Of a stretch of DNA of 64,000 nucleotides, positions 1-64,000 are shown piece by piece. The stretch comes from Candidatus Gastranaerophilales bacterium (lineage in GTDB: Bacteria; Cyanobacteriota; Vampirovibrionia; Gastranaerophilales; Gastranaerophilaceae). The notes under the pieces were generated by a model. The model searched no databases and was not told where the DNA came from. It worked only from the letters and a program-made list of their open reading frames with translations. The translations under genes were made by a program, and so were the position numbers. How positions within the stretch are numbered: the stretch's first letter is position 1; every line of letters starts with the position of its first letter. The stretch is from contig CALVEB010000006.1 in the NCBI GenBank assembly GCA_944326465.1, positions 1-64,000 on the forward strand, given 5' to 3'.

Positions 1-30
1 TTAAGTGATTGAGTGACTAAGTGATTAAGA
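1..30. repeat. Tandem AGTGATT-like heptad repeat
   Basis: The first 30 bases are imperfect heptads of the type AGTGATT/AGTGACT. The same kind of tract recurs near 17605-17625, 45096-45113, 45229-45242, 46323-46350 and 46622-46675. At 46323 it lies directly downstream of the prepilin gene and is followed by the same kind of GGCAA terminator, so the window probably begins just after a similar gene. This is seen in the sequence; the link to an upstream pilin is inference. Confidence 0.7.
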
Positions 31-43
31 GGATTTCAAAATA

Positions 44-78
44 GGGCAATGTGAGATTCCCCACGTTGCCTCTTTTTT
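44..78 (+). terminator. Rho-independent terminator of a gene upstream of the window
   Basis: GGCAATGTG (45-53) pairs with CACGTTGCC (62-70), with one T:G wobble, followed by a T-rich run (71-78). It would end a plus-strand transcript that enters from the left edge. The hairpin closely resembles the one at 46362-46394 after the prepilin gene. Confidence 0.75.
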
Positions 79-101
79 ATTAACTGCCACATATACCTGT
101 A

Positions 102-1118
102 TTAACAGATAACATCTGTCAGGACTGTTTTCACCACGTCTTCTGCCGTAATCTTTAAACAGTCAAGGGTTTCGCAGGTGGTTTGTCTGTGCTCCCACAA
201 ACAGGGTTTTATCGGGCATCTGTCATTCGCCTTAATCGGAGTCACTAAATCCGATTGCGGAATGAGTTTTTTATCATCTGTCGGCCCAAATATAACAAAG
301 GTTCTTGTTTTCAAGGCTACGGCAACATGCAGCGGGGCTGAATCAGAACAGATAAAGACTTCTGATTTTGCAATAAGTTCGGCCAGATCCCGTAAACTTT
401 TGGTCTTGCCATAGTAATCTTCAAACATGTGTCCATGCCCGCGTTCAGCTAATGTTTTTCTTATTGTTTCAATGCATTGCGCATCGTCAGGCCCGCCGGC
501 AAGAATTACCCGTTTGCCCTTTTTTATCAGTAAATCAACTACATTTGCCCAGATTTTTGCGTCTATGGTTTTTATCATCCCCTTTTGAACACTCAAACGG
601 CTTACCCCCGGATGTATCAGGACTGTATTTTTAACCTTTTCCTGCTGTGCAACATTTATTTGCGGGAGCAGTGTTTTTTCACCCGTAACAGGTGTAATCA
701 AATCATGATACATTGCGCAGGCGTACTGGTTTTTATTTAACGGAACGGCTGTTGTTAAAAGTTTTTGGCTCAATTTGCCCGTATCGTAGCCGTAACGCCT
801 TTTAATACCTGTCATCGCAAGAAGCAGGGCAATCATTTTGTTTCCGCCTGAAGATATTACCATATCAAATTTGCCTGTTCTTGCTTTAAAAACGAGTTTC
901 AATAATTCAAAGTATTTATTTTTACCTTTGATATCTATTAAAAACAAATTATCTATAACGTCCGTTAAATCCTTAACGCTTTTGCTTCTCGGCTCAAGAG
1001 CAAGTGTTATTTTAGCGTTCGGAAATTCTTTTTTCAGAGAAATCAGAGTCGGCAAAAAGAATATCTCATCACCAATCCCGCCAAAATTTATTGCAAGTAT
1101 TTTTTCTATGTTTCGCAT
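102..1118 (-). CDS. Glycosyltransferase family 9 (heptosyltransferase-like)
   Basis: A 338-residue protein of the ADP-heptose:LPS heptosyltransferase (GT9) type, which adds sugars to lipopolysaccharide or a related surface glycan at the cytoplasmic membrane. It opens with KILAINFGGIGDEIFFLP, the usual GT9 N-terminal strand and loop. The C-terminal half has VILAGGPDD, then a LIAKSEVFICSDSAPLHVA segment, the typical donor-site region with the S/G-x-P-x-H motif. The frame stays open upstream to 1421, but that would overlap comM. I chose the ATG at 1118 because a TATAAT box sits exactly 6 nt upstream of it (1125-1130), implying a leaderless mRNA. It is divergent from comM. The acceptor sugar cannot be told. 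Confidence 0.85.
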   Translation of the reverse strand: MRNIEKILAINFGGIGDEIFFLPTLISLKKEFPNAKITLALEPRSKSVKDLTDVIDNLFLIDIKGKNKYFELLKLVFKARTGKFDMVISSGGNKMIALLLAMTGIKRRYGYDTGKLSQKLLTTAVPLNKNQYACAMYHDLITPVTGEKTLLPQINVAQQEKVKNTVLIHPGVSRLSVQKGMIKTIDAKIWANVVDLLIKKGKRVILAGGPDDAQCIETIRKTLAERGHGHMFEDYYGKTKSLRDLAELIAKSEVFICSDSAPLHVAVALKTRTFVIFGPTDDKKLIPQSDLVTPIKANDRCPIKPCLWEHRQTTCETLDCLKITAEDVVKTVLTDVIC

Positions 1119-1124
1119 ATCAGT

Positions 1125-1152
1125 ATTATAACTCAAAAATTTGTAGTATAAT
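1125..1152. promoter_or_regulatory. Divergent leaderless promoters for GT9 and comM
   Basis: Only 40 bp separate the two start codons. On the minus strand TATAAT (1125-1130) lies 6 nt before the GT9 ATG. On the plus strand TATAAT (1147-1152) lies 6 nt before the comM ATG at 1159. There is no room for a ribosome-binding site in either 5' region if transcription starts about 7 nt after the -10 box, so both mRNAs should begin at or next to the A of ATG. Confidence 0.65.
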
Positions 1153-1158
1153 AGCCGT

Positions 1159-2700
1159 ATGGTTAATAAAGTTACAACCGCGACAGTAATAGGGCTTAAT
1201 GCGCACAAAGTAGAGGTGGAAATAGATACCTGCAATGCTTTGCCGGCAATTGCAATGGTCGGTCTGCCTGATACTGCAGTTAATGAAGCGCGAGACAGAG
1301 TACGTTCCGCCATAAAAAATTCGCAATTCACTTTCCCGCAGCGCAAAGTTATCATAAACCTTGCGCCGGCTGACTTGAAAAAAGAAGGTACAAATTTTGA
1401 TCTGCCTATTGCTGTAGGCATTCTTACGGAAGAAGAAATTATTGATCCGCAGGCGATTAAAGATTATGCGTTTATCGGAGAATTGTCGCTTGACGGAAAA
1501 ATAAGAGAGGTAAGCGGTGTACTTTCCCTTGTTCTCGGGCTAAAAGACATGGGAGTAAAAAATGTTATTGTGCCTGTAAAAAATGCAAAAGAAGCCGCAT
1601 TGGTGGACGGGATTACTGTTTATGGCGCAGAATATTTGCGTGATGTTGCAGAACACTTTTGTTCAACACCTTTACAGCCAACTATTGTAAATATAAATGA
1701 TTACTTAAATAATAGCAGTCAGGAAGAATATTTATACGATTTTAAAGATGTTAAAGGCCAGCAGAAAGCTAAAAAAGCACTGGAAATAGCTGCAGCCGGC
1801 GGCCATAATATACTGATGGTTGGAACACCGGGGTCAGGTAAAACCCTGATGGCCAAATGTTTTCCGTCCATCTTGCCGCCATTGGAATTGCAGGAAGCAC
1901 TGGAGCTTACAAAAATATACAGTGTAAGCGGACTTTTACCGCCTGATGAGCCGCTGATGACAAAAAGGCCTTTCAGACCTGTTCATCATAAAGCTTCGGC
2001 CAACGGGATTGTGGGCGGCGGCACAAATCCCAAACCCGGTGAAATTACTCTTGCGCACCGCGGTGTCTTGTTCCTTGATGAAATGGTAGAATTCCCGCGT
2101 AATGTTCTTGAAGTTTTGCGTCAGCCGCTGGAAGATGGCGAAGTCGTAATTACGCGTTCAAAATTATCGGTAAAATATCCTGCTAAATTTATGCTTCTTG
2201 GAGCAATGAACCCGTGTCCGTGCGGTTATCTCGGTGATAAAGAAAAACAATGTACATGTACAGAATTTCAAATAAACCGTTATCTGTCGCGTTTGTCAGG
2301 CCCGCTTTTAGACAGAATTGACCTGCAAATAGATGTACCGCGCCTAACGTCTGATGAATTAATAAATTCAACAACAGAAGAAGAACCCTCAAGTGAAATT
2401 CGTAAAAGAGTTATAAAAGCCAGAAAGCTTCAGGCAGAACGCTATAAAAATGACGGTATTCTGACTAATTCCGAATTAAGCCCTAAACTTGTTAAAAAAT
2501 ACTGCCGGCTTGATGAAAAATGCGAAGAATTAATAAGGGTTGCGGCAGTAAAATATCAATTATCCGGACGTCGGTATGACAGAGTTTTGAAACTTGCGCG
2601 AACAATTGCAGATCTTAACGATGCAGAACAAATAACGCAGTCACATTTGATGCAGGCGCTGCAATACCGTATGCAGAATATCCCGCAAATGCAGATGTAA
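1159..2700 (+). CDS. comM: YifB/ComM family Mg-chelatase-like AAA+ ATPase
   Basis: 513 residues, normal for the family. In naturally competent bacteria ComM is a helicase-like ATPase that extends branch migration of incoming DNA during transformation; in most others (as YifB) the role is less clear. The order is standard: N-terminal Lon-protease-like domain (about 1-170, with PDTAVNEARDRVRSAI), then the AAA+ module with Walker A GTPGSGKTLMAKCF (about residues 221-234) and Walker B GVLFLDEM (about 302-309), then a C-terminal domain containing SGRRYDRVLKLARTIADL. The start at 1159 is supported by the -10 box 6 nt upstream. It is monocistronic; the next gene is convergent. Confidence 0.93.
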   Translation: MVNKVTTATVIGLNAHKVEVEIDTCNALPAIAMVGLPDTAVNEARDRVRSAIKNSQFTFPQRKVIINLAPADLKKEGTNFDLPIAVGILTEEEIIDPQAIKDYAFIGELSLDGKIREVSGVLSLVLGLKDMGVKNVIVPVKNAKEAALVDGITVYGAEYLRDVAEHFCSTPLQPTIVNINDYLNNSSQEEYLYDFKDVKGQQKAKKALEIAAAGGHNILMVGTPGSGKTLMAKCFPSILPPLELQEALELTKIYSVSGLLPPDEPLMTKRPFRPVHHKASANGIVGGGTNPKPGEITLAHRGVLFLDEMVEFPRNVLEVLRQPLEDGEVVITRSKLSVKYPAKFMLLGAMNPCPCGYLGDKEKQCTCTEFQINRYLSRLSGPLLDRIDLQIDVPRLTSDELINSTTEEEPSSEIRKRVIKARKLQAERYKNDGILTNSELSPKLVKKYCRLDEKCEELIRVAAVKYQLSGRRYDRVLKLARTIADLNDAEQITQSHLMQALQYRMQNIPQMQM

Positions 2701-2753
2701 TAAAACTCAAGGCTATATTGTCTTAATGTTGATGTTTTTGCTAAATTATTTCA

Positions 2754-3560
2754 TCACAAATAGCATTTACTTTCCTGACCGGTTACACCGGCATACAATT
2801 CAACGTATTGTTTAGCAGGGCTTGAATCTATTTTTGTCAAAAGAACTTCTTCAATCTGGAAAAATCCAACATCACCGGACATCTCAATATCAATCCTTAT
2901 TGGTTTTCTTTCTCCGCGGTGTATACCGATACGATTAATGGCGTTTGCAGAATATTTATGGATATCTCCGACTTTAGGGGTGGTATTTATAGCAAGCGGA
3001 ATTCTTGCACGGCCTTTGGTCATATCGCAGCCATCGGCTATCAACAAAATACCGGCTTCTATAGAATGTATTTTCTTTGATGACATGTGTCCGATTATTG
3101 CTTCTATTGCAAGTGCCCTTATTATAACTCTTCTGTGCAAATCATCAGGGAAAATATGCATCAGTGTTCTTTCTATCATCGGTTTAGCAAAAATAACAGA
3201 CATATCTTCATGCCCCTGACGTCCGATTGTCATTCCTAAATCGTGCATCATGCCGGCAAGAATCACGGCGCACATGCTGTCCTCAAATGTTCCTATCTCC
3301 TCTTTTTCTAAAGATGTCGGAATATTCGCTTCGTGCAGCAGATTAAGCATTTTTATTGAGTTACTGACAACCTGACGCATGTGTACAGGCCCGTGATCAT
3401 TATACCCAAGGCGTTTGATTGAAACATTGTTAGCATATTCCTGCATCTCCTGCAATTCTTCGTCTGCAAACAGGTAATTAACCAGTTCCAGGCATACAGG
3501 GTTGTTCTTTAATCTTGATAATATCTTTGTTTCTATTGCAACTTCTTTAACTGATTTCAT
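2754..3560 (-). CDS. HD-domain metal-dependent phosphohydrolase
   Basis: 268 residues. The HD signature is visible: GHVHMRQ-like GPVHMRQVV early on, then ILAGMMHDLGM with the adjacent His-Asp, then GHEDMS, and later LLIADGCDMTKGRARIPL. These are the metal-binding residues of HD phosphohydrolases, which cleave phosphoesters such as nucleotides or cyclic nucleotides. The substrate is not predictable. An ACGGAG ribosome-binding site precedes the ATG at 3560. It is convergent with comM and faces the same way as amrS upstream, with a 55-bp gap. Confidence 0.85.
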   Translation of the reverse strand: MKSVKEVAIETKILSRLKNNPVCLELVNYLFADEELQEMQEYANNVSIKRLGYNDHGPVHMRQVVSNSIKMLNLLHEANIPTSLEKEEIGTFEDSMCAVILAGMMHDLGMTIGRQGHEDMSVIFAKPMIERTLMHIFPDDLHRRVIIRALAIEAIIGHMSSKKIHSIEAGILLIADGCDMTKGRARIPLAINTTPKVGDIHKYSANAINRIGIHRGERKPIRIDIEMSGDVGFFQIEEVLLTKIDSSPAKQYVELYAGVTGQESKCYL

Positions 3561-3615
3561 TATCGCTCCGTTTTATACTAAATAATCTCTAATAATATAA
3601 TACCCCGAAAAATTT

Positions 3616-4614
3616 TTACTCAAACATGCCGGCGCATTTTTCACCGCAAAACATACATCTGTCGTTATCAAGATTATATTCTCCAAGTCCATAGCCGACT
3701 CTTTTTATAACCGGTTTGCCGCAGTTTTTGCAGTATGTCGCAGCGGTTTCGGCAACTGAAGAATTTCCAATATAAACATAATTCAGCCCCGCGGCTCTTG
3801 CTATATTATATGCATTCAAAAGTGTTTTGTAATCTGTGGCTTTTCTGTCAGTAAATTTATAATTCGGGAAGAATGCACTAAAATGCAGCGGGACATCTTC
3901 TCCGAGATTATCTAAAATCCACCTGCATTCAGATTGAATTTCTTCATCAGATGTGTTTTCACCTTCAATTAAAAGTGTTGTCAATTCAAGCCAGCAGTCA
4001 GTATAATTTTTAACATATTTAATTGTTTCAAGAACAGGTTTAAGATGTGCCAGACAGTTTTTGCGATAAAACTTTTCGCTGAACGCTTTAAGATCAATAT
4101 TTGCGGCGTCCATATATTTAAAAAATTCTTTAGCGGGTTCCTGATTAATGTATCCTGATGTTACGGCAACGGTTTTAATCCCGTTTTCGCGGCAAAGTTT
4201 TGCGGTACCTATTGCATATTCAAAAAATGCTACGGGATCGTTATAGGTAAACGCTACACTTTTACAGTTATGAGCTTTTGCAATAGCGACAATGTCAGCG
4301 GGCGATGTCGGGTTGAGCATTCGGGCATCAGCCTTACCGCGTGAAATATGCCAATTCTGACAAAAACGGCAGCCCATAATACAGCCAAGAGTTCCAAATG
4401 ATAAAACAGTACTGTTCGGATAAAAATGAAAAAGCGGCTTTTTTTCAATCGGGTCTATTGCAAGCCCTGTATTATATCCGTAAGAGGTCAGAACAATTTG
4501 TCCGTTAATATTTTTTCTTATGTGACAAAAACCTTCCTGTCCCTCTTGCAAAATACAATTGCGCGGACATATTGTGCACTGAACTCTGTCATTTAATACA
4601 TCCTGAAAATACAT
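3616..4614 (-). CDS. amrS: AmmeMemoRadiSam system radical SAM enzyme
   Basis: 332 residues, matching the AmrS branch of radical SAM proteins (PflA-like, COG1180). The radical SAM cluster motif is the CxxxCxxC in GCIMGCRFCQNW. An N-terminal CTICPRNC pair and a C-terminal zinc-ribbon-like CKNCGKP plus CMFCGEKC are also present. AmrS usually accompanies AmmeMemo partners (Memo, AMMECR1); none is in this window. No clear Shine-Dalgarno sequence is seen, but TAATAT (4621-4626) lies exactly 6 nt upstream of the ATG, so it may be leaderless. The substrate of this family remains unknown to me. Confidence 0.88.
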   Translation of the reverse strand: MYFQDVLNDRVQCTICPRNCILQEGQEGFCHIRKNINGQIVLTSYGYNTGLAIDPIEKKPLFHFYPNSTVLSFGTLGCIMGCRFCQNWHISRGKADARMLNPTSPADIVAIAKAHNCKSVAFTYNDPVAFFEYAIGTAKLCRENGIKTVAVTSGYINQEPAKEFFKYMDAANIDLKAFSEKFYRKNCLAHLKPVLETIKYVKNYTDCWLELTTLLIEGENTSDEEIQSECRWILDNLGEDVPLHFSAFFPNYKFTDRKATDYKTLLNAYNIARAAGLNYVYIGNSSVAETAATYCKNCGKPVIKRVGYGLGEYNLDNDRCMFCGEKCAGMFE

Positions 4615-4725
4615 AGATATATATTAGCATATTAATTTAATCGGGGCAAGTGTAATTTTTAAATAAAAAATGAACTTATTTTTAAATAAATCGTTTTATA
4701 ATTGTAGAACAAAAGGAGAAATATT

Positions 4726-5040
4726 ATGAAAAAGTTTTTAGTTATTTTGGGATTAGGAGCAATCTGCTCATGTAACCTTTTAGCCTTGGGGGCAGAACAA
4801 TGTAATTGTACCCCGAGTGATGTTGCTTACAAATTAACAGGGGCCTCAGACAGTTATTTAAAAGAAATCTTTAGTAAAATGGTTGATGCCTCAGCTTGGA
4901 GTAGTGATTTTACCATAAGAAGCGGATTTGCTGATATAATTTATGATGCCAGAAATGAAACAGATTTTAAAAGAGCGCTAAGTGAATACATTCAGGCTAA
5001 CTGTAGTATCAAGGACAATAAAATATATTGCGGCTACTAA
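4726..5040 (+). CDS. Small secreted cysteine-containing protein
   Basis: 104 residues with a signal peptide at about residues 1-22 (MKKFLVILGLGAICSCNLLA), then EQCNCTP and a C-terminal Cys-rich tail (ANCSIKDNKIYCGY). The paired cysteines suggest disulfides in an exported protein. The signal region includes CSC, but no clean lipobox is evident. A TATAAT box (4697-4702) and the strong ribosome-binding site AAAGGAGAAA support expression. I do not recognise a family. Its neighbours on both sides are on the other strand, so it is a single-gene unit. Confidence 0.75.
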   Translation: MKKFLVILGLGAICSCNLLALGAEQCNCTPSDVAYKLTGASDSYLKEIFSKMVDASAWSSDFTIRSGFADIIYDARNETDFKRALSEYIQANCSIKDNKIYCGY

Positions 5041-5063
5041 GAATATTACGGAGGGTAAGAATA

Positions 5064-6359
5064 TTACTTCTTATCCTCCAATTCTGCGAATTTAGCGGCC
5101 ATGGTCGGATTATTCTTTGTAAGCCGCTTTATACTCAAGTCCTCCGCCTTTTTATTCGCAAGCCGGAGATGATCTTCTGATGAGATCAATGCAGCCTTTG
5201 TTTTTTGCAAATGGTCAATTGTTTTATCAATTTCTTCAATTGCCTTTTGGAATTTTTCACTTGCAAGCCGGTAATCACGTGAAAACTTATCTTTAAATTC
5301 ATTCATACTTGCTTCAAAATTAGAAATATCAATATTCTGATTTCTTATAACAGCAAGTTCCTGTTGATATTGCAGGGAATTAAGTGCCGCATTACGCAAT
5401 AGTGTTATCATAGGAATAAAAAACTGCGGTCTTATCACATACATTTTAGAGTAGCGATGCGAAACATCCACAATACCTGAATTATACAATTCACTATCTG
5501 GCTCCAGAAGAGATACCAGCACTGCATATTCACACTTTTTCTCGTTGCGGTCTTTATCAAGTTCCTTAAAGAAATCTTCATTCTTTTTCTTGGTAGACGT
5601 TGTATCGGCTTCATTTTTCATCTCAAACATTATAGAGATAAATTCAGTACCGTCTGGGCCAAAATCTCTGTAAATATAATCGCCTTTACTGCCTGTTTTA
5701 ATATCATTATCTTTTTCAAAATAAGAGTGCTGAAATGCGGTCGGTCTTAGTCTGTTAAATTCAATTTCGCAATGTTGTTCAAGGCTTTCGCCTATCATTT
5801 TGGTTGACTGTTTTGCCTTTAAATCTTTGTAATACGCAATTGTTTCATCTTTAGCTTTCAATTTTTCTTCGTACTGCTCGCGCAAAGATTGTTCTTTAAG
5901 TTCACTTTCTTTTTCATTAGTTTTTATTTGCCCGTTAAGTTCAATAATCTGTTTTTCTTTTTCCGTAAGTTCTTTATCTTTTGCGCTTAAAGCCTTTGTT
6001 ACGGCGAGTTCTTTATCCTTTTCATAGGCTTCAAGTTGCGATTTTAGTTTTTCTATTTCCTTATCTTTTTGAGCGGTAGTTTCAGTAAGTTCGGATTTTT
6101 TAGCAAGTTGTTCGGTTTCTATATCAGATTTAAGTTTTGCGATTTCGGCATCTTTTTTGTTTAATTTTTCGTTAAATTCTTTTTCCGCCTCAAGTTTTGC
6201 AAGCTGAACGGCGCTTTCTTTTTCCGTTTCAAATTGCGTTTCTCTTGTTTGAATTTCTTTGGAAAATTCTTTATCCCTAACCTGTTTAACGATAGCGGCA
6301 TAACCGGATTCGTCAACCTGAAAAACTTCTCCGCACTTTGGACATTTTATTTCCTGCAT
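5064..6359 (-). CDS. DUF2130 family coiled-coil protein
   Basis: 431 residues. It opens with a CPKCGEVF zinc-knuckle-like motif, followed by a long Glu/Lys-rich coiled coil (about residues 25-185). A conserved C-terminal domain follows ([47 protein letters not shown]), the pattern of DUF2130. The globular half looks like a PD-(D/E)xK-type nuclease fold, but that is from memory of the family and is not proven here. An ACGGAG ribosome-binding site precedes the ATG. Function unknown; not obviously linked to the CRISPR locus. Confidence 0.85.
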
Positions 6360-6424
6360 AATCTTACTCCGTTAATTGATAAAAGATAATTATAGTTTAA
6401 TATATTATATTTGATTTGTAAAGT

Positions 6425-7486
6425 TTATACCCTGACTTTTGTATACCAGACTCCTCTTGTTGTGCCATGCTTTATCAGGTGATTATTTTTAACCAGACTT
6501 GCAAGATGTTTTTTTATTGTATTAATATTTACACCTGTTAATTGCGATAACTCAGAAATAGTCGAACGCTCTTTTGTTTCAAAAACCGCCATTATCTTCG
6601 CTGAAATTTCAGGTAAATCAAGCATTGTTTTTTTTGTAAGCACCGGATGTTCCAATTTATATTCAAGTCTAACTTTTTGTTTCTGTAAAGTCTTTAAGAA
6701 AAAGAGCAGCCACGGTTCATAGTCAGGCTCTGAATTTAAAGTTGTTTGTGTTTGCCTTAATGCCCTATAATAAGCTTCTTTATTATCCTCAATAATCGAT
6801 TCTGTAGAACTGTAGGGAACATACAAATAACCAGATTTTAAAAGCAAAAGATTAGTTAACGCTCTGGATAACCTGCCATTGCCATCTTGGAACGGATGAA
6901 TTGCCAAAAAATTTACAACAAAAATTCCGATAACAATCAATGGATGATAAAATCTGTCTGCAAGAGAACTATTTGTCCAGTCAATAAGTTCTTGCATCTT
7001 TAATGGTGTTTCAAACGGTGTTGCGGTCTCAAATACAACTCCTAACTCTTTTCCGTTGCTGTCGTAAGCCGCTACAGCATTAGAGACTTTTTTATATTCG
7101 CCTTTGTGTTTTTCATCTTTTGATGAATATTCAAGTAAAATTTTATGTAGCTGTTTTATATAATTTTCTGACAATGGTATAATTTCCCAATCCTCAAAAA
7201 TTATTTCAGCAAGTTTTGCGTATCCTGCAACCTCTTCCTCGTCACGATTGGCAAATGATTGTTTATTAATCCTTGAAAGCAGTTCTTCAACCTCTTTATC
7301 GGATAATTTATTCCCCTCAATACGGTTGGAAGATCCTACACTTTCGATTGTAGCGACCTTTTTCAAAGCTTGTAATTTTTCAGGGGCAATCTGACCTAAA
7401 AGTTTCCAGCTTCCTTTGAATTCATCTATTTCGGAAATAATAGAAAGCATTTGGTTAGTTATTCTAATATCAAAATTTTTAAACAT
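6425..7486 (-). CDS. Fic-domain AMPylator-like protein with C-terminal winged helix
   Basis: 353 residues. The Fic catalytic motif is complete: HPFQDGNGRLSRAL (about residues 196-209), where His attacks and Asp/Gly-Asn-Gly-Arg bind ATP. Upstream, SSNRIEGN (about 49-56) matches the inhibitory (S/T)xxxE(G/N) helix of self-inhibited class II Fic proteins. The C-terminus (about 300-345) is a helix-turn-helix (STISELSQLTGVNINTIKKHL), as in Fic-wHTH proteins that may bind DNA. Such enzymes usually transfer AMP to target proteins. The promoter holds ten-base tandem repeats (7493-7543) that could be its own operator. It sits next to cas9 but diverges from it. Confidence 0.9.
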   Translation of the reverse strand: MFKNFDIRITNQMLSIISEIDEFKGSWKLLGQIAPEKLQALKKVATIESVGSSNRIEGNKLSDKEVEELLSRINKQSFANRDEEEVAGYAKLAEIIFEDWEIIPLSENYIKQLHKILLEYSSKDEKHKGEYKKVSNAVAAYDSNGKELGVVFETATPFETPLKMQELIDWTNSSLADRFYHPLIVIGIFVVNFLAIHPFQDGNGRLSRALTNLLLLKSGYLYVPYSSTESIIEDNKEAYYRALRQTQTTLNSEPDYEPWLLFFLKTLQKQKVRLEYKLEHPVLTKKTMLDLPEISAKIMAVFETKERSTISELSQLTGVNINTIKKHLASLVKNNHLIKHGTTRGVWYTKVRV

Positions 7487-7492
7487 AACGAT

Positions 7493-7543
7493 ACCTGATT
7501 AGACCTAATATGACCTAATACTATCTTATTTTTACCTGATTGT
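7493..7543. promoter_or_regulatory. Tandem 10-bp repeats upstream of the Fic gene
   Basis: Units ACCTGATTAG (7493-7502), ACCTAATATG (7503-7512), ACCTAATACT (7513-7522), a decayed ATCTTATTTT (7523-7532), and after a 1-base slip ACCTGATTGT (7534-7543). A spacing of one helical turn puts each ACCTRAT on the same DNA face, as expected for cooperative binding. The array starts 6 bp before the Fic ATG and also covers the cas9-side intergenic region. The regulator, perhaps the Fic protein's own winged helix, is inferred. Confidence 0.6.
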
Positions 7544-7599
7544 CAAGAAAAACCAATAGCCCCCCGCTCAGCCAAAAACCTTATAAATAATTTTTGTAT

Positions 7600-7605
7600 T
7601 ATAAT
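7600..7605 (+). promoter_or_regulatory. -10 box of the cas9 operon
   Basis: TATAAT at 7600-7605, 20 bp before the cas9 ATG, followed by the purine-rich ribosome-binding site AAGAAAGGGCAGG. The -35 region is weak. Confidence 0.6.
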
Positions 7606-7625
7606 TAATACAAGAAAGGGCAGGT

Positions 7626-10600
7626 ATGAAAAAGAGAATTTTTGCATTTGATTTAGGAAAAACAAGTATAGGATATTGCGTAAGGGAAAATCACGATATA
7701 AAAGAAGCTAATTCCTTTATTATTGAAAAGAATCATTCCGATGCAACATCGCTGCGCGAACGAAGAAGAATTAAAAAAACATTAAAAGCGCATAAGGCAA
7801 GAGAAAAATATTTTAAAGAATTATGGCAGGATTGCGGACTTGAATTATTGCCGGCTAATGCTCTAAAATTTACAAAAGAATTTGCGTCAGCAGGTGATGA
7901 TAATATTTACACTTCTTGTCTTTTGAGAATAGCTCTTTTGCAAAATCGCAAACTTGAACACTGGCAGATATATAAAGCGCTTCACAACGCATTACAAAGA
8001 CGCGGTTATGATCCTAATCTTGTATGGAAAGCTTCTCAAACAGATGATGATAAAGAAAACCAAAAACTTATTGAAAAATATACGCAAGAAAATAACCAGG
8101 AATTAATTTCAAGAGATGAATATAAATATCCCTGCTACTATGACGCCGTAAGATTAGGGTTATGGGATGAAAGTCAACCCGAAACATTTAAAAAACAACT
8201 TCCTTTCAATCAATCAATTAAAGTAAGAACAACTAATTATGTTGCACCGCGAAATCTTGTTGAAAAAGAATTAAAACAACTCTGGATAAATGCTCAAAAA
8301 CAAATTCCTGCACTAAATAAATATTCAACAGAAGAATTTTTGTATGGCGAATATGAACAGGCTTACGGGTCATATATAAATCCTGAATTCAGGCAGTATA
8401 TGGGAACAGAAAGAGATTGGCAAGGAGTTCTCGGACAAAAAATACCGCGGATTAATAATAGAATTATTGCCAAATGTAAACTTCTGTCTAAACGCAATGT
8501 CTGTAAAGCTGATACTATAGAAAATGCAGGCCTTGTTATACTTTTAAAATTAAAAAATCTTAGAATTACAAATACTTACGGTGAAAAAATATTATTAAAT
8601 ACCGAACAAATTAATCAAATCTATAAAAATTGGCTCAGTAAAATAGAAAAAAGAGACGGCAAACTTGATACAACTTTAACAAAAAAAGAAATAGAAACTG
8701 TTATTGAACAAAGTATTTCCGATAAATTAGAGCCTATGAAAGCGAATATTTCCGGACGTTCATCATTTTGCAGAAGAGCATGTGAGATTATGAAAAAAGT
8801 TATTCTCTCCGGAGAATTATATCCGCAAAATCTGGATATATCAGAATTTGTAGATCCGGCAGGCTGCAAAAACGGTATAACTGAAGAAGAGATTAAAACA
8901 ATGCTGTCTAAAATAGGTGATTGGAATAATCTTTATATTCCTGACAATCGCGGAGAAAATATTTCCGACACAGAACTGACGCGGGTCAAAACAGACCTAA
9001 TGATAGGTAATATCACAAACCCTATTGTCAGAAACAGACTTCAAATATTTAGAGATTTACTTCTGGATTTAGTTAATCAATATGGCAAACCTGATGAAGT
9101 TATACTGGAATTTGTAAGAGATGGGGCTGATAATTCTTTATTCGGTCAGGAAAAGGCACGCGCTATTACAAATAATATAAAAAATAACGAAAAACATAAT
9201 CAGGAAATTAAAACAAAACTTGAAGAACAAAACGTATATAGCCCGACAAATTTTGAAAAATATAAACTTCTGGAAATGCAAAGGAGTATTTGCGTATATA
9301 GTGGTAAAATGATAGGTATTTCTGATCTTGATAAGTGTGAAATAGATCATATTTACCCGCGCACAATGGGCGGAAATGACGCATTATATAACAAAGTTTT
9401 ATGTTACAGGGAAGAAAATCAAAAGAAAAAGGGACGTACGCCGTATGAATGGCTGGCTTCGGATGAAAAAGAATGGGCTAAATATATTTTTAGACTTAAT
9501 GAACTCAAATCAAGCTTAGGCAAGAAAAAATTTGAACTTCTGACAAGTCCTCCTGAAACCTGCGCAAAACTTATAGAAAGTTACAACGCACTGGCTGAAA
9601 CCAGTCATATTGCAAGAGTAGCGCAACAACTTATTGCTCTTGTATTTGGCTGGCAATTACAAGCAGAAGGAGAAAAACGGCATATATTTGTAAATAACGG
9701 AGCATCTACAGCTGCAATAAGAAAACGCTACAGGCTAAACTCTCTGTTAGGTGATGATGCAAAAAAGAATAGAGAAAACGATAAACATCACGCTTTAGAC
9801 GCGATATGTATAAGCTATTCCAGAGATTTTAAATACGATAAAAATTCCGGCAAAGACATAATCGAAGGTTTTAGCCGCGAAAATGTCCGTAATGCTCTGG
9901 AAAATATTATGCCATACCCTTATACTAATAAAAAACCGTTAAAGGAAAATCTAAGACCACAAGAAACAATTTACGGTCTACGCAGCTACGGTGAAAAAAA
10001 TTACATAACAAACAGAATTGACATAGAAAAAATAGAACAAAATGCCAAAAAGATTGAGAATATAATTGACAAAGCTATCAAAGAGGATTTGAAATCAAAA
10101 TTAACTCTGAAAATGAGCAGCAATGAATGGACAGAAATGCTTAAAAATTATATTCATCCGACTAAAAAAACTAGAGTCAAAAAAGTTATGATAATTGTTT
10201 CTGAAGGTAAAATAGAAAAAGACACCAACGGCCGCGAAAGAATTGGCGAATTTTGCGACTTCGGTACAAAAGGCACTAAACATCAGTTTAAACACTCCAA
10301 AGGTCACAAAGGTCAAATACTTTATTTTGATGAAAAAAATAAGGTAAAAGTCATGCCGGTATATTCCAACATAAGCAAAGAAGATGTGAAAAACAAACTT
10401 TTACAGATGGGTTGTACACTATACAACAAAGGACAAATGTTTTATTCCGGCTGTCTTGTTGCAAACAAAAAGCCTTTTGAGGCATCAGTTTATTACAAAA
10501 TCAAAGATGAAAACGGTAATGAAAAAGCCAAACCATTTAAACAAACCGTTGAATCCGGTATATATAAGTTAAGAACGATTATATCAAGCGGCACTATAAA

Positions 10601-10682
10601 ACTGGAAAACTCATGCGGTCTGGAAATTCTGACAAACGCGGGCACATTTGCGGCAAGCGGGTTTTACAAATATGAACGTTGA
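7626..10682 (+). CDS. cas9: Cas9 endonuclease, compact type II-C
   Basis: 1018 residues, in the compact II-C size range. RuvC-I is FAFDLGKTSIGY with catalytic D9. The Arg-rich bridge helix is SLRERRRIKKTLKAHKARE. RuvC-II is DEVILEFVRDG with E495. The HNH domain has CEIDHIYPRTMGGND (H575) and N589. RuvC-III is KHHALDAI with H722 and D725. All nuclease residues are therefore intact and the enzyme should cut both DNA strands under crRNA/tracrRNA guidance. The last 250 residues would hold the wedge and PAM-reading domain. There is no Csn2 or Cas4 nearby, which fits II-C. cas1 follows after 30 bp. The PAM cannot be read from sequence alone. Confidence 0.97.
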   Translation: MKKRIFAFDLGKTSIGYCVRENHDIKEANSFIIEKNHSDATSLRERRRIKKTLKAHKAREKYFKELWQDCGLELLPANALKFTKEFASAGDDNIYTSCLLRIALLQNRKLEHWQIYKALHNALQRRGYDPNLVWKASQTDDDKENQKLIEKYTQENNQELISRDEYKYPCYYDAVRLGLWDESQPETFKKQLPFNQSIKVRTTNYVAPRNLVEKELKQLWINAQKQIPALNKYSTEEFLYGEYEQAYGSYINPEFRQYMGTERDWQGVLGQKIPRINNRIIAKCKLLSKRNVCKADTIENAGLVILLKLKNLRITNTYGEKILLNTEQINQIYKNWLSKIEKRDGKLDTTLTKKEIETVIEQSISDKLEPMKANISGRSSFCRRACEIMKKVILSGELYPQNLDISEFVDPAGCKNGITEEEIKTMLSKIGDWNNLYIPDNRGENISDTELTRVKTDLMIGNITNPIVRNRLQIFRDLLLDLVNQYGKPDEVILEFVRDGADNSLFGQEKARAITNNIKNNEKHNQEIKTKLEEQNVYSPTNFEKYKLLEMQRSICVYSGKMIGISDLDKCEIDHIYPRTMGGNDALYNKVLCYREENQKKKGRTPYEWLASDEKEWAKYIFRLNELKSSLGKKKFELLTSPPETCAKLIESYNALAETSHIARVAQQLIALVFGWQLQAEGEKRHIFVNNGASTAAIRKRYRLNSLLGDDAKKNRENDKHHALDAICISYSRDFKYDKNSGKDIIEGFSRENVRNALENIMPYPYTNKKPLKENLRPQETIYGLRSYGEKNYITNRIDIEKIEQNAKKIENIIDKAIKEDLKSKLTLKMSSNEWTEMLKNYIHPTKKTRVKKVMIIVSEGKIEKDTNGRERIGEFCDFGTKGTKHQFKHSKGHKGQILYFDEKNKVKVMPVYSNISKEDVKNKLLQMGCTLYNKGQMFYSGCLVANKKPFEASVYYKIKDENGNEKAKPFKQTVESGIYKLRTIISSGTIKLENSCGLEILTNAGTFAASGFYKYER

Positions 10683-10712
10683 TTTTTTTAGTATTATTAT
10701 TAAAAGTAGTAT

Positions 10713-11660
10713 ATGAGCTATCATATATTACATATTTCAACTCCGGACAGCAAATTATCTGTAGATAAAGGTATTTTATTCTGCGAAACACCTATCGGAG
10801 AATACAAAAAAATTGCGTTGCAAGATATAAAAGCAGTAATTATTCTGGCGCGCGGAATAGTCTTTGATAACCACTGCCTTGCAAAATTATTAGAAAATGA
10901 TGTTATAATTCTTCACTGTAACAGTAAATATCAGCCAACAGGCTGGAGTTTACCACTTGAACGAATTGTAAGACCGAAAGCTTTCAATAACCAGATCGCG
11001 CAGAATAAAAAGTTTGAAAACGATTTGTGGAAACAAATTGTAAAATCCAAAGTCTTAAATCAAGCTATGTTATTGGATTTGGTAGAGGTAAAAGAACATA
11101 ATCTTTACAACTTGATTAATAAACCTCTGATGAGCGAAGCCAATATAGCAAAACAATACTGGCAGCATTATTTTACACAACTTGGCACTCCGATGAAACG
11201 TGAACATTTTAATGCACAGACATTTCCTAATATTTGTCTTAATTATGGTTATGCAATTATAAAAACATTAATATACCGTTCAATAATTGTTCACGGACTT
11301 ATTGCGAGTCTTGGTATACATCATATAGGAAAGTATAAAAGTACCCCGCTGGTTTATGATTTAATGGAACCATTCCGCCCATTTATCGACTATTATTTAT
11401 ACAAATTTTCGACAGAAAGCAAACAGGATTTCCATAATGAAAATTTCAAATCCTGGTGTAAATATACCGCAAACAGTATAAAAAATTATCGTCTGGAGAT
11501 AAATGGTATTAGCTATAAAATTATTGATGCTATAGACATTTATATCGAAAAAATTATTGACGCATATATAAAATTTAACAGCAGCGATATATTTTTACCC
11601 GAGCTGCAAAAACAATATTTACATATAGACAAACACAGGAACCGTGAATATGAGGAGTAA
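10713..11660 (+). CDS. cas1: Cas1 spacer-acquisition integrase, type II
   Basis: 315 residues, typical of type II Cas1. It starts YHILHISTPDSKLSVDKG. The conserved helical core contains IVHGLIASLGIHHIGKYKS and LVYDLMEPFRPFIDYYL, which carry the catalytic His and Glu that bind the metal. With Cas2 it inserts new spacers at the array end. The reading frame overlaps the start of cas2, so cas9-cas1-cas2 form one operon. No obvious Shine-Dalgarno site lies before the ATG at 10713; coupling to cas9 or a weak site is possible. Confidence 0.96.
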   Translation: MSYHILHISTPDSKLSVDKGILFCETPIGEYKKIALQDIKAVIILARGIVFDNHCLAKLLENDVIILHCNSKYQPTGWSLPLERIVRPKAFNNQIAQNKKFENDLWKQIVKSKVLNQAMLLDLVEVKEHNLYNLINKPLMSEANIAKQYWQHYFTQLGTPMKREHFNAQTFPNICLNYGYAIIKTLIYRSIIVHGLIASLGIHHIGKYKSTPLVYDLMEPFRPFIDYYLYKFSTESKQDFHNENFKSWCKYTANSIKNYRLEINGISYKIIDAIDIYIEKIIDAYIKFNSSDIFLPELQKQYLHIDKHRNREYEE

Positions 11661-11997
11661 ATATAGAATGGGCTGGCTGCTAGTATGTTTCGATCTGCCG
11701 GTAGGCGAAAAAGAAGAAGTGCGACAAGCAAATGCATTCAGAAAATTGTTGTTGAAACAGGGATATTTTATGTTACAAAACTCAATATATGTTCGTTCTT
11801 GTGTAACGTATGACAAAACAGAGCAGCATATAAGGAATTTACGTTTAATAGCCCCGCAAACAGGGAGTATCACCGCATTTTATATAACAGACAGACAATG
11901 GAGTCTTGCTGTAAATATACAACAAATCAATTACAGAAAATCCAAATACAAAAAACAAGCAGGCGAACAAACAGAACAACAAATGACATTCTGGTAA
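11650..11997 (+). CDS. cas2: Cas2 spacer-acquisition subunit
   Basis: 115 residues from the ATG at 11650. The family hallmark is LLVCFDLPVGEKEE, followed by FRKLLLKQGYFMLQNSIYVR, the usual ferredoxin-like fold of Cas2. Alternative starts are GTG 11644 and ATG 11668; the latter has an AGGAG 10-11 nt upstream. I prefer 11650 because related II-C Cas2 proteins carry a short N-terminal extension. It overlaps cas1 by about 11 bp. It ends 170 bp before the first CRISPR repeat. Confidence 0.94.
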   Translation: MRSKYRMGWLLVCFDLPVGEKEEVRQANAFRKLLLKQGYFMLQNSIYVRSCVTYDKTEQHIRNLRLIAPQTGSITAFYITDRQWSLAVNIQQINYRKSKYKKQAGEQTEQQMTFW

Positions 11998-12019
11998 CTT
12001 TATGCTAGGATGCCATTAG

Positions 12020-12124
12020 TGATATTAAATTTTTAAAGGTTTAGAGAATGAATCAATTCGTACATTGCAGAGGAGCTAATTATTCTCTTTTCAATTATGA
12101 TTGGACTTTTAACTTAAAATATAT
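12020..12124 (-). ncRNA. Candidate tracrRNA
   Basis: On the minus strand a segment (about 12124 to 12094) resembles the complement of the crRNA repeat. ATATTTTAA and TTAAAAGT match exactly with one mismatch between them; then there is a CC interruption and ATCA matches again. This is how an anti-repeat with an internal bulge looks. TATAAT (12131-12136, minus) lies 6 nt upstream of the proposed 5' end. Downstream, AGAGAAT and ATTCTCT can pair to form a nexus-type stem. The position between cas2 and the array is typical. The 3' end is uncertain because no strong terminator hairpin is evident. Confidence 0.72.
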
Positions 12125-12130
12125 TACACC

Positions 12131-12136
12131 ATTATA
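12131..12136 (-). promoter_or_regulatory. -10 box of the candidate tracrRNA
   Basis: TATAAT on the minus strand with GGTGTA (6 nt) before the first base of the anti-repeat. The promoter inside the array's last-read repeat (12167-12172) could also feed transcripts into this RNA. Confidence 0.55.
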
Positions 12137-12166
12137 TTATCATAAAATATTTAAATTGTATATCCT

Positions 12167-13575
12167 ATTATAACATATTTTAATTTAAAAGTAAATCAAA
12201 ACGGGCTTTAAGGTCAATAGCCGGTTTGTCGTATTATAACATATTTTAATTTAAAAGTAAATCAAAACAAAACAAGGCTAAAATCAGGTAAATCAATTAT
12301 AACATATTTTAATTTAAAAGTAAATCAAAACAAAGAGCTATAACTATAACCTTGAGTATTGAATTATAACATATTTTAATTTAAAAGTAAATCAAAACCC
12401 GTCTGTGTAGTTATCTTCATTGCAGAATTATAACATATTTTAATTTAAAAGTAAATCAAAACAACCCGTCAAGCTTGATTTGTCCCCATTTCCATTATAA
12501 CATATTTTAATTTAAAAGTAAATCAAAACAATTGATAATTTGTTTGTCGAGGATTTGAATTATAACATATTTTAATTTAAAAGTAAATCAAAACTGATGT
12601 TGGCTATTGTAGTTGGCATAATTCAATTATAACATATTTTAATTTAAAAGTAAATCAAAACGACTGCTAATTTGCCCTCGCAAAAATTCAATTATAACAT
12701 ATTTTAATTTAAAAGTAAATCAAAACATCCATATGGTGGTTCAAAAGTTAATCCAGATTATAACATATTTTAATTTAAAAGTAAATCAAAACATAAATTG
12801 TGTAGTGCTGTGTCCAATTCATATTATAACATATTTTAATTTAAAAGTAAATCAAAACACGTCATATCATTTGCAGACAAAAATGATTATAACATATTTT
12901 AATTTAAAAGTAAATCAAAACGTAAGTATATTGATATTGTTCATTTGTCGCATTATAACATATTTTAATTTAAAAGTAAATCAAAACTTACAGGTATTTT
13001 GATAAAAAACGTATATCATATTATAACATATTTTAATTTAAAAGTAAATCAAAACATGTTACCGGTAAAATGCGATCATCAGACATTATAACATATTTTA
13101 ATTTAAAAGTAAATCAAAACATAGCGAGATTGTAAATCGTGAGAATAATAATTATAACATATTTTAATTTAAAAGTAAATCAAAACTCTAACAGTTGGAG
13201 TAACTCTATTTAAATTATAACATATTTTAATTTAAAAGTAAATCAAAACGTTCTATATTTACATACAAAAAAAATGTATATTATAACATATTTTAATTTA
13301 AAAGTAAATCAAAACCTAACGCTGACGGTATCGCAACCATAACAATTATAACATATTTTAATTTAAAAGTAAATCAAAACTCATTGAATCAACTTTGATG
13401 TTGTTTTCAAATTATAACATATTTTAATTTAAAAGTAAATCAAAACAAAAACCCGTATTGTCAAATTCAGTTCTTATTATAACATATTTTAACCTAAAAG
13501 TAAATCGAAACTACGCTCATCGATGGGTATCTTCGCGGCAGATTATAACATATTTTTAAATAAAAAAATAAAAAC
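12167..13575 (-). CRISPR. Type II-C CRISPR array: 22 repeats, 21 spacers
   Basis: Repeats are 36 bp, starting at 12167, 12233, 12296 and so on to 13542; spacers are 27-32 bp. Twenty repeats look identical. The copy at 13476 has three substitutions. The last (13542) is badly decayed and runs into the tRNA-Gln 3' end. Read on the minus strand, each repeat starts GTTTTGATTTAC and ends ATGTTATAAT, i.e. an extended -10 box (TGnTATAAT) with TTTACT 17 bp upstream as a -35. This is the arrangement known from Neisseria and Campylobacter II-C arrays, where each repeat drives its own crRNA. I therefore set the crRNA strand to minus, opposite to the cas genes. Confidence 0.97.
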
Positions 13576-13645
13576 TCCCGGAGATGGGTTCGAACCACCG
13601 TTGGAAGATCCAGAGTCTTCAGTCCTGCCGCTAGACGATCCGGGA
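13575..13645 (-). tRNA. tRNA-Gln (anticodon CTG)
   Basis: 71 nt on the minus strand. The acceptor stem TCCCGGA/TCCGGGA is perfect. The D-arm holds AGCGGC. The anticodon stem GAAGA/TCTTC encloses loop CTCTGGA, giving anticodon CTG. The T-arm contains GGTTCGAAC-type sequence. CCA is not encoded. T-rich sequence from the decayed CRISPR repeat follows and may serve as its terminator. Identity rests on the anticodon only, as the acceptor stem is unusual for Gln. Confidence 0.88.
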
Positions 13646-13659
13646 ATTTACAAAATTAT

Positions 13660-13687
13660 TTTATAACAAACAGAATTATAATGTCAA
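13660..13687 (-). promoter_or_regulatory. Promoter of tRNA-Gln
   Basis: On the minus strand TTGACA (13682-13687) and TATAAA (13660-13665) are separated by 16 bp, 15 bp before the tRNA 5' end. This is one of the best sigma-70 type promoters in the window. Confidence 0.75.
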
Positions 13688-13700
13688 TCATTCTGTACAA

Positions 13701-14228
13701 TTATATCTTAGAATCCATGCCGACGAGTGAATCAAAAAATCTCTTTAACCAGGAGCGTTCTCTGGCTAAACGTTCACGTTCTGCGTCCAGAGCTTTTAAC
13801 TTCACACCGACTGTATCATACAAGTACGCCATTGTATCTGCTGAACGTTCTGATTCTGTCTTATACTGGCTTCTGATTTTTGTCAGTTCGCCGTGATCCA
13901 GAAATTTGCCGCCGCAGGCATAACATTCATCAATTTGAACTTCTTTCTTTATACTTGCGTAATTCTTAACCATTTTGGCTCCGCAGACAGGACAGGTTCT
14001 CGGAAGGCTTGTGTCTACACTTGCAAACTCTTTGCCTTCCACTGCTTTAACCAGTTCTTCTATATTTTCGTGTTGCTCGTCAAAACTCTTGTATTCTCTG
14101 TTATCAAAATATATGCCGCCGCAGCCGTCTATGCATACATCAATATTTATACCTGCTGAAGGTATAAATATTTTCTTCATCTCTTTTTGACAAGCAGGAC
14201 ATTTTATTGTTTTAAAATTGTCAGCCAT
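13701..14228 (-). CDS. Zinc-ribbon (zf-TFIIB type) protein
   Basis: 175 residues with two treble-clef/zinc-ribbon units. The first is CPACQKEM with DVCIDGCGGIYFDNREY (about residues 10-48). The second is CPVCGAKM with DECYACGGKFLDHGEL (about 78-112). Each has the CxxC...C(G)GxxxD layout of the zf-TFIIB family. A charged helical C-terminus (about 125-165, LDAERERLARERSWLKRFF) follows. The role is unknown; such proteins are found across bacteria as soluble metal-binding proteins. A GGAGAA ribosome-binding site precedes the ATG. Confidence 0.8.
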   Translation of the reverse strand: MADNFKTIKCPACQKEMKKIFIPSAGINIDVCIDGCGGIYFDNREYKSFDEQHENIEELVKAVEGKEFASVDTSLPRTCPVCGAKMVKNYASIKKEVQIDECYACGGKFLDHGELTKIRSQYKTESERSADTMAYLYDTVGVKLKALDAERERLARERSWLKRFFDSLVGMDSKI

Positions 14229-14352
14229 TAATTTTCTCCACTATTTTAAACAAATATTAAATCATATCCCGACAAATGTCAATAAAAAATCGTTAATTTC
14301 ATTCATTTAGAGCACATTCGCACGATTTGAGGAATAAAAATCTAATGTTTCG

Positions 14353-17220
14353 CTAAAATTTCAATTCAGGCTCTATAGATTTTGTAACATTGCGTTCAAA
14401 ATCCACTACCATTTTTTCTAACAATTCGTCTTTATCGTCCTCAGAAATTGTGTTGTCTTGTATAATTCTTATGAATGCACTTTTATCTGTAAGATATTTC
14501 GTTAATTTGTCTGTCATTTCCTTATCGCCGGAATTGAGAGCATTAATAACCTTTTGTTGAACAAGTTCAAAGTTTTTCTGATTTTCTATACCTGCATATT
14601 CGACCCCGCCTTCTAAAATATCCATCATCATAGGGTAAAATTCTGTATCATAAAAATCCCGTATCTTATTTGGAGAAAGCTCAGGCAAATATTGTTCATA
14701 TTTTTTCTCTATCTCATCTTTACGACTCAAAACTTTCTTTTCAAGATAATGATTTTTTATAAATCTTGCTGTATCAATAGGACTGCCTGCAAGCGCCTCA
14801 GGATCGCCGGTAATGTCATACAGAACATGATTAAGCGCTGCATTGTTTGCATTGGCAATCTGTGGTTCTGCTGTTTCAAAATCCCTATGAAGCATACGAT
14901 TTAGTGATTTTGTTATTTCTAAGGCAATTTTTTTATCCTTTGCACTGAGATTTAAAAACGCTGCCTTATATTTATCAATATGCACGGTACAGAACATTGA
15001 TAAAACTTCCTGATTTAAATATTCATGTTTTACAATGAGATCTAAAAATTTATTTTCAGCTTCATTTGCCCAGTATTTGGTTTCGTTTTTATGCATATAC
15101 TGCTGAAAACCATGTTTCAGCGAATACATTGAGGTCAAATCAATATTATAATTTTTATCCAGATCGTTTTGTTTTTTAACATGTTGAGCCGCTTCCCCTT
15201 TTATAGCGCTATCTGTAGGATTTTTTTCTTTCTTAGCAAGCCAATTGATATAATCCAGAATTAAATGTTCCATTAAAACCTTTTTAACAGTATTATCAGT
15301 TTTAGGATTATTATAGTATTTTATTGCGGCATTATAATTTTTTAAAAATTCTTTGTATTTCTCAGGCTCTTGCTGATTAAACTCAAGGAAATAACCAATC
15401 TGTTGAAGTTCTGAACGGTATACAGGATAAAACTCAAATCCGTTATTAATATGCGAAATTAGTGCTGTATCAAAATCTATTTTACAGAAATTATCCAATT
15501 CTTTTGCAGGAGATATTGCTGCTAATTTTTTCATTTCTGCATTTAATTTGTCGTGATTTTTCAAGACTTCCTGCTCCAGATTATGTGAGGATATATAACT
15601 TGTTGCATCACCGCGTTCAAACTTAAACACTTTAGGGTCACCTGTCAGTTCAAACAAAAGCTTATTTATAATAAAATCATTTGTTTTGGCTGTCAAAGTA
15701 TATGTACGGTTAAAAAGATCGTTTAATTCTTCCCGCCTGTCAAGCAATTTATTTTGTATTTCAATTAACCCTTTTTCATCAACATTTAAAAGCTTTTGCG
15801 GGTCAGGCATGCATAATGCAACCACTTCTTTTCTTGTCTGCTGGTCGGTTTTACGCATTAAAAAATCTATAAATGCCGTATTGAAACTATCCGGAAATAA
15901 TTTCATAGCATCGGTTTCAAATTTCTTAAACAACTTGTTCACGGTATTTTTTGAATTAATGTCAAACTGTTGTTCTTTTTGAGCAGAAGCCGTATTATTT
16001 AACTGAGGAGCAGAAGTTGGCGGAGCAAGTTTTTGCATTTCACGTTTTGCGTACTGCTTTTCACGTGCTTTATCCAATACTTTTGTTTTTAAATCTAAGG
16101 CTTTATTCAACAGAGTTTCCAGTTGTGTTTTGTCTTCATTGTAATATGCGGTTTCAAATTCTGTAATAGTATCTTGCAGGGCCTGTGAATATTTTGTCCT
16201 AAATTCGGGATCTTTATTCCAGAATTCAAGCATAATTTCTCTTTGCTGTTCAGAAAACAGTGGAAAATCGATGACGAAATCTTTATCCGCGTACTTTTCA
16301 GCAAATATATCAGACAGTTTTTCGCTAAACCCCATTTGTGCAGCGGCAATGGTCATAATTTGTCCTTGATATTTTGAAAATATTGAATTAGACAATTCTT
16401 TGCCGTCAAGCATCTTTTGTATCTGCTCGCTGCGTTCAAGTTCATTTAAGCCTGCCCACCATTTTGTCATAGCAGCAGAAAGTTTTGCTTTTGTTTCATC
16501 AGACACAGGAACGCCGGATTTTCTTACAGGCGGAATGTATTCTTTATCGTTTCTTGTTGCGAGAAATGAGTTATAGTAAGGTAATTTCGGGTATCGTATA
16601 CCAAGCGTGTAGATATTAGAATGAGAAAAGTATTTTTTATCTTTTACACCGAGTTCGTGCTTTATAGCCTCTGTTGCATCCTTGTCAAAATCATTGTTAA
16701 TTTCTTCTATTGTTTTTCCTTCAAGATATACTTTTTTCAAAAGATATGTTGTCAAATCTTTATTGTTTTTATCTTTGAAAATCGGTGTTTGTGCGGTTTG
16801 CGCATCCCATTTTAAGAGTAATAAAATACCGGTATTAGGTTTTGTATCTTTTAATTCTTTCAGATGAGAAAACAAAGGTTCGTCGGGATACATATCTTTT
16901 ATATCCTGAACATTATCGGCGAGTTTAAGATACTCAAAAGCCTGACGTTGCAACTGTGCGGGCGGCATGTGCTGTCTCTGGTCAAAATCTTCAAACAGAT
17001 ATTCTTTAACAGTAACCGGCATATTATCAATATTAAATTTTTGAGCATAGAAATCTTCGGGCGACCTGTTAATACGTGCTCCGAAATTTATATTGTAATT
17101 GTTGTACACAAACACCGGTAATTTTGCCTGCTGAGCAGCGGTTGTAGAATAATCTTTATTGTTAAATTGATTTTGCCTGTGAATATTAGAGCTTAAAAAG
17201 TTTATAGATTGAATCCGCAT
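14353..17220 (-). CDS. Very large protein of unknown function with internal duplication
   Basis: 955 residues from the ATG at 17220, chosen because GAGGGAACT lies just upstream; the frame stays open to 17385 but without a ribosome-binding site. The N-terminus is disordered-looking and Asn/Gln-rich, then NYNINFGARINRSPEDFY. Around residues 245-280 a segment PVSDETKAKLSAAMTKWWAGL resembles NUMOD3-like DNA-binding modules (weak). Two later regions share a pattern: LFELTGDPK...HNLEQEVL...SP (about 515-600) and LYDITGDPE...HYLEKKVL...LSP (about 793-880), so the C-terminal part arose by duplication. No signal peptide or membrane segment is seen. I do not recognise a function. Confidence 0.75.
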   Translation of the reverse strand: MRIQSINFLSSNIHRQNQFNNKDYSTTAAQQAKLPVFVYNNYNINFGARINRSPEDFYAQKFNIDNMPVTVKEYLFEDFDQRQHMPPAQLQRQAFEYLKLADNVQDIKDMYPDEPLFSHLKELKDTKPNTGILLLLKWDAQTAQTPIFKDKNNKDLTTYLLKKVYLEGKTIEEINNDFDKDATEAIKHELGVKDKKYFSHSNIYTLGIRYPKLPYYNSFLATRNDKEYIPPVRKSGVPVSDETKAKLSAAMTKWWAGLNELERSEQIQKMLDGKELSNSIFSKYQGQIMTIAAAQMGFSEKLSDIFAEKYADKDFVIDFPLFSEQQREIMLEFWNKDPEFRTKYSQALQDTITEFETAYYNEDKTQLETLLNKALDLKTKVLDKAREKQYAKREMQKLAPPTSAPQLNNTASAQKEQQFDINSKNTVNKLFKKFETDAMKLFPDSFNTAFIDFLMRKTDQQTRKEVVALCMPDPQKLLNVDEKGLIEIQNKLLDRREELNDLFNRTYTLTAKTNDFIINKLLFELTGDPKVFKFERGDATSYISSHNLEQEVLKNHDKLNAEMKKLAAISPAKELDNFCKIDFDTALISHINNGFEFYPVYRSELQQIGYFLEFNQQEPEKYKEFLKNYNAAIKYYNNPKTDNTVKKVLMEHLILDYINWLAKKEKNPTDSAIKGEAAQHVKKQNDLDKNYNIDLTSMYSLKHGFQQYMHKNETKYWANEAENKFLDLIVKHEYLNQEVLSMFCTVHIDKYKAAFLNLSAKDKKIALEITKSLNRMLHRDFETAEPQIANANNAALNHVLYDITGDPEALAGSPIDTARFIKNHYLEKKVLSRKDEIEKKYEQYLPELSPNKIRDFYDTEFYPMMMDILEGGVEYAGIENQKNFELVQQKVINALNSGDKEMTDKLTKYLTDKSAFIRIIQDNTISEDDKDELLEKMVVDFERNVTKSIEPELKF

Positions 17221-17472
17221 AGTTCCCTCATGAGAATTGTTAATGTAGTCATATAACACGTAAAAAAAATATTGTTTGCTATTCCGAAAACAGATTGTTA
17301 TAATTTGTAATAAAGCGTTACTAAGGGAATGAGGGAATGAGTAAATGTAGGGTGCAATTTTTGCACCAGTTATTTTCAGGGGCACTAGGGCACTATGGGG
17401 CTAAGGCACTAAGTAGTAAATGTAGTGTGCAATTTATTGCCCCAAATTATTTTTTTAGAAGGGAATAAGGGA
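17221..17472. other. Gene-free stretch with short degenerate repeats
   Basis: Between the large protein and the repeat-derived ORF. It contains GTAAATGTAG twice (about 17341 and 17415), each followed by a TGCAATTT tract. The first copy is followed by a hairpin GGTGCAA TTT TTGCACC; the second has decayed. It also holds repeated GGCACTA units (about 17381-17410) and GGAATAAGGGATTAAGG runs. No coding signal is seen. Confidence 0.5.
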
Positions 17473-17853
17473 TTAAGGAAATAGCGGATTTGCGGACGGA
17501 TGACGCGAACGAAGTGAGCAAATCCGGATAGCGAACGGAACGAGCCGACTGGAGCAACGCTCCTTAGGCGAGTCTCCGTGAGCGTGGAGCAAATCCAAGA
17601 CAGGTGATTGAGTGATTAAGTGGTTACAGGAATTAGTGCCTGTGCTTTTGTGACGATTAACGTCTTTTTCAATAGGCTGGATTGCTTCGACTAGGTGGTC
17701 TTGGATTTGTACATCTTTAGCGGTACCCCGAGTATTAAAGTGGACTTCGTCCACCCTGCCTCCGTGACGATTAACGTCTGGTTGTATAAGAGCAGACCTG
17801 TCTGACTTCGTCCTCACCGCATCCTGTTGTTCTAATTCCATTTTTTTATACAT
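17473..17853 (-). pseudogene. Repeat-derived ORF with a strong promoter
   Basis: 126 residues. The first 17 residues (MYKKMELEQQDAVRTKS) are preceded by an AGAGGAG ribosome-binding site and a near-perfect promoter. The rest is translated repeat DNA: a segment with GGACGAAGTCC-type hairpins (about 17700-17790), then the 123-bp element at 17482-17604, read as SPVLDLLHAHGDSP and on to a stop. No domain is recognisable. The same element sits in frame inside the ORFs at 43823 and 44859, where one encodes a prepilin. This may be the remains of a similar gene whose body was lost, or a small real peptide gene. Confidence 0.45.
17482..17604 (-). repeat. Palindromic element, copy 1 of 3
   Basis: A 123-bp element whose ends are short inverted repeats (GGATTTGC / GCAAATCC). 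Inside is the palindrome GGAGCGTTGCTCC. On the minus strand it is nearly identical to copies at 43994-44108 and 45114-45228, except that this copy carries an 8-bp longer variant near one end. It is GC-richer than its surroundings. There is no transposase, so it is a MITE- or RPE-like passive repeat. Confidence 0.85.
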
Positions 17854-17878
17854 AATTTTCTCCTCTTTATTGACAGTA

Positions 17879-17907
17879 ATTATAAACTACTATTAAGTAT
17901 TTGTCAA
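17879..17907 (-). promoter_or_regulatory. Consensus sigma-70 promoter
   Basis: On the minus strand TTGACA (17902-17907) and TATAAT (17879-17884) have exactly 17 bp between them. It reads into the repeat-derived ORF ending at 17473. Confidence 0.85.
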
Positions 17908-17961
17908 TACGTGTAATTGTGATGTTATTTAACTCAAAATAACAATATAGGAATTTTAAAT

Positions 17962-18288
17962 ATGAATAATATAAAAAAGAATTTTGGTAAAAGGGTTAAA
18001 TATTTTAGAGAACAAAACAATCTCACGCAGGAACAATTGGCTGAAAAACTGGAGATGAACTGTCGTTCACTCTCGTTTATCGAGTGCGGAACAAACTTTG
18101 TTTCTGCTGATACGCTGGAAAATCTTTGTAAAATTCTAAAGGTTAACCCCAAGCAGCTTTTTGATTTTGATTATTCTATGCTCACTCCAATAGATATAGA
18201 AAAGGCAATTTACGACTTGATAAATACCAATAAAGATAAATTAAACGAAATTTATAAGATAATTTACTTATATCTAAATGTAATCTAA
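17962..18288 (+). CDS. XRE-family transcriptional regulator
   Basis: 108 residues. The helix-turn-helix is FGKRVKYFREQNNLTQEQLAEKLEMN plus a recognition helix with SLSFIECGTNFVSADTLENL (about residues 9-55). It is followed by LKVNPKQLFDFD, a junction also present in the other XRE protein of this window (48653-49300). The C-terminal 45 residues are helical and probably dimerise. The target is unknown. It stands alone, divergent from the repeat-derived ORF, whose promoter it could control. Confidence 0.85.
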   Translation: MNNIKKNFGKRVKYFREQNNLTQEQLAEKLEMNCRSLSFIECGTNFVSADTLENLCKILKVNPKQLFDFDYSMLTPIDIEKAIYDLINTNKDKLNEIYKIIYLYLNVI

Positions 18289-18304
18289 TACTACTGCAGA
18301 CAAA

Positions 18305-19036
18305 CTACAAATAATTTGCCAGAATATTTTTTACATAATTTTGTGTTTCTGAGTATGGCGGAACACCGTCGTATCGGTCAACAGCATTAGGCCCAGCATT
18401 GTATGCCGCCAGTGCTAATATTACATTCCCGTTATATTTATCAAGCATTGATTTTAAATATCTGACACCGCCATCTATGTTCTGCACGGCATTATAAGGG
18501 TCTTTTACACCCAGATGCTTTGCAGTTTGCGGCATTAACTGCATTAATCCCATTGCTCCTGCTTTTGATTTCGCTTTTGGGTTAAATCCTGATTCTTGTT
18601 TTATTACGGCTTTAATTAAATTTTCGTCTACACCGTGCTTTTCTGAAATTTGTGAGATTATATCAAGAATTTGGCTTTTTGAAGCAGGTTGTTGAATTTG
18701 CGTTGACACAGAAGGGTTTACGGCTTGTTGAATCGCCTGTGTGACAGCGTCCGTTGAATCCGGTTTGGCAAGCTGCGCATTTACATTTAAACTTTTTGGA
18801 TTTAACAGTAAAGAACCGAAGTTTACATTTGTAGAAGATTGTAAAACTTTTTCAAACGATTTTACGTTAGGATTAGCATTAGGATAAATAGCATCAAGCG
18901 GGTTTTGCGGGTTTATATTTGCCCTGTTTGCTTGCGGATAGGATGCAATTATTTTTTGGTTTAACTGCATTGCGCGCTGCATGGCGCTGGCTTCTCCGCC
19001 TGAGGATAATAAATTTCTGATAAAACTTGAAAACAT
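18305..19036 (-). CDS. Lytic transglycosylase (SLT domain)
   Basis: 243 residues. The C-terminal SLT domain (about 125-243) cleaves the MurNAc-GlcNAc bond of peptidoglycan. The catalytic Glu is in [19 protein letters not shown], followed by [16 protein letters not shown] and [19 protein letters not shown], all signature blocks. The N-terminal 115 residues are low-complexity (Asn, Gln, Ser-rich) with VNFGSLL. No classical signal peptide is seen, so export may use another route. Single gene; the XRE gene converges on it. Confidence 0.9.
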
Positions 19037-19129
19037 ACTACCTACCCTTGTCTAATAGTATTTTATATTTATTAGACTGATTTGTTATCCTCTATTTATA
19101 TTAATGATTGTTTTCAATTTGTCAAAAAC

Positions 19130-19645
19130 TTATTGATCACTTTCGTGATGGTCATTGTCTTTCATCAGTTTTTCAAAATCAGACGGCTTGATACTTTGAA
19201 CGAATTTTTTAAACTCCTGCGCTTCTTCTTCGTCTTTGGCTGTATCGGTTGAAACTGAGCCGTTTGAGATTACATTAGCAGTCACAAAAATCGGAGCATC
19301 AACACGGATAGCAATGGCAATAGCATCAGACGGACGCGAATCTATTTCTATGACATTATTTTCTTTATCAGTTAAAAACAGTGTTGCGTAGTAAGTATCT
19401 TTTTCTACATCGTTAATTTCAACTCTGTCAAGAGTGTAACCTACTTTTTCAATAATATTGATTATTAAATCGTGTGTCATAGGTCTTGATACAGTTAAAT
19501 TTTCTATTTTACGAATTATAGAACTGGCTTCAGCAGACCCAATCCATATAGGTAAAGCTTTTCTGTTTTCTTTGTCGTGCAAAACGACTATTGGAGAGCC
19601 TGTTCTTGTATCAAGGGCAATACCCATTACTTTCATTTCAATCAT
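19130..19645 (-). CDS. Bifunctional nuclease (BFN/DUF151) domain protein
   Basis: 171 residues from the ATG at 19645, preceded by GAAAGG. The open frame runs on to 19753 but would cover the end of thiG. MIEMKVMGIALDTRTGSPIVVL, ALPIWIGSAEASSI and EIDSRPSDAIAIAIRVDAPIFV form the BFN domain described in plant and bacterial proteins with DNase/RNase activity. The C-terminus (about 130-171) is acidic. It lies 31 bp after thiG in the same direction, so it may be co-transcribed. The cellular role is not known. Confidence 0.85.
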   Translation of the reverse strand: MIEMKVMGIALDTRTGSPIVVLHDKENRKALPIWIGSAEASSIIRKIENLTVSRPMTHDLIINIIEKVGYTLDRVEINDVEKDTYYATLFLTDKENNVIEIDSRPSDAIAIAIRVDAPIFVTANVISNGSVSTDTAKDEEEAQEFKKFVQSIKPSDFEKLMKDNDHHESDQ

Positions 19646-19676
19646 AATAATAAACCTTTCAATTATACAGGAATAT

Positions 19677-20450
19677 TTAACTTTTTCCGACGACCCCTGC
19701 AAGCGGAGAAGATGCACTTGCAATTTCTTTTTTAGGCATTCTGCCGGCTTCATAAGCAGCGCGTCCAGCCATAACGCCGTATTTAAAAGCTTCTGCCATT
19801 TTTACAGGGTCTTGAGCTTTTGCAATAGCAGTATTTATGAGACAGAAATCAGCTCCCTGTTCCATAACAAGAGCTGCATCAGACGGAACACCGATTCCGG
19901 CGTCACATACAACCGGTATATTCGCTTGTTCAATGATGATTTTAATATTTTCTAACGTTTTTACGCCCTGTCCTGAACCGATTGGAGAGGCCAAAGGCAT
20001 GATTGTAGCACAGCCGATTTCTTCTAAACGTTTAGCGAGAATTGGATCAGCATTTATATAAGGTAATACGACGAATCCGTCATCGATAAGGATTTTAGCA
20101 GCTTCCAGAGTTGCAATAGGATCCGGCATAAGATATTTAGGGTCAGGAATGACTTCCAGTTTAATCCAGTTGTTAATTCCCATAGCGCGAGAAAGTCTTG
20201 CGACGCGTACAGCTTCATCAACAGTGGCACAACCGGCAGTATTAGGAAGGATCCAGTATTTATTTGTATCAATATAATCCATTAATCCGACATGCCCCGG
20301 AGCATTCATATCAACACGTCTTATTGCTACAGTTACTACTTCAGCGCCGGAAGCGGCATGTGCCTGACGCATGGTTTCAAAATCGTCAAATTTACCTGTA
20401 CCAACCCATAGACGGGAATTAAATTCTTTATCAGCAACTCTAATAGTCAT
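19677..20450 (-). CDS. thiG: Thiazole synthase ThiG
   Basis: 257 residues, normal length. ThiG condenses deoxyxylulose-5-phosphate, dehydroglycine and ThiS-thiocarboxylate into the thiazole of thiamine. The N-terminus [19 protein letters not shown], the central [19 protein letters not shown], the [12 protein letters not shown] phosphate-binding loop and [22 protein letters not shown] are all conserved. The active-site Lys is in [15 protein letters not shown]. An AAAGGAGA ribosome-binding site precedes the ATG. No thiS, thiH/thiO, thiE or TPP riboswitch is seen next to it, so the pathway is scattered. Confidence 0.96.
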
Positions 20451-20580
20451 AATAATCTCCTTTATTGTAATAATATTATAAATCTAAAATATTTTTTTTA
20501 AACCACTTTTCAAAAAAAATATTTATGTTATATTAAAATATATGCAGGGCATCCCTGTAGATTGACAAAACAATAAAAAA

Positions 20581-20669
20581 GGAGAAGTGGCCGAGTGGCT
20601 TAAGGCGGCACCCTGCTAAGGTGTTGTATGGAGCTATCTGTACCGTGGGTTCAAATCCCACCTTCTCCG
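20581..20669 (+). tRNA. tRNA-Ser (anticodon GCT)
   Basis: 89 nt with a long variable arm. The acceptor stem is GGAGAAG/CTTCTCC with discriminator G. The D-arm is GCCGAGTGGCTTAAGGC. The anticodon loop CTGCTAA gives GCT. The T-arm holds GGTTCAAATCC. CCA is not encoded. The long class II variable arm supports serine. Confidence 0.95.
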
Positions 20670-20675
20670 ATTTTT

Positions 20676-20703
20676 AAAAGGCTTTCAAGCCTTTTATTTT
20701 TTT
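20676..20703 (+). terminator. Terminator of tRNA-Ser
   Basis: AAAAGGCTT / AAGCCTTTT with a 2-base loop, followed by ATTTTTTT. It is strong and starts 6 bp after the tRNA. Confidence 0.88.
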
Positions 20704-21197
20704 AGATGTCGACTTATATTTGTGTACTTTTGTATTAAACCAGACATTTCAATCCTGTACGGTTAAAATGATTTTACCCCGTAAAGCGGCTTTGTGTTTA
20801 GGTTTCAACCTGCCGGAAGAGTCCGAAAATAATCAAACCAAATTACTTGAAAAGTCCACGAAATGTCCGTTGAAGTCCACCCTCTCGACTTGTGGTTGTA
20901 ACCCTTATGTGGCGAAAGTTTAGGACATATTTGAATTTGTACGAATGGTTTGATTATTTTCGGCAAGGACATTTGAAATTTGTCTTGGATTATTCGGGGT
21001 GCAGGCACTCTGCCGAACAAAAGTTGACTAAATGTCAAGTTTTGTGAGAGGTAAACGTCCGACCTGCACCTTACGGGTTACGCTCCGCTTCACCCTACCG
21101 AAAATCCGCTAGCCGGAACTTTTTTTCTTAAGGTCGGAAAATTTTTCATCAAGTTTGTAAAAATCTTTATGTATAATTTTTATGATAGTATAGATAT
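20704..21197. other. Noncoding stretch holding an inverted-repeat element
   Basis: About 490 bp with no convincing gene. It contains an 18-bp perfect inverted repeat (20823-20840 and 20946-20963) around about 105 bp, smaller pairs such as AAATGTCC / GGACATTT, and a GC-richer tail (about 21050-21115) with CGACCTGCACC and ACGGGTTACGCTCCGCTTCACCC-type sequence resembling other palindromic repeats in the window. Confidence 0.55.
20823..20963. repeat. Element bounded by an 18-bp inverted repeat
   Basis: CCGAAAATAATCAAACCA (20823-20840) and its exact reverse complement (20946-20963). The inner part of the arm, CGAAAATAATCAAAC, recurs at 22918-22932 after the HxlR gene. It could be a MITE-like insertion or a structured RNA; no ORF fills it. 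Confidence 0.7.
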
Positions 21198-21587
21198 ATG
21201 GAAAAAATTTATAATTTATTAAATAAATACGTACAATCAATTAATGAATGCAATTTGGAACTTGCAAGAGAAATATGGGATAGCGAAGATTCAATTTCAT
21301 TTATTCATCCGCTGGGCTATGAACATTCTTTTGAAGAAATTAAAGAACATTTTTATCTTGGTATAATGGGAAATTTGTTTTCAAAGAGAGATTTAAAGAT
21401 AAAAAATGTTTCGGCAAAATTTTATGACAAAGCTGCTTTCTTAGAATTTAGCTGGGATTTTTATGCCGTACAAAAAGAAAACGGGGAGCAAATCCATACT
21501 CTGGGGCGTGAAACACAGTTTCTCGTTTTGCGCAACAATGAGTGGAAAATTAGCAATATCCATTACTCGCAAGCATTGAACTCATAA
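21198..21587 (+). CDS. SnoaL/NTF2-like protein
   Basis: 129 residues with the alpha-plus-beta cone pattern of SnoaL-like (DUF4440) proteins: MEKIYNLLNKYVQSINECNL, then DSISFIHPLGYEHSFEEIKEHF, then FLEFSWDFYAV, then TQFLVLRNNEWKISNIHYS. Members bind or convert small ligands; there is no catalytic pattern that tells which. No ribosome-binding site is seen, but TAGTAT (21186-21191) lies 6 nt before the ATG, so it may be leaderless. Single gene between the noncoding element and the convergent MBL gene. Confidence 0.78.
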   Translation: MEKIYNLLNKYVQSINECNLELAREIWDSEDSISFIHPLGYEHSFEEIKEHFYLGIMGNLFSKRDLKIKNVSAKFYDKAAFLEFSWDFYAVQKENGEQIHTLGRETQFLVLRNNEWKISNIHYSQALNS

Positions 21588-21620
21588 ATCGGATTTTTAA
21601 ATAATACTCAGTATAAAAAT

Positions 21621-22412
21621 TTAATTATTTCTTGTAAAATCAATCACCTCTCCATCCTCAGGAATTAATAAATTATCAATATTGTTTTTATTTTTAAATT
21701 CTTTTAAATCATTTCTTGTAACCGAAAGATGGCTTACTGTATCCATGTGGCTTGCAATTACTTTTGCATTAGGAGCATTTTGCAAAACTTCTTTTACATC
21801 ATCAATATTCATAATTAGCCTTTCACCGTTTAAAACCGTTGCAGCACAAGCATTTATAACTATTACATCAGGATGGTATTTTGTAAGAGCCTCAATTACT
21901 TCTTTACACCAAATAGTATCGCCTGCTATATACAAGGTCTTTTCATCATTTGATTTAAAAACAACGCCCATCGCATCATAAGGCAAGCCGATAGAATCAC
22001 ATAACGGTTTAATTATTTCTCTTTTGCCATGCTGGGTGCCTGTCTTGTATAGAGTTATTCCATTATATTCCGTTCCGGATTCTTGTATAATTTCAACATT
22101 TGTAAATCCTTTTGAGATAACGTAATCTTTATCAACAGAAGATTGTACAAAAACTTTTATATTTTTATCCAGAGCTTTTTCAGCGAATTCATCCCAGTGG
22201 TCAGGATGAATATGAGTAATAATAACTGCATTAACATCAACAATTTTTTCAATTTCAAATGGCAGCTCCGCTCTTGGCTGACGAATTTCGGAATTTATCG
22301 CTGTATCAAACCCCGGCATATAATCTTTAGGCATAAGCCAAGGGTCTATTAAAAATTTTGTATTATTATATTCTACTATAATCGTTGCATTTCTTACTTG
22401 TGTAATTTTCAT
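21621..22412 (-). CDS. Metallo-beta-lactamase-fold hydrolase (UlaG-like)
   Basis: 263 residues. The metal site is ITHIHPDHWDEF (HxHxDH), with TGTQHGK and YIAGDTIWC giving further ligands and IASHMDTVSH near the end. The layout matches the UlaG/L-ascorbate-6-phosphate-lactonase-like branch, though the substrate is not certain. The ribosome-binding site AAGGAGG is excellent. It is divergent from an HxlR regulator (22519) that probably controls it. Confidence 0.88.
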   Translation of the reverse strand: MKITQVRNATIIVEYNNTKFLIDPWLMPKDYMPGFDTAINSEIRQPRAELPFEIEKIVDVNAVIITHIHPDHWDEFAEKALDKNIKVFVQSSVDKDYVISKGFTNVEIIQESGTEYNGITLYKTGTQHGKREIIKPLCDSIGLPYDAMGVVFKSNDEKTLYIAGDTIWCKEVIEALTKYHPDVIVINACAATVLNGERLIMNIDDVKEVLQNAPNAKVIASHMDTVSHLSVTRNDLKEFKNKNNIDNLLIPEDGEVIDFTRNN

Positions 22413-22489
22413 TTAGATACCTCCTTGTAATAAAACAATTTTATATAGTTATTATCATTTTGACAAGAATGCACTTTTTTGTATAATAC

Positions 22490-22503
22490 TTACTAAAAAG
22501 TAA
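22490..22503. promoter_or_regulatory. HxlR-type operator
   Basis: Palindrome TTACT AAAA AGTAA between the divergent MBL and HxlR genes, directly after a TATAAT box (22482-22487, plus) and just before the HxlR start. HxlR-family operators of the YodB/HypR type are TACT...AGTA palindromes, so this is likely where the neighbouring regulator binds and represses itself. Confidence 0.6.
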
Positions 22504-22518
22504 ATAAGGATTTTATAT

Positions 22519-22878
22519 ATGATAAAACGAAGAAAAGATGAATATCAGTGCCCGTTAGAAGTAACCATGGAGATAATCGGCGGGAAGTATAAAGGGGTTA
22601 TAATCGGGCATCTTATAAATAAAACATTGAGGTATAACGAACTTCAAAAGCTGATTTCGCATGCAACTCCCAAAATGCTCATTCAACAGTTAAAAGAACT
22701 TGAAGCAGACGGAATAATAGAGCGAAAACTTTATCCTGTAGTACCGCCTAAAACAGAATATTCTCTCACCCAAAGAGGAGAAACGCTGATTCCTGCGATT
22801 ATTGAATTAAACAAATGGGGTATGAGTTATTTAAAAGAAGAAAATATTCCGTGTTTATATAAAGGGAATATAGATTAA
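22519..22878 (+). CDS. HxlR-family winged-helix regulator
   Basis: 119 residues. CPLEVTMEIIGGKYKGVIIGHL is the typical N-terminus (Cys followed by a helix with GGKWK-like sequence). LRYNELQKLISHATPKMLIQQLKELEADGIIERKLYPVVPPKTEYSLTQRG is the winged helix (read in two blocks). The single conserved Cys near residue 11 is the redox/electrophile sensor in several relatives. It lies divergent from the MBL hydrolase with a palindrome between them. Confidence 0.9.
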   Translation: MIKRRKDEYQCPLEVTMEIIGGKYKGVIIGHLINKTLRYNELQKLISHATPKMLIQQLKELEADGIIERKLYPVVPPKTEYSLTQRGETLIPAIIELNKWGMSYLKEENIPCLYKGNID

Positions 22879-23003
22879 ATATTTTGTGATTTATTTTAAT
22901 TTATAAGTACAATTTGTCGAAAATAATCAAACTATGTGGAACAAGAGATCAAACTATGTGTTCTTTTACATTTTAAATGCTCACAAAATTAAAAGGTTAT
23001 CCC
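22879..23003. other. Short gene-free stretch with repeat remnants
   Basis: Contains CGAAAATAATCAAAC (22918-22932), the arm of the inverted-repeat element at 20823, and a direct repeat ATCAAACTATGTG (about 22926 and 22947). Nothing coding is seen. Confidence 0.5.
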
Positions 23004-24656
23004 CTAATCCGCGACAAGCGATCTTGCAAATTCAATAGACTGTTCGTTAATATCGCCGCCTGCCAGTTCTGCCAGTGCCTTAATCCTGTTATCTCCGGTC
23101 AGCACGTAAACATCAACCTGCGTTTCGTTACTCTGTGATTTCCTTACGTAAAAATGTTTATCTGCCTTTGACGCTATAATCGCTTGATGTGTAATTAAAA
23201 TTATCTGATGATATCTGGCAAGATCAACGATCTCATCAGCCACGCTCTGAGAAGCTTTGCCGGAAATCCCCGTATCTATCTCATCAAAAATAACAGTATT
23301 TATGTCGTCGCTCTGCGCAAAAATTGATTTTATAGCAAGCATTACACGCGAAATCTCTCCGCCTGAGGCAACTTTTGCAAGCGGTTTTAAATCCTCAGAT
23401 ACATTCGTTGATATCATAAATTCAACGTCGTCAATACCGTCAGGAGATAACTCTTTTGGTTTTAAGGCTATTTCAAAACGCGCCTTTGGCAATTCCAGTT
23501 TTTCTAATTTATCCTGAACAAGTGATGATAATACTTTTGCATAATTACTTCTGTTTTCGCTGATTTCTGCGGCCATTGCGTTAAGCTGCTTTTCTGCCTC
23601 AGTAATTTTTGTTTCCAGTTCATCAATATTTTGCGTAGAAAATTCTATTGCAGAAAGTTCCTTCGACAAATCATCATAAGTTTTAAGCACACTTTCTAAA
23701 GTTCCGCCGTATTTGCGTTTCAATTTATCCAGAAGATAAAGCCGTTCCTGAATATTGTTTAACCTCTCGGTATCATTATCCAATTTTTGGCTGTAGTCGC
23801 GCAAATCACTGCCGACTTCCCGTAAATTTTCTATTGCATCTATAAGGCATTGTTCAATAGGTGTTAATTTTTCATCATAAGATGCCGCTTTAGTGACATT
23901 TTGTTTTATTTTTCCGAGAGCCTCCATAATTGAGCCGTCATCACCGTTTATTGCCCAATATGAAGTTCCGGTTAATTCTTTTAACTTTTCTGCATTTTCC
24001 AAAACTTCCAGTTCTGTCTGCAAATCAGTATCTTCTGTTTCGCTTTGAATTTCGGCAGCTTCTATCTCGTTTATCTGGAATTTTAGAAAATCAATTTGCG
24101 ATTCTGTTGTATTTGCTGCTGTTTTTAAATTCTCAAGCTGATTTTTAAACTCCTGATATTGCCTGTAACACTCTTTGTAGCTGTTAAGTTTTTCACCGTA
24201 ACAGTCTTTTGCATAGTTATCAAGAAGTATGATATGCGATTTAGGCTGCATAAAAGAGTATGTCTGGTGCTGGGAATGGATATCAAGAAACAGATTTTTT
24301 AAATGTTTGATAAAATCCTGATTTACGAGAGTGCCGTTTACTCTTGTGCGTACATTATTCGGGGTAATCTCTTTTGAGATAACAATTTCCGTGCCGTAAT
24401 AATCCACTCCGTTTTCTGCAAAAAACTTTTCTACATTGTGCCGGCGGTTTTCTATAGTAAGCTCAATTACAGCTTTTTCCCGACCGGTTTTGATAACTTC
24501 TTTTGACACACGCGGCGCAAAAACAAGATCTATCGCGTTGATAAGAATACTTTTACCAGAACCGGTTTCACCTGTGATCACATTCAGTCCTTCGTGAAAT
24601 TTTGCGGTCAGTTCGTCTATTAAAATATAATCTTTTATTCTTAACTGCTTAATCAT
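23004..24656 (-). CDS. recN: DNA repair ATPase RecN
   Basis: About 550 residues. RecN is an SMC-like protein of double-strand-break repair. Walker A is ITGETGSGKSILINAI near the N-terminus; the central 150-330 region is a coiled coil. The ABC signature is VASGGEISRVMLAIKS and Walker B is TVIFDEIDTGISG, followed by LITHQAIIASKA. I start at the ATG 24656 (MIKQLRIKDYILIDEL), which aligns with family N-termini; the TTG at 24674 is the alternative. TATCCT lies 6 nt before this ATG, and no ribosome-binding site is seen, so it may be leaderless. Confidence 0.95.
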   Translation of the reverse strand: MIKQLRIKDYILIDELTAKFHEGLNVITGETGSGKSILINAIDLVFAPRVSKEVIKTGREKAVIELTIENRRHNVEKFFAENGVDYYGTEIVISKEITPNNVRTRVNGTLVNQDFIKHLKNLFLDIHSQHQTYSFMQPKSHIILLDNYAKDCYGEKLNSYKECYRQYQEFKNQLENLKTAANTTESQIDFLKFQINEIEAAEIQSETEDTDLQTELEVLENAEKLKELTGTSYWAINGDDGSIMEALGKIKQNVTKAASYDEKLTPIEQCLIDAIENLREVGSDLRDYSQKLDNDTERLNNIQERLYLLDKLKRKYGGTLESVLKTYDDLSKELSAIEFSTQNIDELETKITEAEKQLNAMAAEISENRSNYAKVLSSLVQDKLEKLELPKARFEIALKPKELSPDGIDDVEFMISTNVSEDLKPLAKVASGGEISRVMLAIKSIFAQSDDINTVIFDEIDTGISGKASQSVADEIVDLARYHQIILITHQAIIASKADKHFYVRKSQSNETQVDVYVLTGDNRIKALAELAGGDINEQSIEFARSLVAD

Positions 24657-24696
24657 ATTTTCAGGATATCTCAAAAAATAATTTTAAACAATAATT

Positions 24697-26985
24697 TTAA
24701 CGTTTTAATTCAATGATAGAAAATTCTCCGGGCTGCAATTCGCCGAATTCAACATGATTTCCGTCGAGTTTAAGCGGCTGCGAAACATATTCACCATTGA
24801 TAAGAACATATTCATTTTCTACTGAATAATCACAAGGGATTTGAACTGTTTTATTATAAACACTTTTGCCTTCTACAATGTCTTTGTAAGAATTTCCTTC
24901 TTCATCAGTAACATTTGTTTTTTCTGTTGGATATTTGTAGTTAGAAGTTATCAGGAACGCTGTTTTCAGCGGTTCTTTAGTAATTATCCATGATACAAAT
25001 CCGTCATCATCCTGACAGATAATTTGGGCTTCGCCGTCAGTTATAACAGGTTGTGATTTGACAAATTTATCAATTGCATTAAATTTTTCATAAAAATCAA
25101 GGTTATTTTCGCGCGGCATTGAAATTTCTTCGCCTATAACGCTTTCAATTCCGCGTTTGGTGAAGCTTTCATCACCGTCGACATATAACATTGAACGCTG
25201 AGCGTATTTGCCGCCCGGAAGCAATTTGTATTTAAACCATTTATATAAAGCGCCGTCTTCGCCAAGCTGTCCCGGATACTGGTCAATACAGCGAAACTCG
25301 CCGTCTTGATTATTATATGTTTTTAATATTGACAAATAATCAGAATTTTTAAGTGTCAAATTGTAATTTGCGAGATGCTGGTTATCTGCAACGATATTTT
25401 CAGGATTTTTATCGCATTGTGATACAATATCGTTGCCCCAGAGAAGGTCGAAATTCATATCTTCATGGTATTCTTTGAGGAAATCATCCCATAGCATATA
25501 TTCAGCGAGTGTTGCAAAATACGGGATTTCATTTTTCATCATCTTATTCAAATCGCCGAGAACCTTACGCGGTGCGCGGTAGCTTATCGGAGTACCATCT
25601 TTTTCTGAAACTTTATCGACAATATGATCAATGTGGTCAACACGGAATCCGTCAAAATTATAGTCTTTTTGCAGTGTTTTCATTGCATTCAGGAAAAAGT
25701 CTATTACATCTTTGTTGTAAGTTCCGTTTTCAAGGTTTACAAAATAATACGGGGTCTGACAATCCAAATTTGCGAATTCGGTTACATCTTCACCTTTGTA
25801 ATCGTAATGTTTAAATGTCGGATATCCGCCGCATTCACTCATCTTGTCGTAAACAGGAACACCTGCAGAACACCATGCCCCGCCCGGAGCCGGCCATAAT
25901 CCGGTTTTTATAAGTTCCTGTATTATATCTATATGTTTAGTTATATCCTGTTCTTCTAGCTTTTTATTTGAATTAACTTCTTCAATTCTTGAGACGATTT
26001 CTTTTACGCGTTTATGTAATTTTTGCTGCAGAGGTAATTCAAGCATTTTATTTGATAAGTCTTTTTTCACTTCTGCCATTTTTTCATCGAACATTTCGAA
26101 AAGTTTTTTATAATGTTCGCTTAGATCTCCGAGGCAGCCCTGCTGCGCCTGACGATAGATTCTTTTTATTAATTCTGTATCGTCGCTATCGTATTCAGGT
26201 GACAGATCAGATGCTGTTTTTTCTATGGCTTCGTCAATTTTTATATTAAGCTCATTAATATCATACCAGCGCGCGATATGCGGATTAGCAAGGACTGCTT
26301 TAGAAAATCTTCCGGTTTGAGGCAAAATATCGTAGATAACCGGATGCCCCGCAAGCTGCGCCATCGTAATAAATGTTTGCACTTGCTGTTTTGCATCCAT
26401 ATCAGTCAAACCTTTGAGTTCCAGATCTAAAAGGTTTTCGCTGACTTCGGTACTTTTCGGAAGATAAGCACAGCCGAATTCACGCGGGTGAAACGGTATT
26501 AAATAAATTGTTGTATTCAAAATATTATTTTCAATATTACCTGTCGGAAGGATAAGAAGCTGTTTCAGCCAGTCAAAAAATTTGCCGGTATCTTTGGACT
26601 TATTTCCGTTTCCGAGGCCTGCAAGGTTAATGAGTTTTATATTATGGCCTTCACGCTTAATCCAGTCTGAATTTTTTATATTATTTCTGGCAAGAACACT
26701 TGTTTTGTCTGTATCAAATACAAATTTTCCGTCTTTAAATATACCGTTTTGAATCCATTTTATCTGAAGTCCGAATAGTGTTTCCGCATTTGTCAATTCT
26801 TCCAGAGCTTTTATGTGCGGGTATGGCAAATATCCGTTTGTTTCTATCAGATCGGACAATTCTTTTTTGCGCCCATCCGGAATACTTTCAATATCGTATT
26901 TTTCAACAAGTTTTGAATAGATTCTGTTTAATTGTTCGCATTTGTTTGTTTTAGTTTCTTTTTTGCCGAAAATAAAATTTAACAT
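24697..26985 (-). CDS. Alpha-amylase-family (GH13-like) glycoside enzyme
   Basis: 762 residues from the ATG at 26985, preceded by GAGGGAT; the longer frame to 27090 adds an AT-rich pseudo-hydrophobic tail and is rejected. The GH13 core is visible: DGFRVDHIDHIVD (region II, catalytic Asp nucleophile, about residue 455) and PYFATLAEYMLWDD (acid/base Glu in LAEYM). A C-terminal beta-sandwich ends LQPGEFSIIELKR. No signal peptide, so it acts in the cytoplasm, probably on glycogen or an alpha-glucoside. The N-terminal 200 residues are not a family I recognise. It lies 22 bp after recN in the opposite sense of reading order, i.e. upstream of recN on the same strand, so the two may be co-transcribed. 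Confidence 0.8.
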   Translation of the reverse strand: MLNFIFGKKETKTNKCEQLNRIYSKLVEKYDIESIPDGRKKELSDLIETNGYLPYPHIKALEELTNAETLFGLQIKWIQNGIFKDGKFVFDTDKTSVLARNNIKNSDWIKREGHNIKLINLAGLGNGNKSKDTGKFFDWLKQLLILPTGNIENNILNTTIYLIPFHPREFGCAYLPKSTEVSENLLDLELKGLTDMDAKQQVQTFITMAQLAGHPVIYDILPQTGRFSKAVLANPHIARWYDINELNIKIDEAIEKTASDLSPEYDSDDTELIKRIYRQAQQGCLGDLSEHYKKLFEMFDEKMAEVKKDLSNKMLELPLQQKLHKRVKEIVSRIEEVNSNKKLEEQDITKHIDIIQELIKTGLWPAPGGAWCSAGVPVYDKMSECGGYPTFKHYDYKGEDVTEFANLDCQTPYYFVNLENGTYNKDVIDFFLNAMKTLQKDYNFDGFRVDHIDHIVDKVSEKDGTPISYRAPRKVLGDLNKMMKNEIPYFATLAEYMLWDDFLKEYHEDMNFDLLWGNDIVSQCDKNPENIVADNQHLANYNLTLKNSDYLSILKTYNNQDGEFRCIDQYPGQLGEDGALYKWFKYKLLPGGKYAQRSMLYVDGDESFTKRGIESVIGEEISMPRENNLDFYEKFNAIDKFVKSQPVITDGEAQIICQDDDGFVSWIITKEPLKTAFLITSNYKYPTEKTNVTDEEGNSYKDIVEGKSVYNKTVQIPCDYSVENEYVLINGEYVSQPLKLDGNHVEFGELQPGEFSIIELKR

Positions 26986-27176
26986 TGCATATCCCTCAAC
27001 CGTAATACTATCTCTAATAATTATTATAGCATAATCAATAATAAATGTCATATAAATAATAATTGTATACAATACAATAATTATAGCCATATGGGTAATG
27101 GATTAATTCTTATTGGTATCCTTTAATAGTTATTGTAGAGGGGAATAGAAATATTCCATAAAATAAGGGGGCTTCC
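26986..27176. promoter_or_regulatory. Divergent regulatory region with operator-like palindrome
   Basis: Contains the perfect 12-bp palindrome ATTGTATACAAT (27062-27073) midway between the GH13 gene and the response regulator. A hairpin GGAATA GAAA TATTCC (27142-27157) would fall in the 5' leader of the regulator mRNA. A TATAAT-like box on the minus strand (near 27025) faces the GH13 gene. Confidence 0.5.
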
Positions 27177-27866
27177 ATGGAGGACAAAAATTCAAAAGGA
27201 AATCAAAAGGTAATCAAAATTGTAATCGTTGAGGATTTCAAGTTAACGCGGGTGGGGCTGCGTTGTGCTTTGAATGCCAATGATGACATGGAGGTGGTTG
27301 CAGAATCAGAAAATGCAATTGATGGTGTAAAATATGTAGAACGGTACAGACCTGATGTTGTATTAATGGACTTAGGTCTGCCGGGCATGAACGGTATTGA
27401 GGCGATGATTAAAATTAAAGAATTTGCACCTGAAACAAAAATTATTGCATTAACATCTCATGACAGAGCAGAAGAAGTTGTGGCGGCACTAAGTTCCGGC
27501 GCAAGTGCATATTGTCTCAAAGATATTGATCCGCAAAAGCTTGCTGATGTCGTAAGAGATGTATCTATAGGTGTATGCTGGATAGACCCTGTTGTGGCGC
27601 AGCTTGCACTAAATTCGTTCCCGAAAGTAGAAAATGTAGGCTTTCTGCCTAACAAATCACAATCAGAAGGCCGTGTGCCGCTGACCGAGAGAGAATTTGA
27701 AGTATTGAAACATCTTGTATCAGGAAAAAGTAATACAGAAATTGCTAAAGAATTAATTGTAAGTGTTCATACAGCCAAGGCGCATGTATGTTCAATCTTA
27801 CAAAAAATGTGTGTTAATGACCGCGTTCAAGCCGCGGTAAAAGCGGTAAAAGAAGGCATGGTATAA
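27177..27866 (+). CDS. NarL/FixJ-family response regulator
   Basis: 229 residues. The receiver domain (about 13-135) has the acidic pair ED (19-20), the phosphoacceptor Asp in VVLMDLGLPGMNG (residue 65), Thr/Ser in IALTSHD and Lys in YCLKDI. The LuxR-type output domain (about 165-228) reads LTEREFEVLKHLVSGKSNTE and ELIVSVHTAKAHVCSILQKM. No histidine kinase is adjacent, so it is an orphan here. A ribosome-binding site AAGGGGG precedes the ATG. A terminator directly follows. Confidence 0.95.
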   Translation: MEDKNSKGNQKVIKIVIVEDFKLTRVGLRCALNANDDMEVVAESENAIDGVKYVERYRPDVVLMDLGLPGMNGIEAMIKIKEFAPETKIIALTSHDRAEEVVAALSSGASAYCLKDIDPQKLADVVRDVSIGVCWIDPVVAQLALNSFPKVENVGFLPNKSQSEGRVPLTEREFEVLKHLVSGKSNTEIAKELIVSVHTAKAHVCSILQKMCVNDRVQAAVKAVKEGMV

Positions 27867-27867
27867 G

Positions 27868-27895
27868 AAAGAGGCTCTTATTGAGCCTCTTTTTA
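27868..27895 (+). terminator. Terminator of the response regulator
   Basis: AGAGGCTC (27870-27877) pairs with GAGCCTCT (27883-27890), 5-base loop, then TTTTTA. It starts right after the stop codon. Confidence 0.9.
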
Positions 27896-27989
27896 TAGCT
27901 GAAATTTCTGAATATATTGCTTGATCTTTAATTCACCATGCCGCACTGATTAAAGTTCTCAGGTGCGTGTAAATAATTTTATTTTGTCG

Positions 27990-27995
27990 TATAAT
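27990..27995 (+). promoter_or_regulatory. -10 box of leaderless alr
   Basis: TATAAT exactly 6 nt before the ATG at 28002, with no ribosome-binding site in between. Confidence 0.6.
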
Positions 27996-28001
27996 TATGA
28001 T

Positions 28002-29126
28002 ATGAAAAACATGCGGCAAACTAATATCAACACGCACAGAGATGCATGGGTTGAGATCAATCTGGAAAATTTAACAAATAATATAAAAGAAATCAAGAAG
28101 AATGTACCTCAGGGTAACAAGCTCCTTGCTGTTGTAAAGGCTGATGCCTACGGCCACGGGGCTGTTATGCTGGCTCCGACACTTCTGGCATCAGGGGCTG
28201 ATATGCTGGGGGTTGCCTCTATTGATGAAGGCGTTGATTTAAGAGAGGCTAAAATCAATGCTGAAATTCTTGTTCTCGGTGCTGTTCCTGTTTGGGCTGT
28301 TGAAAGTGCAGTTAAGGCCGATCTTTCAATATCTGTTTTTTCACGTGAACATCTTGCCGCATGCCGGCAGGCTTATGAGCGTACAGGAATAAAGCCAAAA
28401 GTTCATATAAAATTAGATACCGGCATGAACAGAATAGGTGTATCTGTTGATGATGCTGTAGAATTTATCAAAGATGCACAAAAACTTGATTTTATAAATC
28501 TGCAAGGTATATTCACACATCTTGCGTCAGCAGAAGAACGCGATGAAACTCAAATACAAATTAATAAATGGAATAATGTAATTTCACAAATAAATACAGA
28601 TGGTTTGCTGCTGCATATTTTGAATACAGCCGGCGGAATGAGTTATGATGTTCCTAATTCCAATATGCGTCGTGCCGGCATAGCTCTTTACGGATTATAT
28701 CCGGACTTGCCGCCTGACGGTAAAGTTATCAGACCTGAACTTAAACAAATATTGTCGCTCAAAGGCCGTATTGTTAACATACACACGGCAAAAGACGGCG
28801 AAGGTGTAAGTTACGGGCACACATACCGAGCAAAAGGCGATCGTATAATAGCGACCATTCCTATTGGATATGCAGACGGTGTTCCGCGTATTCTGTCTAA
28901 CAAAATTTGCGGAGTATTGAACGGACATTCTGTTCCGCAGGTCGGGAATATAACAATGGATCAAATGATGTTTGATATAACCGGTGTTGATGCTGATCTG
29001 GGTGATGTAATAACACTTCTGGATGAAGATCATTCAATTGATAACTGGGCAAATCTCGCCAATACAATTAGTTATGAACTGACATGCGGTTTAAAAGTCC
29101 GGCTTCCGCGAATATATACACGCTAA
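28002..29126 (+). CDS. alr: Alanine racemase
   Basis: 374 residues from the ATG at 28002; an upstream ATG at 27963 is in frame but precedes the -10 box. Alr makes D-alanine for peptidoglycan using pyridoxal phosphate. The PLP lysine is in LLAVVKADAYGHGA, the second catalytic Tyr in GEGVSYGHTYRA, and GMNRIGV, NTAGGMSYDVPNSNMRRAGIALYG and GNITMDQMM are conserved blocks. The likely mRNA starts at the ATG. The lpd-like gene follows after 16 bp and is probably co-transcribed. Confidence 0.96.
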   Translation: MKNMRQTNINTHRDAWVEINLENLTNNIKEIKKNVPQGNKLLAVVKADAYGHGAVMLAPTLLASGADMLGVASIDEGVDLREAKINAEILVLGAVPVWAVESAVKADLSISVFSREHLAACRQAYERTGIKPKVHIKLDTGMNRIGVSVDDAVEFIKDAQKLDFINLQGIFTHLASAEERDETQIQINKWNNVISQINTDGLLLHILNTAGGMSYDVPNSNMRRAGIALYGLYPDLPPDGKVIRPELKQILSLKGRIVNIHTAKDGEGVSYGHTYRAKGDRIIATIPIGYADGVPRILSNKICGVLNGHSVPQVGNITMDQMMFDITGVDADLGDVITLLDEDHSIDNWANLANTISYELTCGLKVRLPRIYTR

Positions 29127-29142
29127 AACACGGGGTGAAATT

Positions 29143-30381
29143 ATGTCTGAAATTTTTGATTTAGGAATAATCGGTGCAGGGCCTGCCGGCTATACAGCAG
29201 CACTCCATGCAGCAGCTTGCGGTTTAAGTGTTGTAATGTTTGAAAAAGATATGATTGGCGGTGTCTGCCTTAACCGCGGCTGTATCCCGACAAAAACAAT
29301 TCTTCACTCTGCTGAATTGTATAAACAGCTAAAATCCTCGCAAGAATTAGGCATTTATGCTGAAAAGCTTGAATATGATTTTTCTAAAATTATTGAACAT
29401 AAAAATAATACCGTTGCCAGACTCCGCAAAGGATTAGAACTTGCGCTCAAAAATGCAAAAGTCCAAATAGTTAATGCAAAAGCCGAATTACTCGATAAAA
29501 ATACGATTAAAGCAGATGACAAAATTTACAATTGCAAAAAAACAATTGTTGCAGCGGGTTCTGAGCCTAAAAGTCTTACCGGACTTGAATATGATCATAA
29601 ATTTATTTTAAATTCCGATGACATACTCAACTTAAAAGAATTACCTGAAAGCATTTTGATAATTGGCTCCGGCGCAATCGGAGTTGAATGGGCAAGAATT
29701 CTTGCGGCTTTCGGTGTTGAAGTAACGGTTTTAGAGGCGGCCGATAGACTTCTGCCTCTTGCTGATGCAGAAATATCCAGAAGGATTGAGCGAATTTTTA
29801 AGTCTGAAAAAATAAAATTTTATACGTCAACAACTGTTGAAAAAACTGCCGGAGAAAAAATTTATCTTTCTAATGAAAAAGAGTTCACTGCCAAAAAAAT
29901 TCTTGTTGCAATTGGACGTACCCCTTGCATTAAACAGAAAAAGGAAGGCGTTTTGTATATCGGGGATGTATGCGGTGAAATACAGTTGGCGCACTTTGCC
30001 ATAAAACAGGCCATTGCTGAAGTTAGAGGAATACCGTTTAATAAATTCTATGTCCCGTCAGTTGTGTATGGCTGTCCTGAAATCGCATGGGTTGGAAAGC
30101 GCGAACAGGATTTGCAAGAAGGTACATATCAAAAAGTTACACTGCCGGTTTCTGCGCTCGGCAAATCACATTGTGACAACTGTATTGACGGAATAATCAA
30201 AATCCTTGTTCAAGATGACAAGATAGTCGGAGCACATATTGTTTCCAAAGAAGCATCAGCTCTGATACAACAAATTTTAATAGCCATGCAAAACGAAATT
30301 CCGGTCGATAAATTAAAGGAACTTTGTTTTGCGCATCCGACATATTCAGAAGGTATTTTTGAGTGTCTTTTTAGAATATAA
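29143..30381 (+). CDS. lpdA: Dihydrolipoyl dehydrogenase-like flavoprotein, shortened
   Basis: 412 residues, against about 450-470 usual for E3. The FAD-binding GAGPAGYTAALHAA, redox disulfide GGVCLNRGCIPTKT, NAD-binding GSGAIGVEWARILAAFG and the C-terminal HPTYSEG (His-Glu pair) are intact. The deficit lies between GRTPCIKQ and VLYIGDV, where the usual strand-turn-strand is missing, which is a real internal shortening. E3 oxidises lipoamide in 2-oxoacid dehydrogenase or glycine cleavage systems. lipA lies 400 bp downstream. GGGGTGAA precedes the ATG. Confidence 0.88.
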   Translation: MSEIFDLGIIGAGPAGYTAALHAAACGLSVVMFEKDMIGGVCLNRGCIPTKTILHSAELYKQLKSSQELGIYAEKLEYDFSKIIEHKNNTVARLRKGLELALKNAKVQIVNAKAELLDKNTIKADDKIYNCKKTIVAAGSEPKSLTGLEYDHKFILNSDDILNLKELPESILIIGSGAIGVEWARILAAFGVEVTVLEAADRLLPLADAEISRRIERIFKSEKIKFYTSTTVEKTAGEKIYLSNEKEFTAKKILVAIGRTPCIKQKKEGVLYIGDVCGEIQLAHFAIKQAIAEVRGIPFNKFYVPSVVYGCPEIAWVGKREQDLQEGTYQKVTLPVSALGKSHCDNCIDGIIKILVQDDKIVGAHIVSKEASALIQQILIAMQNEIPVDKLKELCFAHPTYSEGIFECLFRI

Positions 30382-30404
30382 AAACGGACTAAAAAGTCCG
30401 TTTT
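30381..30404. terminator. Bidirectional terminator
   Basis: AAAACGGACT (30381-30390) and AGTCCGTTTT (30395-30404) around a 4-base loop, with A and T runs on each side. It lies between the convergent lpd and small secreted protein genes. Confidence 0.9.
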
Positions 30405-30410
30405 AAAGTC

Positions 30411-30698
30411 TTATTGAATACCACCGGTAAAGCCGTAATCCGGACGGCCAAAATCCCAGTATGTATTAGATTGGCTTGCTCCTGTTCCGGAAAAACCTTT
30501 ACGTTTATATTTAACTTTTTGTTTCTTCTGTTTTTTCGTATCCTGCGTTGTAACAGTTGTTGTTACCTCTTTCGGGGTATCATCCTCAACATATTGGCCT
30601 GTTGGTGTAAGATCATATTCAAAATAATTTCTGTCAAGCACTGCATAACTTGCCGGTGCTAAACATAATAAACATAAAATAACTAAAATTTTCTTCAT
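30411..30698 (-). CDS. Small exported protein of unknown function
   Basis: 95 residues. The signal peptide MKKILVILCLLCLAPASYA (cleavage after about residue 19) is clear. The mature part is polar: LDRNYFEYDLTPTGQYVEDD, a Thr-rich stretch, a Lys-rich KKQKKQKVKYKRKGF block and a Gly/aromatic tail. No family is recognised. It is convergent with lpd and divergent from lipA. Confidence 0.75.
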   Translation of the reverse strand: MKKILVILCLLCLAPASYAVLDRNYFEYDLTPTGQYVEDDTPKEVTTTVTTQDTKKQKKQKVKYKRKGFSGTGASQSNTYWDFGRPDYGFTGGIQ

Positions 30699-30792
30699 AA
30701 CAGATTCCTTTTACTTATATTTTACCCGTTTTTTTATAAAAATGCAACATTTTTTTAAAATTGAAGTATAATTTTCTTAAAAAGAGGGAAAA

Positions 30793-31635
30793 ATGAGAGA
30801 AAGATTACCGGAATATTTAAAGCGACCAATAATAGATACGGAGAAAACGCGGACAGTCCGCCGGATTTTAAAGACGAATTGCCTGAACACCGTGTGTGAA
30901 AATGCCCGCTGTCCAAACAAAAATGAATGCTATACAAAAAATACCGCAACATTTCTTATTATGGGAAATGTCTGCACAAGGAACTGCCGTTATTGCAATA
31001 TAGAATGTTCAAAACCCGAACCGCTTGATATTACGGAACCTTTACATATTGCAAAAGCTGTTAAAGAATTAGGTTTAAAATATACAGTTATAACATCTGT
31101 AACGCGTGATGACCTGCCGGACGGCGGTGCAGAACATTTTGCTAATTGTATATATGAAATAAAAAAGCTTACACCTGATGTTAAAATAGAAATCTTAACG
31201 CCTGATTTTAAAGGAGATAAAGCGGCATTAGACACCATTATAAATGCGCAGCCCGATGTTTTTAATCACAACATAGAAACAGTGCGGTCAGTTTTTAAAA
31301 CAGCCAGACCACAGGCTAATTATGAACGCTCATTAGATGTATTAAAATATATCAAAATGAACAGCAATATTTTAACGAAATCCGGACTGATGATAGGGCT
31401 TGGTGAAACTTTTGAACAGATAGGAGAAACACTTAACGATTTAAGAAATGTTGGCTGTGATATTTTAACTGTCGGGCAATATATACAGCCTTCAAAAGAG
31501 CATCTTGCGGTTGAAAAATATTATAAACCGGAGGAATATGAAATATTAATAGACATGGCAAAAGCGGCCGGATTTAAGCATTATCAGATCGGCCCGCTTG
31601 TGAGAAGCTCCTACCGCGCAGCCGACATACTATAA
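30793..31635 (+). CDS. lipA: Lipoyl synthase
   Basis: 280 residues, normal. LipA inserts two sulfurs into octanoyl groups on lipoate-dependent proteins. Two iron-sulfur sites are present: CENARCPNKNEC (auxiliary cluster) and CTRNCRYC (radical SAM cluster). PDGGAEHFA, VFNHNIETV, and the C-terminal VRSSYRA (the Ser that ligates the auxiliary cluster) are conserved. TATAAT (30767-30772) and AGAGGGAAA precede the ATG. The lpd-like gene nearby fits a lipoate theme. Confidence 0.97.
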   Translation: MRERLPEYLKRPIIDTEKTRTVRRILKTNCLNTVCENARCPNKNECYTKNTATFLIMGNVCTRNCRYCNIECSKPEPLDITEPLHIAKAVKELGLKYTVITSVTRDDLPDGGAEHFANCIYEIKKLTPDVKIEILTPDFKGDKAALDTIINAQPDVFNHNIETVRSVFKTARPQANYERSLDVLKYIKMNSNILTKSGLMIGLGETFEQIGETLNDLRNVGCDILTVGQYIQPSKEHLAVEKYYKPEEYEILIDMAKAAGFKHYQIGPLVRSSYRAADIL

Positions 31636-31719
31636 AAGAGCACTCTTTGTCTGCCCCTCTTTACAAGTGGCTTTTAGCCGGTATAATTTAATCAGTTGAA
31701 AGAAAATTAAAGGCGGAAT

Positions 31720-33711
31720 ATGAGCAAATATTTATTGGAAATAGGAACAGAAGAATTACCTTACAAATTTATACCGGGTGCAATTAATCAATTAAAAACA
31801 GGATTTGAGAACTTTTTCAATTCAAACAAGGTCGCTTACAACGATATTAAAGTTTACGCTACTCCGCGCAGACTGGCTGTAATAATTGACGGTCTTGAAA
31901 CTCAAAGCAAGGACGAAATAAAAGTAGTCAAGGGCCCGATTAAAAAAGTTGCTTATGATGAAAACGGCAATCTGACAAAAGCGGGCGAAGGGTTCTGCAA
32001 AAAAAATAATCTGACACCTGCTGATTTGTATATTGAAGATGATTATTTGCACGCAAAAATTGTTATTAAAGGCAAATCAATTGTCGAACTTTTACAGGAA
32101 AACGTTCCGTCAATTGTCCTAAAACTCCAGGGCTCCCACTTTATGCGCTGGGGATACAATGAAGAAAAATTTTCACGTCCTATACGCTGGATAGTTTCAC
32201 TGCTTGATAAAGATGAAGTTAAAATAAAAATTATTGATAAAGAATCAGGAAACATCTCCCGCGGTCATAGATTTGCACAACAAAATGTAATAATCGGACA
32301 TCCTGATGATTACGTTGAAATTATGCGCAACTGCTGTGTTATAGTTGATCAAGCAGAACGCCGCCAACGCATCATTGATATGGCAAAAAAAGAAGCTGAT
32401 AAATTAGGAGCAGTACCTTATTATACAGATGATTTGCTGGAAGAAGTAACTTTTATCACAGAATATCCGGTTCCGGCTGTTTGTGATTTTGACCCGAAAT
32501 ACCTTGATATTCCGGAAGAAGTCACGGTAACTGTTATGGCTGTTCACCAGAGATATTTTGCCCTCTACAAAGACGGTAAGTTAATCAACAAATTCATAAC
32601 AATGACAAATTATATCGGTGATGAATTTGAAAACATCAAAGCCGGCAATGTCCGCGTAATCAAAGCCCGTCTGGATGACGCTGTATTTTTCTTTAATGAA
32701 GATACCAAAAAGCCGCTTGCAAACTATGTTGAAGATTTGAAAGGCATTACTTTCCAAAAAGGCATGGGCTCAATGTATGACAAAACACAAAGACTCATAA
32801 AATTGTCCCAGCATATTGCCTCAGAACTTGGAAAAACTTCTCCAACAATTGAACGCACTGCGCTGCTTGCAAAAGCTGATTTAACAACAAGTCTTGTGTT
32901 TGAATTTACTGAACTTCAAGGATTTATCGGTGCTGATTATGCAAGAGTTTCAGGTGAAGCAAAAGAGGTTTGCGAAGGTATAAAAGAACATTACTTCCCG
33001 CTCAATGCAGAAAGCGAAACAGCTAAAACCATTGAAGGACAGATAGTTGGTATAGCAGATAAAATTGATACAATTGCGGCTGTTTTTGCAGAAGGTAAAA
33101 AGCCTACAGGTTCTTCTGACCCGTTAGGTGTGCGCCGTGCTGCATTAGGCATTATCAGAACAATTCTTGATTACAATCTGAAAATTGATTTAACAAAATT
33201 AATCAGAAAAACACTTGAGCTTTTACCTGTTCAAAAAGATTGTGCTGATGAAATTGAAGAATTTATTGTCCAGCGCTTGATTATTTTCTTAAACGATAAA
33301 TATAAGAAAAATGTTCTTGAAAGCTGCGCTGCATCTTCTAATCCGCTGACTGATTTGAACGACTACGTTGAACGTGTAAAAGTTGTTTCAACTCTTGATA
33401 ATGAAGCTTTGTTAGAGAGTGCCAACAGAGTAATCCGTATTCTAAAAGAAGAAAACAATAATCCTGTTAATCCAACTCTTTTCAAAGAAGCCGCTGAAAA
33501 AAATCTGTTTGAAAAAATAAAAACTTTAGATGAAAATGTTGATTACAAAACATATCTTGAACAGATAATTTCTATCAATCCGGCGGTTGAAAAATTCTTT
33601 GCAGATGTTCTTGTAATGGATAAAGACGAAAAAGTTAAGGAAAACAGACTTGCGCTGTTGACAATGCTCAAAAAATGTTATGAACATCTGACAGATTTCA
33701 GCAAATTATAA
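31720..33711 (+). CDS. glyS: Glycyl-tRNA synthetase beta subunit
   Basis: 663 residues. The tetrameric bacterial GlyRS needs this beta chain for tRNA binding and editing. The N-terminus YLLEIGTEELPYKFIPGA, central FSRPIRWIVSL and VAVHQRYFAL-like MAVHQRYFALY, the HD-like domain and SSDPLGVRRAALGIIR are all hallmark blocks. The alpha subunit glyQ usually sits next to glyS but is not in this window. AAGGCGGA precedes the ATG; TATAAT lies near 31682. Confidence 0.96.
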   Translation: MSKYLLEIGTEELPYKFIPGAINQLKTGFENFFNSNKVAYNDIKVYATPRRLAVIIDGLETQSKDEIKVVKGPIKKVAYDENGNLTKAGEGFCKKNNLTPADLYIEDDYLHAKIVIKGKSIVELLQENVPSIVLKLQGSHFMRWGYNEEKFSRPIRWIVSLLDKDEVKIKIIDKESGNISRGHRFAQQNVIIGHPDDYVEIMRNCCVIVDQAERRQRIIDMAKKEADKLGAVPYYTDDLLEEVTFITEYPVPAVCDFDPKYLDIPEEVTVTVMAVHQRYFALYKDGKLINKFITMTNYIGDEFENIKAGNVRVIKARLDDAVFFFNEDTKKPLANYVEDLKGITFQKGMGSMYDKTQRLIKLSQHIASELGKTSPTIERTALLAKADLTTSLVFEFTELQGFIGADYARVSGEAKEVCEGIKEHYFPLNAESETAKTIEGQIVGIADKIDTIAAVFAEGKKPTGSSDPLGVRRAALGIIRTILDYNLKIDLTKLIRKTLELLPVQKDCADEIEEFIVQRLIIFLNDKYKKNVLESCAASSNPLTDLNDYVERVKVVSTLDNEALLESANRVIRILKEENNNPVNPTLFKEAAEKNLFEKIKTLDENVDYKTYLEQIISINPAVEKFFADVLVMDKDEKVKENRLALLTMLKKCYEHLTDFSKL

Positions 33712-33815
33712 AAACTTTTATAAAGATTTGTAAAAAATCATATAAAAAGAGTAAATAATTTTTTTCAGGATATTTTAAAATAGTACCAAAAGGTAAAAGT
33801 AGTAGGAGTCATCTC

Positions 33816-34127
33816 ATGCTAAACAGATTGAAAAATCTAAAGATAGTAAAACAGTTGAATAAAACAATAAGCCCGCGTCTGCGCTGGTTGATGTTTGCCG
33901 ACAAAACCAAAGATAAAACATCTGCGGATTATATCAGTATGATAAGCGGAGTTGACGAACTAAAATCAAGTTCTGACGAAAGAAGGCTGGAAGCGATGGT
34001 CAGAGAACAACTCAAGGAAGAATTTCCTAATATAGAGAAAATGAAATCCTACGAGTTATTAGTAGATGCAGTGATGCATAATTTAAAGAAAAAACAGCTT
34101 CAAGCCATGGGCGATATAGAAGAATAA
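33816..34127 (+). CDS. Hypothetical protein, 103 residues
   Basis: A soluble, highly charged, helical protein (MLNRLKNLKIVKQLN; DELKSSSDERRLEAMVREQL; LVDAVMHNLKKKQLQAMG). TAGGAGTC is the ribosome-binding site. A terminator follows at 34165. It lies 104 bp after glyS with no terminator between, so it could share that transcript. I do not recognise a family. Confidence 0.65.
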   Translation: MLNRLKNLKIVKQLNKTISPRLRWLMFADKTKDKTSADYISMISGVDELKSSSDERRLEAMVREQLKEEFPNIEKMKSYELLVDAVMHNLKKKQLQAMGDIEE

Positions 34128-34164
34128 ATCGCCGCAGGAAAGGAAATAATCCTGATTTAGAAAA

Positions 34165-34194
34165 ATAATACTCCTTAGGGGGTGTTATTTTTTT
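34165..34194 (+). terminator. Rho-independent terminator
   Basis: AATACTCC pairs with GGGGTGTT around TTA, followed by a run of T (34188-34194). It ends the glyS/33816 transcript. Confidence 0.8.
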
Positions 34195-34238
34195 ATGTAT
34201 GATTTTATTGTGATTTTATGAAATAAACAGGAGGGAAT

Positions 34239-34472
34239 ATGACAACAATTATAGGCGTAAGTTTGGAGAATAGAATTGAGGCATCAGTAGAATTTCAGAA
34301 AATTTTAACAGAATACGGCTGCAATATAAGAACGCGGCTCGGGCTGCATCCTGCAAAAGATAACGTTTGCTCAAATAAAGGTATTATTCTTCTCGAAGTT
34401 ATCAATGAGGCAGAAAAACTAAAATCAGAACTTGCAAAGCAATGGCAAATTCAGACAATGGAGTTTGATTAA
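34239..34472 (+). CDS. Small protein resembling the TM1266-like ACT-fold family
   Basis: 77 residues: IIGVSLENRIEASVEFQKIL, then YGCNIRTRLGLHP, then KGIILLEVINEAEKLKSEL. The beta-alpha-beta pattern with RLGL and a central IILLEV strand is like proteins annotated as iron-only hydrogenase system regulators (TM1266 family, ACT-like fold). No hydrogenase gene is present here, so I call only the fold. AGGAGGGA is the ribosome-binding site. Confidence 0.6.
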   Translation: MTTIIGVSLENRIEASVEFQKILTEYGCNIRTRLGLHPAKDNVCSNKGIILLEVINEAEKLKSELAKQWQIQTMEFD

Positions 34473-34548
34473 TATTTGTAAAGTTTTGCCGTGTGTGTTA
34501 GCAAAAAAAATAATTTACGGATTTTCTCACTAAAGGGAAATCTGAGAG

Positions 34549-36099
34549 ATGATAACACCGATTAGTTCAACCAACTTAATAGATAAGTTTAAAGCGTCAA
34601 GTAACGCAGGACTTTCGGCAAACCAAAACAACAGAGTAAAAACAAGTATTTTTTATATAAACGACTATCACGGCAAATCAATAAATATGGAGCGGACTGT
34701 CACGGCTTCACGTGCTTATGACAGTTTTATCAAAACAAAAAAAGACAACGGAGAAGTTGATGTTTTAAAGCTTTCATCCGGCGATATAATGCTTGGAGAA
34801 GTCGAAAAAGTTAATAATGTCGCAATGAGTTTTCAGAACATTATTGGTGTAACGGCCTCTGCAATGGGGAATCACGAATATGACATGCCTGACAAAATCG
34901 GAAATCTTATCCCGAAAATGAAATATAAACTTCTAGCTGCAAATGTCAAAATTAATCAGGATAACCCGCTGTCTAAAAAAGTTGAAAAATCTTATATAGA
35001 AGAACATAACGGTCACAAATACGGTATTATTGCAACCACACCGACTGATTTATTTTCAAGGTTAAAATACGGACATATATTTACGGAACTTGATGTTGAT
35101 AATATTGATGACACGATAAAAGATGTACAGGCAGAGGCTGATAAATTAAAAAAACAGGGCGTTGATAAAATAATTCTGTTGTCGCACTCCGGCTATGGTT
35201 ATGACAGAAAAATTGCAAAAAATACTGATGGTATTGATATAATTCTTGGCGGACATTCGCATAATCTGATACAGGATATCAAATCAGGAGAAAATCTTTT
35301 ATCATCAAAATCCGGAGAACCTGTTATTATTACTCAGGCAGGCCGTGACGGCAAACATTTCGGGGTATTGAATGTGGAATTTGATGAAAACGGCAGAATA
35401 GTTAAAGCTCAAAATAATATAACCCCGACACGCGGATTTAAACGCAATGCGCCGGTAAGGTATATTTTTGACAAACTTTTTGGGAAACCGCAGGTTATAG
35501 GCTATGTAAGAACATCACCTCCGCCTTTGACCGAAGATTTGATTCAGCCGAGCGGGCATGCTCAATTTCTGGTGGATTGTATAAAAAGAGATTTAGGGAC
35601 GGATATTGCACTTTTGAGTGCGGCAAATGTACGCGGATATATTGAGCCTGGAAACCTTGATACGCGTTATCTTGAAGATATTTCTCCGTTCCATAATAAC
35701 CTCTGTATAATCCCTTACACTGAAAAAGAAATCGTGGAAGCGCTTAAACAAACCTGTAAATCTTTTGTTAATCCAAACAACAAACCCGGAATTCTGCACC
35801 CGTCAGGATTAAGATATACTGTTTCAAGAAGTACCGGAGACTTAAAAGAGCTTTATTTTATAGACAAAAACGGAAAAGAAACCAGAATAGACATCAATCA
35901 TCCGCGCGAAGATAAAGTCTACAGAACAGCGATAAACGATTATTATGCGCAAGGAAATGATGATATGACTGTCCTCAAAAAAATAGATGAAGCAGAAAAA
36001 GTTTTTGATTTTGACTTGAATAAATGCGTCATTGATTATATGAAAACCTCCGGCCCTGTTGACATTGCAGACGACGGACGGGTTAAGGTTGTGGATTAA
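34549..36099 (+). CDS. UshA/5'-nucleotidase-like metallophosphatase
   Basis: 516 residues. The N-terminal calcineurin-like domain shows metal motifs IFYINDYHGK, KLSSGDIMLGE, AMGNHEYDMPD, LLSHSGYG and LGGHSHNL. The C-terminal 5'-nucleotidase domain (about 310-516) contains IALLSAANVRGYIEPG and RTAINDYYAQGNDDM. Such enzymes dephosphorylate nucleotides, usually outside the cytoplasm, but there is no signal peptide: the first 30 residues are Ser/Asn-rich (SSTNLIDKFKASSNAG). Its last 17 bp overlap the convergent membrane-protein gene. Confidence 0.87.
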   Translation: MITPISSTNLIDKFKASSNAGLSANQNNRVKTSIFYINDYHGKSINMERTVTASRAYDSFIKTKKDNGEVDVLKLSSGDIMLGEVEKVNNVAMSFQNIIGVTASAMGNHEYDMPDKIGNLIPKMKYKLLAANVKINQDNPLSKKVEKSYIEEHNGHKYGIIATTPTDLFSRLKYGHIFTELDVDNIDDTIKDVQAEADKLKKQGVDKIILLSHSGYGYDRKIAKNTDGIDIILGGHSHNLIQDIKSGENLLSSKSGEPVIITQAGRDGKHFGVLNVEFDENGRIVKAQNNITPTRGFKRNAPVRYIFDKLFGKPQVIGYVRTSPPPLTEDLIQPSGHAQFLVDCIKRDLGTDIALLSAANVRGYIEPGNLDTRYLEDISPFHNNLCIIPYTEKEIVEALKQTCKSFVNPNNKPGILHPSGLRYTVSRSTGDLKELYFIDKNGKETRIDINHPREDKVYRTAINDYYAQGNDDMTVLKKIDEAEKVFDFDLNKCVIDYMKTSGPVDIADDGRVKVVD

Positions 36100-36877
36100 A
36101 ATTTACAGGATAAATCCAGGGTTTAACTTCATTGATATATATGTCTATAAGAGATTTTGGGAATGAAAATATGGCTGCTAAATAGAGTATATATCCTAAT
36201 GGTAACCCTGCGCATAATGCCATACAAGCTAATATTGCAAGATCAAATGGTAAGCAGCGCAGTATTAATAAGATTATTCCAAAAATAACTCCGACAGCCA
36301 AAAACAATAAAAAATATTTTGTATAAACTAATAATAACGAAGAATAAGAATTAAAGAGTTTTTTTATTAAAAATGGAGAAACTAATTTTTTTGCAGGAAC
36401 ATTGTCGCAATATGATATAATGATTAGATTTTTCATAAGAAGCGCAGGAACACCCAAAAATAAAACTAATAGTAATAAAAAATTCATTAATAGCGGAAGT
36501 AAATCTGACAAATCAATTGTTATCCATAATAAGATAAATATGATAAATATAATAAGTAGTAATGGAATTATTATATAAAACATCCATAACATTGATAATC
36601 CGAAAACCACAAGTGCTTTTTTCAGGCAGAACTCTTTTATTCCGGGCATACCGGTTATGTTTTTATGTAATATATTGCTGAGATAGCTAAATAAATATCC
36701 TGCAAGAATTATTTCAAAAGCTATTTGCAATAGCAAGGCCTGAGTATCCATTTTATGGCTATCAAGCAAATAATAAAAAAATAAGTATAAAATTAATATA
36801 ACACTAAATATTTGATGATTTCTTATAACTTTTGCATCATCGCAGTAAATTGATTTGATGTCATCAATAATGCCCAT
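36083..36877 (-). CDS. Polytopic membrane protein of unknown function
   Basis: 264 residues with about five to six hydrophobic helices (for example ILILYLFFYYLL, a very long IIIPLLLIIFIIFILLW run, LLMNFLLLLVLFLGVPALL and FLLFLAVGVIFGIILLIL). A basic N-terminal segment, IDDIKSIYCDDAKVIRNHQ, faces the cytoplasm. It is somewhat like DUF4013-type proteins, but I cannot confirm that. It overlaps the nucleotidase gene tail to tail by 17 bp and is divergent from prfB. Confidence 0.75.
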   Translation of the reverse strand: MGIIDDIKSIYCDDAKVIRNHQIFSVILILYLFFYYLLDSHKMDTQALLLQIAFEIILAGYLFSYLSNILHKNITGMPGIKEFCLKKALVVFGLSMLWMFYIIIPLLLIIFIIFILLWITIDLSDLLPLLMNFLLLLVLFLGVPALLMKNLIIISYCDNVPAKKLVSPFLIKKLFNSYSSLLLVYTKYFLLFLAVGVIFGIILLILRCLPFDLAILACMALCAGLPLGYILYLAAIFSFPKSLIDIYINEVKPWIYPVNFNPQP

Positions 36878-36949
36878 TTGAAGCCTCTTAATTCTTAAAA
36901 ATTATTATAACATTTATCTTTGATGTTTGCAAGTCTGAATATTTTAAGC

Positions 36950-36955
36950 TAGAAT
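36950..36955 (+). promoter_or_regulatory. -10 box of leaderless prfB
   Basis: TAGAAT exactly 6 nt before the prfB ATG at 36962; no ribosome-binding site between. Confidence 0.5.
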
Positions 36956-36961
36956 AATTCT

Positions 36962-38045
36962 ATGGATACAACAGAACTTAAACAACAAATAAATACTTTA
37001 ACAGACAGATATGAAAAGCTAAAGGAGTGTCCCTGAAAAGCTGGAGCAGGATTTGTCACGACTTGAAGCAGAAATGCAATCGCCAGAGGTTTGGAGTGAT
37101 ACAGATAAAAGTTCAAGACTCGGACAAGAAATTAAAGAGATAAAGGAAACTCTGGAAAGACAGAATAACTGGCAGTCTATTTTAGATGATGCGCAGGTCT
37201 CACTTGAGATTGACGATGAAGACCTTATAAATGAATCTGCCAGACGCCTTGAAGCTATGGAACGAGAACTGAACAAGTTTGAAATATGCAAAATGCTGAG
37301 CGGAGAATATGATGAAGCCGATGCAATTTTGACAATCAATTCAGGCGCCGGCGGCACTGATGCGCAGGACTGGGCAAGTATGCTTTTAAGAATGTACATG
37401 CGCTGGGCTGAACGCCGCGGTTGGAAAGTAGAACTGCTCGACAAGCTTGACGGTGAAGAAGCCGGTATAAAATCAGCGTCAATTCAAATTACCGGTAAAT
37501 TTGCCTTCGGTTATGCCAAAGCTGAAAAAGGCGTACACAGACTCGTCAGAATTTCGCCTTTTAATGCAAACGGTAAACGCCAGACAAGTTTCGCATCAGT
37601 TGAAGTCGCACCCCTTATTGAAGATTACGAAAAAACTATTGAAATTCCGCCTGATGATTTGGAAGTTGAAACAATGCGTTCCGGCGGCGCAGGCGGTCAA
37701 AAAGTTAATAAAGTGGAAACCGCTGTCAGAATTTTACATAAGCCGACAGGAATCGTCGTAAAATGTCAAATACACAGAACACAATTACAAAATAAACATA
37801 CTGCAATGTTAATGCTTGCCTCAAAATTACTGGCAATAAGGCAAGCAGAGCACGAAAAAAAACTCGCCGATATTAAAGGTGAAAACGCTGATATAAATTT
37901 CGGTTCCCAAATCCGTTCTTACGTATTTCATCCATACAAAATGGTTAAAGATCACCGTACGAATTGTGAAGTTGGAAATGTTGATGCAGTAATGGATGGG
38001 GATATAGATATTTTTGTTGACACATATCTAAGAGCCAATGCTTAA
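36962..38045 (+). CDS. prfB: Peptide chain release factor 2, programmed +1 frameshift
   Basis: About 360 residues after frameshifting. The first 24 codons (from ATG 36962) end ...KLKECP followed by an in-frame TGA (37034-37036); reading resumes in +1 at 37035 with [16 protein letters not shown]2 recognises UAA/UGA, so low RF2 lets ribosomes shift past its own UGA, the classic autoregulation. Domain marks: [12 protein letters not shown], the GGQ peptidyl-hydrolysis motif in [12 protein letters not shown], and [18 protein letters not shown]. An SPF-type anticodon tripeptide is expected in the middle ([13 protein letters not shown]). The gene lies divergent from the membrane protein. Confidence 0.95.
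37022..37036 (+). promoter_or_regulatory. prfB frameshift site
   Basis: A Shine-Dalgarno-like AAGGAG (37022-37027) is followed by TGT, then CCC TGA A (37031-37037). The spacing of SD to the shift codon matches prfB sites elsewhere, but the usual CTT TGA C is replaced by CCC TGA A. A CCC codon is also slippery because P-site tRNA-Pro can re-pair in +1 (CCT). Confidence 0.85.
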
Positions 38046-38074
38046 AAATGCTTAAATAATATAGCTATATAAAT

Positions 38075-38102
38075 AAAAATGCTCCCATTCGGGAGCTTTT
38101 AT
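38075..38102 (+). terminator. Terminator of prfB
   Basis: GCTCCC ATTC GGGAGC (38081-38096) flanked by A-rich and TTTTAT sequence. Confidence 0.88.
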
Positions 38103-38142
38103 AAAATTGGTAGGGAAAATAGGGGAAAGGGAAAATCTTTTT

Positions 38143-39321
38143 CTAAGAAAATATACTGAATGTTTTTTCTACGTTCTTGTCTACAACACTCTTGACAGAA
38201 TCATATTCTGTTTGTAATGTGTTGTGTTCAGTATCTAATTTCTTTAATTCAAGGTCAAATCTGTTATCTTTACGTTCAAGGTCTTCTAACGCCTGAGTAT
38301 ATTTTCTTTCTGCTTCTGAAATTTTTGCTTCGTCTTTAACTTCCTGAATAGATTCATCTTCACTCAATGTTGTTGAGACAAATCCGTCTTCTGTAGCTGA
38401 ATAGTATTCAAGCTTGAAGTTTCCTTGTTTAAGTTCATCGATAAATGTGGACATATCTTTTAAAGGTGATTTACTGATGCCGTTATCTACTTGAGTAAGA
38501 ATATAGTGGCTGCTGTCGGCATCTGCTTTTGCAGCGCTGTCAGTATATGTAAAGAAGTCACCTGATTGCATTCTGTAGAAAATATTTTCGTAATAAGTAA
38601 TCATTTGTTTATTTTCTACATTATAAGCAGTATTTGCCGGAGTTGCAGAAGTACTGCAATAAGATTCTGTTAAAGCTACAGCATAATCATACAATTCACG
38701 TTGTTCTTTTGTTGTGCCGTTATAATTGATAGGCTGCGGATCACCGCCTGCCGGTGTATATGTTGCATATCCGGAACCTGCTTCTCCAAATGACATCCAG
38801 CCAAAACCGAAATCATGTTCGTCATCACCATATTCAATACCGACACTTGTTAAATATTTATCCCACGCATCGTGTATTTTCTCTTCAATTTCTGTATGCT
38901 CTTCTGTTTTATCTGCATCAGTCGCTTTAAAATCAGGATTAACATCAGAAAGAGAATAACCGTATAATGCTAAAAACTTTGTTAAATCTCCGTTGCTTTC
39001 AATAAATTTATCTGCCATGTCTTCAGTGACAAGCACACGGCCTTTTGTATCTGAAACAATATACTGTTTGCCTAATTCAGCAACTTGCGGACTTGTAATT
39101 ACAGCATAAGTTAAATCGCTATAGTTTGCATTAGCGCCGTCAAAACTTGTAAGCACAGTATATTTAGTTGCGGCTAACGCATTATTGTATTCAGCAGTAA
39201 TCTGATCTGTCTGATTTGCAAGTCTTTCTTTTGCATAAGAAACAGATTGACCTGATTGTTCATTATCAGTCAAACGAGCTGTTATACTTAATAAACGTGC
39301 CTGACTGGCTGCCATTCCCAT
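38143..39321 (-). CDS. Filament-like coiled-coil protein of unknown function
   Basis: 392 residues. It opens MGMAASQARLLSITARLTD and continues as a helix to about residue 60. The C-terminal 70 residues (KISEAERKYTQALEDLERKD; LQTEYDSVKSVVDKNVEKTF) are again a coiled coil. The middle is acidic, Tyr/Asp-rich and varied. Helical ends enclosing a variable middle recall flagellin-, hook- or needle-type export substrates, and there is no Sec signal. That is analogy only. AGAAAGGA precedes the ATG at 39321. It lies alone. Confidence 0.7.
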   Translation of the reverse strand: MGMAASQARLLSITARLTDNEQSGQSVSYAKERLANQTDQITAEYNNALAATKYTVLTSFDGANANYSDLTYAVITSPQVAELGKQYIVSDTKGRVLVTEDMADKFIESNGDLTKFLALYGYSLSDVNPDFKATDADKTEEHTEIEEKIHDAWDKYLTSVGIEYGDDEHDFGFGWMSFGEAGSGYATYTPAGGDPQPINYNGTTKEQRELYDYAVALTESYCSTSATPANTAYNVENKQMITYYENIFYRMQSGDFFTYTDSAAKADADSSHYILTQVDNGISKSPLKDMSTFIDELKQGNFKLEYYSATEDGFVSTTLSEDESIQEVKDEAKISEAERKYTQALEDLERKDNRFDLELKKLDTEHNTLQTEYDSVKSVVDKNVEKTFSIFS

Positions 39322-39423
39322 AGCGAAAAGTCCTTTCTGAAATATTGCAACTTGTATTTATGGTTACGGCATTTTTCTATCAAAACTTTAAATATCTATA
39401 TAACTTCATTTACATTTTGTTAC

Positions 39424-39450
39424 AAAAAGAAGAGGCAGTAAAACTGCCTC
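39424..39450 (-). terminator. Terminator of ileS
   Basis: On the minus strand GAGGCAGT TTT ACTGCCTC followed by TTCTTTTTG. It lies 40 bp past the ileS stop. Confidence 0.82.
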
Positions 39451-39490
39451 GAGAATATTCTATTTTGACGATAGTCTATTTAATTGTTAA

Positions 39491-42316
39491 TTATAGATTT
39501 TTTATTGCGTCCTGACATTCTTCACAAATGCCATCAGAATTAAGTTTTCTGTATTTCCAACAGCGGGCGCATTTTTCACCTTCAGCTTTTGTTACCCAAA
39601 CAGTATAACCTTCTTCTGTATGTAAATTCAACACGCTTTCAGGTGCTTTGTCAACGACATAAGCCTGAGATGTTATAAATATATTGCATAATTCATCTTC
39701 GTTAGCCTTTAAAACTGAATTATCATCTGCTTTTATGTATACAGCGACTTCAAGTGAACTTCCTACTTGTTTGTCTGCGCGTAACGGTTCTATAGCACGT
39801 GTCACAACTTCCCGCGCTTTTAGAATTTTTTCAAATTCTGCTTCCAATTCAGAATTTGTCCACTTATCATTTGCTTTAGGCCAATCAGAAAGCAAAATAC
39901 TTTCTAATCCTGCTTTTTGCGCTTCCGGTACACTCATCCAGATATCTTCTGCCTGATGCGGCATAACCGGTACAAGAAGTCTTACAAGAGTCTGGGAAAT
40001 CTCATATAATACTGTCTGGCATGCCCGTCTTGATAAAGATTTTTTACCGGCTGTATACAATCTGTCTTTTACGATATCCAGATAAAATGCACTTAAATCA
40101 ACCGCGGCAAAGTTTTGCAGGCTCTGGAAGTATTTATAAAATTCATAATTATTAAATGCCTCAGTAACCTGATTAATAAGTTGATTTAGTTTATGTAGAG
40201 CATATTTATCAATATTTTTAAGCTCATCATAATCAACATAATCCTTTTCAGGATCAAAATCAAACAGGTTGCCGAGCAAAAATCTTGATGTATTTCTTGT
40301 TTTCTTAAAGATTTCAACGAGCTGCTTGATAATATTGTCGCCGATTTTTATGTCGTTTCTGTAATCGACAGAAGCAGCCCAGAGTCTCAAAATATCAGCC
40401 CCATAAGTTTTAATTATGTCATCCGGTCTGATATAGTTGCCTAAAGATTTAGACATTTTACGTCCGTCCTCGCCGAACACAAATCCGTGAGTAAGAACTG
40501 TTTTATAAGGAGCTTTCCCCTGAGTTGCGATAGATGTTAATAATGAAGACTGGAACCAGCCTCTGTGCTGGTCAGAGCCTTCAAGATACATATCTACAGG
40601 AGTATGACCGAGTTGTTCAGAACGTTTTTCTACAACTGCGCGCCATGTAACGCCTGAATCAAACCATACATCCATAATATCGTTTTCTTTTGTAAAGCAA
40701 TGTGTTTTGCCGCACTTAGGACACTTAAATCCCTGCGGCAGCAATTCATCTGCAGTATACTTAACCCACGCATCTGAACTTTCTTTTTCAAATATTTTAG
40801 CTACATTTTCTATTGTTTCATCAGTTACAATAACTTCTCCGCAATCTTTACAATAGAAAACAGGTATCGGCACGCCCCATGCACGCTGGCGGGAAATACA
40901 CCAGTCAGAACGGCCTTCCACCATATTAGAAATTCTTGCCTCTCCGCCTGCCGGTATCCATTTAACATTTTTTATAGCATCAAGCGTTTCTTTTCTAAAT
41001 TTATCTACCTTAACAAACCATTGCGGTGTAGCGCGGTAAATTACAGGATTTTTACATCTCCAGCAGTGCGGGTAGCTGTGCTGAATATCAGCCTGTGAAA
41101 GCAATGCTCCGCAATTTTGAAGTTTTTCTATAACAATTTTGTTGCCTTTATAATAAGGAACGCCTTCAAGATCTTTATCCTGAACAGCTTCTGTCCAGAC
41201 TCCGCGGCCGTCAAGCGGTGAAAATACCTCAATACCGTATCTGCATCCGACTTCATAGTCCTCAAGCCCGTGCCCCGGAGCAGTATGTACAGCACCGGTA
41301 CCGGCGTCAAGCGTGACGTGCTCACCTAAAATTATCGGTGATTTTCTGTTTACAAGCGGGTGTTTAGTATTTAAAAGTTCCAAATCCTGTCCTGCACACG
41401 CGCCTACAACTTTTATATCTTCTTCCTTCCAGTCAACATCTGCCAGAAAGGCCCCCAAAAGCTCCTGCGCTACAAAATACACATCGCCTTTATATTCAAA
41501 GAAAGTGTATTCAAATTTAGGGTGAAGGCTTATTGCCATATTAGAAGGAATTGTCCACGGGGTTGTTGTCCAGATTACAGCATATAAAGGTTTATCACTA
41601 TTCACACCTGCTGCCTTAAACGCTTTTTTCCTGTCCTCATCTTCAAATTTAAATCTTACATAGATAGATGTTGATGTGTGATCTGCATATTCAACTTCTG
41701 CTTCCGCAAGCGCTGTTTCGCACGCTGCACACCAGTAAACAGGTTTTAGCCCTTTTTCAATATATCCTTTCAGGTACATTTCGCCAAAAACTCTAATTTG
41801 TTCGGCCTCAAACTCAGGATTGATTGTAAGATAAGGGTGTTCCCAATCGCCCCAGACACCGAGGCGTTTAAATTCGTTTTCCTGCCCTTTAAGATTTTTA
41901 TGCGCAAATTCCCTGCATTTTTGTCTTAACTCTAATGGAGTAAGTGCACTTCTGCCGCCTTTTATATTTTTGACAACAGCATTTTCGATCGGAAGTCCGT
42001 GGCCGTCATACCCCGGTACGTATGGCGCATAGAACCCTGATTGAGATTTATATTTTATCAAAATATCTTTAAGGATTTTGTTCAAAGCAGTACCAACGTG
42101 AATTTTTTCAGAACTCAAATACGGCGGACCGTCATGTAAAACAAAAGAATTTGTTTTATCGCGCTGCTCAATATTTTTTTCGTAAATATTGTGTTCTTCC
42201 CAGAATTTTTGTATTTCAAGTTCTCTGACAGCAGCATTAGCCCTCATCGCAAGTGTTGTTTGAGGCAAATTCAATGTTTCTTTATATTCAACCTTTGTTC
42301 CTGTTTCATTAGTCAT
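39491..42316 (-). CDS. ileS: Isoleucyl-tRNA synthetase
   Basis: 941 residues, normal for bacterial IleRS. The order is class I: Rossmann half with PPYLSSEKIHVGTALNKILK, the CP1 editing domain, GRKMSKSLGNY (KMSKS loop), anticodon-binding helices and a C-terminal zinc finger CARCWKYRKLNSDGICEECQ. Notable: the HIGH motif reads HVGT, i.e. the second His is Thr (the codon is ACT). AAAGGAT lies before the ATG. The upstream symporter gene ends 4 bp before it, so they form an operon. Confidence 0.96.
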   Translation of the reverse strand: MTNETGTKVEYKETLNLPQTTLAMRANAAVRELEIQKFWEEHNIYEKNIEQRDKTNSFVLHDGPPYLSSEKIHVGTALNKILKDILIKYKSQSGFYAPYVPGYDGHGLPIENAVVKNIKGGRSALTPLELRQKCREFAHKNLKGQENEFKRLGVWGDWEHPYLTINPEFEAEQIRVFGEMYLKGYIEKGLKPVYWCAACETALAEAEVEYADHTSTSIYVRFKFEDEDRKKAFKAAGVNSDKPLYAVIWTTTPWTIPSNMAISLHPKFEYTFFEYKGDVYFVAQELLGAFLADVDWKEEDIKVVGACAGQDLELLNTKHPLVNRKSPIILGEHVTLDAGTGAVHTAPGHGLEDYEVGCRYGIEVFSPLDGRGVWTEAVQDKDLEGVPYYKGNKIVIEKLQNCGALLSQADIQHSYPHCWRCKNPVIYRATPQWFVKVDKFRKETLDAIKNVKWIPAGGEARISNMVEGRSDWCISRQRAWGVPIPVFYCKDCGEVIVTDETIENVAKIFEKESSDAWVKYTADELLPQGFKCPKCGKTHCFTKENDIMDVWFDSGVTWRAVVEKRSEQLGHTPVDMYLEGSDQHRGWFQSSLLTSIATQGKAPYKTVLTHGFVFGEDGRKMSKSLGNYIRPDDIIKTYGADILRLWAASVDYRNDIKIGDNIIKQLVEIFKKTRNTSRFLLGNLFDFDPEKDYVDYDELKNIDKYALHKLNQLINQVTEAFNNYEFYKYFQSLQNFAAVDLSAFYLDIVKDRLYTAGKKSLSRRACQTVLYEISQTLVRLLVPVMPHQAEDIWMSVPEAQKAGLESILLSDWPKANDKWTNSELEAEFEKILKAREVVTRAIEPLRADKQVGSSLEVAVYIKADDNSVLKANEDELCNIFITSQAYVVDKAPESVLNLHTEEGYTVWVTKAEGEKCARCWKYRKLNSDGICEECQDAIKNL

Positions 42317-42320
42317 TTTG

Positions 42321-43670
42321 TTATCCTTTTTCTATTTGTACCACTTCTTTATTTTTATGCTCAGAATGATTTTCTTCTATATGCAAAATATTATGCTTAA
42401 TATCTTCACCAAGACTTTCCGCCTTAGACATTCTGACAAATTCATTCATTTTATCATAATCAAATTCATTTTCCCAGCGTGCTATAACAACAGTTGCCAC
42501 ACAATTTCCGATTAAGTTAACAGTTGTTCTGCCCATATCAAGAATCTGGTCAATACCAAGCAGAATTGCAACACCTAAAATCGGAATATTAAAGCTTGCG
42601 AGGGTTCCGGCAAGAACGATTAGCGAAACACGCGGGACACCTGCAACACCTTTACTTGTTAACATAAGAGCAAGCATAATTATTAACTGCTGGTTCAAAT
42701 CTAAATTTATACCAACGATCTGAGAAGAGAATAAAACCGCCATTGCAAGATATAGCGTACTGCCGTCAAGATTAAACGTGTATCCTGTCGGCATAACGAA
42801 CCCGACAATATTTTTAGGCACGCCAAAACGCTCCATAATCTCCATAGCGCGCGGGAAAGCAGCTTCTGAACTTGCCGTTGTAAACGCGAGCAGCGCCGGC
42901 CCCTGTAATGCTCTTATCAGATTACGGAAAGATATCTTAACTATTTTACAAACAATTATAAGCACCAGCAGGACAAAGACAGCCAGAGCCGCATATAATG
43001 CCCCGATGACTTTTGCATAGTTTTTGAGAATACTTAAACCATTAGCCCCGACAGTAGCGGCAATAGCGCCGAAAATCCCGAGCGGTGCAAAATACATTAC
43101 ATATTCAGTAAATTTAAACATTATTTGAGAAACCGAGTTTAAAACATCCAGAACAGGTTTTGCAGCCTTACCAACAGCGATTATTGCAAGCGAAAAGAAT
43201 ATTGAGAATACGACAATTTGCAATAAATTTCCCTGCGCCATAGCATCAACTATACTTGTTGGGAAAATATCAGTAACCATAGCACCGATTGAAGTATGCG
43301 CATGAGTTGCCGCCATAAGACCGGCTTCCTGCATGTGAATAGCATGCTGAGAAGTACCTGAGACAAAGCCCACCCCCGGTTTGAAAATATTTCCCATGGA
43401 AAGCCCGATTATAAGTGCTAAAGTTGTAACGATTTCAAAATAGATAATTGTTTTAAGCCCGATTTTACCGAGACTTTTGGCATCACCATGCCCCGCGATG
43501 CCGACAACAAGAGTAGCGAACAGCAAAGGGGCAATAATCATTTTAACGAGCCGCAAGAATATTTCAGCGAACGGCCGCATTCTAACCGCAAAATCAGGGG
43601 TAAAATGACCAACCAGCACGCCGAGAACAAGGGCTATAAATATCAAAGCTGTAAGTCTTGAGTGTTTCAA
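42321..43670 (-). CDS. Dicarboxylate/amino acid:cation symporter (DAACS)
   Basis: 449 residues with eight predicted membrane helices. The family core is visible: the Ser-rich loop ending TTASSEAAFPRAMEIMERFG, then GFVMPTGYTFNLDGSTLYLA (NLDG-type substrate/cation site) and the SKGVAGVPRVSLIVLAG hairpin. GltP/DctA relatives import glutamate, aspartate or C4-dicarboxylates with H+ or Na+. The start is a TTG at 43670, with GAGG 8 nt upstream and TATAAT further up. It is followed directly by ileS. Confidence 0.93.
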   Translation of the reverse strand: MKHSRLTALIFIALVLGVLVGHFTPDFAVRMRPFAEIFLRLVKMIIAPLLFATLVVGIAGHGDAKSLGKIGLKTIIYFEIVTTLALIIGLSMGNIFKPGVGFVSGTSQHAIHMQEAGLMAATHAHTSIGAMVTDIFPTSIVDAMAQGNLLQIVVFSIFFSLAIIAVGKAAKPVLDVLNSVSQIMFKFTEYVMYFAPLGIFGAIAATVGANGLSILKNYAKVIGALYAALAVFVLLVLIIVCKIVKISFRNLIRALQGPALLAFTTASSEAAFPRAMEIMERFGVPKNIVGFVMPTGYTFNLDGSTLYLAMAVLFSSQIVGINLDLNQQLIIMLALMLTSKGVAGVPRVSLIVLAGTLASFNIPILGVAILLGIDQILDMGRTTVNLIGNCVATVVIARWENEFDYDKMNEFVRMSKAESLGEDIKHNILHIEENHSEHKNKEVVQIEKG

Positions 43671-43787
43671 TTCGGTTACCTCAACGATATTATACTATAA
43701 AAACACTATTTGCAAAATTTTAGTTTAAAAAATGTAAATAGACAAATATAAATCATTTATAGGGTTGCAAATTTCTGAAACATAGGC

Positions 43788-43793
43788 TATAAT
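43788..43793 (+). promoter_or_regulatory. -10 box before the repeat-rich locus
   Basis: TATAAT exactly 6 nt before an ATG at 43800. It starts transcription into the repeat-rich prepilin locus. Confidence 0.55.
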
Positions 43794-43799
43794 ATATGT

Positions 43800-43823
43800 A
43801 TGGATACACGTGAGGATTCTTAA
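43800..43823 (+). CDS. Possible 7-codon leader ORF
   Basis: ATG at 43800 encodes MDTREDS and stops at TAA 43821-43823, whose last A is the first base of the next ATG (TAATG). Its own A is where transcription should start given the -10 box. It contains GTGAGGA, which may instead serve as the ribosome-binding site of the following ORF. Confidence 0.35.
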   Translation: MDTREDS

Positions 43824-43993
43824 TGGCTGAAACCACAGGAAAAAGATTTGATATAAACGAGAAATCCAGCACTAACCGTAGGGTGGGCAAAACGTATTTC
43901 CGTATGGACTGCACAAAGCGAGCACTCAATGTTGTCAGAATTGATAAACAGAATACGGGACTAATTCATGTAACGAACCTATTCCCTTATTCC

Positions 43994-44108
43994 CCTGTCT
44001 TGGATTTGCTCCACGCTCACGGAGACTCGCCTGAGGAGCGTTGCTCCAGTCGGCTCGTTCCGTTCGCTATCCGGACTCGCTTCGCTCCGTCCGTCCGCAA
44101 ATCCGCTA
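43994..44108 (+). repeat. Palindromic element, copy 2 of 3
   Basis: 115 bp, plus-strand orientation. Almost identical to 45114-45228 (two to three substitutions) and to the reverse complement of 17482-17604. Ends GGATTTGC/GCAAATCC, centre GGAGCGTTGCTCC. Confidence 0.9.
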
Positions 44109-44173
44109 TTCCCTTATTCCCTTTGCCTAAATGGCAATATGCCCAAAACCCTTGTCCCATAAGGCTTTCAGCA

Positions 44174-44186
44174 GGGGGGGGGGGGG
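44174..44186 (+). repeat. Poly-G tract (13 G)
   Basis: Thirteen consecutive G within the repeat-derived ORF; the only long homopolymeric G run in the window. Such tracts are prone to slipped-strand length changes and to assembly error. Confidence 0.85.
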
Positions 44187-44427
44187 CTAAATCCGCTTCA
44201 CTCAACTCTTTCAGGCGGACGAAGTCCGCTCTTACACATCGGACAACCGCTAAAGAACAAAGGCTCTTATTCCGTCATACCGCAACGAATATCTTTGCAA
44301 ATTACCAAAATCGACACCTTGCGGTATCTCAAATCAAATTCAACACAAGCTAAAAACTTGTGCAATATAGTATAAAAATAAGTAATTCGTTATCATAGAC
44401 AGAAATACTACTTAACAGGAACTATGA

Positions 44428-44781
44428 ATGAGAAAAAGATTTAAAATAAAAAATTTAATAAGGAATAACCGCTACGCATTCCTCTCCAGGGGGGAGGAAA
44501 AGAATTTGTTAGCGAATGAAATGAGCTTACAAATTCTAGGTGGGGGGTGGACAAGTCCACTCTTACACTCTTGGGAGCCGCTAAAGAAATACGGTGCCCG
44601 ACTAATGTGCGCATCCAACGAACCAACCCCCTCCCGAATTTCTAAGTTCGCAGGCTCACTAAGAAATTCAGCCCTCCCCCTCGGAGAGGGCAATCACAGT
44701 CCACATCTAAACAACAGGACGAAAAACGTCACAAAGTCACAGTCACTTAATCACAAAATCACACAAAAATGTAATAGATAA
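44428..44781 (+). pseudogene. Second repeat-derived ORF
   Basis: 117 residues. After MRKRFKIKNLIRNNRYAF the frame runs through another palindromic family: CCTCTCC.GGGGGGAGG at 44480-44497, GGTGGGGGGTGGACAAGTCCAC at about 44540-44561, and the inverse end CTCCCCCTCGGAGAGGG at about 44674-44690. AACAGGAA lies upstream. The first basic residues look like a prepilin leader start, but no prepilin core follows. Probably non-functional. Confidence 0.3.
44480..44715. repeat. CTCTCC/GGGGAG palindromic repeat, inserted copy
   Basis: The two ends (near 44480 and 44690) are imperfect inverted partners. The interior resembles 46393-46580, which has the same order: CCTCTCC.GGGGGAGG, an AAATT patch, GGTGGGGGT, GTCCAC, then CCCCCTCGGAGA. 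This is a different family from the 115-bp element. Confidence 0.6.
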
Positions 44782-44798
44782 GGCCGGCAAAGCCGGCA
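44782..44798. repeat. Short GC hairpin
   Basis: GCCGGC AAA GCCGGC palindrome between the second repeat-derived ORF and the prepilin gene. It has no T-run, so it is not a clear terminator. Confidence 0.5.
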
Positions 44799-44858
44799 GA
44801 AAGCAGAGGTTACAATGACCAAAATGAAGAATCACAAAACAAAAAGAAAGGAGAACAA

Positions 44859-46301
44859 ATGATGTTCAACAGAAAAATCACAAAAACATTGAATTCATCC
44901 CTTCTCCCCCTGGGGAGAAGGTGGCACGGAGTGCCGGATGAGGGGTCAAAGCGGGACTTTGAAGTATCTCAAATAACCCCTCACCAAGTTTGGACTAAAC
45001 TCGCTAAACGCTCGTTAAGTCCAACTATCCTCTCCCCAAAGGGCGAGGGATATGACGAAACCCGTCACAAAGCCACAGGAACTAATTCCTGTAACCACTT
45101 AATCACTCAATCACCTGTCTTGGATTTGCTCCACGCTCACGGAGACTCGCCTAAGGAGCGTTGCTCCAGTCGGCTCGTTCCGTTCGCTATCCGGACTCGC
45201 TACGCTCCGTCCGTCCGCAAATCCGCTAGTCACTTAATCACTTCTAAAGCGGCCGCGTTTACCCTCGCCGAAGTCCTAATCACTCTAGCGGTCATCGGCA
45301 TCGTTGCAGCGTTAACCCTTCCGGGGCTCATCCAGAACCACAATGAAAAAGCATGGTCTACTGCAAAAGACCTATGGGAAAAGAAACTCACGGAAACTGT
45401 TCGCAGAATGAACATCGACGGAGTCATGACAGGTCACGATTCTACAGAGGATTTCATGAACACTTTCAAAAACTACATGAAAGTAATCAAAACCTGCGAC
45501 AATGGTGACATCAATAAGTGTTATTCACCTAAAATCGTTACAACAGGTAAAGACGATGCGCCTCTTGACATAGAAACAGAAACGCTCACTTCCGCATCCA
45601 GCATGGGATTAAAGGAATGGCAGACTAATACAAATACCATGAGCTTTGTTGTAGCAGACGGAACAACGGTTATTATGGCATACCAGCCAGAATGTCCTTA
45701 TGCTGATCCTATAGAAGATACAGGATCTCAAGTATCTTGTATGGGATATATGGTAGATGTAAACGGAAAGAAAGGGCCTAATAGAGTTGGTAAGGATATT
45801 CAATTATCTTCCGGCGTAGCGTTTTCTACTTGCGATAACCCGATAGGTGACATGTGCTGGTCAACAGAGTTCCAAGCGAATAGAGCAATAAACACATGTG
45901 ATGGCAGTGAATATGAAGATTTAGACAGCTACGGCTCAAGTAACTCATACTGTGCAATTAATTATTGGGCAGGAGCAAAACTAACTTGCCAAGAAAAAGG
46001 AATGAGCTTACCAACAAGAGCCCAACTTGCACAACTGGCAAGCAATTTATATGTAGGTAGCGCAGGCAATGCAATTACAATAGGAGCAAACGAAAACAGA
46101 AGCAGCCTAAAAGTGAAGGACGAATATAGCCAAAATCCCCCTATTACTCTTGGCTACGACCACCGCTACTGGTCCAGTGAGGAGTACAATGCTAACTGCG
46201 CGTACACCCGGTACTTCTACACTACCGGCACGGACGGCAGTGACAATAACTGGTACAGCAAGGTCAACAACAACCGCCGCGCTGTTTGCATTTCCAACTA
46301 A
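44859..46301 (+). CDS. Prepilin-like protein with lectin-type variable C-terminus
   Basis: 480 residues; ribosome-binding site AAAGGAG before the only usable ATG. Residues 1-133 are a giant prepilin leader made of repeat DNA. At 131-134 comes AAAF, then FTLAEVLITLAVIGIVAALT (134-153), the type IV pilin N-methylation helix. Residues about 160-380 are the pilin-like body with paired Cys. About 385-480 resembles a DUF1566/C-type-lectin fold (MSLPTRAQLAQLA; YWSSEEYNA; RRAVCISN). The last 49 residues lie in GC-shifted DNA rich in AAC/TAC/ACC codons, as in DGR variable repeats. The protein should be exported and surface-displayed after peptidase cleavage. Confidence 0.8.
   Translation: MMFNRKITKTLNSSLLPLGRRWHGVPDEGSKRDFEVSQITPHQVWTKLAKRSLSPTILSPKGEGYDETRHKATGTNSCNHLITQSPVLDLLHAHGDSPKERCSSRLVPFAIRTRYAPSVRKSASHLITSKAAAFTLAEVLITLAVIGIVAALTLPGLIQNHNEKAWSTAKDLWEKKLTETVRRMNIDGVMTGHDSTEDFMNTFKNYMKVIKTCDNGDINKCYSPKIVTTGKDDAPLDIETETLTSASSMGLKEWQTNTNTMSFVVADGTTVIMAYQPECPYADPIEDTGSQVSCMGYMVDVNGKKGPNRVGKDIQLSSGVAFSTCDNPIGDMCWSTEFQANRAINTCDGSEYEDLDSYGSSNSYCAINYWAGAKLTCQEKGMSLPTRAQLAQLASNLYVGSAGNAITIGANENRSSLKVKDEYSQNPPITLGYDHRYWSSEEYNANCAYTRYFYTTGTDGSDNNWYSKVNNNRRAVCISN
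44896..45060 (+). repeat. CTTCTCC/GGAGAAGG palindromic repeat inside the prepilin leader
   Basis: Starts with the palindrome CTTCTCCCCCTGGGGAGAAG (about 44899-44918), continues GTGGCACGGAGTGCC and GGATGAGGGG, and ends with CTCTCCCCAAAGGGCGAG at about 45031. Elements of this look occur in many unrelated bacteria. Here it is read through in frame as part of the prepilin leader. Confidence 0.7.
45114..45228 (+). repeat. Palindromic element, copy 3 of 3
   Basis: 115 bp in the prepilin leader, read as SPVLDLLHAHGDSP onward, the same frame as in the other two copies. Flanked on both sides by AGTGATT-type heptads (reverse orientation). Confidence 0.9.
46152..46298 (+). other. Putative DGR variable repeat (VR)
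   Basis: The final 147 bp of the prepilin gene changes composition: third positions become mostly C or G, and the codons are dominated by TAC, AAC, ACC, GAC, AGC and CGC. Translation has the motif order YWSSEEYNA...W-Y...NNRRAVCISN seen in DGR lectin-type targets. In DGRs template adenines are randomised, which turns AAC codons into many residues. No template repeat or reverse transcriptase was found in this window, so this is inference. Confidence 0.6.
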
Positions 46302-46321
46302 GGACAAAGTCCTTAGTTGGA
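46293..46321. promoter_or_regulatory. Perfect 13-bp inverted repeat over the prepilin stop codon
   Basis: TCCAACTAAGGAC (46293-46305), loop AAA, GTCCTTAGTTGGA (46309-46321). It begins at the last codons, includes the TAA stop, and lacks a T-run. A hairpin or cruciform directly behind the VR is a known feature of DGR targets such as the BPP-1 phage mtd gene. Confidence 0.8.
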
Positions 46322-46761
46322 CGTGATTAAGTGACTAGGTGATTAAGTAATTACAGGAATAAGGCAATGTGAGAATTCTCTCGTTGCCTTTTTTAACCTC
46401 TCCAAGGGGGAGGTCGAAATTCCGTGAGCGTAGCGAAACTGGATTTTCGGGTGGGGGTTAAACGCGTAGCGTCCACAATTGACCCCCATCTGAAATTTCT
46501 AGTCTCGCTTTGCTCGCCAACAAATTTCTGTCTTCCCCCTCGGAGAAGACAATTCTTTCACTCTCTCCCAAGGGGCGAGGGAATTTTTATCGGTCATATG
46601 CAAATTCTCACGTTGCCTTATTCTTGTAACCACTTAGTCACTTAATCACTCAATCACTTAATCACCTATTCACCTAGTCACCTTTGTTAACATTCTTATA
46701 CTTACGATTGAAAACTACAATTAAATATGTTAAAATATAAAGGTATAGATAAGGAGTGTTT
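46322..46761. other. Gene-free repeat cluster after the prepilin gene
   Basis: In order: AGTGATT heptads (46323-46350); ACAGGAATAAGGCAATGTGAGAA and terminator (46352-46394); a CTCTCC/GGGGAG palindromic repeat (46396-46580); then an inverted copy of the first part, with TTCTCACGTTGCCTTATTCT (46606-46625) and reversed heptads (46630-46680). The first and last parts are thus inverted relative to each other. No coding signal. A promoter for the SIMPL gene should lie near 46730 (TATAAAGG). Confidence 0.65.
46362..46394 (+). terminator. Terminator of the prepilin transcript
   Basis: GGCAA (46363-46367) pairs with TTGCC (46384-46388) around an inner GAGAATTCTC palindrome, followed by TTTTTTT. It resembles the terminator at 44-78. 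Confidence 0.72.
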
Positions 46762-47487
46762 ATGTTTGACAAAGTAGAAAAGTATCAATTAGTTTTGATG
46801 TCAGTAATTCTGGCTTTAGGTATAGTGTGGGCAGCAAAATCAGCTACGGCTAATTTACGCACTGAAGGAATTTCCGTTACCGGTTCTGCATACGAAATTG
46901 TTCAATCTGATTCCGCAAGATTCGAATTCAATATAACCGCGAAACAGCCTAACAGAATAGCCGCTTATAACCTTGTACAAAAACAGCTTCCGGAAGTTTT
47001 GGATTATTTGAAAAACAAAGGCTTTACTGACAATGATATAGAACTTAAAACAACTAACGGCTACAATACTTACAAATACAATGCAAATGGCTCTACAACC
47101 AATGAAATTGCAAGCCATACCATAAATCAGCCGGTTGTAGTCACATCCCAAGATGTTAACAAAATAAAAGATGTCTCAATAGACATCCAGAACTTTATCT
47201 CTAAAGGCATTGAAATAAATGCAATGGAGCCTCAATATTTTTACTCAAAACTTTCTGATGTAAAAGTAAAACTTCTGCAAGACGCGACAACCGATGCACA
47301 ACAAAGGGCTGACGCTATGCTGCAAGCTACTCATAATAAAACCGGTAACATTCAATCTGTCAGAATGGGGGTGTTCCAAATTACGCCTGTTGATTCCACA
47401 AATGTTTCCGATATGGGGATTAGCGACACTTCTACCATTGAAAAAAAAGTTACCGCCGTCGCTAATGTTACTTTTAAAATTAAATAA
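46762..47487 (+). CDS. SIMPL-domain (DUF541) envelope protein
   Basis: 241 residues from the ATG at 46762, preceded by AAGGAG. One N-terminal membrane anchor (YQLVLMSVILALGIVWAA, about residues 9-26), then the SIMPL domain: ISVTGSAYEIVQSDSARFEF, LKNKGFTDNDIELKT, and a C-terminal VTAVANVTFKIK strand. The family is periplasmic or membrane-bound, linked loosely to stress, with no known activity. The small exported protein gene begins 11 bp later, so they form an operon. Confidence 0.85.
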   Translation: MFDKVEKYQLVLMSVILALGIVWAAKSATANLRTEGISVTGSAYEIVQSDSARFEFNITAKQPNRIAAYNLVQKQLPEVLDYLKNKGFTDNDIELKTTNGYNTYKYNANGSTTNEIASHTINQPVVVTSQDVNKIKDVSIDIQNFISKGIEINAMEPQYFYSKLSDVKVKLLQDATTDAQQRADAMLQATHNKTGNIQSVRMGVFQITPVDSTNVSDMGISDTSTIEKKVTAVANVTFKIK

Positions 47488-47498
47488 GGAGTAAAAAT

Positions 47499-47792
47499 AT
47501 GAAAAAGATTTTTATTATAATGTTTGCTGTAAGTTTAATGCCGGTATTGCAGGCTCAAGCCTTCTATTCGCCGTCATCTAATGACCATAATATGATGATA
47601 TTGAGAGAACAACAATTCCGCCTGCAGGAAATAGATACCAATAAAGATTTTCAGGAACAAAAACAACAAAAACTTAAAGAAGATGAGGAATACGTAAAAA
47701 GGATTAACGAAAAGAAAGTTATCAAAAGTATTCAAAAACCAAAAGAATTTGTAGAAGAAAACGGTGAAATCAAAATAAAAGGTGTAGAGTAA
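47499..47792 (+). CDS. Small exported charged protein
   Basis: 97 residues. Signal peptide MKKIFIIMFAVSLMPVLQAQA (cleavage at about 21; given here as family-typical h-region), then a Gln/Lys/Glu-rich helix (QQFRLQEIDTNKDFQEQKQQ). Probably periplasmic. Second gene of an operon with the SIMPL protein; a terminator follows at once. No family recognised. Confidence 0.72.
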   Translation: MKKIFIIMFAVSLMPVLQAQAFYSPSSNDHNMMILREQQFRLQEIDTNKDFQEQKQQKLKEDEEYVKRINEKKVIKSIQKPKEFVEENGEIKIKGVE

Positions 47793-47818
47793 GAGAGGTT
47801 AACCGCCTCTCTTTTTTT
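47792..47818 (+). terminator. Terminator of the SIMPL operon
   Basis: AGAGAGG (47792-47798) pairs with CCTCTCT (47806-47812), then a run of T. Confidence 0.88.
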
Positions 47819-47827
47819 ATTAGCTTA

Positions 47828-48520
47828 TTAGTTATTTTGTCCTGCTCTATAACCGCACCATGAATAAACTGCCGGCAACAGCGGTTCTACAGGTAATTTG
47901 TGTATAAGCGGGAATCTTGCAAGAACAAGTGCGCCTAATGCGTCATCAATATTAGCCAGCGCATCTTTATAATTAAGCTTTCTGTCAGGTTCTTTGTCTT
48001 TCGGGTCAATTATACGGTTTGCAAGATCGGCCGCAACTACCATGCCGCAGAAAAGCCCTGCTGCCGTGCCTAAAATATGGCATGGTATATTATTTAATTT
48101 CGGTGAATTCTTTATAAATTCCGTAATCGGTGGAATTGCAAAAAGCGGCATTGTTGCGTTTAAAAATTGAAAAATACCTTCTTTAACCTTGTGTTTTACA
48201 TTCTTTTTCTTATCAGCTATAATACCTGCCGCTGTACCGCCTACAATAGCTCCGGAACTTACGCCAAGCATTTCTTTCATACCGTATTCTATTTTAAACA
48301 GATTTGTTTTTTGCTTTCTGGCAAACAGAATAGCCGGCACCAGAGCACCCGCTATCGCACCGGCTGCCGCCGCAAATTTAACCTTGTTTTCAGCCTTTTC
48401 CACATTGTGATATCTGTATGTCCTAGGGACAACACAGTTTCTTATTTTGGGTTCGTTTTTGAACGTGCTGAAAACATCTGTTTTGGGTTTGTATGAATAA
48501 TTTGTCGTCTGGATATACAT
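47828..48520 (-). CDS. Hypothetical membrane-associated protein
   Basis: 230 residues. A polar N-terminus rich in Tyr/Thr (MYIQTTNYSYKPKTDVFSTF), then hydrophobic, Ala/Gly-rich segments (FAAAAGAIAGALVPAILFA; VSSGAIVGGTAAGIIA; FLNATMPLFAIPPITEFI; ILGTAAGLFCGMVVAADL). The Gly-zipper-like helices suggest a small membrane protein. Family unknown. It converges with the SIMPL operon. Confidence 0.65.
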   Translation of the reverse strand: MYIQTTNYSYKPKTDVFSTFKNEPKIRNCVVPRTYRYHNVEKAENKVKFAAAAGAIAGALVPAILFARKQKTNLFKIEYGMKEMLGVSSGAIVGGTAAGIIADKKKNVKHKVKEGIFQFLNATMPLFAIPPITEFIKNSPKLNNIPCHILGTAAGLFCGMVVAADLANRIIDPKDKEPDRKLNYKDALANIDDALGALVLARFPLIHKLPVEPLLPAVYSWCGYRAGQNN

Positions 48521-48652
48521 TGATTTATTAGATTTTAATCTTCCCGAATTTATATTAGCATAAAAAAATTATATGTGTAGTAGTCAGATGGATTGTTGCT
48601 ATTTTGTAATATAAACCGGACAATTTAAAATTTTTCAGGCGACTGCTTTTTG

Positions 48653-49300
48653 CTATCTATCAGCGAGTTTAAGCCCTTTAAGTATCAGTTCAAGTTGAGG
48701 AATTACATCTGAATTTTCAAATACAGAAAGCGCAAGATTTATAAATTCCATTTTTGCTTCATCATTAGAGATTTTGATAATATCTTTCAAAAGTTTGTTA
48801 ATCATTGCATTCTTATCAGTATTAAAAATCTTGTAAGTACCATCCGGATAATAAATTATTGTATTTGCGTATTTATTATTTTCAAAATATTCAACGGCAA
48901 TTGTTTCCTTGGTTCTGATTGCCATATCTATAAATCTTTGTTCAATATATTTTTCCGAACTGTTGGTCAGAATATCGCGTGATTTGCTTTCTTTATTAAG
49001 AAGTTGATAAACATTTTCGGATTTCAATACTCTATAATTTGATATATTATAAGTACCGTCAACAAGACAGCTTTTATCAGTATAGACAATATCAAAATCA
49101 AACAGTTCTTTTGGAGAGACATCTAAAGTTATACAAATACTTTCGAGAGTTTTAGCAGAAGGGAAATGAACACCTGTTTCAAGTTTAGACATTTGTCTTG
49201 GCTGAATACCAACCATCTCACTTAATTGTTCTTGACACAAGTTTCTGGATTTTCTGTACTTTTTGATATTTATACCTAATGCTTTTGCTAAATCCACCAT
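48653..49300 (-). CDS. XRE-family regulator with C-terminal sensor-like region
   Basis: 215 residues. The HTH is LGINIKKYRKSRNLCQEQLS, then GIQPRQMSKLETGVHFPSAK and LDVSPKELFDFD (about residues 8-70). The rest (about 85-215) is a helical and beta region without a known domain: AVEYFENNKYANTIIYYPDG and later ISNDEAKMEFINLALSVFEN. The same LFDFD junction is in the short XRE protein at 17962-18288, so the two share ancestry. The gene faces away from the candidate sRNA at 49419. Confidence 0.82.
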   Translation of the reverse strand: MVDLAKALGINIKKYRKSRNLCQEQLSEMVGIQPRQMSKLETGVHFPSAKTLESICITLDVSPKELFDFDIVYTDKSCLVDGTYNISNYRVLKSENVYQLLNKESKSRDILTNSSEKYIEQRFIDMAIRTKETIAVEYFENNKYANTIIYYPDGTYKIFNTDKNAMINKLLKDIIKISNDEAKMEFINLALSVFENSDVIPQLELILKGLKLADR

Positions 49301-49406
49301 ATATATCCTGCCTTTTCATCAGTATAACGCCTATATTAACTACGAATAATGTGGTAAAAAGTTGATATATTTCTTTACAAAATCTAGTATTAGAAGTTTT
49401 ACGACG

Positions 49407-49412
49407 TATAAT
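49407..49412 (+). promoter_or_regulatory. -10 box of the candidate sRNA
   Basis: TATAAT, 6 nt before the proposed RNA start at 49419. Confidence 0.5.
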
Positions 49413-49418
49413 TTAATA

Positions 49419-49545
49419 GTAATAAAATTTAAATCAATTCGTTGAGAGCGACAACAGCCATGCTGGTCTGTCGCCGGATTACAAGAAAATCTTGTAATCT
49501 ATTTCCTTAAATATACAGCAGTGCAATATGGCACTGCTTTTTATT
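49419..49545 (+). ncRNA. Candidate structured small RNA
   Basis: Three hairpins in a gene-free region. Hairpin 1: GCGACA (49448-49453)/TGTCGC (49469-49474) with inner CAGC CAT GCTG. Hairpin 2: GATTACAAGA (49477-49486)/TCTTGTAATC (49490-49499) with an AAA loop. Hairpin 3, a terminator: AGCAGTGC (49517-49524)/GCACTGCT (49531-49538) plus TTTTATT. A -10 box precedes it. No ORF of note and no gene follows on this strand, so an independent sRNA is likelier than a leader. It matches no RNA family I know. Confidence 0.6.
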
Positions 49546-49590
49546 AGCAAGGCTTACGTATTGATATAGAAAACAAAAAAATTAAATTAT

Positions 49591-50487
49591 TTAATCCTTA
49601 AAAAAGTCATAAAAATGATAAAATTGCAGCGGGCTTTTCAAAACCACATTTTCTACAAATTTTATGTATGCGGTTTGCAGATCCCTAATCGTTGTATATT
49701 CATAATGTTGAAGATAAATTTTATAAGTATCGTTTTTGTCTTTTAGCGCAATAATAAAATATATCGGAACTTCCATAAGCTGCGCTAATTTAAAACTGCC
49801 AACAGGAAAATCAGCCTTATGCCCGAAAATTTCAGCTTCAAAAGTTGCGGTATCTGTATTTTCAGGCACTCTATCCGCAGCAATAAAGGCAATGCTGCCA
49901 TCTTCAAGGCTGTCTTTAAGTCTTATTGCAGTATCGACGCCTATTTCTTCAACAGGATAGGGCGTGAGCGGTATTTCTTTTGCTATTTTTTTGACAAACC
50001 CGTTAAATATTTTGCACTGATTTTGGCTCAAAAAAACATTTACCTTTAAATCCGGATGTCTGGTGTTATTTATAAAAAGTGTACGCATAACATCGGTATT
50101 TCCGACATGTGCGCATAGAAAAAATACTCCTTTACCTTTATCAAGATCAGAATACAATTCTTCTTTATCATCTTCTGATTCAAATATTATTTTATTTTTA
50201 TCAAATTTATTAGGGTAAATTTCTATTTTATCAGTCAGAACATGTGTATAAGATAAAAAATGTTTAAACTGGTTTATCAAGTTTGGTTTTATACCGGTAA
50301 GCGGGTTGATAACAGTAAGGTATTTTTTTGAATATCCGCGTACATCTTTTGCAAAAATAAACGCAAAAAATGTAACAAAAAACGCTATAAAATTTACAGC
50401 CTTTTTGCCGAATAAATTATATATATACCACAACAGCATTAATCTTTTTTTGCCTGCTGCCTGTTCTTTTACCTGATACCATTGCAT
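49591..50487 (-). CDS. LpxL/HtrB-type acyltransferase of the polyene cluster
   Basis: 298 residues. LpxL-like features: an N-terminal hydrophobic stretch (NFIAFFVTFFAFIFAK), the HxxxxD catalytic motif in FFLCAHVGNTDVMR, IAFIAADRVPENTD and a C-terminal ... FVENVVLKSPLQFYHFYDFF typical of the family. It would acylate a lipid or a polyene-lipid product at the inner membrane. Start ATG 50487 overlaps nothing but is 2 bp from the methyltransferase stop, so the two are translationally linked. Confidence 0.85.
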   Translation of the reverse strand: MQWYQVKEQAAGKKRLMLLWYIYNLFGKKAVNFIAFFVTFFAFIFAKDVRGYSKKYLTVINPLTGIKPNLINQFKHFLSYTHVLTDKIEIYPNKFDKNKIIFESEDDKEELYSDLDKGKGVFFLCAHVGNTDVMRTLFINNTRHPDLKVNVFLSQNQCKIFNGFVKKIAKEIPLTPYPVEEIGVDTAIRLKDSLEDGSIAFIAADRVPENTDTATFEAEIFGHKADFPVGSFKLAQLMEVPIYFIIALKDKNDTYKIYLQHYEYTTIRDLQTAYIKFVENVVLKSPLQFYHFYDFFKD

Positions 50488-50488
50488 T

Positions 50489-51562
50489 TTACACGCACTC
50501 CAATAATGTATAGCAGTGAATGCCTACATTTGTATATTTGTTTTCTATTCTTAATCCTGCATTTTCTATCAGAGAAGACAATTCCGCCAGTGAATACATT
50601 TTGCTGTTACCGTTTGCCATACAGGTAAAATAGAGCGAAATATGTGCAATGGCAAAGGCTGCCCCGCTAAATTCCTGATTATCAATTATCGGCTCAAGAA
50701 TATATATACGTGTTCCGCTTTTTGCTGCAGCCTTAACTTTTTTCAAAATCTCTATAACCTGTTCTTCTGAAAAGCAGTCTAAAAACTGGCTCATAAAGAC
50801 AGCATCTTCAAGCTGCGGCAATTTATCATCAGACAAAATGTCCAGTCCATAGAATTTGAGGCGGTCTGAATTTACATTCTTTTCTGCAATTTCTTTATTC
50901 ACAGGTAAATCAATTATATTGACCCTACAGTCAGGCGCAAAGGAAAGACAGGCTTTTTCAAATTTACCTGTGTTGCCGCCTATATCGAATATTTGCTGCG
51001 GTTTGTGTTCAAAAATTATCTTCAAAACTTCATCAAAGCAGTCGTCAGAATAGTAATGATCAAAGTCATACCAGGATTTTTTAGCCCTGTCAGGTAAATT
51101 CGGCACATGCGGATATATTGTAGGGGCATCAACAAAATATTTTTGCAGCCCGCACGGACTCGCTTTCGCAAAAGATTCCGTTAATTCCGAGGCGCCGAGA
51201 TAACACACATCACGCATAAAATTAAAATTATTAATCGTCATCTCATCTGTCAAAAAACATTCCCCAAGCGGAGTGAGTGAAAATCTTTCATCTGATTTTT
51301 CAACAATACCGGAATAATATGCGACCTGTAAAAGTGTTACAGCCGTGTATTTTGATACATTACAATTAGAAATAATTTCATCTGTTGTTGACTGTTTTTC
51401 TGATAAAAATTTTAATATACCAAAATCCAGCATTGCGGCAACCGCCTGAAATGTAAACGGTGCAAATGCTATTTTTTGTGCATTATTCAATGCCTCAACT
51501 TTTGAATATTTCTTTTTATTACTTCTTCTATACTTAATTTTTGTTGATTTAACTTCCACCAT
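50489..51562 (-). CDS. SAM-dependent O-methyltransferase (polyene cluster)
   Basis: 357 residues from the ATG at 51562; the frame is open to 51625 but that would pass the -10 box. A plant-OMT-like dimerisation domain (about 25-150) precedes the Rossmann SAM site IFDIGGNTGKFEKACLSFAP (about 199-218), then NIIDLP and DAVFMSQFLDCFSEEQV. Methyltransferases of this kind occur in aryl polyene clusters, where they modify the aryl head group; the substrate here is inferred from context. TATAAT lies exactly 6 nt upstream, inside a palindrome shared with the PPTase start. Confidence 0.85.
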   Translation of the reverse strand: MVEVKSTKIKYRRSNKKKYSKVEALNNAQKIAFAPFTFQAVAAMLDFGILKFLSEKQSTTDEIISNCNVSKYTAVTLLQVAYYSGIVEKSDERFSLTPLGECFLTDEMTINNFNFMRDVCYLGASELTESFAKASPCGLQKYFVDAPTIYPHVPNLPDRAKKSWYDFDHYYSDDCFDEVLKIIFEHKPQQIFDIGGNTGKFEKACLSFAPDCRVNIIDLPVNKEIAEKNVNSDRLKFYGLDILSDDKLPQLEDAVFMSQFLDCFSEEQVIEILKKVKAAAKSGTRIYILEPIIDNQEFSGAAFAIAHISLYFTCMANGNSKMYSLAELSSLIENAGLRIENKYTNVGIHCYTLLECV

Positions 51563-51580
51563 GGTATTATTATACCATGG
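51559..51580. promoter_or_regulatory. Palindromic divergent leaderless promoter
   Basis: CCATGGTAT (51559-51567) and ATACCATGG (51572-51580) flank TATT. Each arm contains a start codon: ATG of the methyltransferase (minus, A at 51562) and ATG of the PPTase (plus, 51577). The -10 boxes interlock: TATAAT (51569-51574, minus) and TATTAT (51565-51570, plus), each 6 nt from its own ATG. The start codons are 14 bp apart. Confidence 0.75.
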
Positions 51581-52260
51581 ACATATTTTATACAGATATT
51601 GAAAAATTTTACAGCGCCCTGACACCTGTGCAAACCGATGAATTCATAGGGATTTACGGTCAAAAGTTCGGCTCAGGCAAAAGAAGTAAAGAACATGCAC
51701 TCGGGCGGTTTCTGGTTAAATACATAGCAAAAAATTTTTATAACAAAAAAAATACTGATATTGATATAAAGCAAAGTAAACCTTACTTTATATCTAACAG
51801 CGACTTGAATTTCAGTATATCTCACAGCAGAAATATTGTGCTTGCAGGTTTTGACACAAAGCCTGTCGGTGTTGATATTGAAGTGATGAAACCAAGAAAC
51901 ATAAAAGAAATTCTGTCACATCTCAATATTAAAACAGATAATGTCAGCCCTGAATTATTCTACAGGTATTGGACAGCCTACGAAGCCAAAATAAAACTCC
52001 AAAGCATTCCCAAATCCTATTGCACGGTTAAATTACTTCCTGAATTTATGTTATCGGTTTTAAGCGGAGAATCTTTGGATATCAATAAAATGCTCAGGAT
52101 ATATGAACTCGCAAGCCCCAATGCCAGCATAAATCCGAGTGAACTGATTAATTTAAAACTTGTAAATGCCAGCAGCAGGAATGAAAATACTGTTGTTATG
52201 CAGGAAATTAACACTGCATCATTAGAATTTTTTGAACCGTTAAATCTGAATATCGCATAA
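51577..52260 (+). CDS. 4'-phosphopantetheinyl transferase (Sfp/AcpS type)
   Basis: 227 residues. The PPTase signatures are FSISHSRNIVLAGF, VGVDIEVMKPRN (Mg ligands D and E) and YRYWTAYEAKIKL (W-T-x-x-E-A-x-x-K), so it should attach phosphopantetheine to the two ACPs of this cluster. Odd: the last 80 residues are encoded antisense to the MMPL exporter gene (overlap 52017-52260). LPEFMLSVLSG is still plausible PPTase sequence; the final 50 residues look like antisense of a membrane helix. The start is fixed by the palindromic promoter. Confidence 0.83.
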   Translation: MDIFYTDIEKFYSALTPVQTDEFIGIYGQKFGSGKRSKEHALGRFLVKYIAKNFYNKKNTDIDIKQSKPYFISNSDLNFSISHSRNIVLAGFDTKPVGVDIEVMKPRNIKEILSHLNIKTDNVSPELFYRYWTAYEAKIKLQSIPKSYCTVKLLPEFMLSVLSGESLDINKMLRIYELASPNASINPSELINLKLVNASSRNENTVVMQEINTASLEFFEPLNLNIA

Positions 52261-54173
52261 TCAAGTCCAAAGCCGGTAATCAGGAATATTGCAAGTATAT
52301 GAAAAAGATTTAGCGGTTGAAAAAGACTTATAAAGCTTATTGCAAAAAGGCTTGCTAATATTGACGGGCAGATTATTTTTACGGCATTTTTGAATGTAAA
52401 AATAAAACCTAAAAGCAGGTATAATAAAATATAAATCGGGACAAGAATTTTTAAACACGCTAATCTAATTTTTTTTATGCCGCCTGATATTTCTGATGGC
52501 AGATTTATATAATGAGTATTCTCTATGCCTTCCAGAAACTCAGGATTATCAACATTATACATAACCATTATTGAATGCGTTTTATCAAGCATAAATTCAT
52601 TTAACTGATTAATATTTCTAAACGCCTCCTCACTGAAATATTTTTTATCAAAATGTCTTATCTGATACAAATTTTCAGGTGTTAAAAGTTCGCTGAATAC
52701 ATTTAATTCACTCTCGTAAAGTTCTGTTCGAAGCATCATATTTTCTTTTTGTCTTTTTATAGAAGGTAAAAATTTACTCAATGAATAATATGCAATACTG
52801 TTCTCATTAAGCCGTTGCGCAATATTTTCTTCCCGCTCCAAAATATCCTGCAAATTATCTCCTTCAACAATAATGAAAGATGTATTAGAATTAGCCGATG
52901 TAACTTCCTGATAAAGTTTTTCCGCCTCAATCATTTGTTTTGACGGCTTGTACATCGTTCTTATATCATCATTAAAATGTATCCTGAACAAACCGGCAAG
53001 AATAATCAGGCCAAATACAATAAGCAGTTTTTTATTAAATTTCAAATCAAATTTATGTTTTGAAGTCTGCGGAGGTAAAAACGGATAAAAAAGAACAACA
53101 AGACAATACACCGTAATAAGTCCGGTTGAGGTAAATACAGCTATTTGTTTTAACAATTCAATACCGGAAAAAAGCAAAATCAATAATGAAGAAACAGTTG
53201 TCAGCATACTGACAGTCAGACTTTTTATAACTTTTTTAATATCACTTTCCATAAGGTAATGCAGCGAATAATCCACGCAAATCCCGATTAATGTTGTTGA
53301 AAAGACAAATGTCAGAATATGTATCGAAGAAAACAGCAATGCACAAACGCAATATCCCATCCCCATGCCTGTAGCAAGACTGAACATTATCGGCAAAAGT
53401 ATTTTTAACGATCTGAAATACCACAATACAAGTCCGCCAACAAATAATGCGGATATTATACAAATGATATTAATTTCATTCATAGACCTTGCGCTTGCGT
53501 AATATGAATGCACAGGCGCACCGGTCAAATATATTTTTATATCGTCATTGTTTTGAGAGCGTTGCAAATCTATCAGCTTTTTAACTTCTTTATTTGTTAA
53601 AGAAGGCGAAAGTGCAAGTTCTTTTTCCACCACAAGATTAATAATTTCGTAGTATTTTCCGTTAACAGAATTCATAACCCCGCCGTCGCCGAGTGATGTT
53701 ATATAATCCGTAAACAGCAAAAACGGATCTTCTTCCTCCGGCAATAAAGAAAAACCGAACGGATTATATAAATTATCCACAGCCTGCTGCGTTATTGCCT
53801 CAAAATCACCGTTTTTCATTGTCTTATAGTCGTTATACGAAAGCAGGTTATTCTGATATTTTTTATAAAATTCAAGCGTTTTTACAAAGTTGGCGGATTT
53901 TATTTCAAAACTCTTTTTATCTATATTTTTGACAAATTCTTCCTTTGCCTTTTCAACCAAATCAGGATTGGTACCTTCTATCAAAACATTTATATTAGAA
54001 GAATATTTTCCGCTCAATTCAACAAGCAGTTCATCTTTTGCGTTATCAGAAAAAAAGGCGCGCAAAAGATTTGTTTCAATACGTTCGGGTTTAAGAAATG
54101 CCCCAATAGCGACAAACGCCAGTATTGCAATAAAAAATATTCTTAGTATGTTTATTTTTTTCATATCAGTCAC
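52017..54173 (-). CDS. MMPL/RND-superfamily exporter (COG4258-like)
   Basis: 718 residues. Two halves, each with a membrane helix, a large loop, then five helices: N-terminal INILRIFFIAILAFVAIGAF, a block ending TTLIGICVDYSLHYLMESD, and a C-terminal block with LITGFGLDYAIFRFNGS. GxxxDY is the RND/MMPL-type motif. Family members in aryl polyene clusters are predicted to move the product across the inner membrane. Its 8-bp start overlap with the LolA-like gene and its 244-bp antisense overlap with the PPTase are noted. No ribosome-binding site stands out, consistent with coupling. Confidence 0.88.
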   Translation of the reverse strand: MTDMKKINILRIFFIAILAFVAIGAFLKPERIETNLLRAFFSDNAKDELLVELSGKYSSNINVLIEGTNPDLVEKAKEEFVKNIDKKSFEIKSANFVKTLEFYKKYQNNLLSYNDYKTMKNGDFEAITQQAVDNLYNPFGFSLLPEEEDPFLLFTDYITSLGDGGVMNSVNGKYYEIINLVVEKELALSPSLTNKEVKKLIDLQRSQNNDDIKIYLTGAPVHSYYASARSMNEINIICIISALFVGGLVLWYFRSLKILLPIMFSLATGMGMGYCVCALLFSSIHILTFVFSTTLIGICVDYSLHYLMESDIKKVIKSLTVSMLTTVSSLLILLFSGIELLKQIAVFTSTGLITVYCLVVLFYPFLPPQTSKHKFDLKFNKKLLIVFGLIILAGLFRIHFNDDIRTMYKPSKQMIEAEKLYQEVTSANSNTSFIIVEGDNLQDILEREENIAQRLNENSIAYYSLSKFLPSIKRQKENMMLRTELYESELNVFSELLTPENLYQIRHFDKKYFSEEAFRNINQLNEFMLDKTHSIMVMYNVDNPEFLEGIENTHYINLPSEISGGIKKIRLACLKILVPIYILLYLLLGFIFTFKNAVKIICPSILASLFAISFISLFQPLNLFHILAIFLITGFGLDYAIFRFNGSKNSNDAVLISCITTVFSFLLLAFTSFKLISSLGFMLALGLASSYILSILLISKDSPLKTDNINSGSNLTVQ

Positions 54174-54675
54174 AATAAAATTTTATTTTTGTGTTTGTAC
54201 CGTTTAGCGGGTTTATATTAATTTGATTAATATTTTTTTCACCTGTTATAATAATATTTTTCAACTGCTGCGCCGCCGGAGATTTTGCTTTTGGCTGCAG
54301 CGCAACTGTCCAGATACCGTTTTCGTTATGATAAAAAAGATTGAAATTTTTGTTTATAACTGAGTAATTTTTGTTTGCAATAGAGGTAATAATTTCGTTT
54401 ATCTGCTTGTTACCGGTAGATGTGTAAGAAGTTGTTGTCTTAACCGGATAAAGTGTTTCAAATATTACACCTTTTTCTTTGATAAAATGAAAATTTCCGC
54501 CGGATTGTAATGTTCGCTGCGGAAAAACTTTTTCCTGTGTAAATTTACAGGAAATACTGTTAAACTGCGGCAGACTTTCAACAACTGTTTGAGTTTCAGC
54601 CGGATAATCAAAAATATCCGCCAGAGAGTATGTGCCAAATATTAAAAATACAAAAATTATGAGATACTTAAACAT
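54166..54675 (-). CDS. LolA-like outer-membrane carrier protein
   Basis: 169 residues from ATG 54675 (AAGGATTAAA upstream); the frame is open to 54741 but lies in the thioesterase gene. Signal peptide MFKYLIIFVFLIFGTYSLA, then LPQFNSISCKFTQEKVF, GNFHFIKEKGVIFETLYPV and a C-terminal beta-sheet: the LolA fold. In aryl polyene clusters a LolA-type protein is thought to carry the hydrophobic product to the outer membrane. It overlaps the thioesterase by 19 bp and the MMPL gene by 8 bp. Confidence 0.86.
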   Translation of the reverse strand: MFKYLIIFVFLIFGTYSLADIFDYPAETQTVVESLPQFNSISCKFTQEKVFPQRTLQSGGNFHFIKEKGVIFETLYPVKTTTSYTSTGNKQINEIITSIANKNYSVINKNFNLFYHNENGIWTVALQPKAKSPAAQQLKNIIITGEKNINQININPLNGTNTKIKFYCD

Positions 54676-55076
54676 TTTAATCCTTCTTTTAATCCTTGCG
54701 GAGCGTCGTATAAACTTTTGCGGGAAACCGCATCCACGCAAATCTGCATTGTGGAAGCTTTGAATATTACATCTCCGCTTTGAATATCTTTTATTTCATA
54801 TTTTATTTTTAATGAAGGTTCATACTCTTCCAAACTTGCTTTTATCAGAAGTTTTTGGGAAAGTGTAGCGGATTTAATAAATTTCATATCCATTTTTGCT
54901 ATAGGATAAACATAACCGTCTCTAACCATTTCAGGATAGCTGTAACCGATCTTTTCAAGCAATTTGCAGCGTGCGATTTCCGTATATTTGACATAATTTC
55001 CATGCCAGACAACATTCATCGGGTCTAAATCGAAAAACGGCACCTCTATTTCTATTTCTTCTTCAGCATAACTCAT
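54657..55076 (-). CDS. Hotdog-fold acyl thioesterase
   Basis: 139 residues. FDLDPMNVVWHGNYVKYTEI is the 4-hydroxybenzoyl-CoA-thioesterase-like signature, with the catalytic Asp in the D-P-M block. KLLEKIGYSYPEMVRDGY and VSRKSLYDAP follow. It would hydrolyse or edit thioester intermediates of the polyene pathway. Confidence 0.88.
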   Translation of the reverse strand: MSYAEEEIEIEVPFFDLDPMNVVWHGNYVKYTEIARCKLLEKIGYSYPEMVRDGYVYPIAKMDMKFIKSATLSQKLLIKASLEEYEPSLKIKYEIKDIQSGDVIFKASTMQICVDAVSRKSLYDAPQGLKEGLKCLSIS

Positions 55077-55113
55077 ATTATTTTAACCTTTTTTTGAATT
55101 ATAAAACAAAATT

Positions 55114-56667
55114 TTATTTTATAAAAGTACCCGATGAGAATATATTTTGTCCGTCTGTATAGGTATAATCAACAGAAAGATCATTACTCTTGAGGATAAG
55201 TTGTATTTTTGCATCCGGTTTTATGACTTTTGTGAATTTGATTTTTTTGATTTTATTGCAAGGAATTTCAATTTTAAAAATATTTTCCGCATAAAAATGA
55301 GCAAAAAATAACTGCACAACCCCGGGGAGTATCGGCAAATCAGGGAAATGTCCGTTGAAAAAATTACTGTTTTTCAAAAATGCCAGAGTAATTTGCGCAC
55401 AATTTTTATCTGAATTTATATCAAACACAAGCGGAAGCGAAAGATTCAGCCCGAAAATCATCTCCAGCTTTTCACGGTCAATTTTACCCGTAACGTTTTT
55501 AGGTATTTCAGGTAAAAAGCGCCATTTTTGCGGGTATAATTCTGAATACGCCGCAACATGCGACTTCAAAATTTTGATTAACTCAACAGATCCTGTTTCC
55601 AGCAATTTTTCTTTGCCTTCTTGCGTCAATACTACTGCCGCTGCAATTTTTTCATTGTATTTGAAACAATAACTGTTTTCTATTAATTCATTTTTATTCA
55701 GATACTCTTCCAGTTCAACTGCTGAAATACGTTTTTCCTGTATTTTTAATATTCTGTCAGCACGACCTGTTATTTTAAACCTGTTACCGTCAAGTTCAAT
55801 CAAATCACCCATAACCTGTTCGTTTTCGAGAAAATACCTTGATTTTATGTGTATAACACTGTCACTGTCAACAGACACTTCAACATCAGAAAAAGCTGTC
55901 AGCCAATCAGCGGTTGATGATGTACGGTATGCAATAATGCCGCATTCCGTGCTTCCGTAGATGTCTATAACATTGGATTTTTCTTCAAAAAATGCAAAAG
56001 TACTGTTTTTTAATTTATCACCTGCCGTAAAAATATATTTTGGCGGCACAGGGTTTATATTATATTTTGCCATTCTGTCAAGAAATGACGGGGTTGAAAT
56101 AAAAACATAATCCTGCTGTTCAATTTGTTCTGGAAATTTAATTATATCAGTATCAATGACATAACCATTTACCAGCGGAAACATAAGAGCAAATGTCATG
56201 CCGAACATGTGCGACATTTTTGTTGTTGTAATAAAGACAAGATTTTTATCTGGCGAAAACTTTTCATACAAATCATTTGCTTCATTAAGCAAATTTTGTA
56301 ATGATTTACGCGCCTTTTTCATCCTGCCTGTTGAGCCGGATGTGTAAAAGTTGATAAATACCTCATCAGGATTAACCTCCGGTATTACGAAATCCATGTC
56401 AGATGCTTGAACAGTATCAATAAAATCACCTTCAAGTATTTGGCGTTTGTTTTTGTCGGTCAACAGAAAAAGTTCTTTACCTGAATAAATCCCGGCCAGA
56501 AAATTCAATACGAATTCAAAATTATCCTCTTCACACAAAAGGAGATTTTTGCATTCCTGTACAGCAAGATATGCAGCACGTCCTGACACAAGCTTTTTAA
56601 GCTCAGCCCCGCAGTATTCTTTTCCTTTTGATTTTAATATTACTTTTTCATCACCGAAATTAAACAT
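55114..56667 (-). CDS. AMP-ligase/dehydratase fusion of the polyene cluster
   Basis: 517 residues. The N-terminal part (about 1-390) is an adenylating enzyme: NFYTSGSTGRMKKARKSL (P-loop), DIYGSTECGIIAYRT, KITGRADRILKIQ and NVTGKIDREKL (catalytic Lys). The C-terminal part (about 420-517) is a hotdog dehydratase: NFFNGHFPDLPILPGVVQLF, with the active-site His. The acyl-ligase would load the starter and the dehydratase would process 3-hydroxyacyl intermediates. The overlap with the COG4648 gene (56660-56667) shows coupling. Confidence 0.87.
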   Translation of the reverse strand: MFNFGDEKVILKSKGKEYCGAELKKLVSGRAAYLAVQECKNLLLCEEDNFEFVLNFLAGIYSGKELFLLTDKNKRQILEGDFIDTVQASDMDFVIPEVNPDEVFINFYTSGSTGRMKKARKSLQNLLNEANDLYEKFSPDKNLVFITTTKMSHMFGMTFALMFPLVNGYVIDTDIIKFPEQIEQQDYVFISTPSFLDRMAKYNINPVPPKYIFTAGDKLKNSTFAFFEEKSNVIDIYGSTECGIIAYRTSSTADWLTAFSDVEVSVDSDSVIHIKSRYFLENEQVMGDLIELDGNRFKITGRADRILKIQEKRISAVELEEYLNKNELIENSYCFKYNEKIAAAVVLTQEGKEKLLETGSVELIKILKSHVAAYSELYPQKWRFLPEIPKNVTGKIDREKLEMIFGLNLSLPLVFDINSDKNCAQITLAFLKNSNFFNGHFPDLPILPGVVQLFFAHFYAENIFKIEIPCNKIKKIKFTKVIKPDAKIQLILKSNDLSVDYTYTDGQNIFSSGTFIK

Positions 56668-57061
56668 TATGCCGTCTCTTGAAAATAAGCCTTATTATGT
56701 ATTCAACGCCGAACACCATGCCTGTCAAAAGATATGATACACAGCCGTTATATATAGTCCAAACCTTTGAACTCATAAATATTGTAGCAAAAGATACCAG
56801 AAAGTTAAATATCAAAAAAACACACCATACATAAGTCAGGTTGCGGGTGTATTGTTTGACAATCTCCGGCAATTCTTTTCCTCCCTCCATTATTTTTGCA
56901 AATTTCTGTATAATGGTTTCTTTAGTAAAAATTGATGAGAAAAATATAAAGAAAATTAAAAGATTAATTAATGCAGGATAAAATTTAAGCGCAATAAAAT
57001 TGGTAAAATGGAATATACCGATTACGACAAATGTAAATAGTACGGGAAAAATCATTCGCAT
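56660..57061 (-). CDS. COG4648-type membrane protein of the polyene cluster
   Basis: 133 residues with about four hydrophobic segments (VLFTFVVIGIFHF; ALINLLIFFIFFSSIF; VWCVFLIFNFLVSFATIFM; CVSYLLTGMVFGVEYIIRLIF). It carries TNFIALKFYPALIN and EIVKQYTRNLTYVW in the loops, like the small COG4648 protein that sits beside the AMP-ligase in aryl polyene clusters. Function unknown. Overlaps the ACP by 10 bp. Confidence 0.8.
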   Translation of the reverse strand: MRMIFPVLFTFVVIGIFHFTNFIALKFYPALINLLIFFIFFSSIFTKETIIQKFAKIMEGGKELPEIVKQYTRNLTYVWCVFLIFNFLVSFATIFMSSKVWTIYNGCVSYLLTGMVFGVEYIIRLIFKRRHNV

Positions 57062-57309
57062 AACAGTTCATCAATCGCGTTAACTACATCCTCAATAGTT
57101 CTGATTTGCTTAAAATTCTCAGGAGATATTTTTTTATGAGTGAATTGCTGGACTCGAACAGCTAAATCCACTGCATCTATACTGTCCAGTTCAAGATCTT
57201 CAAAAAGGTTTGCCTGAGGTGTTATTTTTGCTTCATCTATTTCAAAATCCTCAGTCAGAATCTTTGTTAATTCTTTTAATATAGTATCTTTTGTCAGCTT
57301 CTCACTCAT
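57052..57309 (-). CDS. Acyl carrier protein 2 (polyene cluster)
   Basis: 85 residues. The phosphopantetheine site is DLELDSIDAVDLAVRVQQF (Ser in DSID). Acts as a shuttle for growing chains, as the second of two tandem ACPs. Three bp separate it from the ACP before it. Confidence 0.92.
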   Translation of the reverse strand: MSEKLTKDTILKELTKILTEDFEIDEAKITPQANLFEDLELDSIDAVDLAVRVQQFTHKKISPENFKQIRTIEDVVNAIDELLCE

Positions 57310-57312
57310 CTT

Positions 57313-57573
57313 CTAATCCTGCTTTGTCTGCGCCTGAATAAAATCTGCAAGGGTTTTGACAGAATAAAAATGTTTTTTATTTTCATCATTATCAGCCCCC
57401 ATTTTGAGATTATATTTTTTCTTGAGCGCCATACCTAATTCCAACGCATCAATAGAATCCAGACCTAACCCTTCAACAAACAACGGAGCATTTTCATCAA
57501 TGTCTGCAGGTGTAATATCTTCCAGATCCAGCGAATCTATTATAAGTTGTTTTATCTCTTCTATAATCATCAT
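57313..57573 (-). CDS. Acyl carrier protein 1 (polyene cluster)
   Basis: 86 residues from ATG 57573, preceded by AAAGGTTAAG; the longer frame to 57588 is also possible. The attachment site is GLGLDSIDALELGMALKKK. Twin ACPs with distinct neighbours are a hallmark of aryl polyene clusters. Confidence 0.92.
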   Translation of the reverse strand: MMIIEEIKQLIIDSLDLEDITPADIDENAPLFVEGLGLDSIDALELGMALKKKYNLKMGADNDENKKHFYSVKTLADFIQAQTKQD

Positions 57574-57621
57574 CTTAACCTTTAACATTATGATAATCTA
57601 ACAAATTCAGAATGTCAAATT

Positions 57622-58353
57622 TTATATTTCCTGTTTTATAATATCCATAATTTCTTTGCGTGCCTTTATATCCGAAACATGCGAAAAATCTTGCGGTAAG
57701 ATTTCATCCTTAACTTCAATATTATAATTCACAACCCTATCACCTATATCATAAATCGGCTGATTTTTCTGCAAAAATGGATAATCCGTTGTTATCTTAA
57801 CCGGCACAATTGCCGTATTTGAATGAAGGGAAATAACAGCTGACCCCTTATGTAATTTGATATCCTCATCAGGTTTTGTTCTTGTTCCGGTAGGGAAAAT
57901 TATTATATTAAACCCTTCTTTCAGGAATTTATCTGTTTCCGTCTTAAAATCATCTATATCAATATCGTTGATTATATAAATTGATTTAACTATATTCCTG
58001 AAAAGCGGATTTTTTAGCGTATCTTTTTTGGCAAGACAGGTAGAATTAGGGATTAATCCTATTAATATCACAATATCAATAAATGTCGGATGGCTTGCCA
58101 CAATTATTTTACCTGACAAATTAGCCAGACCCGCTTCATCATTACAATTTACTTTGATAAGTTTTATTTTTTGTAAAAAGTCTTTAAAAAATTTCCAGGA
58201 GGAATGTATAACACCGGCATAAGCAAATTTTCTGCGTTCAACCGGCGTTTTCAGCGTTATATACGGAAAAATAAAAAAACTAATTACACCTGCTCCAAAT
58301 CCAAAAAGGACAAAGCAAAACAGTATTAAACAAGAGCGCCAGAGTCTAATCAT
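57622..58353 (-). CDS. 1-acylglycerol-phosphate acyltransferase-like (LPLAT)
   Basis: 243 residues. N-terminal membrane helix (LILFCFVLFGFGAGVISFFIF), then the LPLAT motif HPTFID in VASHPTFIDIVILIGL, FPTGTRTKPDEDIKLHKGSA (block III). It could acylate a lipid anchor for the product; an acyltransferase of this type opens the E. coli and Vibrio aryl polyene operons. 34 bp separate it from ACP1, and it overlaps the KS-like gene by 4 bp (ATGA). Confidence 0.88.
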   Translation of the reverse strand: MIRLWRSCLILFCFVLFGFGAGVISFFIFPYITLKTPVERRKFAYAGVIHSSWKFFKDFLQKIKLIKVNCNDEAGLANLSGKIIVASHPTFIDIVILIGLIPNSTCLAKKDTLKNPLFRNIVKSIYIINDIDIDDFKTETDKFLKEGFNIIIFPTGTRTKPDEDIKLHKGSAVISLHSNTAIVPVKITTDYPFLQKNQPIYDIGDRVVNYNIEVKDEILPQDFSHVSDIKARKEIMDIIKQEI

Positions 58354-58943
58354 ACAAGCCTCCGTAAGGTATAAAAAACTGCTCTGTATTCATCTGATTT
58401 TCCTGATAAAAAATTAACAAAATCGTCATAATTATCTGAAACTTTATGGTTTGTTTCTTTTATAAATTCTATTTTATCAGCGCCGTCAGCAGGGATTTTC
58501 CCTATTAAACACGCAACAGCAACAGGTTCAGGAAGTGTATCCGCATAACAAAAAAGTGTAGGTTTATCTTCACTAAAAGCTTCCCAGAACCCGTTAGAAA
58601 TAGTATGTTCTCCGGCAGAAACCGCATTGTATTTGCTTGTAATCTTATGGAACAAAGAAAATGTGCCCACTGCTGCATTATGAACTGACGAACTGAATGC
58701 AACCGGCGAAACCTCATTTTCTTCAGTGTACTGCTTTATTAGTTTTTCCAGCCTGTCAAATTCCCCGATGCGGGACGCAAAGACAATATTAACATCACGC
58801 CCATCATAGCAGCTATTCAGGACATAAAACGTTAGTTTTGCAAGCAGGCTGAGCTTTCGGCGCATAAGCATCGGAACAAATGACAAATCAGGTTTGTCAT
58901 CTTTTGAATAAGCCGTTTTGTATATGAAAAAATTTTCATTCAT
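58350..58943 (-). CDS. Ketosynthase-like chain-length partner (ApeC-like)
   Basis: 197 residues, about half a ketosynthase, matching the Ketoacyl-synt_2 family: IVFASRIGEFDRLEKLI, then PVAFSSSVHNAAVGTFSL. The catalytic Cys of a true KS is not evident (SVHNAAVG in its place), so it likely pairs with a functional KS as a chain-length factor. It is the first gene of the minus operon; TAGTAT lies 6 nt before the ATG, suggesting another leaderless start. Confidence 0.86.
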   Translation of the reverse strand: MNENFFIYKTAYSKDDKPDLSFVPMLMRRKLSLLAKLTFYVLNSCYDGRDVNIVFASRIGEFDRLEKLIKQYTEENEVSPVAFSSSVHNAAVGTFSLFHKITSKYNAVSAGEHTISNGFWEAFSEDKPTLFCYADTLPEPVAVACLIGKIPADGADKIEFIKETNHKVSDNYDDFVNFLSGKSDEYRAVFYTLRRLV

Positions 58944-58972
58944 GCTAATATACTAATATAGTTGGAGAGAAA
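58944..58972. promoter_or_regulatory. 29-bp divergent promoter between the two polyene operons
   Basis: Holds GCTAATATACTAATATAG: direct repeats CTAATATA that provide a -10 for each strand. The plus-strand operon has a ribosome-binding site GGAGAG; the minus-strand start is probably leaderless. The whole cluster can be switched from this short stretch. Confidence 0.55.
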
Positions 58973-60103
58973 ATGCAAAAAAAGATTTATATCACCGATT
59001 ATAATGCAATATGTAACCTCGGCAATAATATTGACCGTATTTTTGAGAATGCTGTTAAAGGTGATACTGATTTTCTTACTTTAGACAACGAACTTATTAA
59101 AGGTAAAGAATTTTATTTCGGGAAAATTAACGCTGAACTTCCTATTATTGAAGCAGAAAACTTTAACCTGCGCTGTAACAGACTTTTGTTATACCTTATA
59201 AACAGCATGCAAAAAAGTATCTCAGGACTAATTTCAAAATACGGAACTGCCCGTATTGCAGTTGTGACGGCAACAACAAATTCAGGCATTGAAGAATACG
59301 AAAAATCGCATAATCCTAAACATTTTGAAATAGGCAATCCTGCGGTATTCATAAAAAATCACCTCGGACTTAATAATTTTTATGAATGTATTTCAACGGC
59401 CTGCTCATCAGGCATTAAGACGTTTTCAACAGCGCAAAAGCTTCTGAATAAAGATATCTGCGACGCTGTAATTGTTGCGGGCGTCGATTCTCTTGCCAAA
59501 CTTCCGGTATATGGTTTTCATTCGCTGGAAGTGCTTTCGGATAAAAAATCTAATCCTTTTTCCAAAAACAGAAACGGGATTAATATCGGAGAAGCTGCTG
59601 CAATGTTTGTTATAGAAAAGCAGGGAAGCGGAATTTGTATAAAAGGCACAGGCGAAACCTCGGACGCTTATCATGCCGCAACACCGGATCCTAAAGGGTA
59701 TCAAGCTTCACATGCAATAAAAATTGCGCTGGGAAATGCAAATCTGTCCCCTGATGCAATTGATTACATAAACCTTCACGGAACAGGTACTATAGCCAAT
59801 GATTTAATGGAAGCAAATGCGATTTATAGTGTTTTCGGAGGCTGTACAGAGGCAAGTTCAACAAAACCTCTGACAGGTCATTGTCTCGGGGCTGCAGCCG
59901 CTTTAGAAACCGCTCTTTGTTGTCATGTAATAAAAAATCAAACGGTTTTACCGCATATTTATGACGGAGAATATGATTTTTCACTGCCGCAAATTAATCT
60001 AGTCACAAAAGCTGTTAAAAAAGATATAAATAACGTATTATGTACATCATTCGGGTTTGGCGGTACCAACGCCGCAATAATTTTAGGGAGGGAAAATGAC
60101 TAA
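58973..60103 (+). CDS. Beta-ketoacyl-ACP synthase (polyene cluster)
   Basis: 376 residues. The triad is present: Cys in CISTACSSGIKTF, His in NLHGTGTIANDLMEANA and His in LTGHCLGAAAALE. FGFGGTNAAIIL closes the fold. It would catalyse chain extension with malonyl-ACP, most like the ApeO position of known clusters. Its last 8 bp overlap the dehydratase. Confidence 0.93.
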   Translation: MQKKIYITDYNAICNLGNNIDRIFENAVKGDTDFLTLDNELIKGKEFYFGKINAELPIIEAENFNLRCNRLLLYLINSMQKSISGLISKYGTARIAVVTATTNSGIEEYEKSHNPKHFEIGNPAVFIKNHLGLNNFYECISTACSSGIKTFSTAQKLLNKDICDAVIVAGVDSLAKLPVYGFHSLEVLSDKKSNPFSKNRNGINIGEAAAMFVIEKQGSGICIKGTGETSDAYHAATPDPKGYQASHAIKIALGNANLSPDAIDYINLHGTGTIANDLMEANAIYSVFGGCTEASSTKPLTGHCLGAAAALETALCCHVIKNQTVLPHIYDGEYDFSLPQINLVTKAVKKDINNVLCTSFGFGGTNAAIILGREND

Positions 60104-60551
60104 TTACGATATGACAAAAGTTTTGCCGCACAAACCGCCTATGATTCTCATTGACGATGTTCTGGAATACAATCTTGAAGAAAGATCCGTAAGCGCTATA
60201 GTCAATATTAATGAAGATAAGTTGTTTTTTGATAAATCAATAAACGGCGTTCATTCAACTGTCGGAATTGAATTTATGGCACAAACAATCGGCTGCTATT
60301 CGTATTTCAGGAATGATATGAAGCCGCCCGGTATCGGATTCTTGTTAGGTTCAAGGTTATTTAATTGTAATATTCCTTATTTTGAAAACGGCAAAACATA
60401 CAAAATCACCGCAAAAGAAATTTTTACAGATAATAAACTTGTTTCATTTGAGTGTTTAATTTATAATGATAATGAAGTATGCGCTCAGGCAGTAATCAAT
60501 GCTTACATGCCGGCGAACAAAATAGACCTGATAGGGATGTTAAATGGATAA
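60096..60551 (+). CDS. Hotdog-fold 3-hydroxyacyl-ACP dehydratase
   Basis: 151 residues. KVLPHKPPMILIDDVLEY with the active-site His and GVHSTVGIEFMAQTIGCYSY with Glu give the FabA/FabZ-like pattern (ApeP-like). It makes the double bonds of the polyene. Coupled on both sides: 8 bp overlap with the KS and 8 bp with the ketoreductase. Confidence 0.88.
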   Translation: MTNYDMTKVLPHKPPMILIDDVLEYNLEERSVSAIVNINEDKLFFDKSINGVHSTVGIEFMAQTIGCYSYFRNDMKPPGIGFLLGSRLFNCNIPYFENGKTYKITAKEIFTDNKLVSFECLIYNDNEVCAQAVINAYMPANKIDLIGMLNG

Positions 60552-61272
60552 AACAGTATTAATCACCGGTTCAAGCCGCGGAATAGGAAAAGAAACAGCT
60601 TTATATCTTGCGAAAAACGGATATGACATTGTTTTGCACTGCAACAACAATATTAAAAACGCGGAAGAAACAGCCGCATTAATTGAAGAATACGGATGCA
60701 AGACAAGAATTTTACAATTCAATATATCCGATAGAGAGCAGTGTAAAAAAGTTTTGACAGAAGATATTGAAAAACACGGAATATATTACGGTGTTGTTCT
60801 GAATGCAGGAATCGCAAAAGATAATGTTTTCCCTGCGATGGAAGATTCTGAATGGGATGATGTCCTAAATACAAATCTCGGCGGGTTTTACAATGTCTTG
60901 AAACCGGTTGTTATGCCTATGATATCAGCAAGAATCAAAGGAAGAATTATCACTATGTCCTCTGTATCCGGTCTTGCCGGAAACCGCGGACAGGTAAATT
61001 ACAGTGCCTCAAAAGCAGGTATTATCGGCGCAACAAAATCTCTTGCATTAGAACTTGCAAAACGCGGAATTACTGTTAATTGCGTTGCTCCGGGTGTGAT
61101 AGAAACCGATATGACACAGGATCTGCCTGTTGATGAAATAAAAAAAATCATTCCGATGAAACGTTTTGGCAGCGCAAAAGAAGTTGCAAGTCTTATAAAT
61201 TTTCTTATGAGTGAAGATGCATCATACATTACAGGTCAAGTTATTTCTGTAAACGGAGGGCTGTATTTGTGA
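60544..61272 (+). CDS. 3-oxoacyl-ACP reductase (FabG-like)
   Basis: 242 residues, SDR fold. VLITGSSRGIGKETALYLA is the cofactor site (TGxxxGIG), SSVSGLAGNRGQVNYSASKAG holds the catalytic Ser, Tyr and Lys, and GVIETDMTQDL and GQVISVNGGLYL complete the family pattern. It reduces the 3-keto group of the growing chain, using NADPH (inferred). Stop TGA overlaps the GTG start of the next gene (GTGA). Confidence 0.94.
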   Translation: MDKTVLITGSSRGIGKETALYLAKNGYDIVLHCNNNIKNAEETAALIEEYGCKTRILQFNISDREQCKKVLTEDIEKHGIYYGVVLNAGIAKDNVFPAMEDSEWDDVLNTNLGGFYNVLKPVVMPMISARIKGRIITMSSVSGLAGNRGQVNYSASKAGIIGATKSLALELAKRGITVNCVAPGVIETDMTQDLPVDEIKKIIPMKRFGSAKEVASLINFLMSEDASYITGQVISVNGGLYL

Positions 61273-62489
61273 GACGGGTTGTTGTAACTGGAATGTCGCT
61301 TGTAAGCTGTCTGGGCAATGAAGTTGACAGTGCTTATGAAAGACTTAAAACATATAAAAACTGCATTCGCTATTCTCCTGAACTGGCAGAATACGACAAA
61401 TTAAACACGCGCTTATCAGCGCCTGTAGATTTTGAAACACCAGAACATTTTACGCGTAAAATCACGCGCACAATGGGTCCTATTGCTATAATGAGTGTAT
61501 CAACAGCAGAAAAAGCGCTTGCGGATGCAGGACTTTTAGGGGATGAAATTCTCACAAGCGGACAAACCGGTGTTGCTTACGGCTCATCTTCAGGGTCTTT
61601 AAAAACCATTATTGATTTTTATTCAATGCAGGTGGATAAAGAAGTAAAAAATCTCAATTCCGGTTCCTACGTCAAAATGATGTCACAAACAGCCGCTGTT
61701 AATATCTCTTTATACTTCAAAACCCGCGGAAGGATTATTCCGACATCCACAGCCTGCACCTCAGGTTCTATGGGAATAGGGGCGGCTTATGAAGCAATAA
61801 AAGACGGTTATCAAACAGTAATGATAGCAGGCGGGGCAGAAGAATTTCACGCAACCCATATTGCGATATTTGATACTCTCTATGCAACAAGTTTAAAAAA
61901 TGACTCTCCGGAACTTACACCTGCTCCGTTTGACAAAAACCGCGACGGGCTTGTAATAGGTGCAGGTGCCGCGACGTTAATCCTTGAAGAATATGAACAC
62001 GCAAAAAAACGCGGAGCAAAAATTTACGCTGAAATAATCGGTTACGGTAATACAACGGACGGTACGCATATAACCAACCCTAACCCTGAAACTATGGGCA
62101 ATGCAATAAAAGAAGCACTGTATTATGCCAAAATTTCTCCTGATGATATCGGATATGTTAATGCTCACGGCACAGCAACAATTCAGGGGGATACAGCAGA
62201 ATCTCAAGCGACATACGATATATTTAAGCGTAATGTTCCGATAAGTTCTATAAAAAGCTACACCGGACATACTCTCGGCGCCTGTGGCGCTATAGAAGCC
62301 ATTCTTACAATCAAGATGATGAACAACAACTGGTATTGCCCGACTCTTAACCTTAATGATGTTGATGAAAACTGTGCGCCATTAGGTTATATAATGAAAG
62401 AAGGGCGTGAGATGAAAAATAATATCGTTATGTCCAATAATTTTGCTTTTGGCGGCATCAACACATCTTTGATATTCAAAAAAATCTAA
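61269..62489 (+). CDS. Beta-ketoacyl-ACP synthase II-like (FabF-type)
   Basis: 406 residues. Starts at GTG 61269. Cys in PTSTACTSGSMGIGAAYEA, His in VNAHGTATIQGDTAES, His in SYTGHTLGACGAIEAIL, and NNFAFGGINTSLIF at the end. A second full KS is standard in aryl polyene clusters (ApeR position). The last gene of the compact operon; the exonuclease follows after 14 bp. Confidence 0.94.
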   Translation: MRRVVVTGMSLVSCLGNEVDSAYERLKTYKNCIRYSPELAEYDKLNTRLSAPVDFETPEHFTRKITRTMGPIAIMSVSTAEKALADAGLLGDEILTSGQTGVAYGSSSGSLKTIIDFYSMQVDKEVKNLNSGSYVKMMSQTAAVNISLYFKTRGRIIPTSTACTSGSMGIGAAYEAIKDGYQTVMIAGGAEEFHATHIAIFDTLYATSLKNDSPELTPAPFDKNRDGLVIGAGAATLILEEYEHAKKRGAKIYAEIIGYGNTTDGTHITNPNPETMGNAIKEALYYAKISPDDIGYVNAHGTATIQGDTAESQATYDIFKRNVPISSIKSYTGHTLGACGAIEAILTIKMMNNNWYCPTLNLNDVDENCAPLGYIMKEGREMKNNIVMSNNFAFGGINTSLIFKKI

Positions 62490-62502
62490 GGAAGTTAACT
62501 TT

Positions 62503-63072
62503 ATGCTAAAACATTCAATCCCGAAAATGCAAAATAAGGGTAAATATATTTCAGAATTTAAACACGATTATACCGTCATTGATATTGAGACAACCGGTCT
62601 TTCGTTCAAAAATGATGAAATTATTGAGATTTCAGCGCTTAAAATAAGAAATAACAGTATTTCTGGTGAATTTTCATCACTCATAAAACCGGAAACAAGT
62701 ATTTCAGAGCGTATTTCTCTTATCACAGGCATAACACCTGAAATGCTATCAACTGCTAAAAAAATTGAGCAGGTATTACCTGAATTTATAGATTTTGTTG
62801 GCAATGATACATTATTAGGCCATAATGTTTCTTTTGATATAAATTTTATTTATGATAAGTATTTGAAATTATCTGATCGGCATTTTTGTAATGATTATAT
62901 GGATACAAGAATACTTGCGCAAAAATATTGCGATACTGAAAATAATAAACTTGCCACACTTGCCGGTTATTACGGTATAAATGTTGAAGGACAGCACAGA
63001 GCATTAAATGATTGTATCATCACATTTAATGTCTACACCAAAATAATGGAAGCACAATTGCAGAAAAAATGA
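62503..63072 (+). CDS. DnaQ-like 3'-5' exonuclease
   Basis: 189 residues. ExoI motif YTVIDIETTGLSF (Asp, Glu), ExoII LLGHNVSFDINFIYDKYL, ExoIII YYGINVEGQHRALNDCI (His-x4-Asp): a DEDDh exonuclease like the epsilon proofreading subunit or PolC exo domain. As a short free-standing protein it may act in repair or RNA turnover. The TolC-family start codon overlaps its stop (ATGA). Confidence 0.92.
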   Translation: MLKHSIPKMQNKGKYISEFKHDYTVIDIETTGLSFKNDEIIEISALKIRNNSISGEFSSLIKPETSISERISLITGITPEMLSTAKKIEQVLPEFIDFVGNDTLLGHNVSFDINFIYDKYLKLSDRHFCNDYMDTRILAQKYCDTENNKLATLAGYYGINVEGQHRALNDCIITFNVYTKIMEAQLQKK

Positions 63073-64000
63073 AGAAAACCCTATTTATAATATTTCTCTA
63101 TATAACAATGTTCTCTTCTGCAATTGGAGCAGAAGAGATTAAAAAAGTTGATTTACAACAGGCCATAAATATAGCTGTTGATAACAATATTGACCTGCAA
63201 ACGTCTAAACTGGATATTGACATAGCAAAAAACAACATTAAACAGGCAAACCGGCTGAATAATCCGAATATAAACACATTCTTTAATTTAGGCGCTGCGG
63301 GCTGGAGCGAACCACAACAGATAGGCGCGTCTGAACTTATTGAAATAGGCAAACGCGGTCCGCGTAAAAATCTTGCTAAAGCTAATCTGGAGTTGATAAA
63401 GGAAAATATTCAATACAACAAATTTAAATTAAAAATGGATGTAAGAGAAGCTTATGTAAAACTTGTAGCGGCAAAATCCGTTCTCTATACTTTAAAGCAG
63501 CAGCAGGCTCTTCAGGAAAATCTCTTGAGTATTGCAAGAAAAAGATACAAAGCCAATCTTGTACCGGAAATAGACGTTATTCAGGCTGAAATTGCCCTTA
63601 ATCAGATGATTACGCAGGTTAATTCCGCTGAAGTTGAAGTGAATGCGGCATATAACAATTTCAACAAAATCATTAACGACAAAAACAAAGTCAAATACGA
63701 TTCCGTGGACAAAATTTTTGCGGAAGAAAACAACTTTGAAGAACTTTTGACACCCGAACCTGATATTGAATTACCTGCATTTGATGAGATAGATGAACGG
63801 GCGCTCGCAAACCGTTTCGATATTAAAATTGCAAAAAATCAGGTTGATATAGCACAGAAAAACTTAATAGTGGTAGCAAGACAGAGAATACCGGATATAG
63901 AAGTAGTCGGCGGCTGGCTTTATCAAAAAGCAAACCATACTGATGACAACCGCTTTAACAGCGGAGCTTTTGCCGGCGCAAATGTAGTTAATATCCCGCT
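63069..64000 (+). CDS. TolC-family outer-membrane efflux protein (partial)
   Basis: At least 310 residues, cut by the window edge. A signal peptide (MKKTLFIIFLYITMFSSAIG) precedes KKVDLQQAINIAVDNNIDLQ and long helices: FKLKMDVREAYVKLVAAKS, then IARKRYKANLVPEIDVIQAE, then a second repeat with LANRFDIKIAKNQVDIAQ. This is the TolC duplication. ELIEIGKRGPRKNLA matches CusC/CzcC-type channels. As it follows the polyene operon it may be an exit channel, but that is only context. Confidence 0.9.
   Translation, partial: MKKTLFIIFLYITMFSSAIGAEEIKKVDLQQAINIAVDNNIDLQTSKLDIDIAKNNIKQANRLNNPNINTFFNLGAAGWSEPQQIGASELIEIGKRGPRKNLAKANLELIKENIQYNKFKLKMDVREAYVKLVAAKSVLYTLKQQQALQENLLSIARKRYKANLVPEIDVIQAEIALNQMITQVNSAEVEVNAAYNNFNKIINDKNKVKYDSVDKIFAEENNFEELLTPEPDIELPAFDEIDERALANRFDIKIAKNQVDIAQKNLIVVARQRIPDIEVVGGWLYQKANHTDDNRFNSGAFAGANVVNIP

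Follow-up and report, generated by a model that had tools for sequence, protein, structure and literature searches.

The closest described counterparts of the genes considered here are the TA-led genes of Zheng et al. 2011 (PMC3160421), which carry a TANNNT or TATAAT hexamer some 12 nt ahead of the start codon, lack a Shine-Dalgarno (SD) site and occur mixed with SD-led genes. That survey found a TATAAT-rich version with a TG extension in low-GC genomes and left the Cyanobacteria outside the groups with detected leaderless genes. In mycobacteria, leaderless transcripts make up nearly a quarter and start with ATG or GTG (Shell et al. 2015, PMC4633059). Leaderless mRNAs have been described in photosynthetic cyanobacteria for cvkR and cas12k of Anabaena (PMC9938897), and that paper cites 51 leaderless mRNAs in Synechocystis; a further study left undecided whether leaderless mRNA underlies the AT-rich upstream bias of Cyanobacteria (PMC5397173). 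The literature that we covered, which excluded most subscription papers, yielded no report of leaderless genes in the Melainabacteria/Vampirovibrio/Gastranaerophilales lineage. To our knowledge, Gastranaerophilales genomes were unavailable to the 2011 survey.

Gastranaerophilales, non-photosynthetic cousins of cyanobacteria, live in the gut, where they are widespread but for the most part uncultured. We analyzed the window, meaning the whole 64-kb stretch of DNA presented above, together with its host genome, a Candidatus Gastranaerophilales (Vampirovibrionia) MAG of 2.07 Mb in 52 contigs. The host has a class of genes in which a -10 hexamer is followed by exactly 6 nt and then an ATG (spacing N6). 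Like TA-led genes, these N6 genes have an enriched hexamer about 12 nt upstream, almost never an SD and mostly a first-gene position; like mycobacterial leaderless genes, they lack an SD, stand alongside leadered genes and would have the start codon at the 5' end of the mRNA. With the photosynthetic cyanobacterial cases they share the phylum and a predicted transcription start on the start codon, but those cases are individual mRNAs rather than a class. The type of signal is thus already known from TA-led genes; what appears to be new is its occurrence in the Gastranaerophilales lineage, which comes with a contrast inside the phylum.

The initial annotation placed the following hexamers exactly 6 nt before an ATG, and every coordinate agreed when re-read:

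1125-1130, minus strand: TATAAT -10 box before ATG 1118 of a glycosyltransferase family 9 (GT9) gene, CDS 102-1118, Pfam PF01075
1147-1152, plus strand: TATAAT -10 box before ATG 1159 of comM/yifB, CDS 1159-2700
4621-4626, minus strand: TAATAT, -10-like, before ATG 4614 of a radical SAM gene, CDS 3616-4614
21186-21191, plus strand: TAGTAT, candidate -10-like site, before ATG 21198 of a DUF4440/SnoaL-like gene
24663-24668, minus strand: TATCCT, -10-like, before ATG 24656 of recN, CDS 23004-24656
27990-27995, plus strand: TATAAT -10 box before ATG 28002 of the alanine racemase gene alr, CDS 28002-29126
36950-36955, plus strand: TAGAAT, -10-like, before ATG 36962 of prfB (release factor 2), main frame 37053-38045 via a +1 frameshift
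43788-43793, plus strand: TATAAT before ATG 43800 of an ORF of 7 codons
51565-51570, plus strand: TATTAT -10 box before ATG 51577 of a 227-aa protein, initially called a PPTase, that has no Pfam match
51569-51574, minus strand: TATAAT -10 box before ATG 51562 of an O-methyltransferase gene, CDS 50489-51562; overlaps the -10 box of the opposite gene
58950-58955, minus strand: TAGTAT, candidate -10-like site, before ATG 58943 of a ketoacyl synthase-like protein

The 40-nt gap at 1119-1158 separates the divergent start codons of GT9 (ATG 1118) and comM (ATG 1159) and has a TATAAT at N6 on each side. Another divergent pair of start codons, 51562 and 51577, is only 14 nt apart (51563-51576), and its two -10 boxes overlap within the palindrome-like CCATGGTATTATTATACCATGG. 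This interval would be a minimal bidirectional promoter serving two probably leaderless genes.

We compared N6 with neighbouring spacings, a control that preserves base order and was used in place of the reversed pattern. To call gene starts we used a simple program of our own that considers only codon usage and start-codon type and is blind to the upstream sequence; it gave 955 starts in a genome sample of 1.23 Mb in stretches, 64 kb of which is N (1.17 Mb remaining). The window has 12 copies of TATAAT-N6-ATG, where other spacings have 0-9; two of these copies belong to CRISPR repeats, and several more do not open an ORF. Across the whole genome, the predicted excess over neighbouring spacings holds for TATAAT, with 156 raw TATAAT-ATG pairs at N6 compared with averages per spacing of 62 (N7-9) and 61 (N3-5). 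At the blind-called starts the peak is one base wide: exact TATAAT was found 1, 27 and 3 times at N5, N6 and N7, and TATAAT with one mismatch 5, 49 and 9 times (n = 955). ATG-started ORFs of at least 60 codons outside other genes gave 45 TATAAT sites at N6 versus a mean of 5.4 elsewhere, TAGTAT-N6, the form of the candidate sites at 21186 and 58950, gave as a class 3 versus 0.2 in the genome sample, and four hexamers counted at N6 in the 1.17 Mb gave 72 sites versus about 11 expected. Extrapolating from the N6 excess, we estimate that about 110-150 genes, or 6-8% (roughly one in fifteen), are leaderless, as against about 20% in Actinobacteria and about 40% in Deinococcus-Thermus (Zheng et al. 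2011, PMC3160421).

The looser pattern TANNNT-N6-ATG, for which a genome-wide count had been proposed, behaved differently. On the raw ATGs of contigs C1-C3 it showed no enrichment (314 at N6, 352 at N5, 328 at N7), and only at called non-SD gene starts was it in excess (66 versus 18 expected). Because the genome is AT-rich, TANNNT is too loose for this purpose, and the count in its literal form would have misled. Only ATG starts showed the peak. Whereas mycobacterial leaderless transcripts start with ATG or GTG, no N6 peak was seen at GTG (3 sites), TTG or CTG starts in the host. With just 23 GTG starts among the 955, however, no more than about two such cases would be expected, too few for a peak.

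The N6 genes differ from the rest in several further respects. A strong SD site precedes 1 of 49, compared with 45% of other genes, which bears out the original observation that genes with the N6 box lack an SD while others have one. The base before the ATG is T in 90% of N6 genes and in 49% of SD genes. Bacterial transcription usually starts at a purine that follows a pyrimidine, and a T before the A of ATG therefore points to a transcription start at that A. The hexamer is preceded by TGn in 26 of 49 N6 genes, versus 8.7% for TATAAT overall, and positions -21 to -17 form a T-rich stretch. Evidence for a strong -35 box is weak at best: 14 of 49 have at least four matches to TTGACA, where about 8 would be expected. 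By operon position, 39 of the 49 fall in the "first" class and 2 are internal, the corresponding figures for all genes being 604 and 261 of 955. The 16S tail retains an intact anti-SD, CACCTCCTTTCT, and SD sites peak at the normal distance; the N6 class would thus represent a second mode beside SD initiation. Since about 350 of the 417 non-SD ATG starts in the sample have no -10 at N6, the non-SD genes are only partly accounted for by the leaderless class; the remaining starts may include mis-called ones, or they may use another mode of initiation.

Relatives retain the N6 arrangement for most of the genes that we followed. Of 79 comM relatives, 75 have TANNNT upstream with a spacing of exactly N6, and none of the 79 upstream regions contains an SD core. 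Information in this alignment peaks at the hexamer, at the T-rich stretch before it, at -1 and at the ATG, with -6 to -3 nearly free, and mean pairwise identity is 0.76 in the hexamer versus 0.41 upstream. The comM relatives also place the host genome in Candidatus Gastranaerophilales, the gene being 99% identical in BRZ_E__bin153. From codon 2 onward the third positions of comM vary, whereas first and second positions hardly do; translation thus begins at ATG 1159, and no alternative start is needed. For prfB, TANNNT is at N6 in 19 of the 23 relatives in which the frameshift start could be placed. The weak site before recN gained support, because TATCCT, TATTCT or TATGCT stands at N6 in nearly all relatives of at least 72% identity; it is mostly lost in more distant ones. 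Relatives with identities as low as about 40-50% still have the N6 hexamer of the gene at 51577. Two genes are less strict. The alr relatives, almost all without an SD, have the -10 at N6 or, often, at N8-N10. For the radical SAM gene, the weak TAATAT does lie at N6 in the window, but most relatives have a TATAAT at N7.

Separately, the +1 programmed frameshift of prfB (window 36962-37050; loci L292-L320) is kept, with an internal AAGGAG. Its slip site reads CTTTGAC in most relatives and CCCTGA in the host species and its nearest relative.

We consider it very probable, from sequence evidence, that the N6 genes are transcribed from the A of the AUG by sigma-70-type promoters, are leaderless and are translated without SD pairing. 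In such genes the -10 box would end exactly 6 nt ahead of the start codon, RNA polymerase would start at the A of AUG and yield an mRNA without a leader, and ribosomes would start on the 5'-terminal AUG; this leaderless class would coexist with a larger SD-led class. A leaderless transcript predicts a one-base peak, a missing SD, T at -1, rarity inside operons and conservation of N6 across species, all of which were found, and the initial proposal that the mRNA begins at the start codon is supported accordingly by the sequence pattern. If instead the mRNAs were near-leaderless, with a leader of 1-4 nt and an AT-rich or S1-type initiation in place of a 5'-terminal AUG, the N7-N10 variants among radical-SAM and alr relatives would be explained; equally good short leaders would, however, also populate spacings 7-10 at the called starts, where one-mismatch TATAAT numbers 9, 3, 7 and 4 against 49 at N6, and we regard this alternative as highly improbable for the class. 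For alr and the radical SAM relatives individually, leaders of 1-4 nt may occur, and given the N8-N10 and N7 spacings a leader of 0-4 nt is a fair statement for both genes. We judge equally improbable the idea that the promoters are real and N6 merely a consequence of the short gaps between genes in a compact, AT-rich genome, with translation starting elsewhere or by ordinary leaders: low GC does make TATAAT-like words common and raw TANNNT-N6-ATG is not enriched, but the spacing peak already contradicts it as a general account, as do the missing SD, the nearly invariant T at -1, the N6 spacing conserved across species and, at comM, the coding constraint from codon 2.

One listed site is not supported as a leaderless gene. 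The ORF at 43800 has 7 codons only, and TATAAT-N6 is followed by no excess of short ORFs; leaderless mini-ORFs ahead of SD-led genes were rejected as a class, with 13 intergenic ORFs of fewer than 30 codons after TATAAT-N6 versus 4-16 at other spacings. The TATAAT at 43788-43793 more probably serves as promoter for a leadered gene whose start, at 43823, has GTGAGGA ahead of it.

Sixteen intergenic ORFs of at least 60 codons behind TATAAT-N6 are absent from the blind gene calls. Short uncalled ORFs behind TATAAT-N6-ATG lie at C16:13174, C16:31288, C7:67551, C9:3818, C15:29819 and C8:56710; several of the short uncalled ORFs are XRE-type HTH proteins, and one is HicA-like in appearance. An over-representation of HTH regulators among leaderless genes was considered but is not claimed, as only a few of the 59 HTH_3 matches in the genome are N6.

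The window also holds a CRISPR array (12167-13560, minus strand) near a Cas9d (type II-D) gene. Its 36-nt repeat, GTTTTGATTTACTTTTAAATTAAAATATGTTATAAT, is present in 20 identical copies and 2 variants, and the end of each repeat forms a perfect extended -10 (TGTTATAAT). Spacers of some type II-C arrays are transcribed from their own promoters; by analogy, the extended -10 at every repeat end suggests that each spacer here may have its own promoter.

To place the signal in the phylum, we counted raw TATAAT-N6-ATG in 117 genomes, which are related, so that the numbers are descriptive and not independent trials; photosynthetic genomes were defined by photosystem reaction-centre genes (PF00124). 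In the host's family, N6 exceeds N7-9 in 48 of 48 genomes (ratio 1.3-3.0, median 2.0), and the family total of 5951 N6 sites is 2.0x the approximately 3000 expected from both flanking sets. In contrast, the 47 genomes with reaction-centre genes have no N6 excess (1323 versus about 1470 expected, 0.90). Three further families with no PF00124 match (f5, f9 and f13) were enriched at N6, with ratios of 1.95, 3.7 and 3.4; the N6 sites of these three families number 213, 24 and 36 (p 9e-16 to 3e-6). A family of the host's own class (f2) shows little or no excess (ratio 1.22), and two others (f16, f30) show no N6 enrichment. Some families without reaction-centre genes (f3, f5, f12 and f13) have TATAAT before ATG more commonly at N7-9 than at N3-5, which suggests very short leaders there. 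The N6 excess in three other families and its absence from photosynthetic genomes hint that leaderless initiation is an old trait of non-photosynthetic Cyanobacteriota that was lost or became rarer in the photosynthetic line. We hold this to be rather unlikely, and the near absence of an excess in f2 argues against so simple a history.

A predicted leaderless set that probably includes comM, prfB and recN would allow start-codon annotation to be corrected and would account for some of the non-SD genes of this lineage, and TATAAT-N6 is a usable signal for small genes overlooked by SD-based gene finders. Set against its photosynthetic relatives, the lineage allows the gain or loss of leaderless initiation to be tested within one phylum; if the trait were indeed old, the phylum would offer a clean comparison for the gain and loss of a second mode of translation start.
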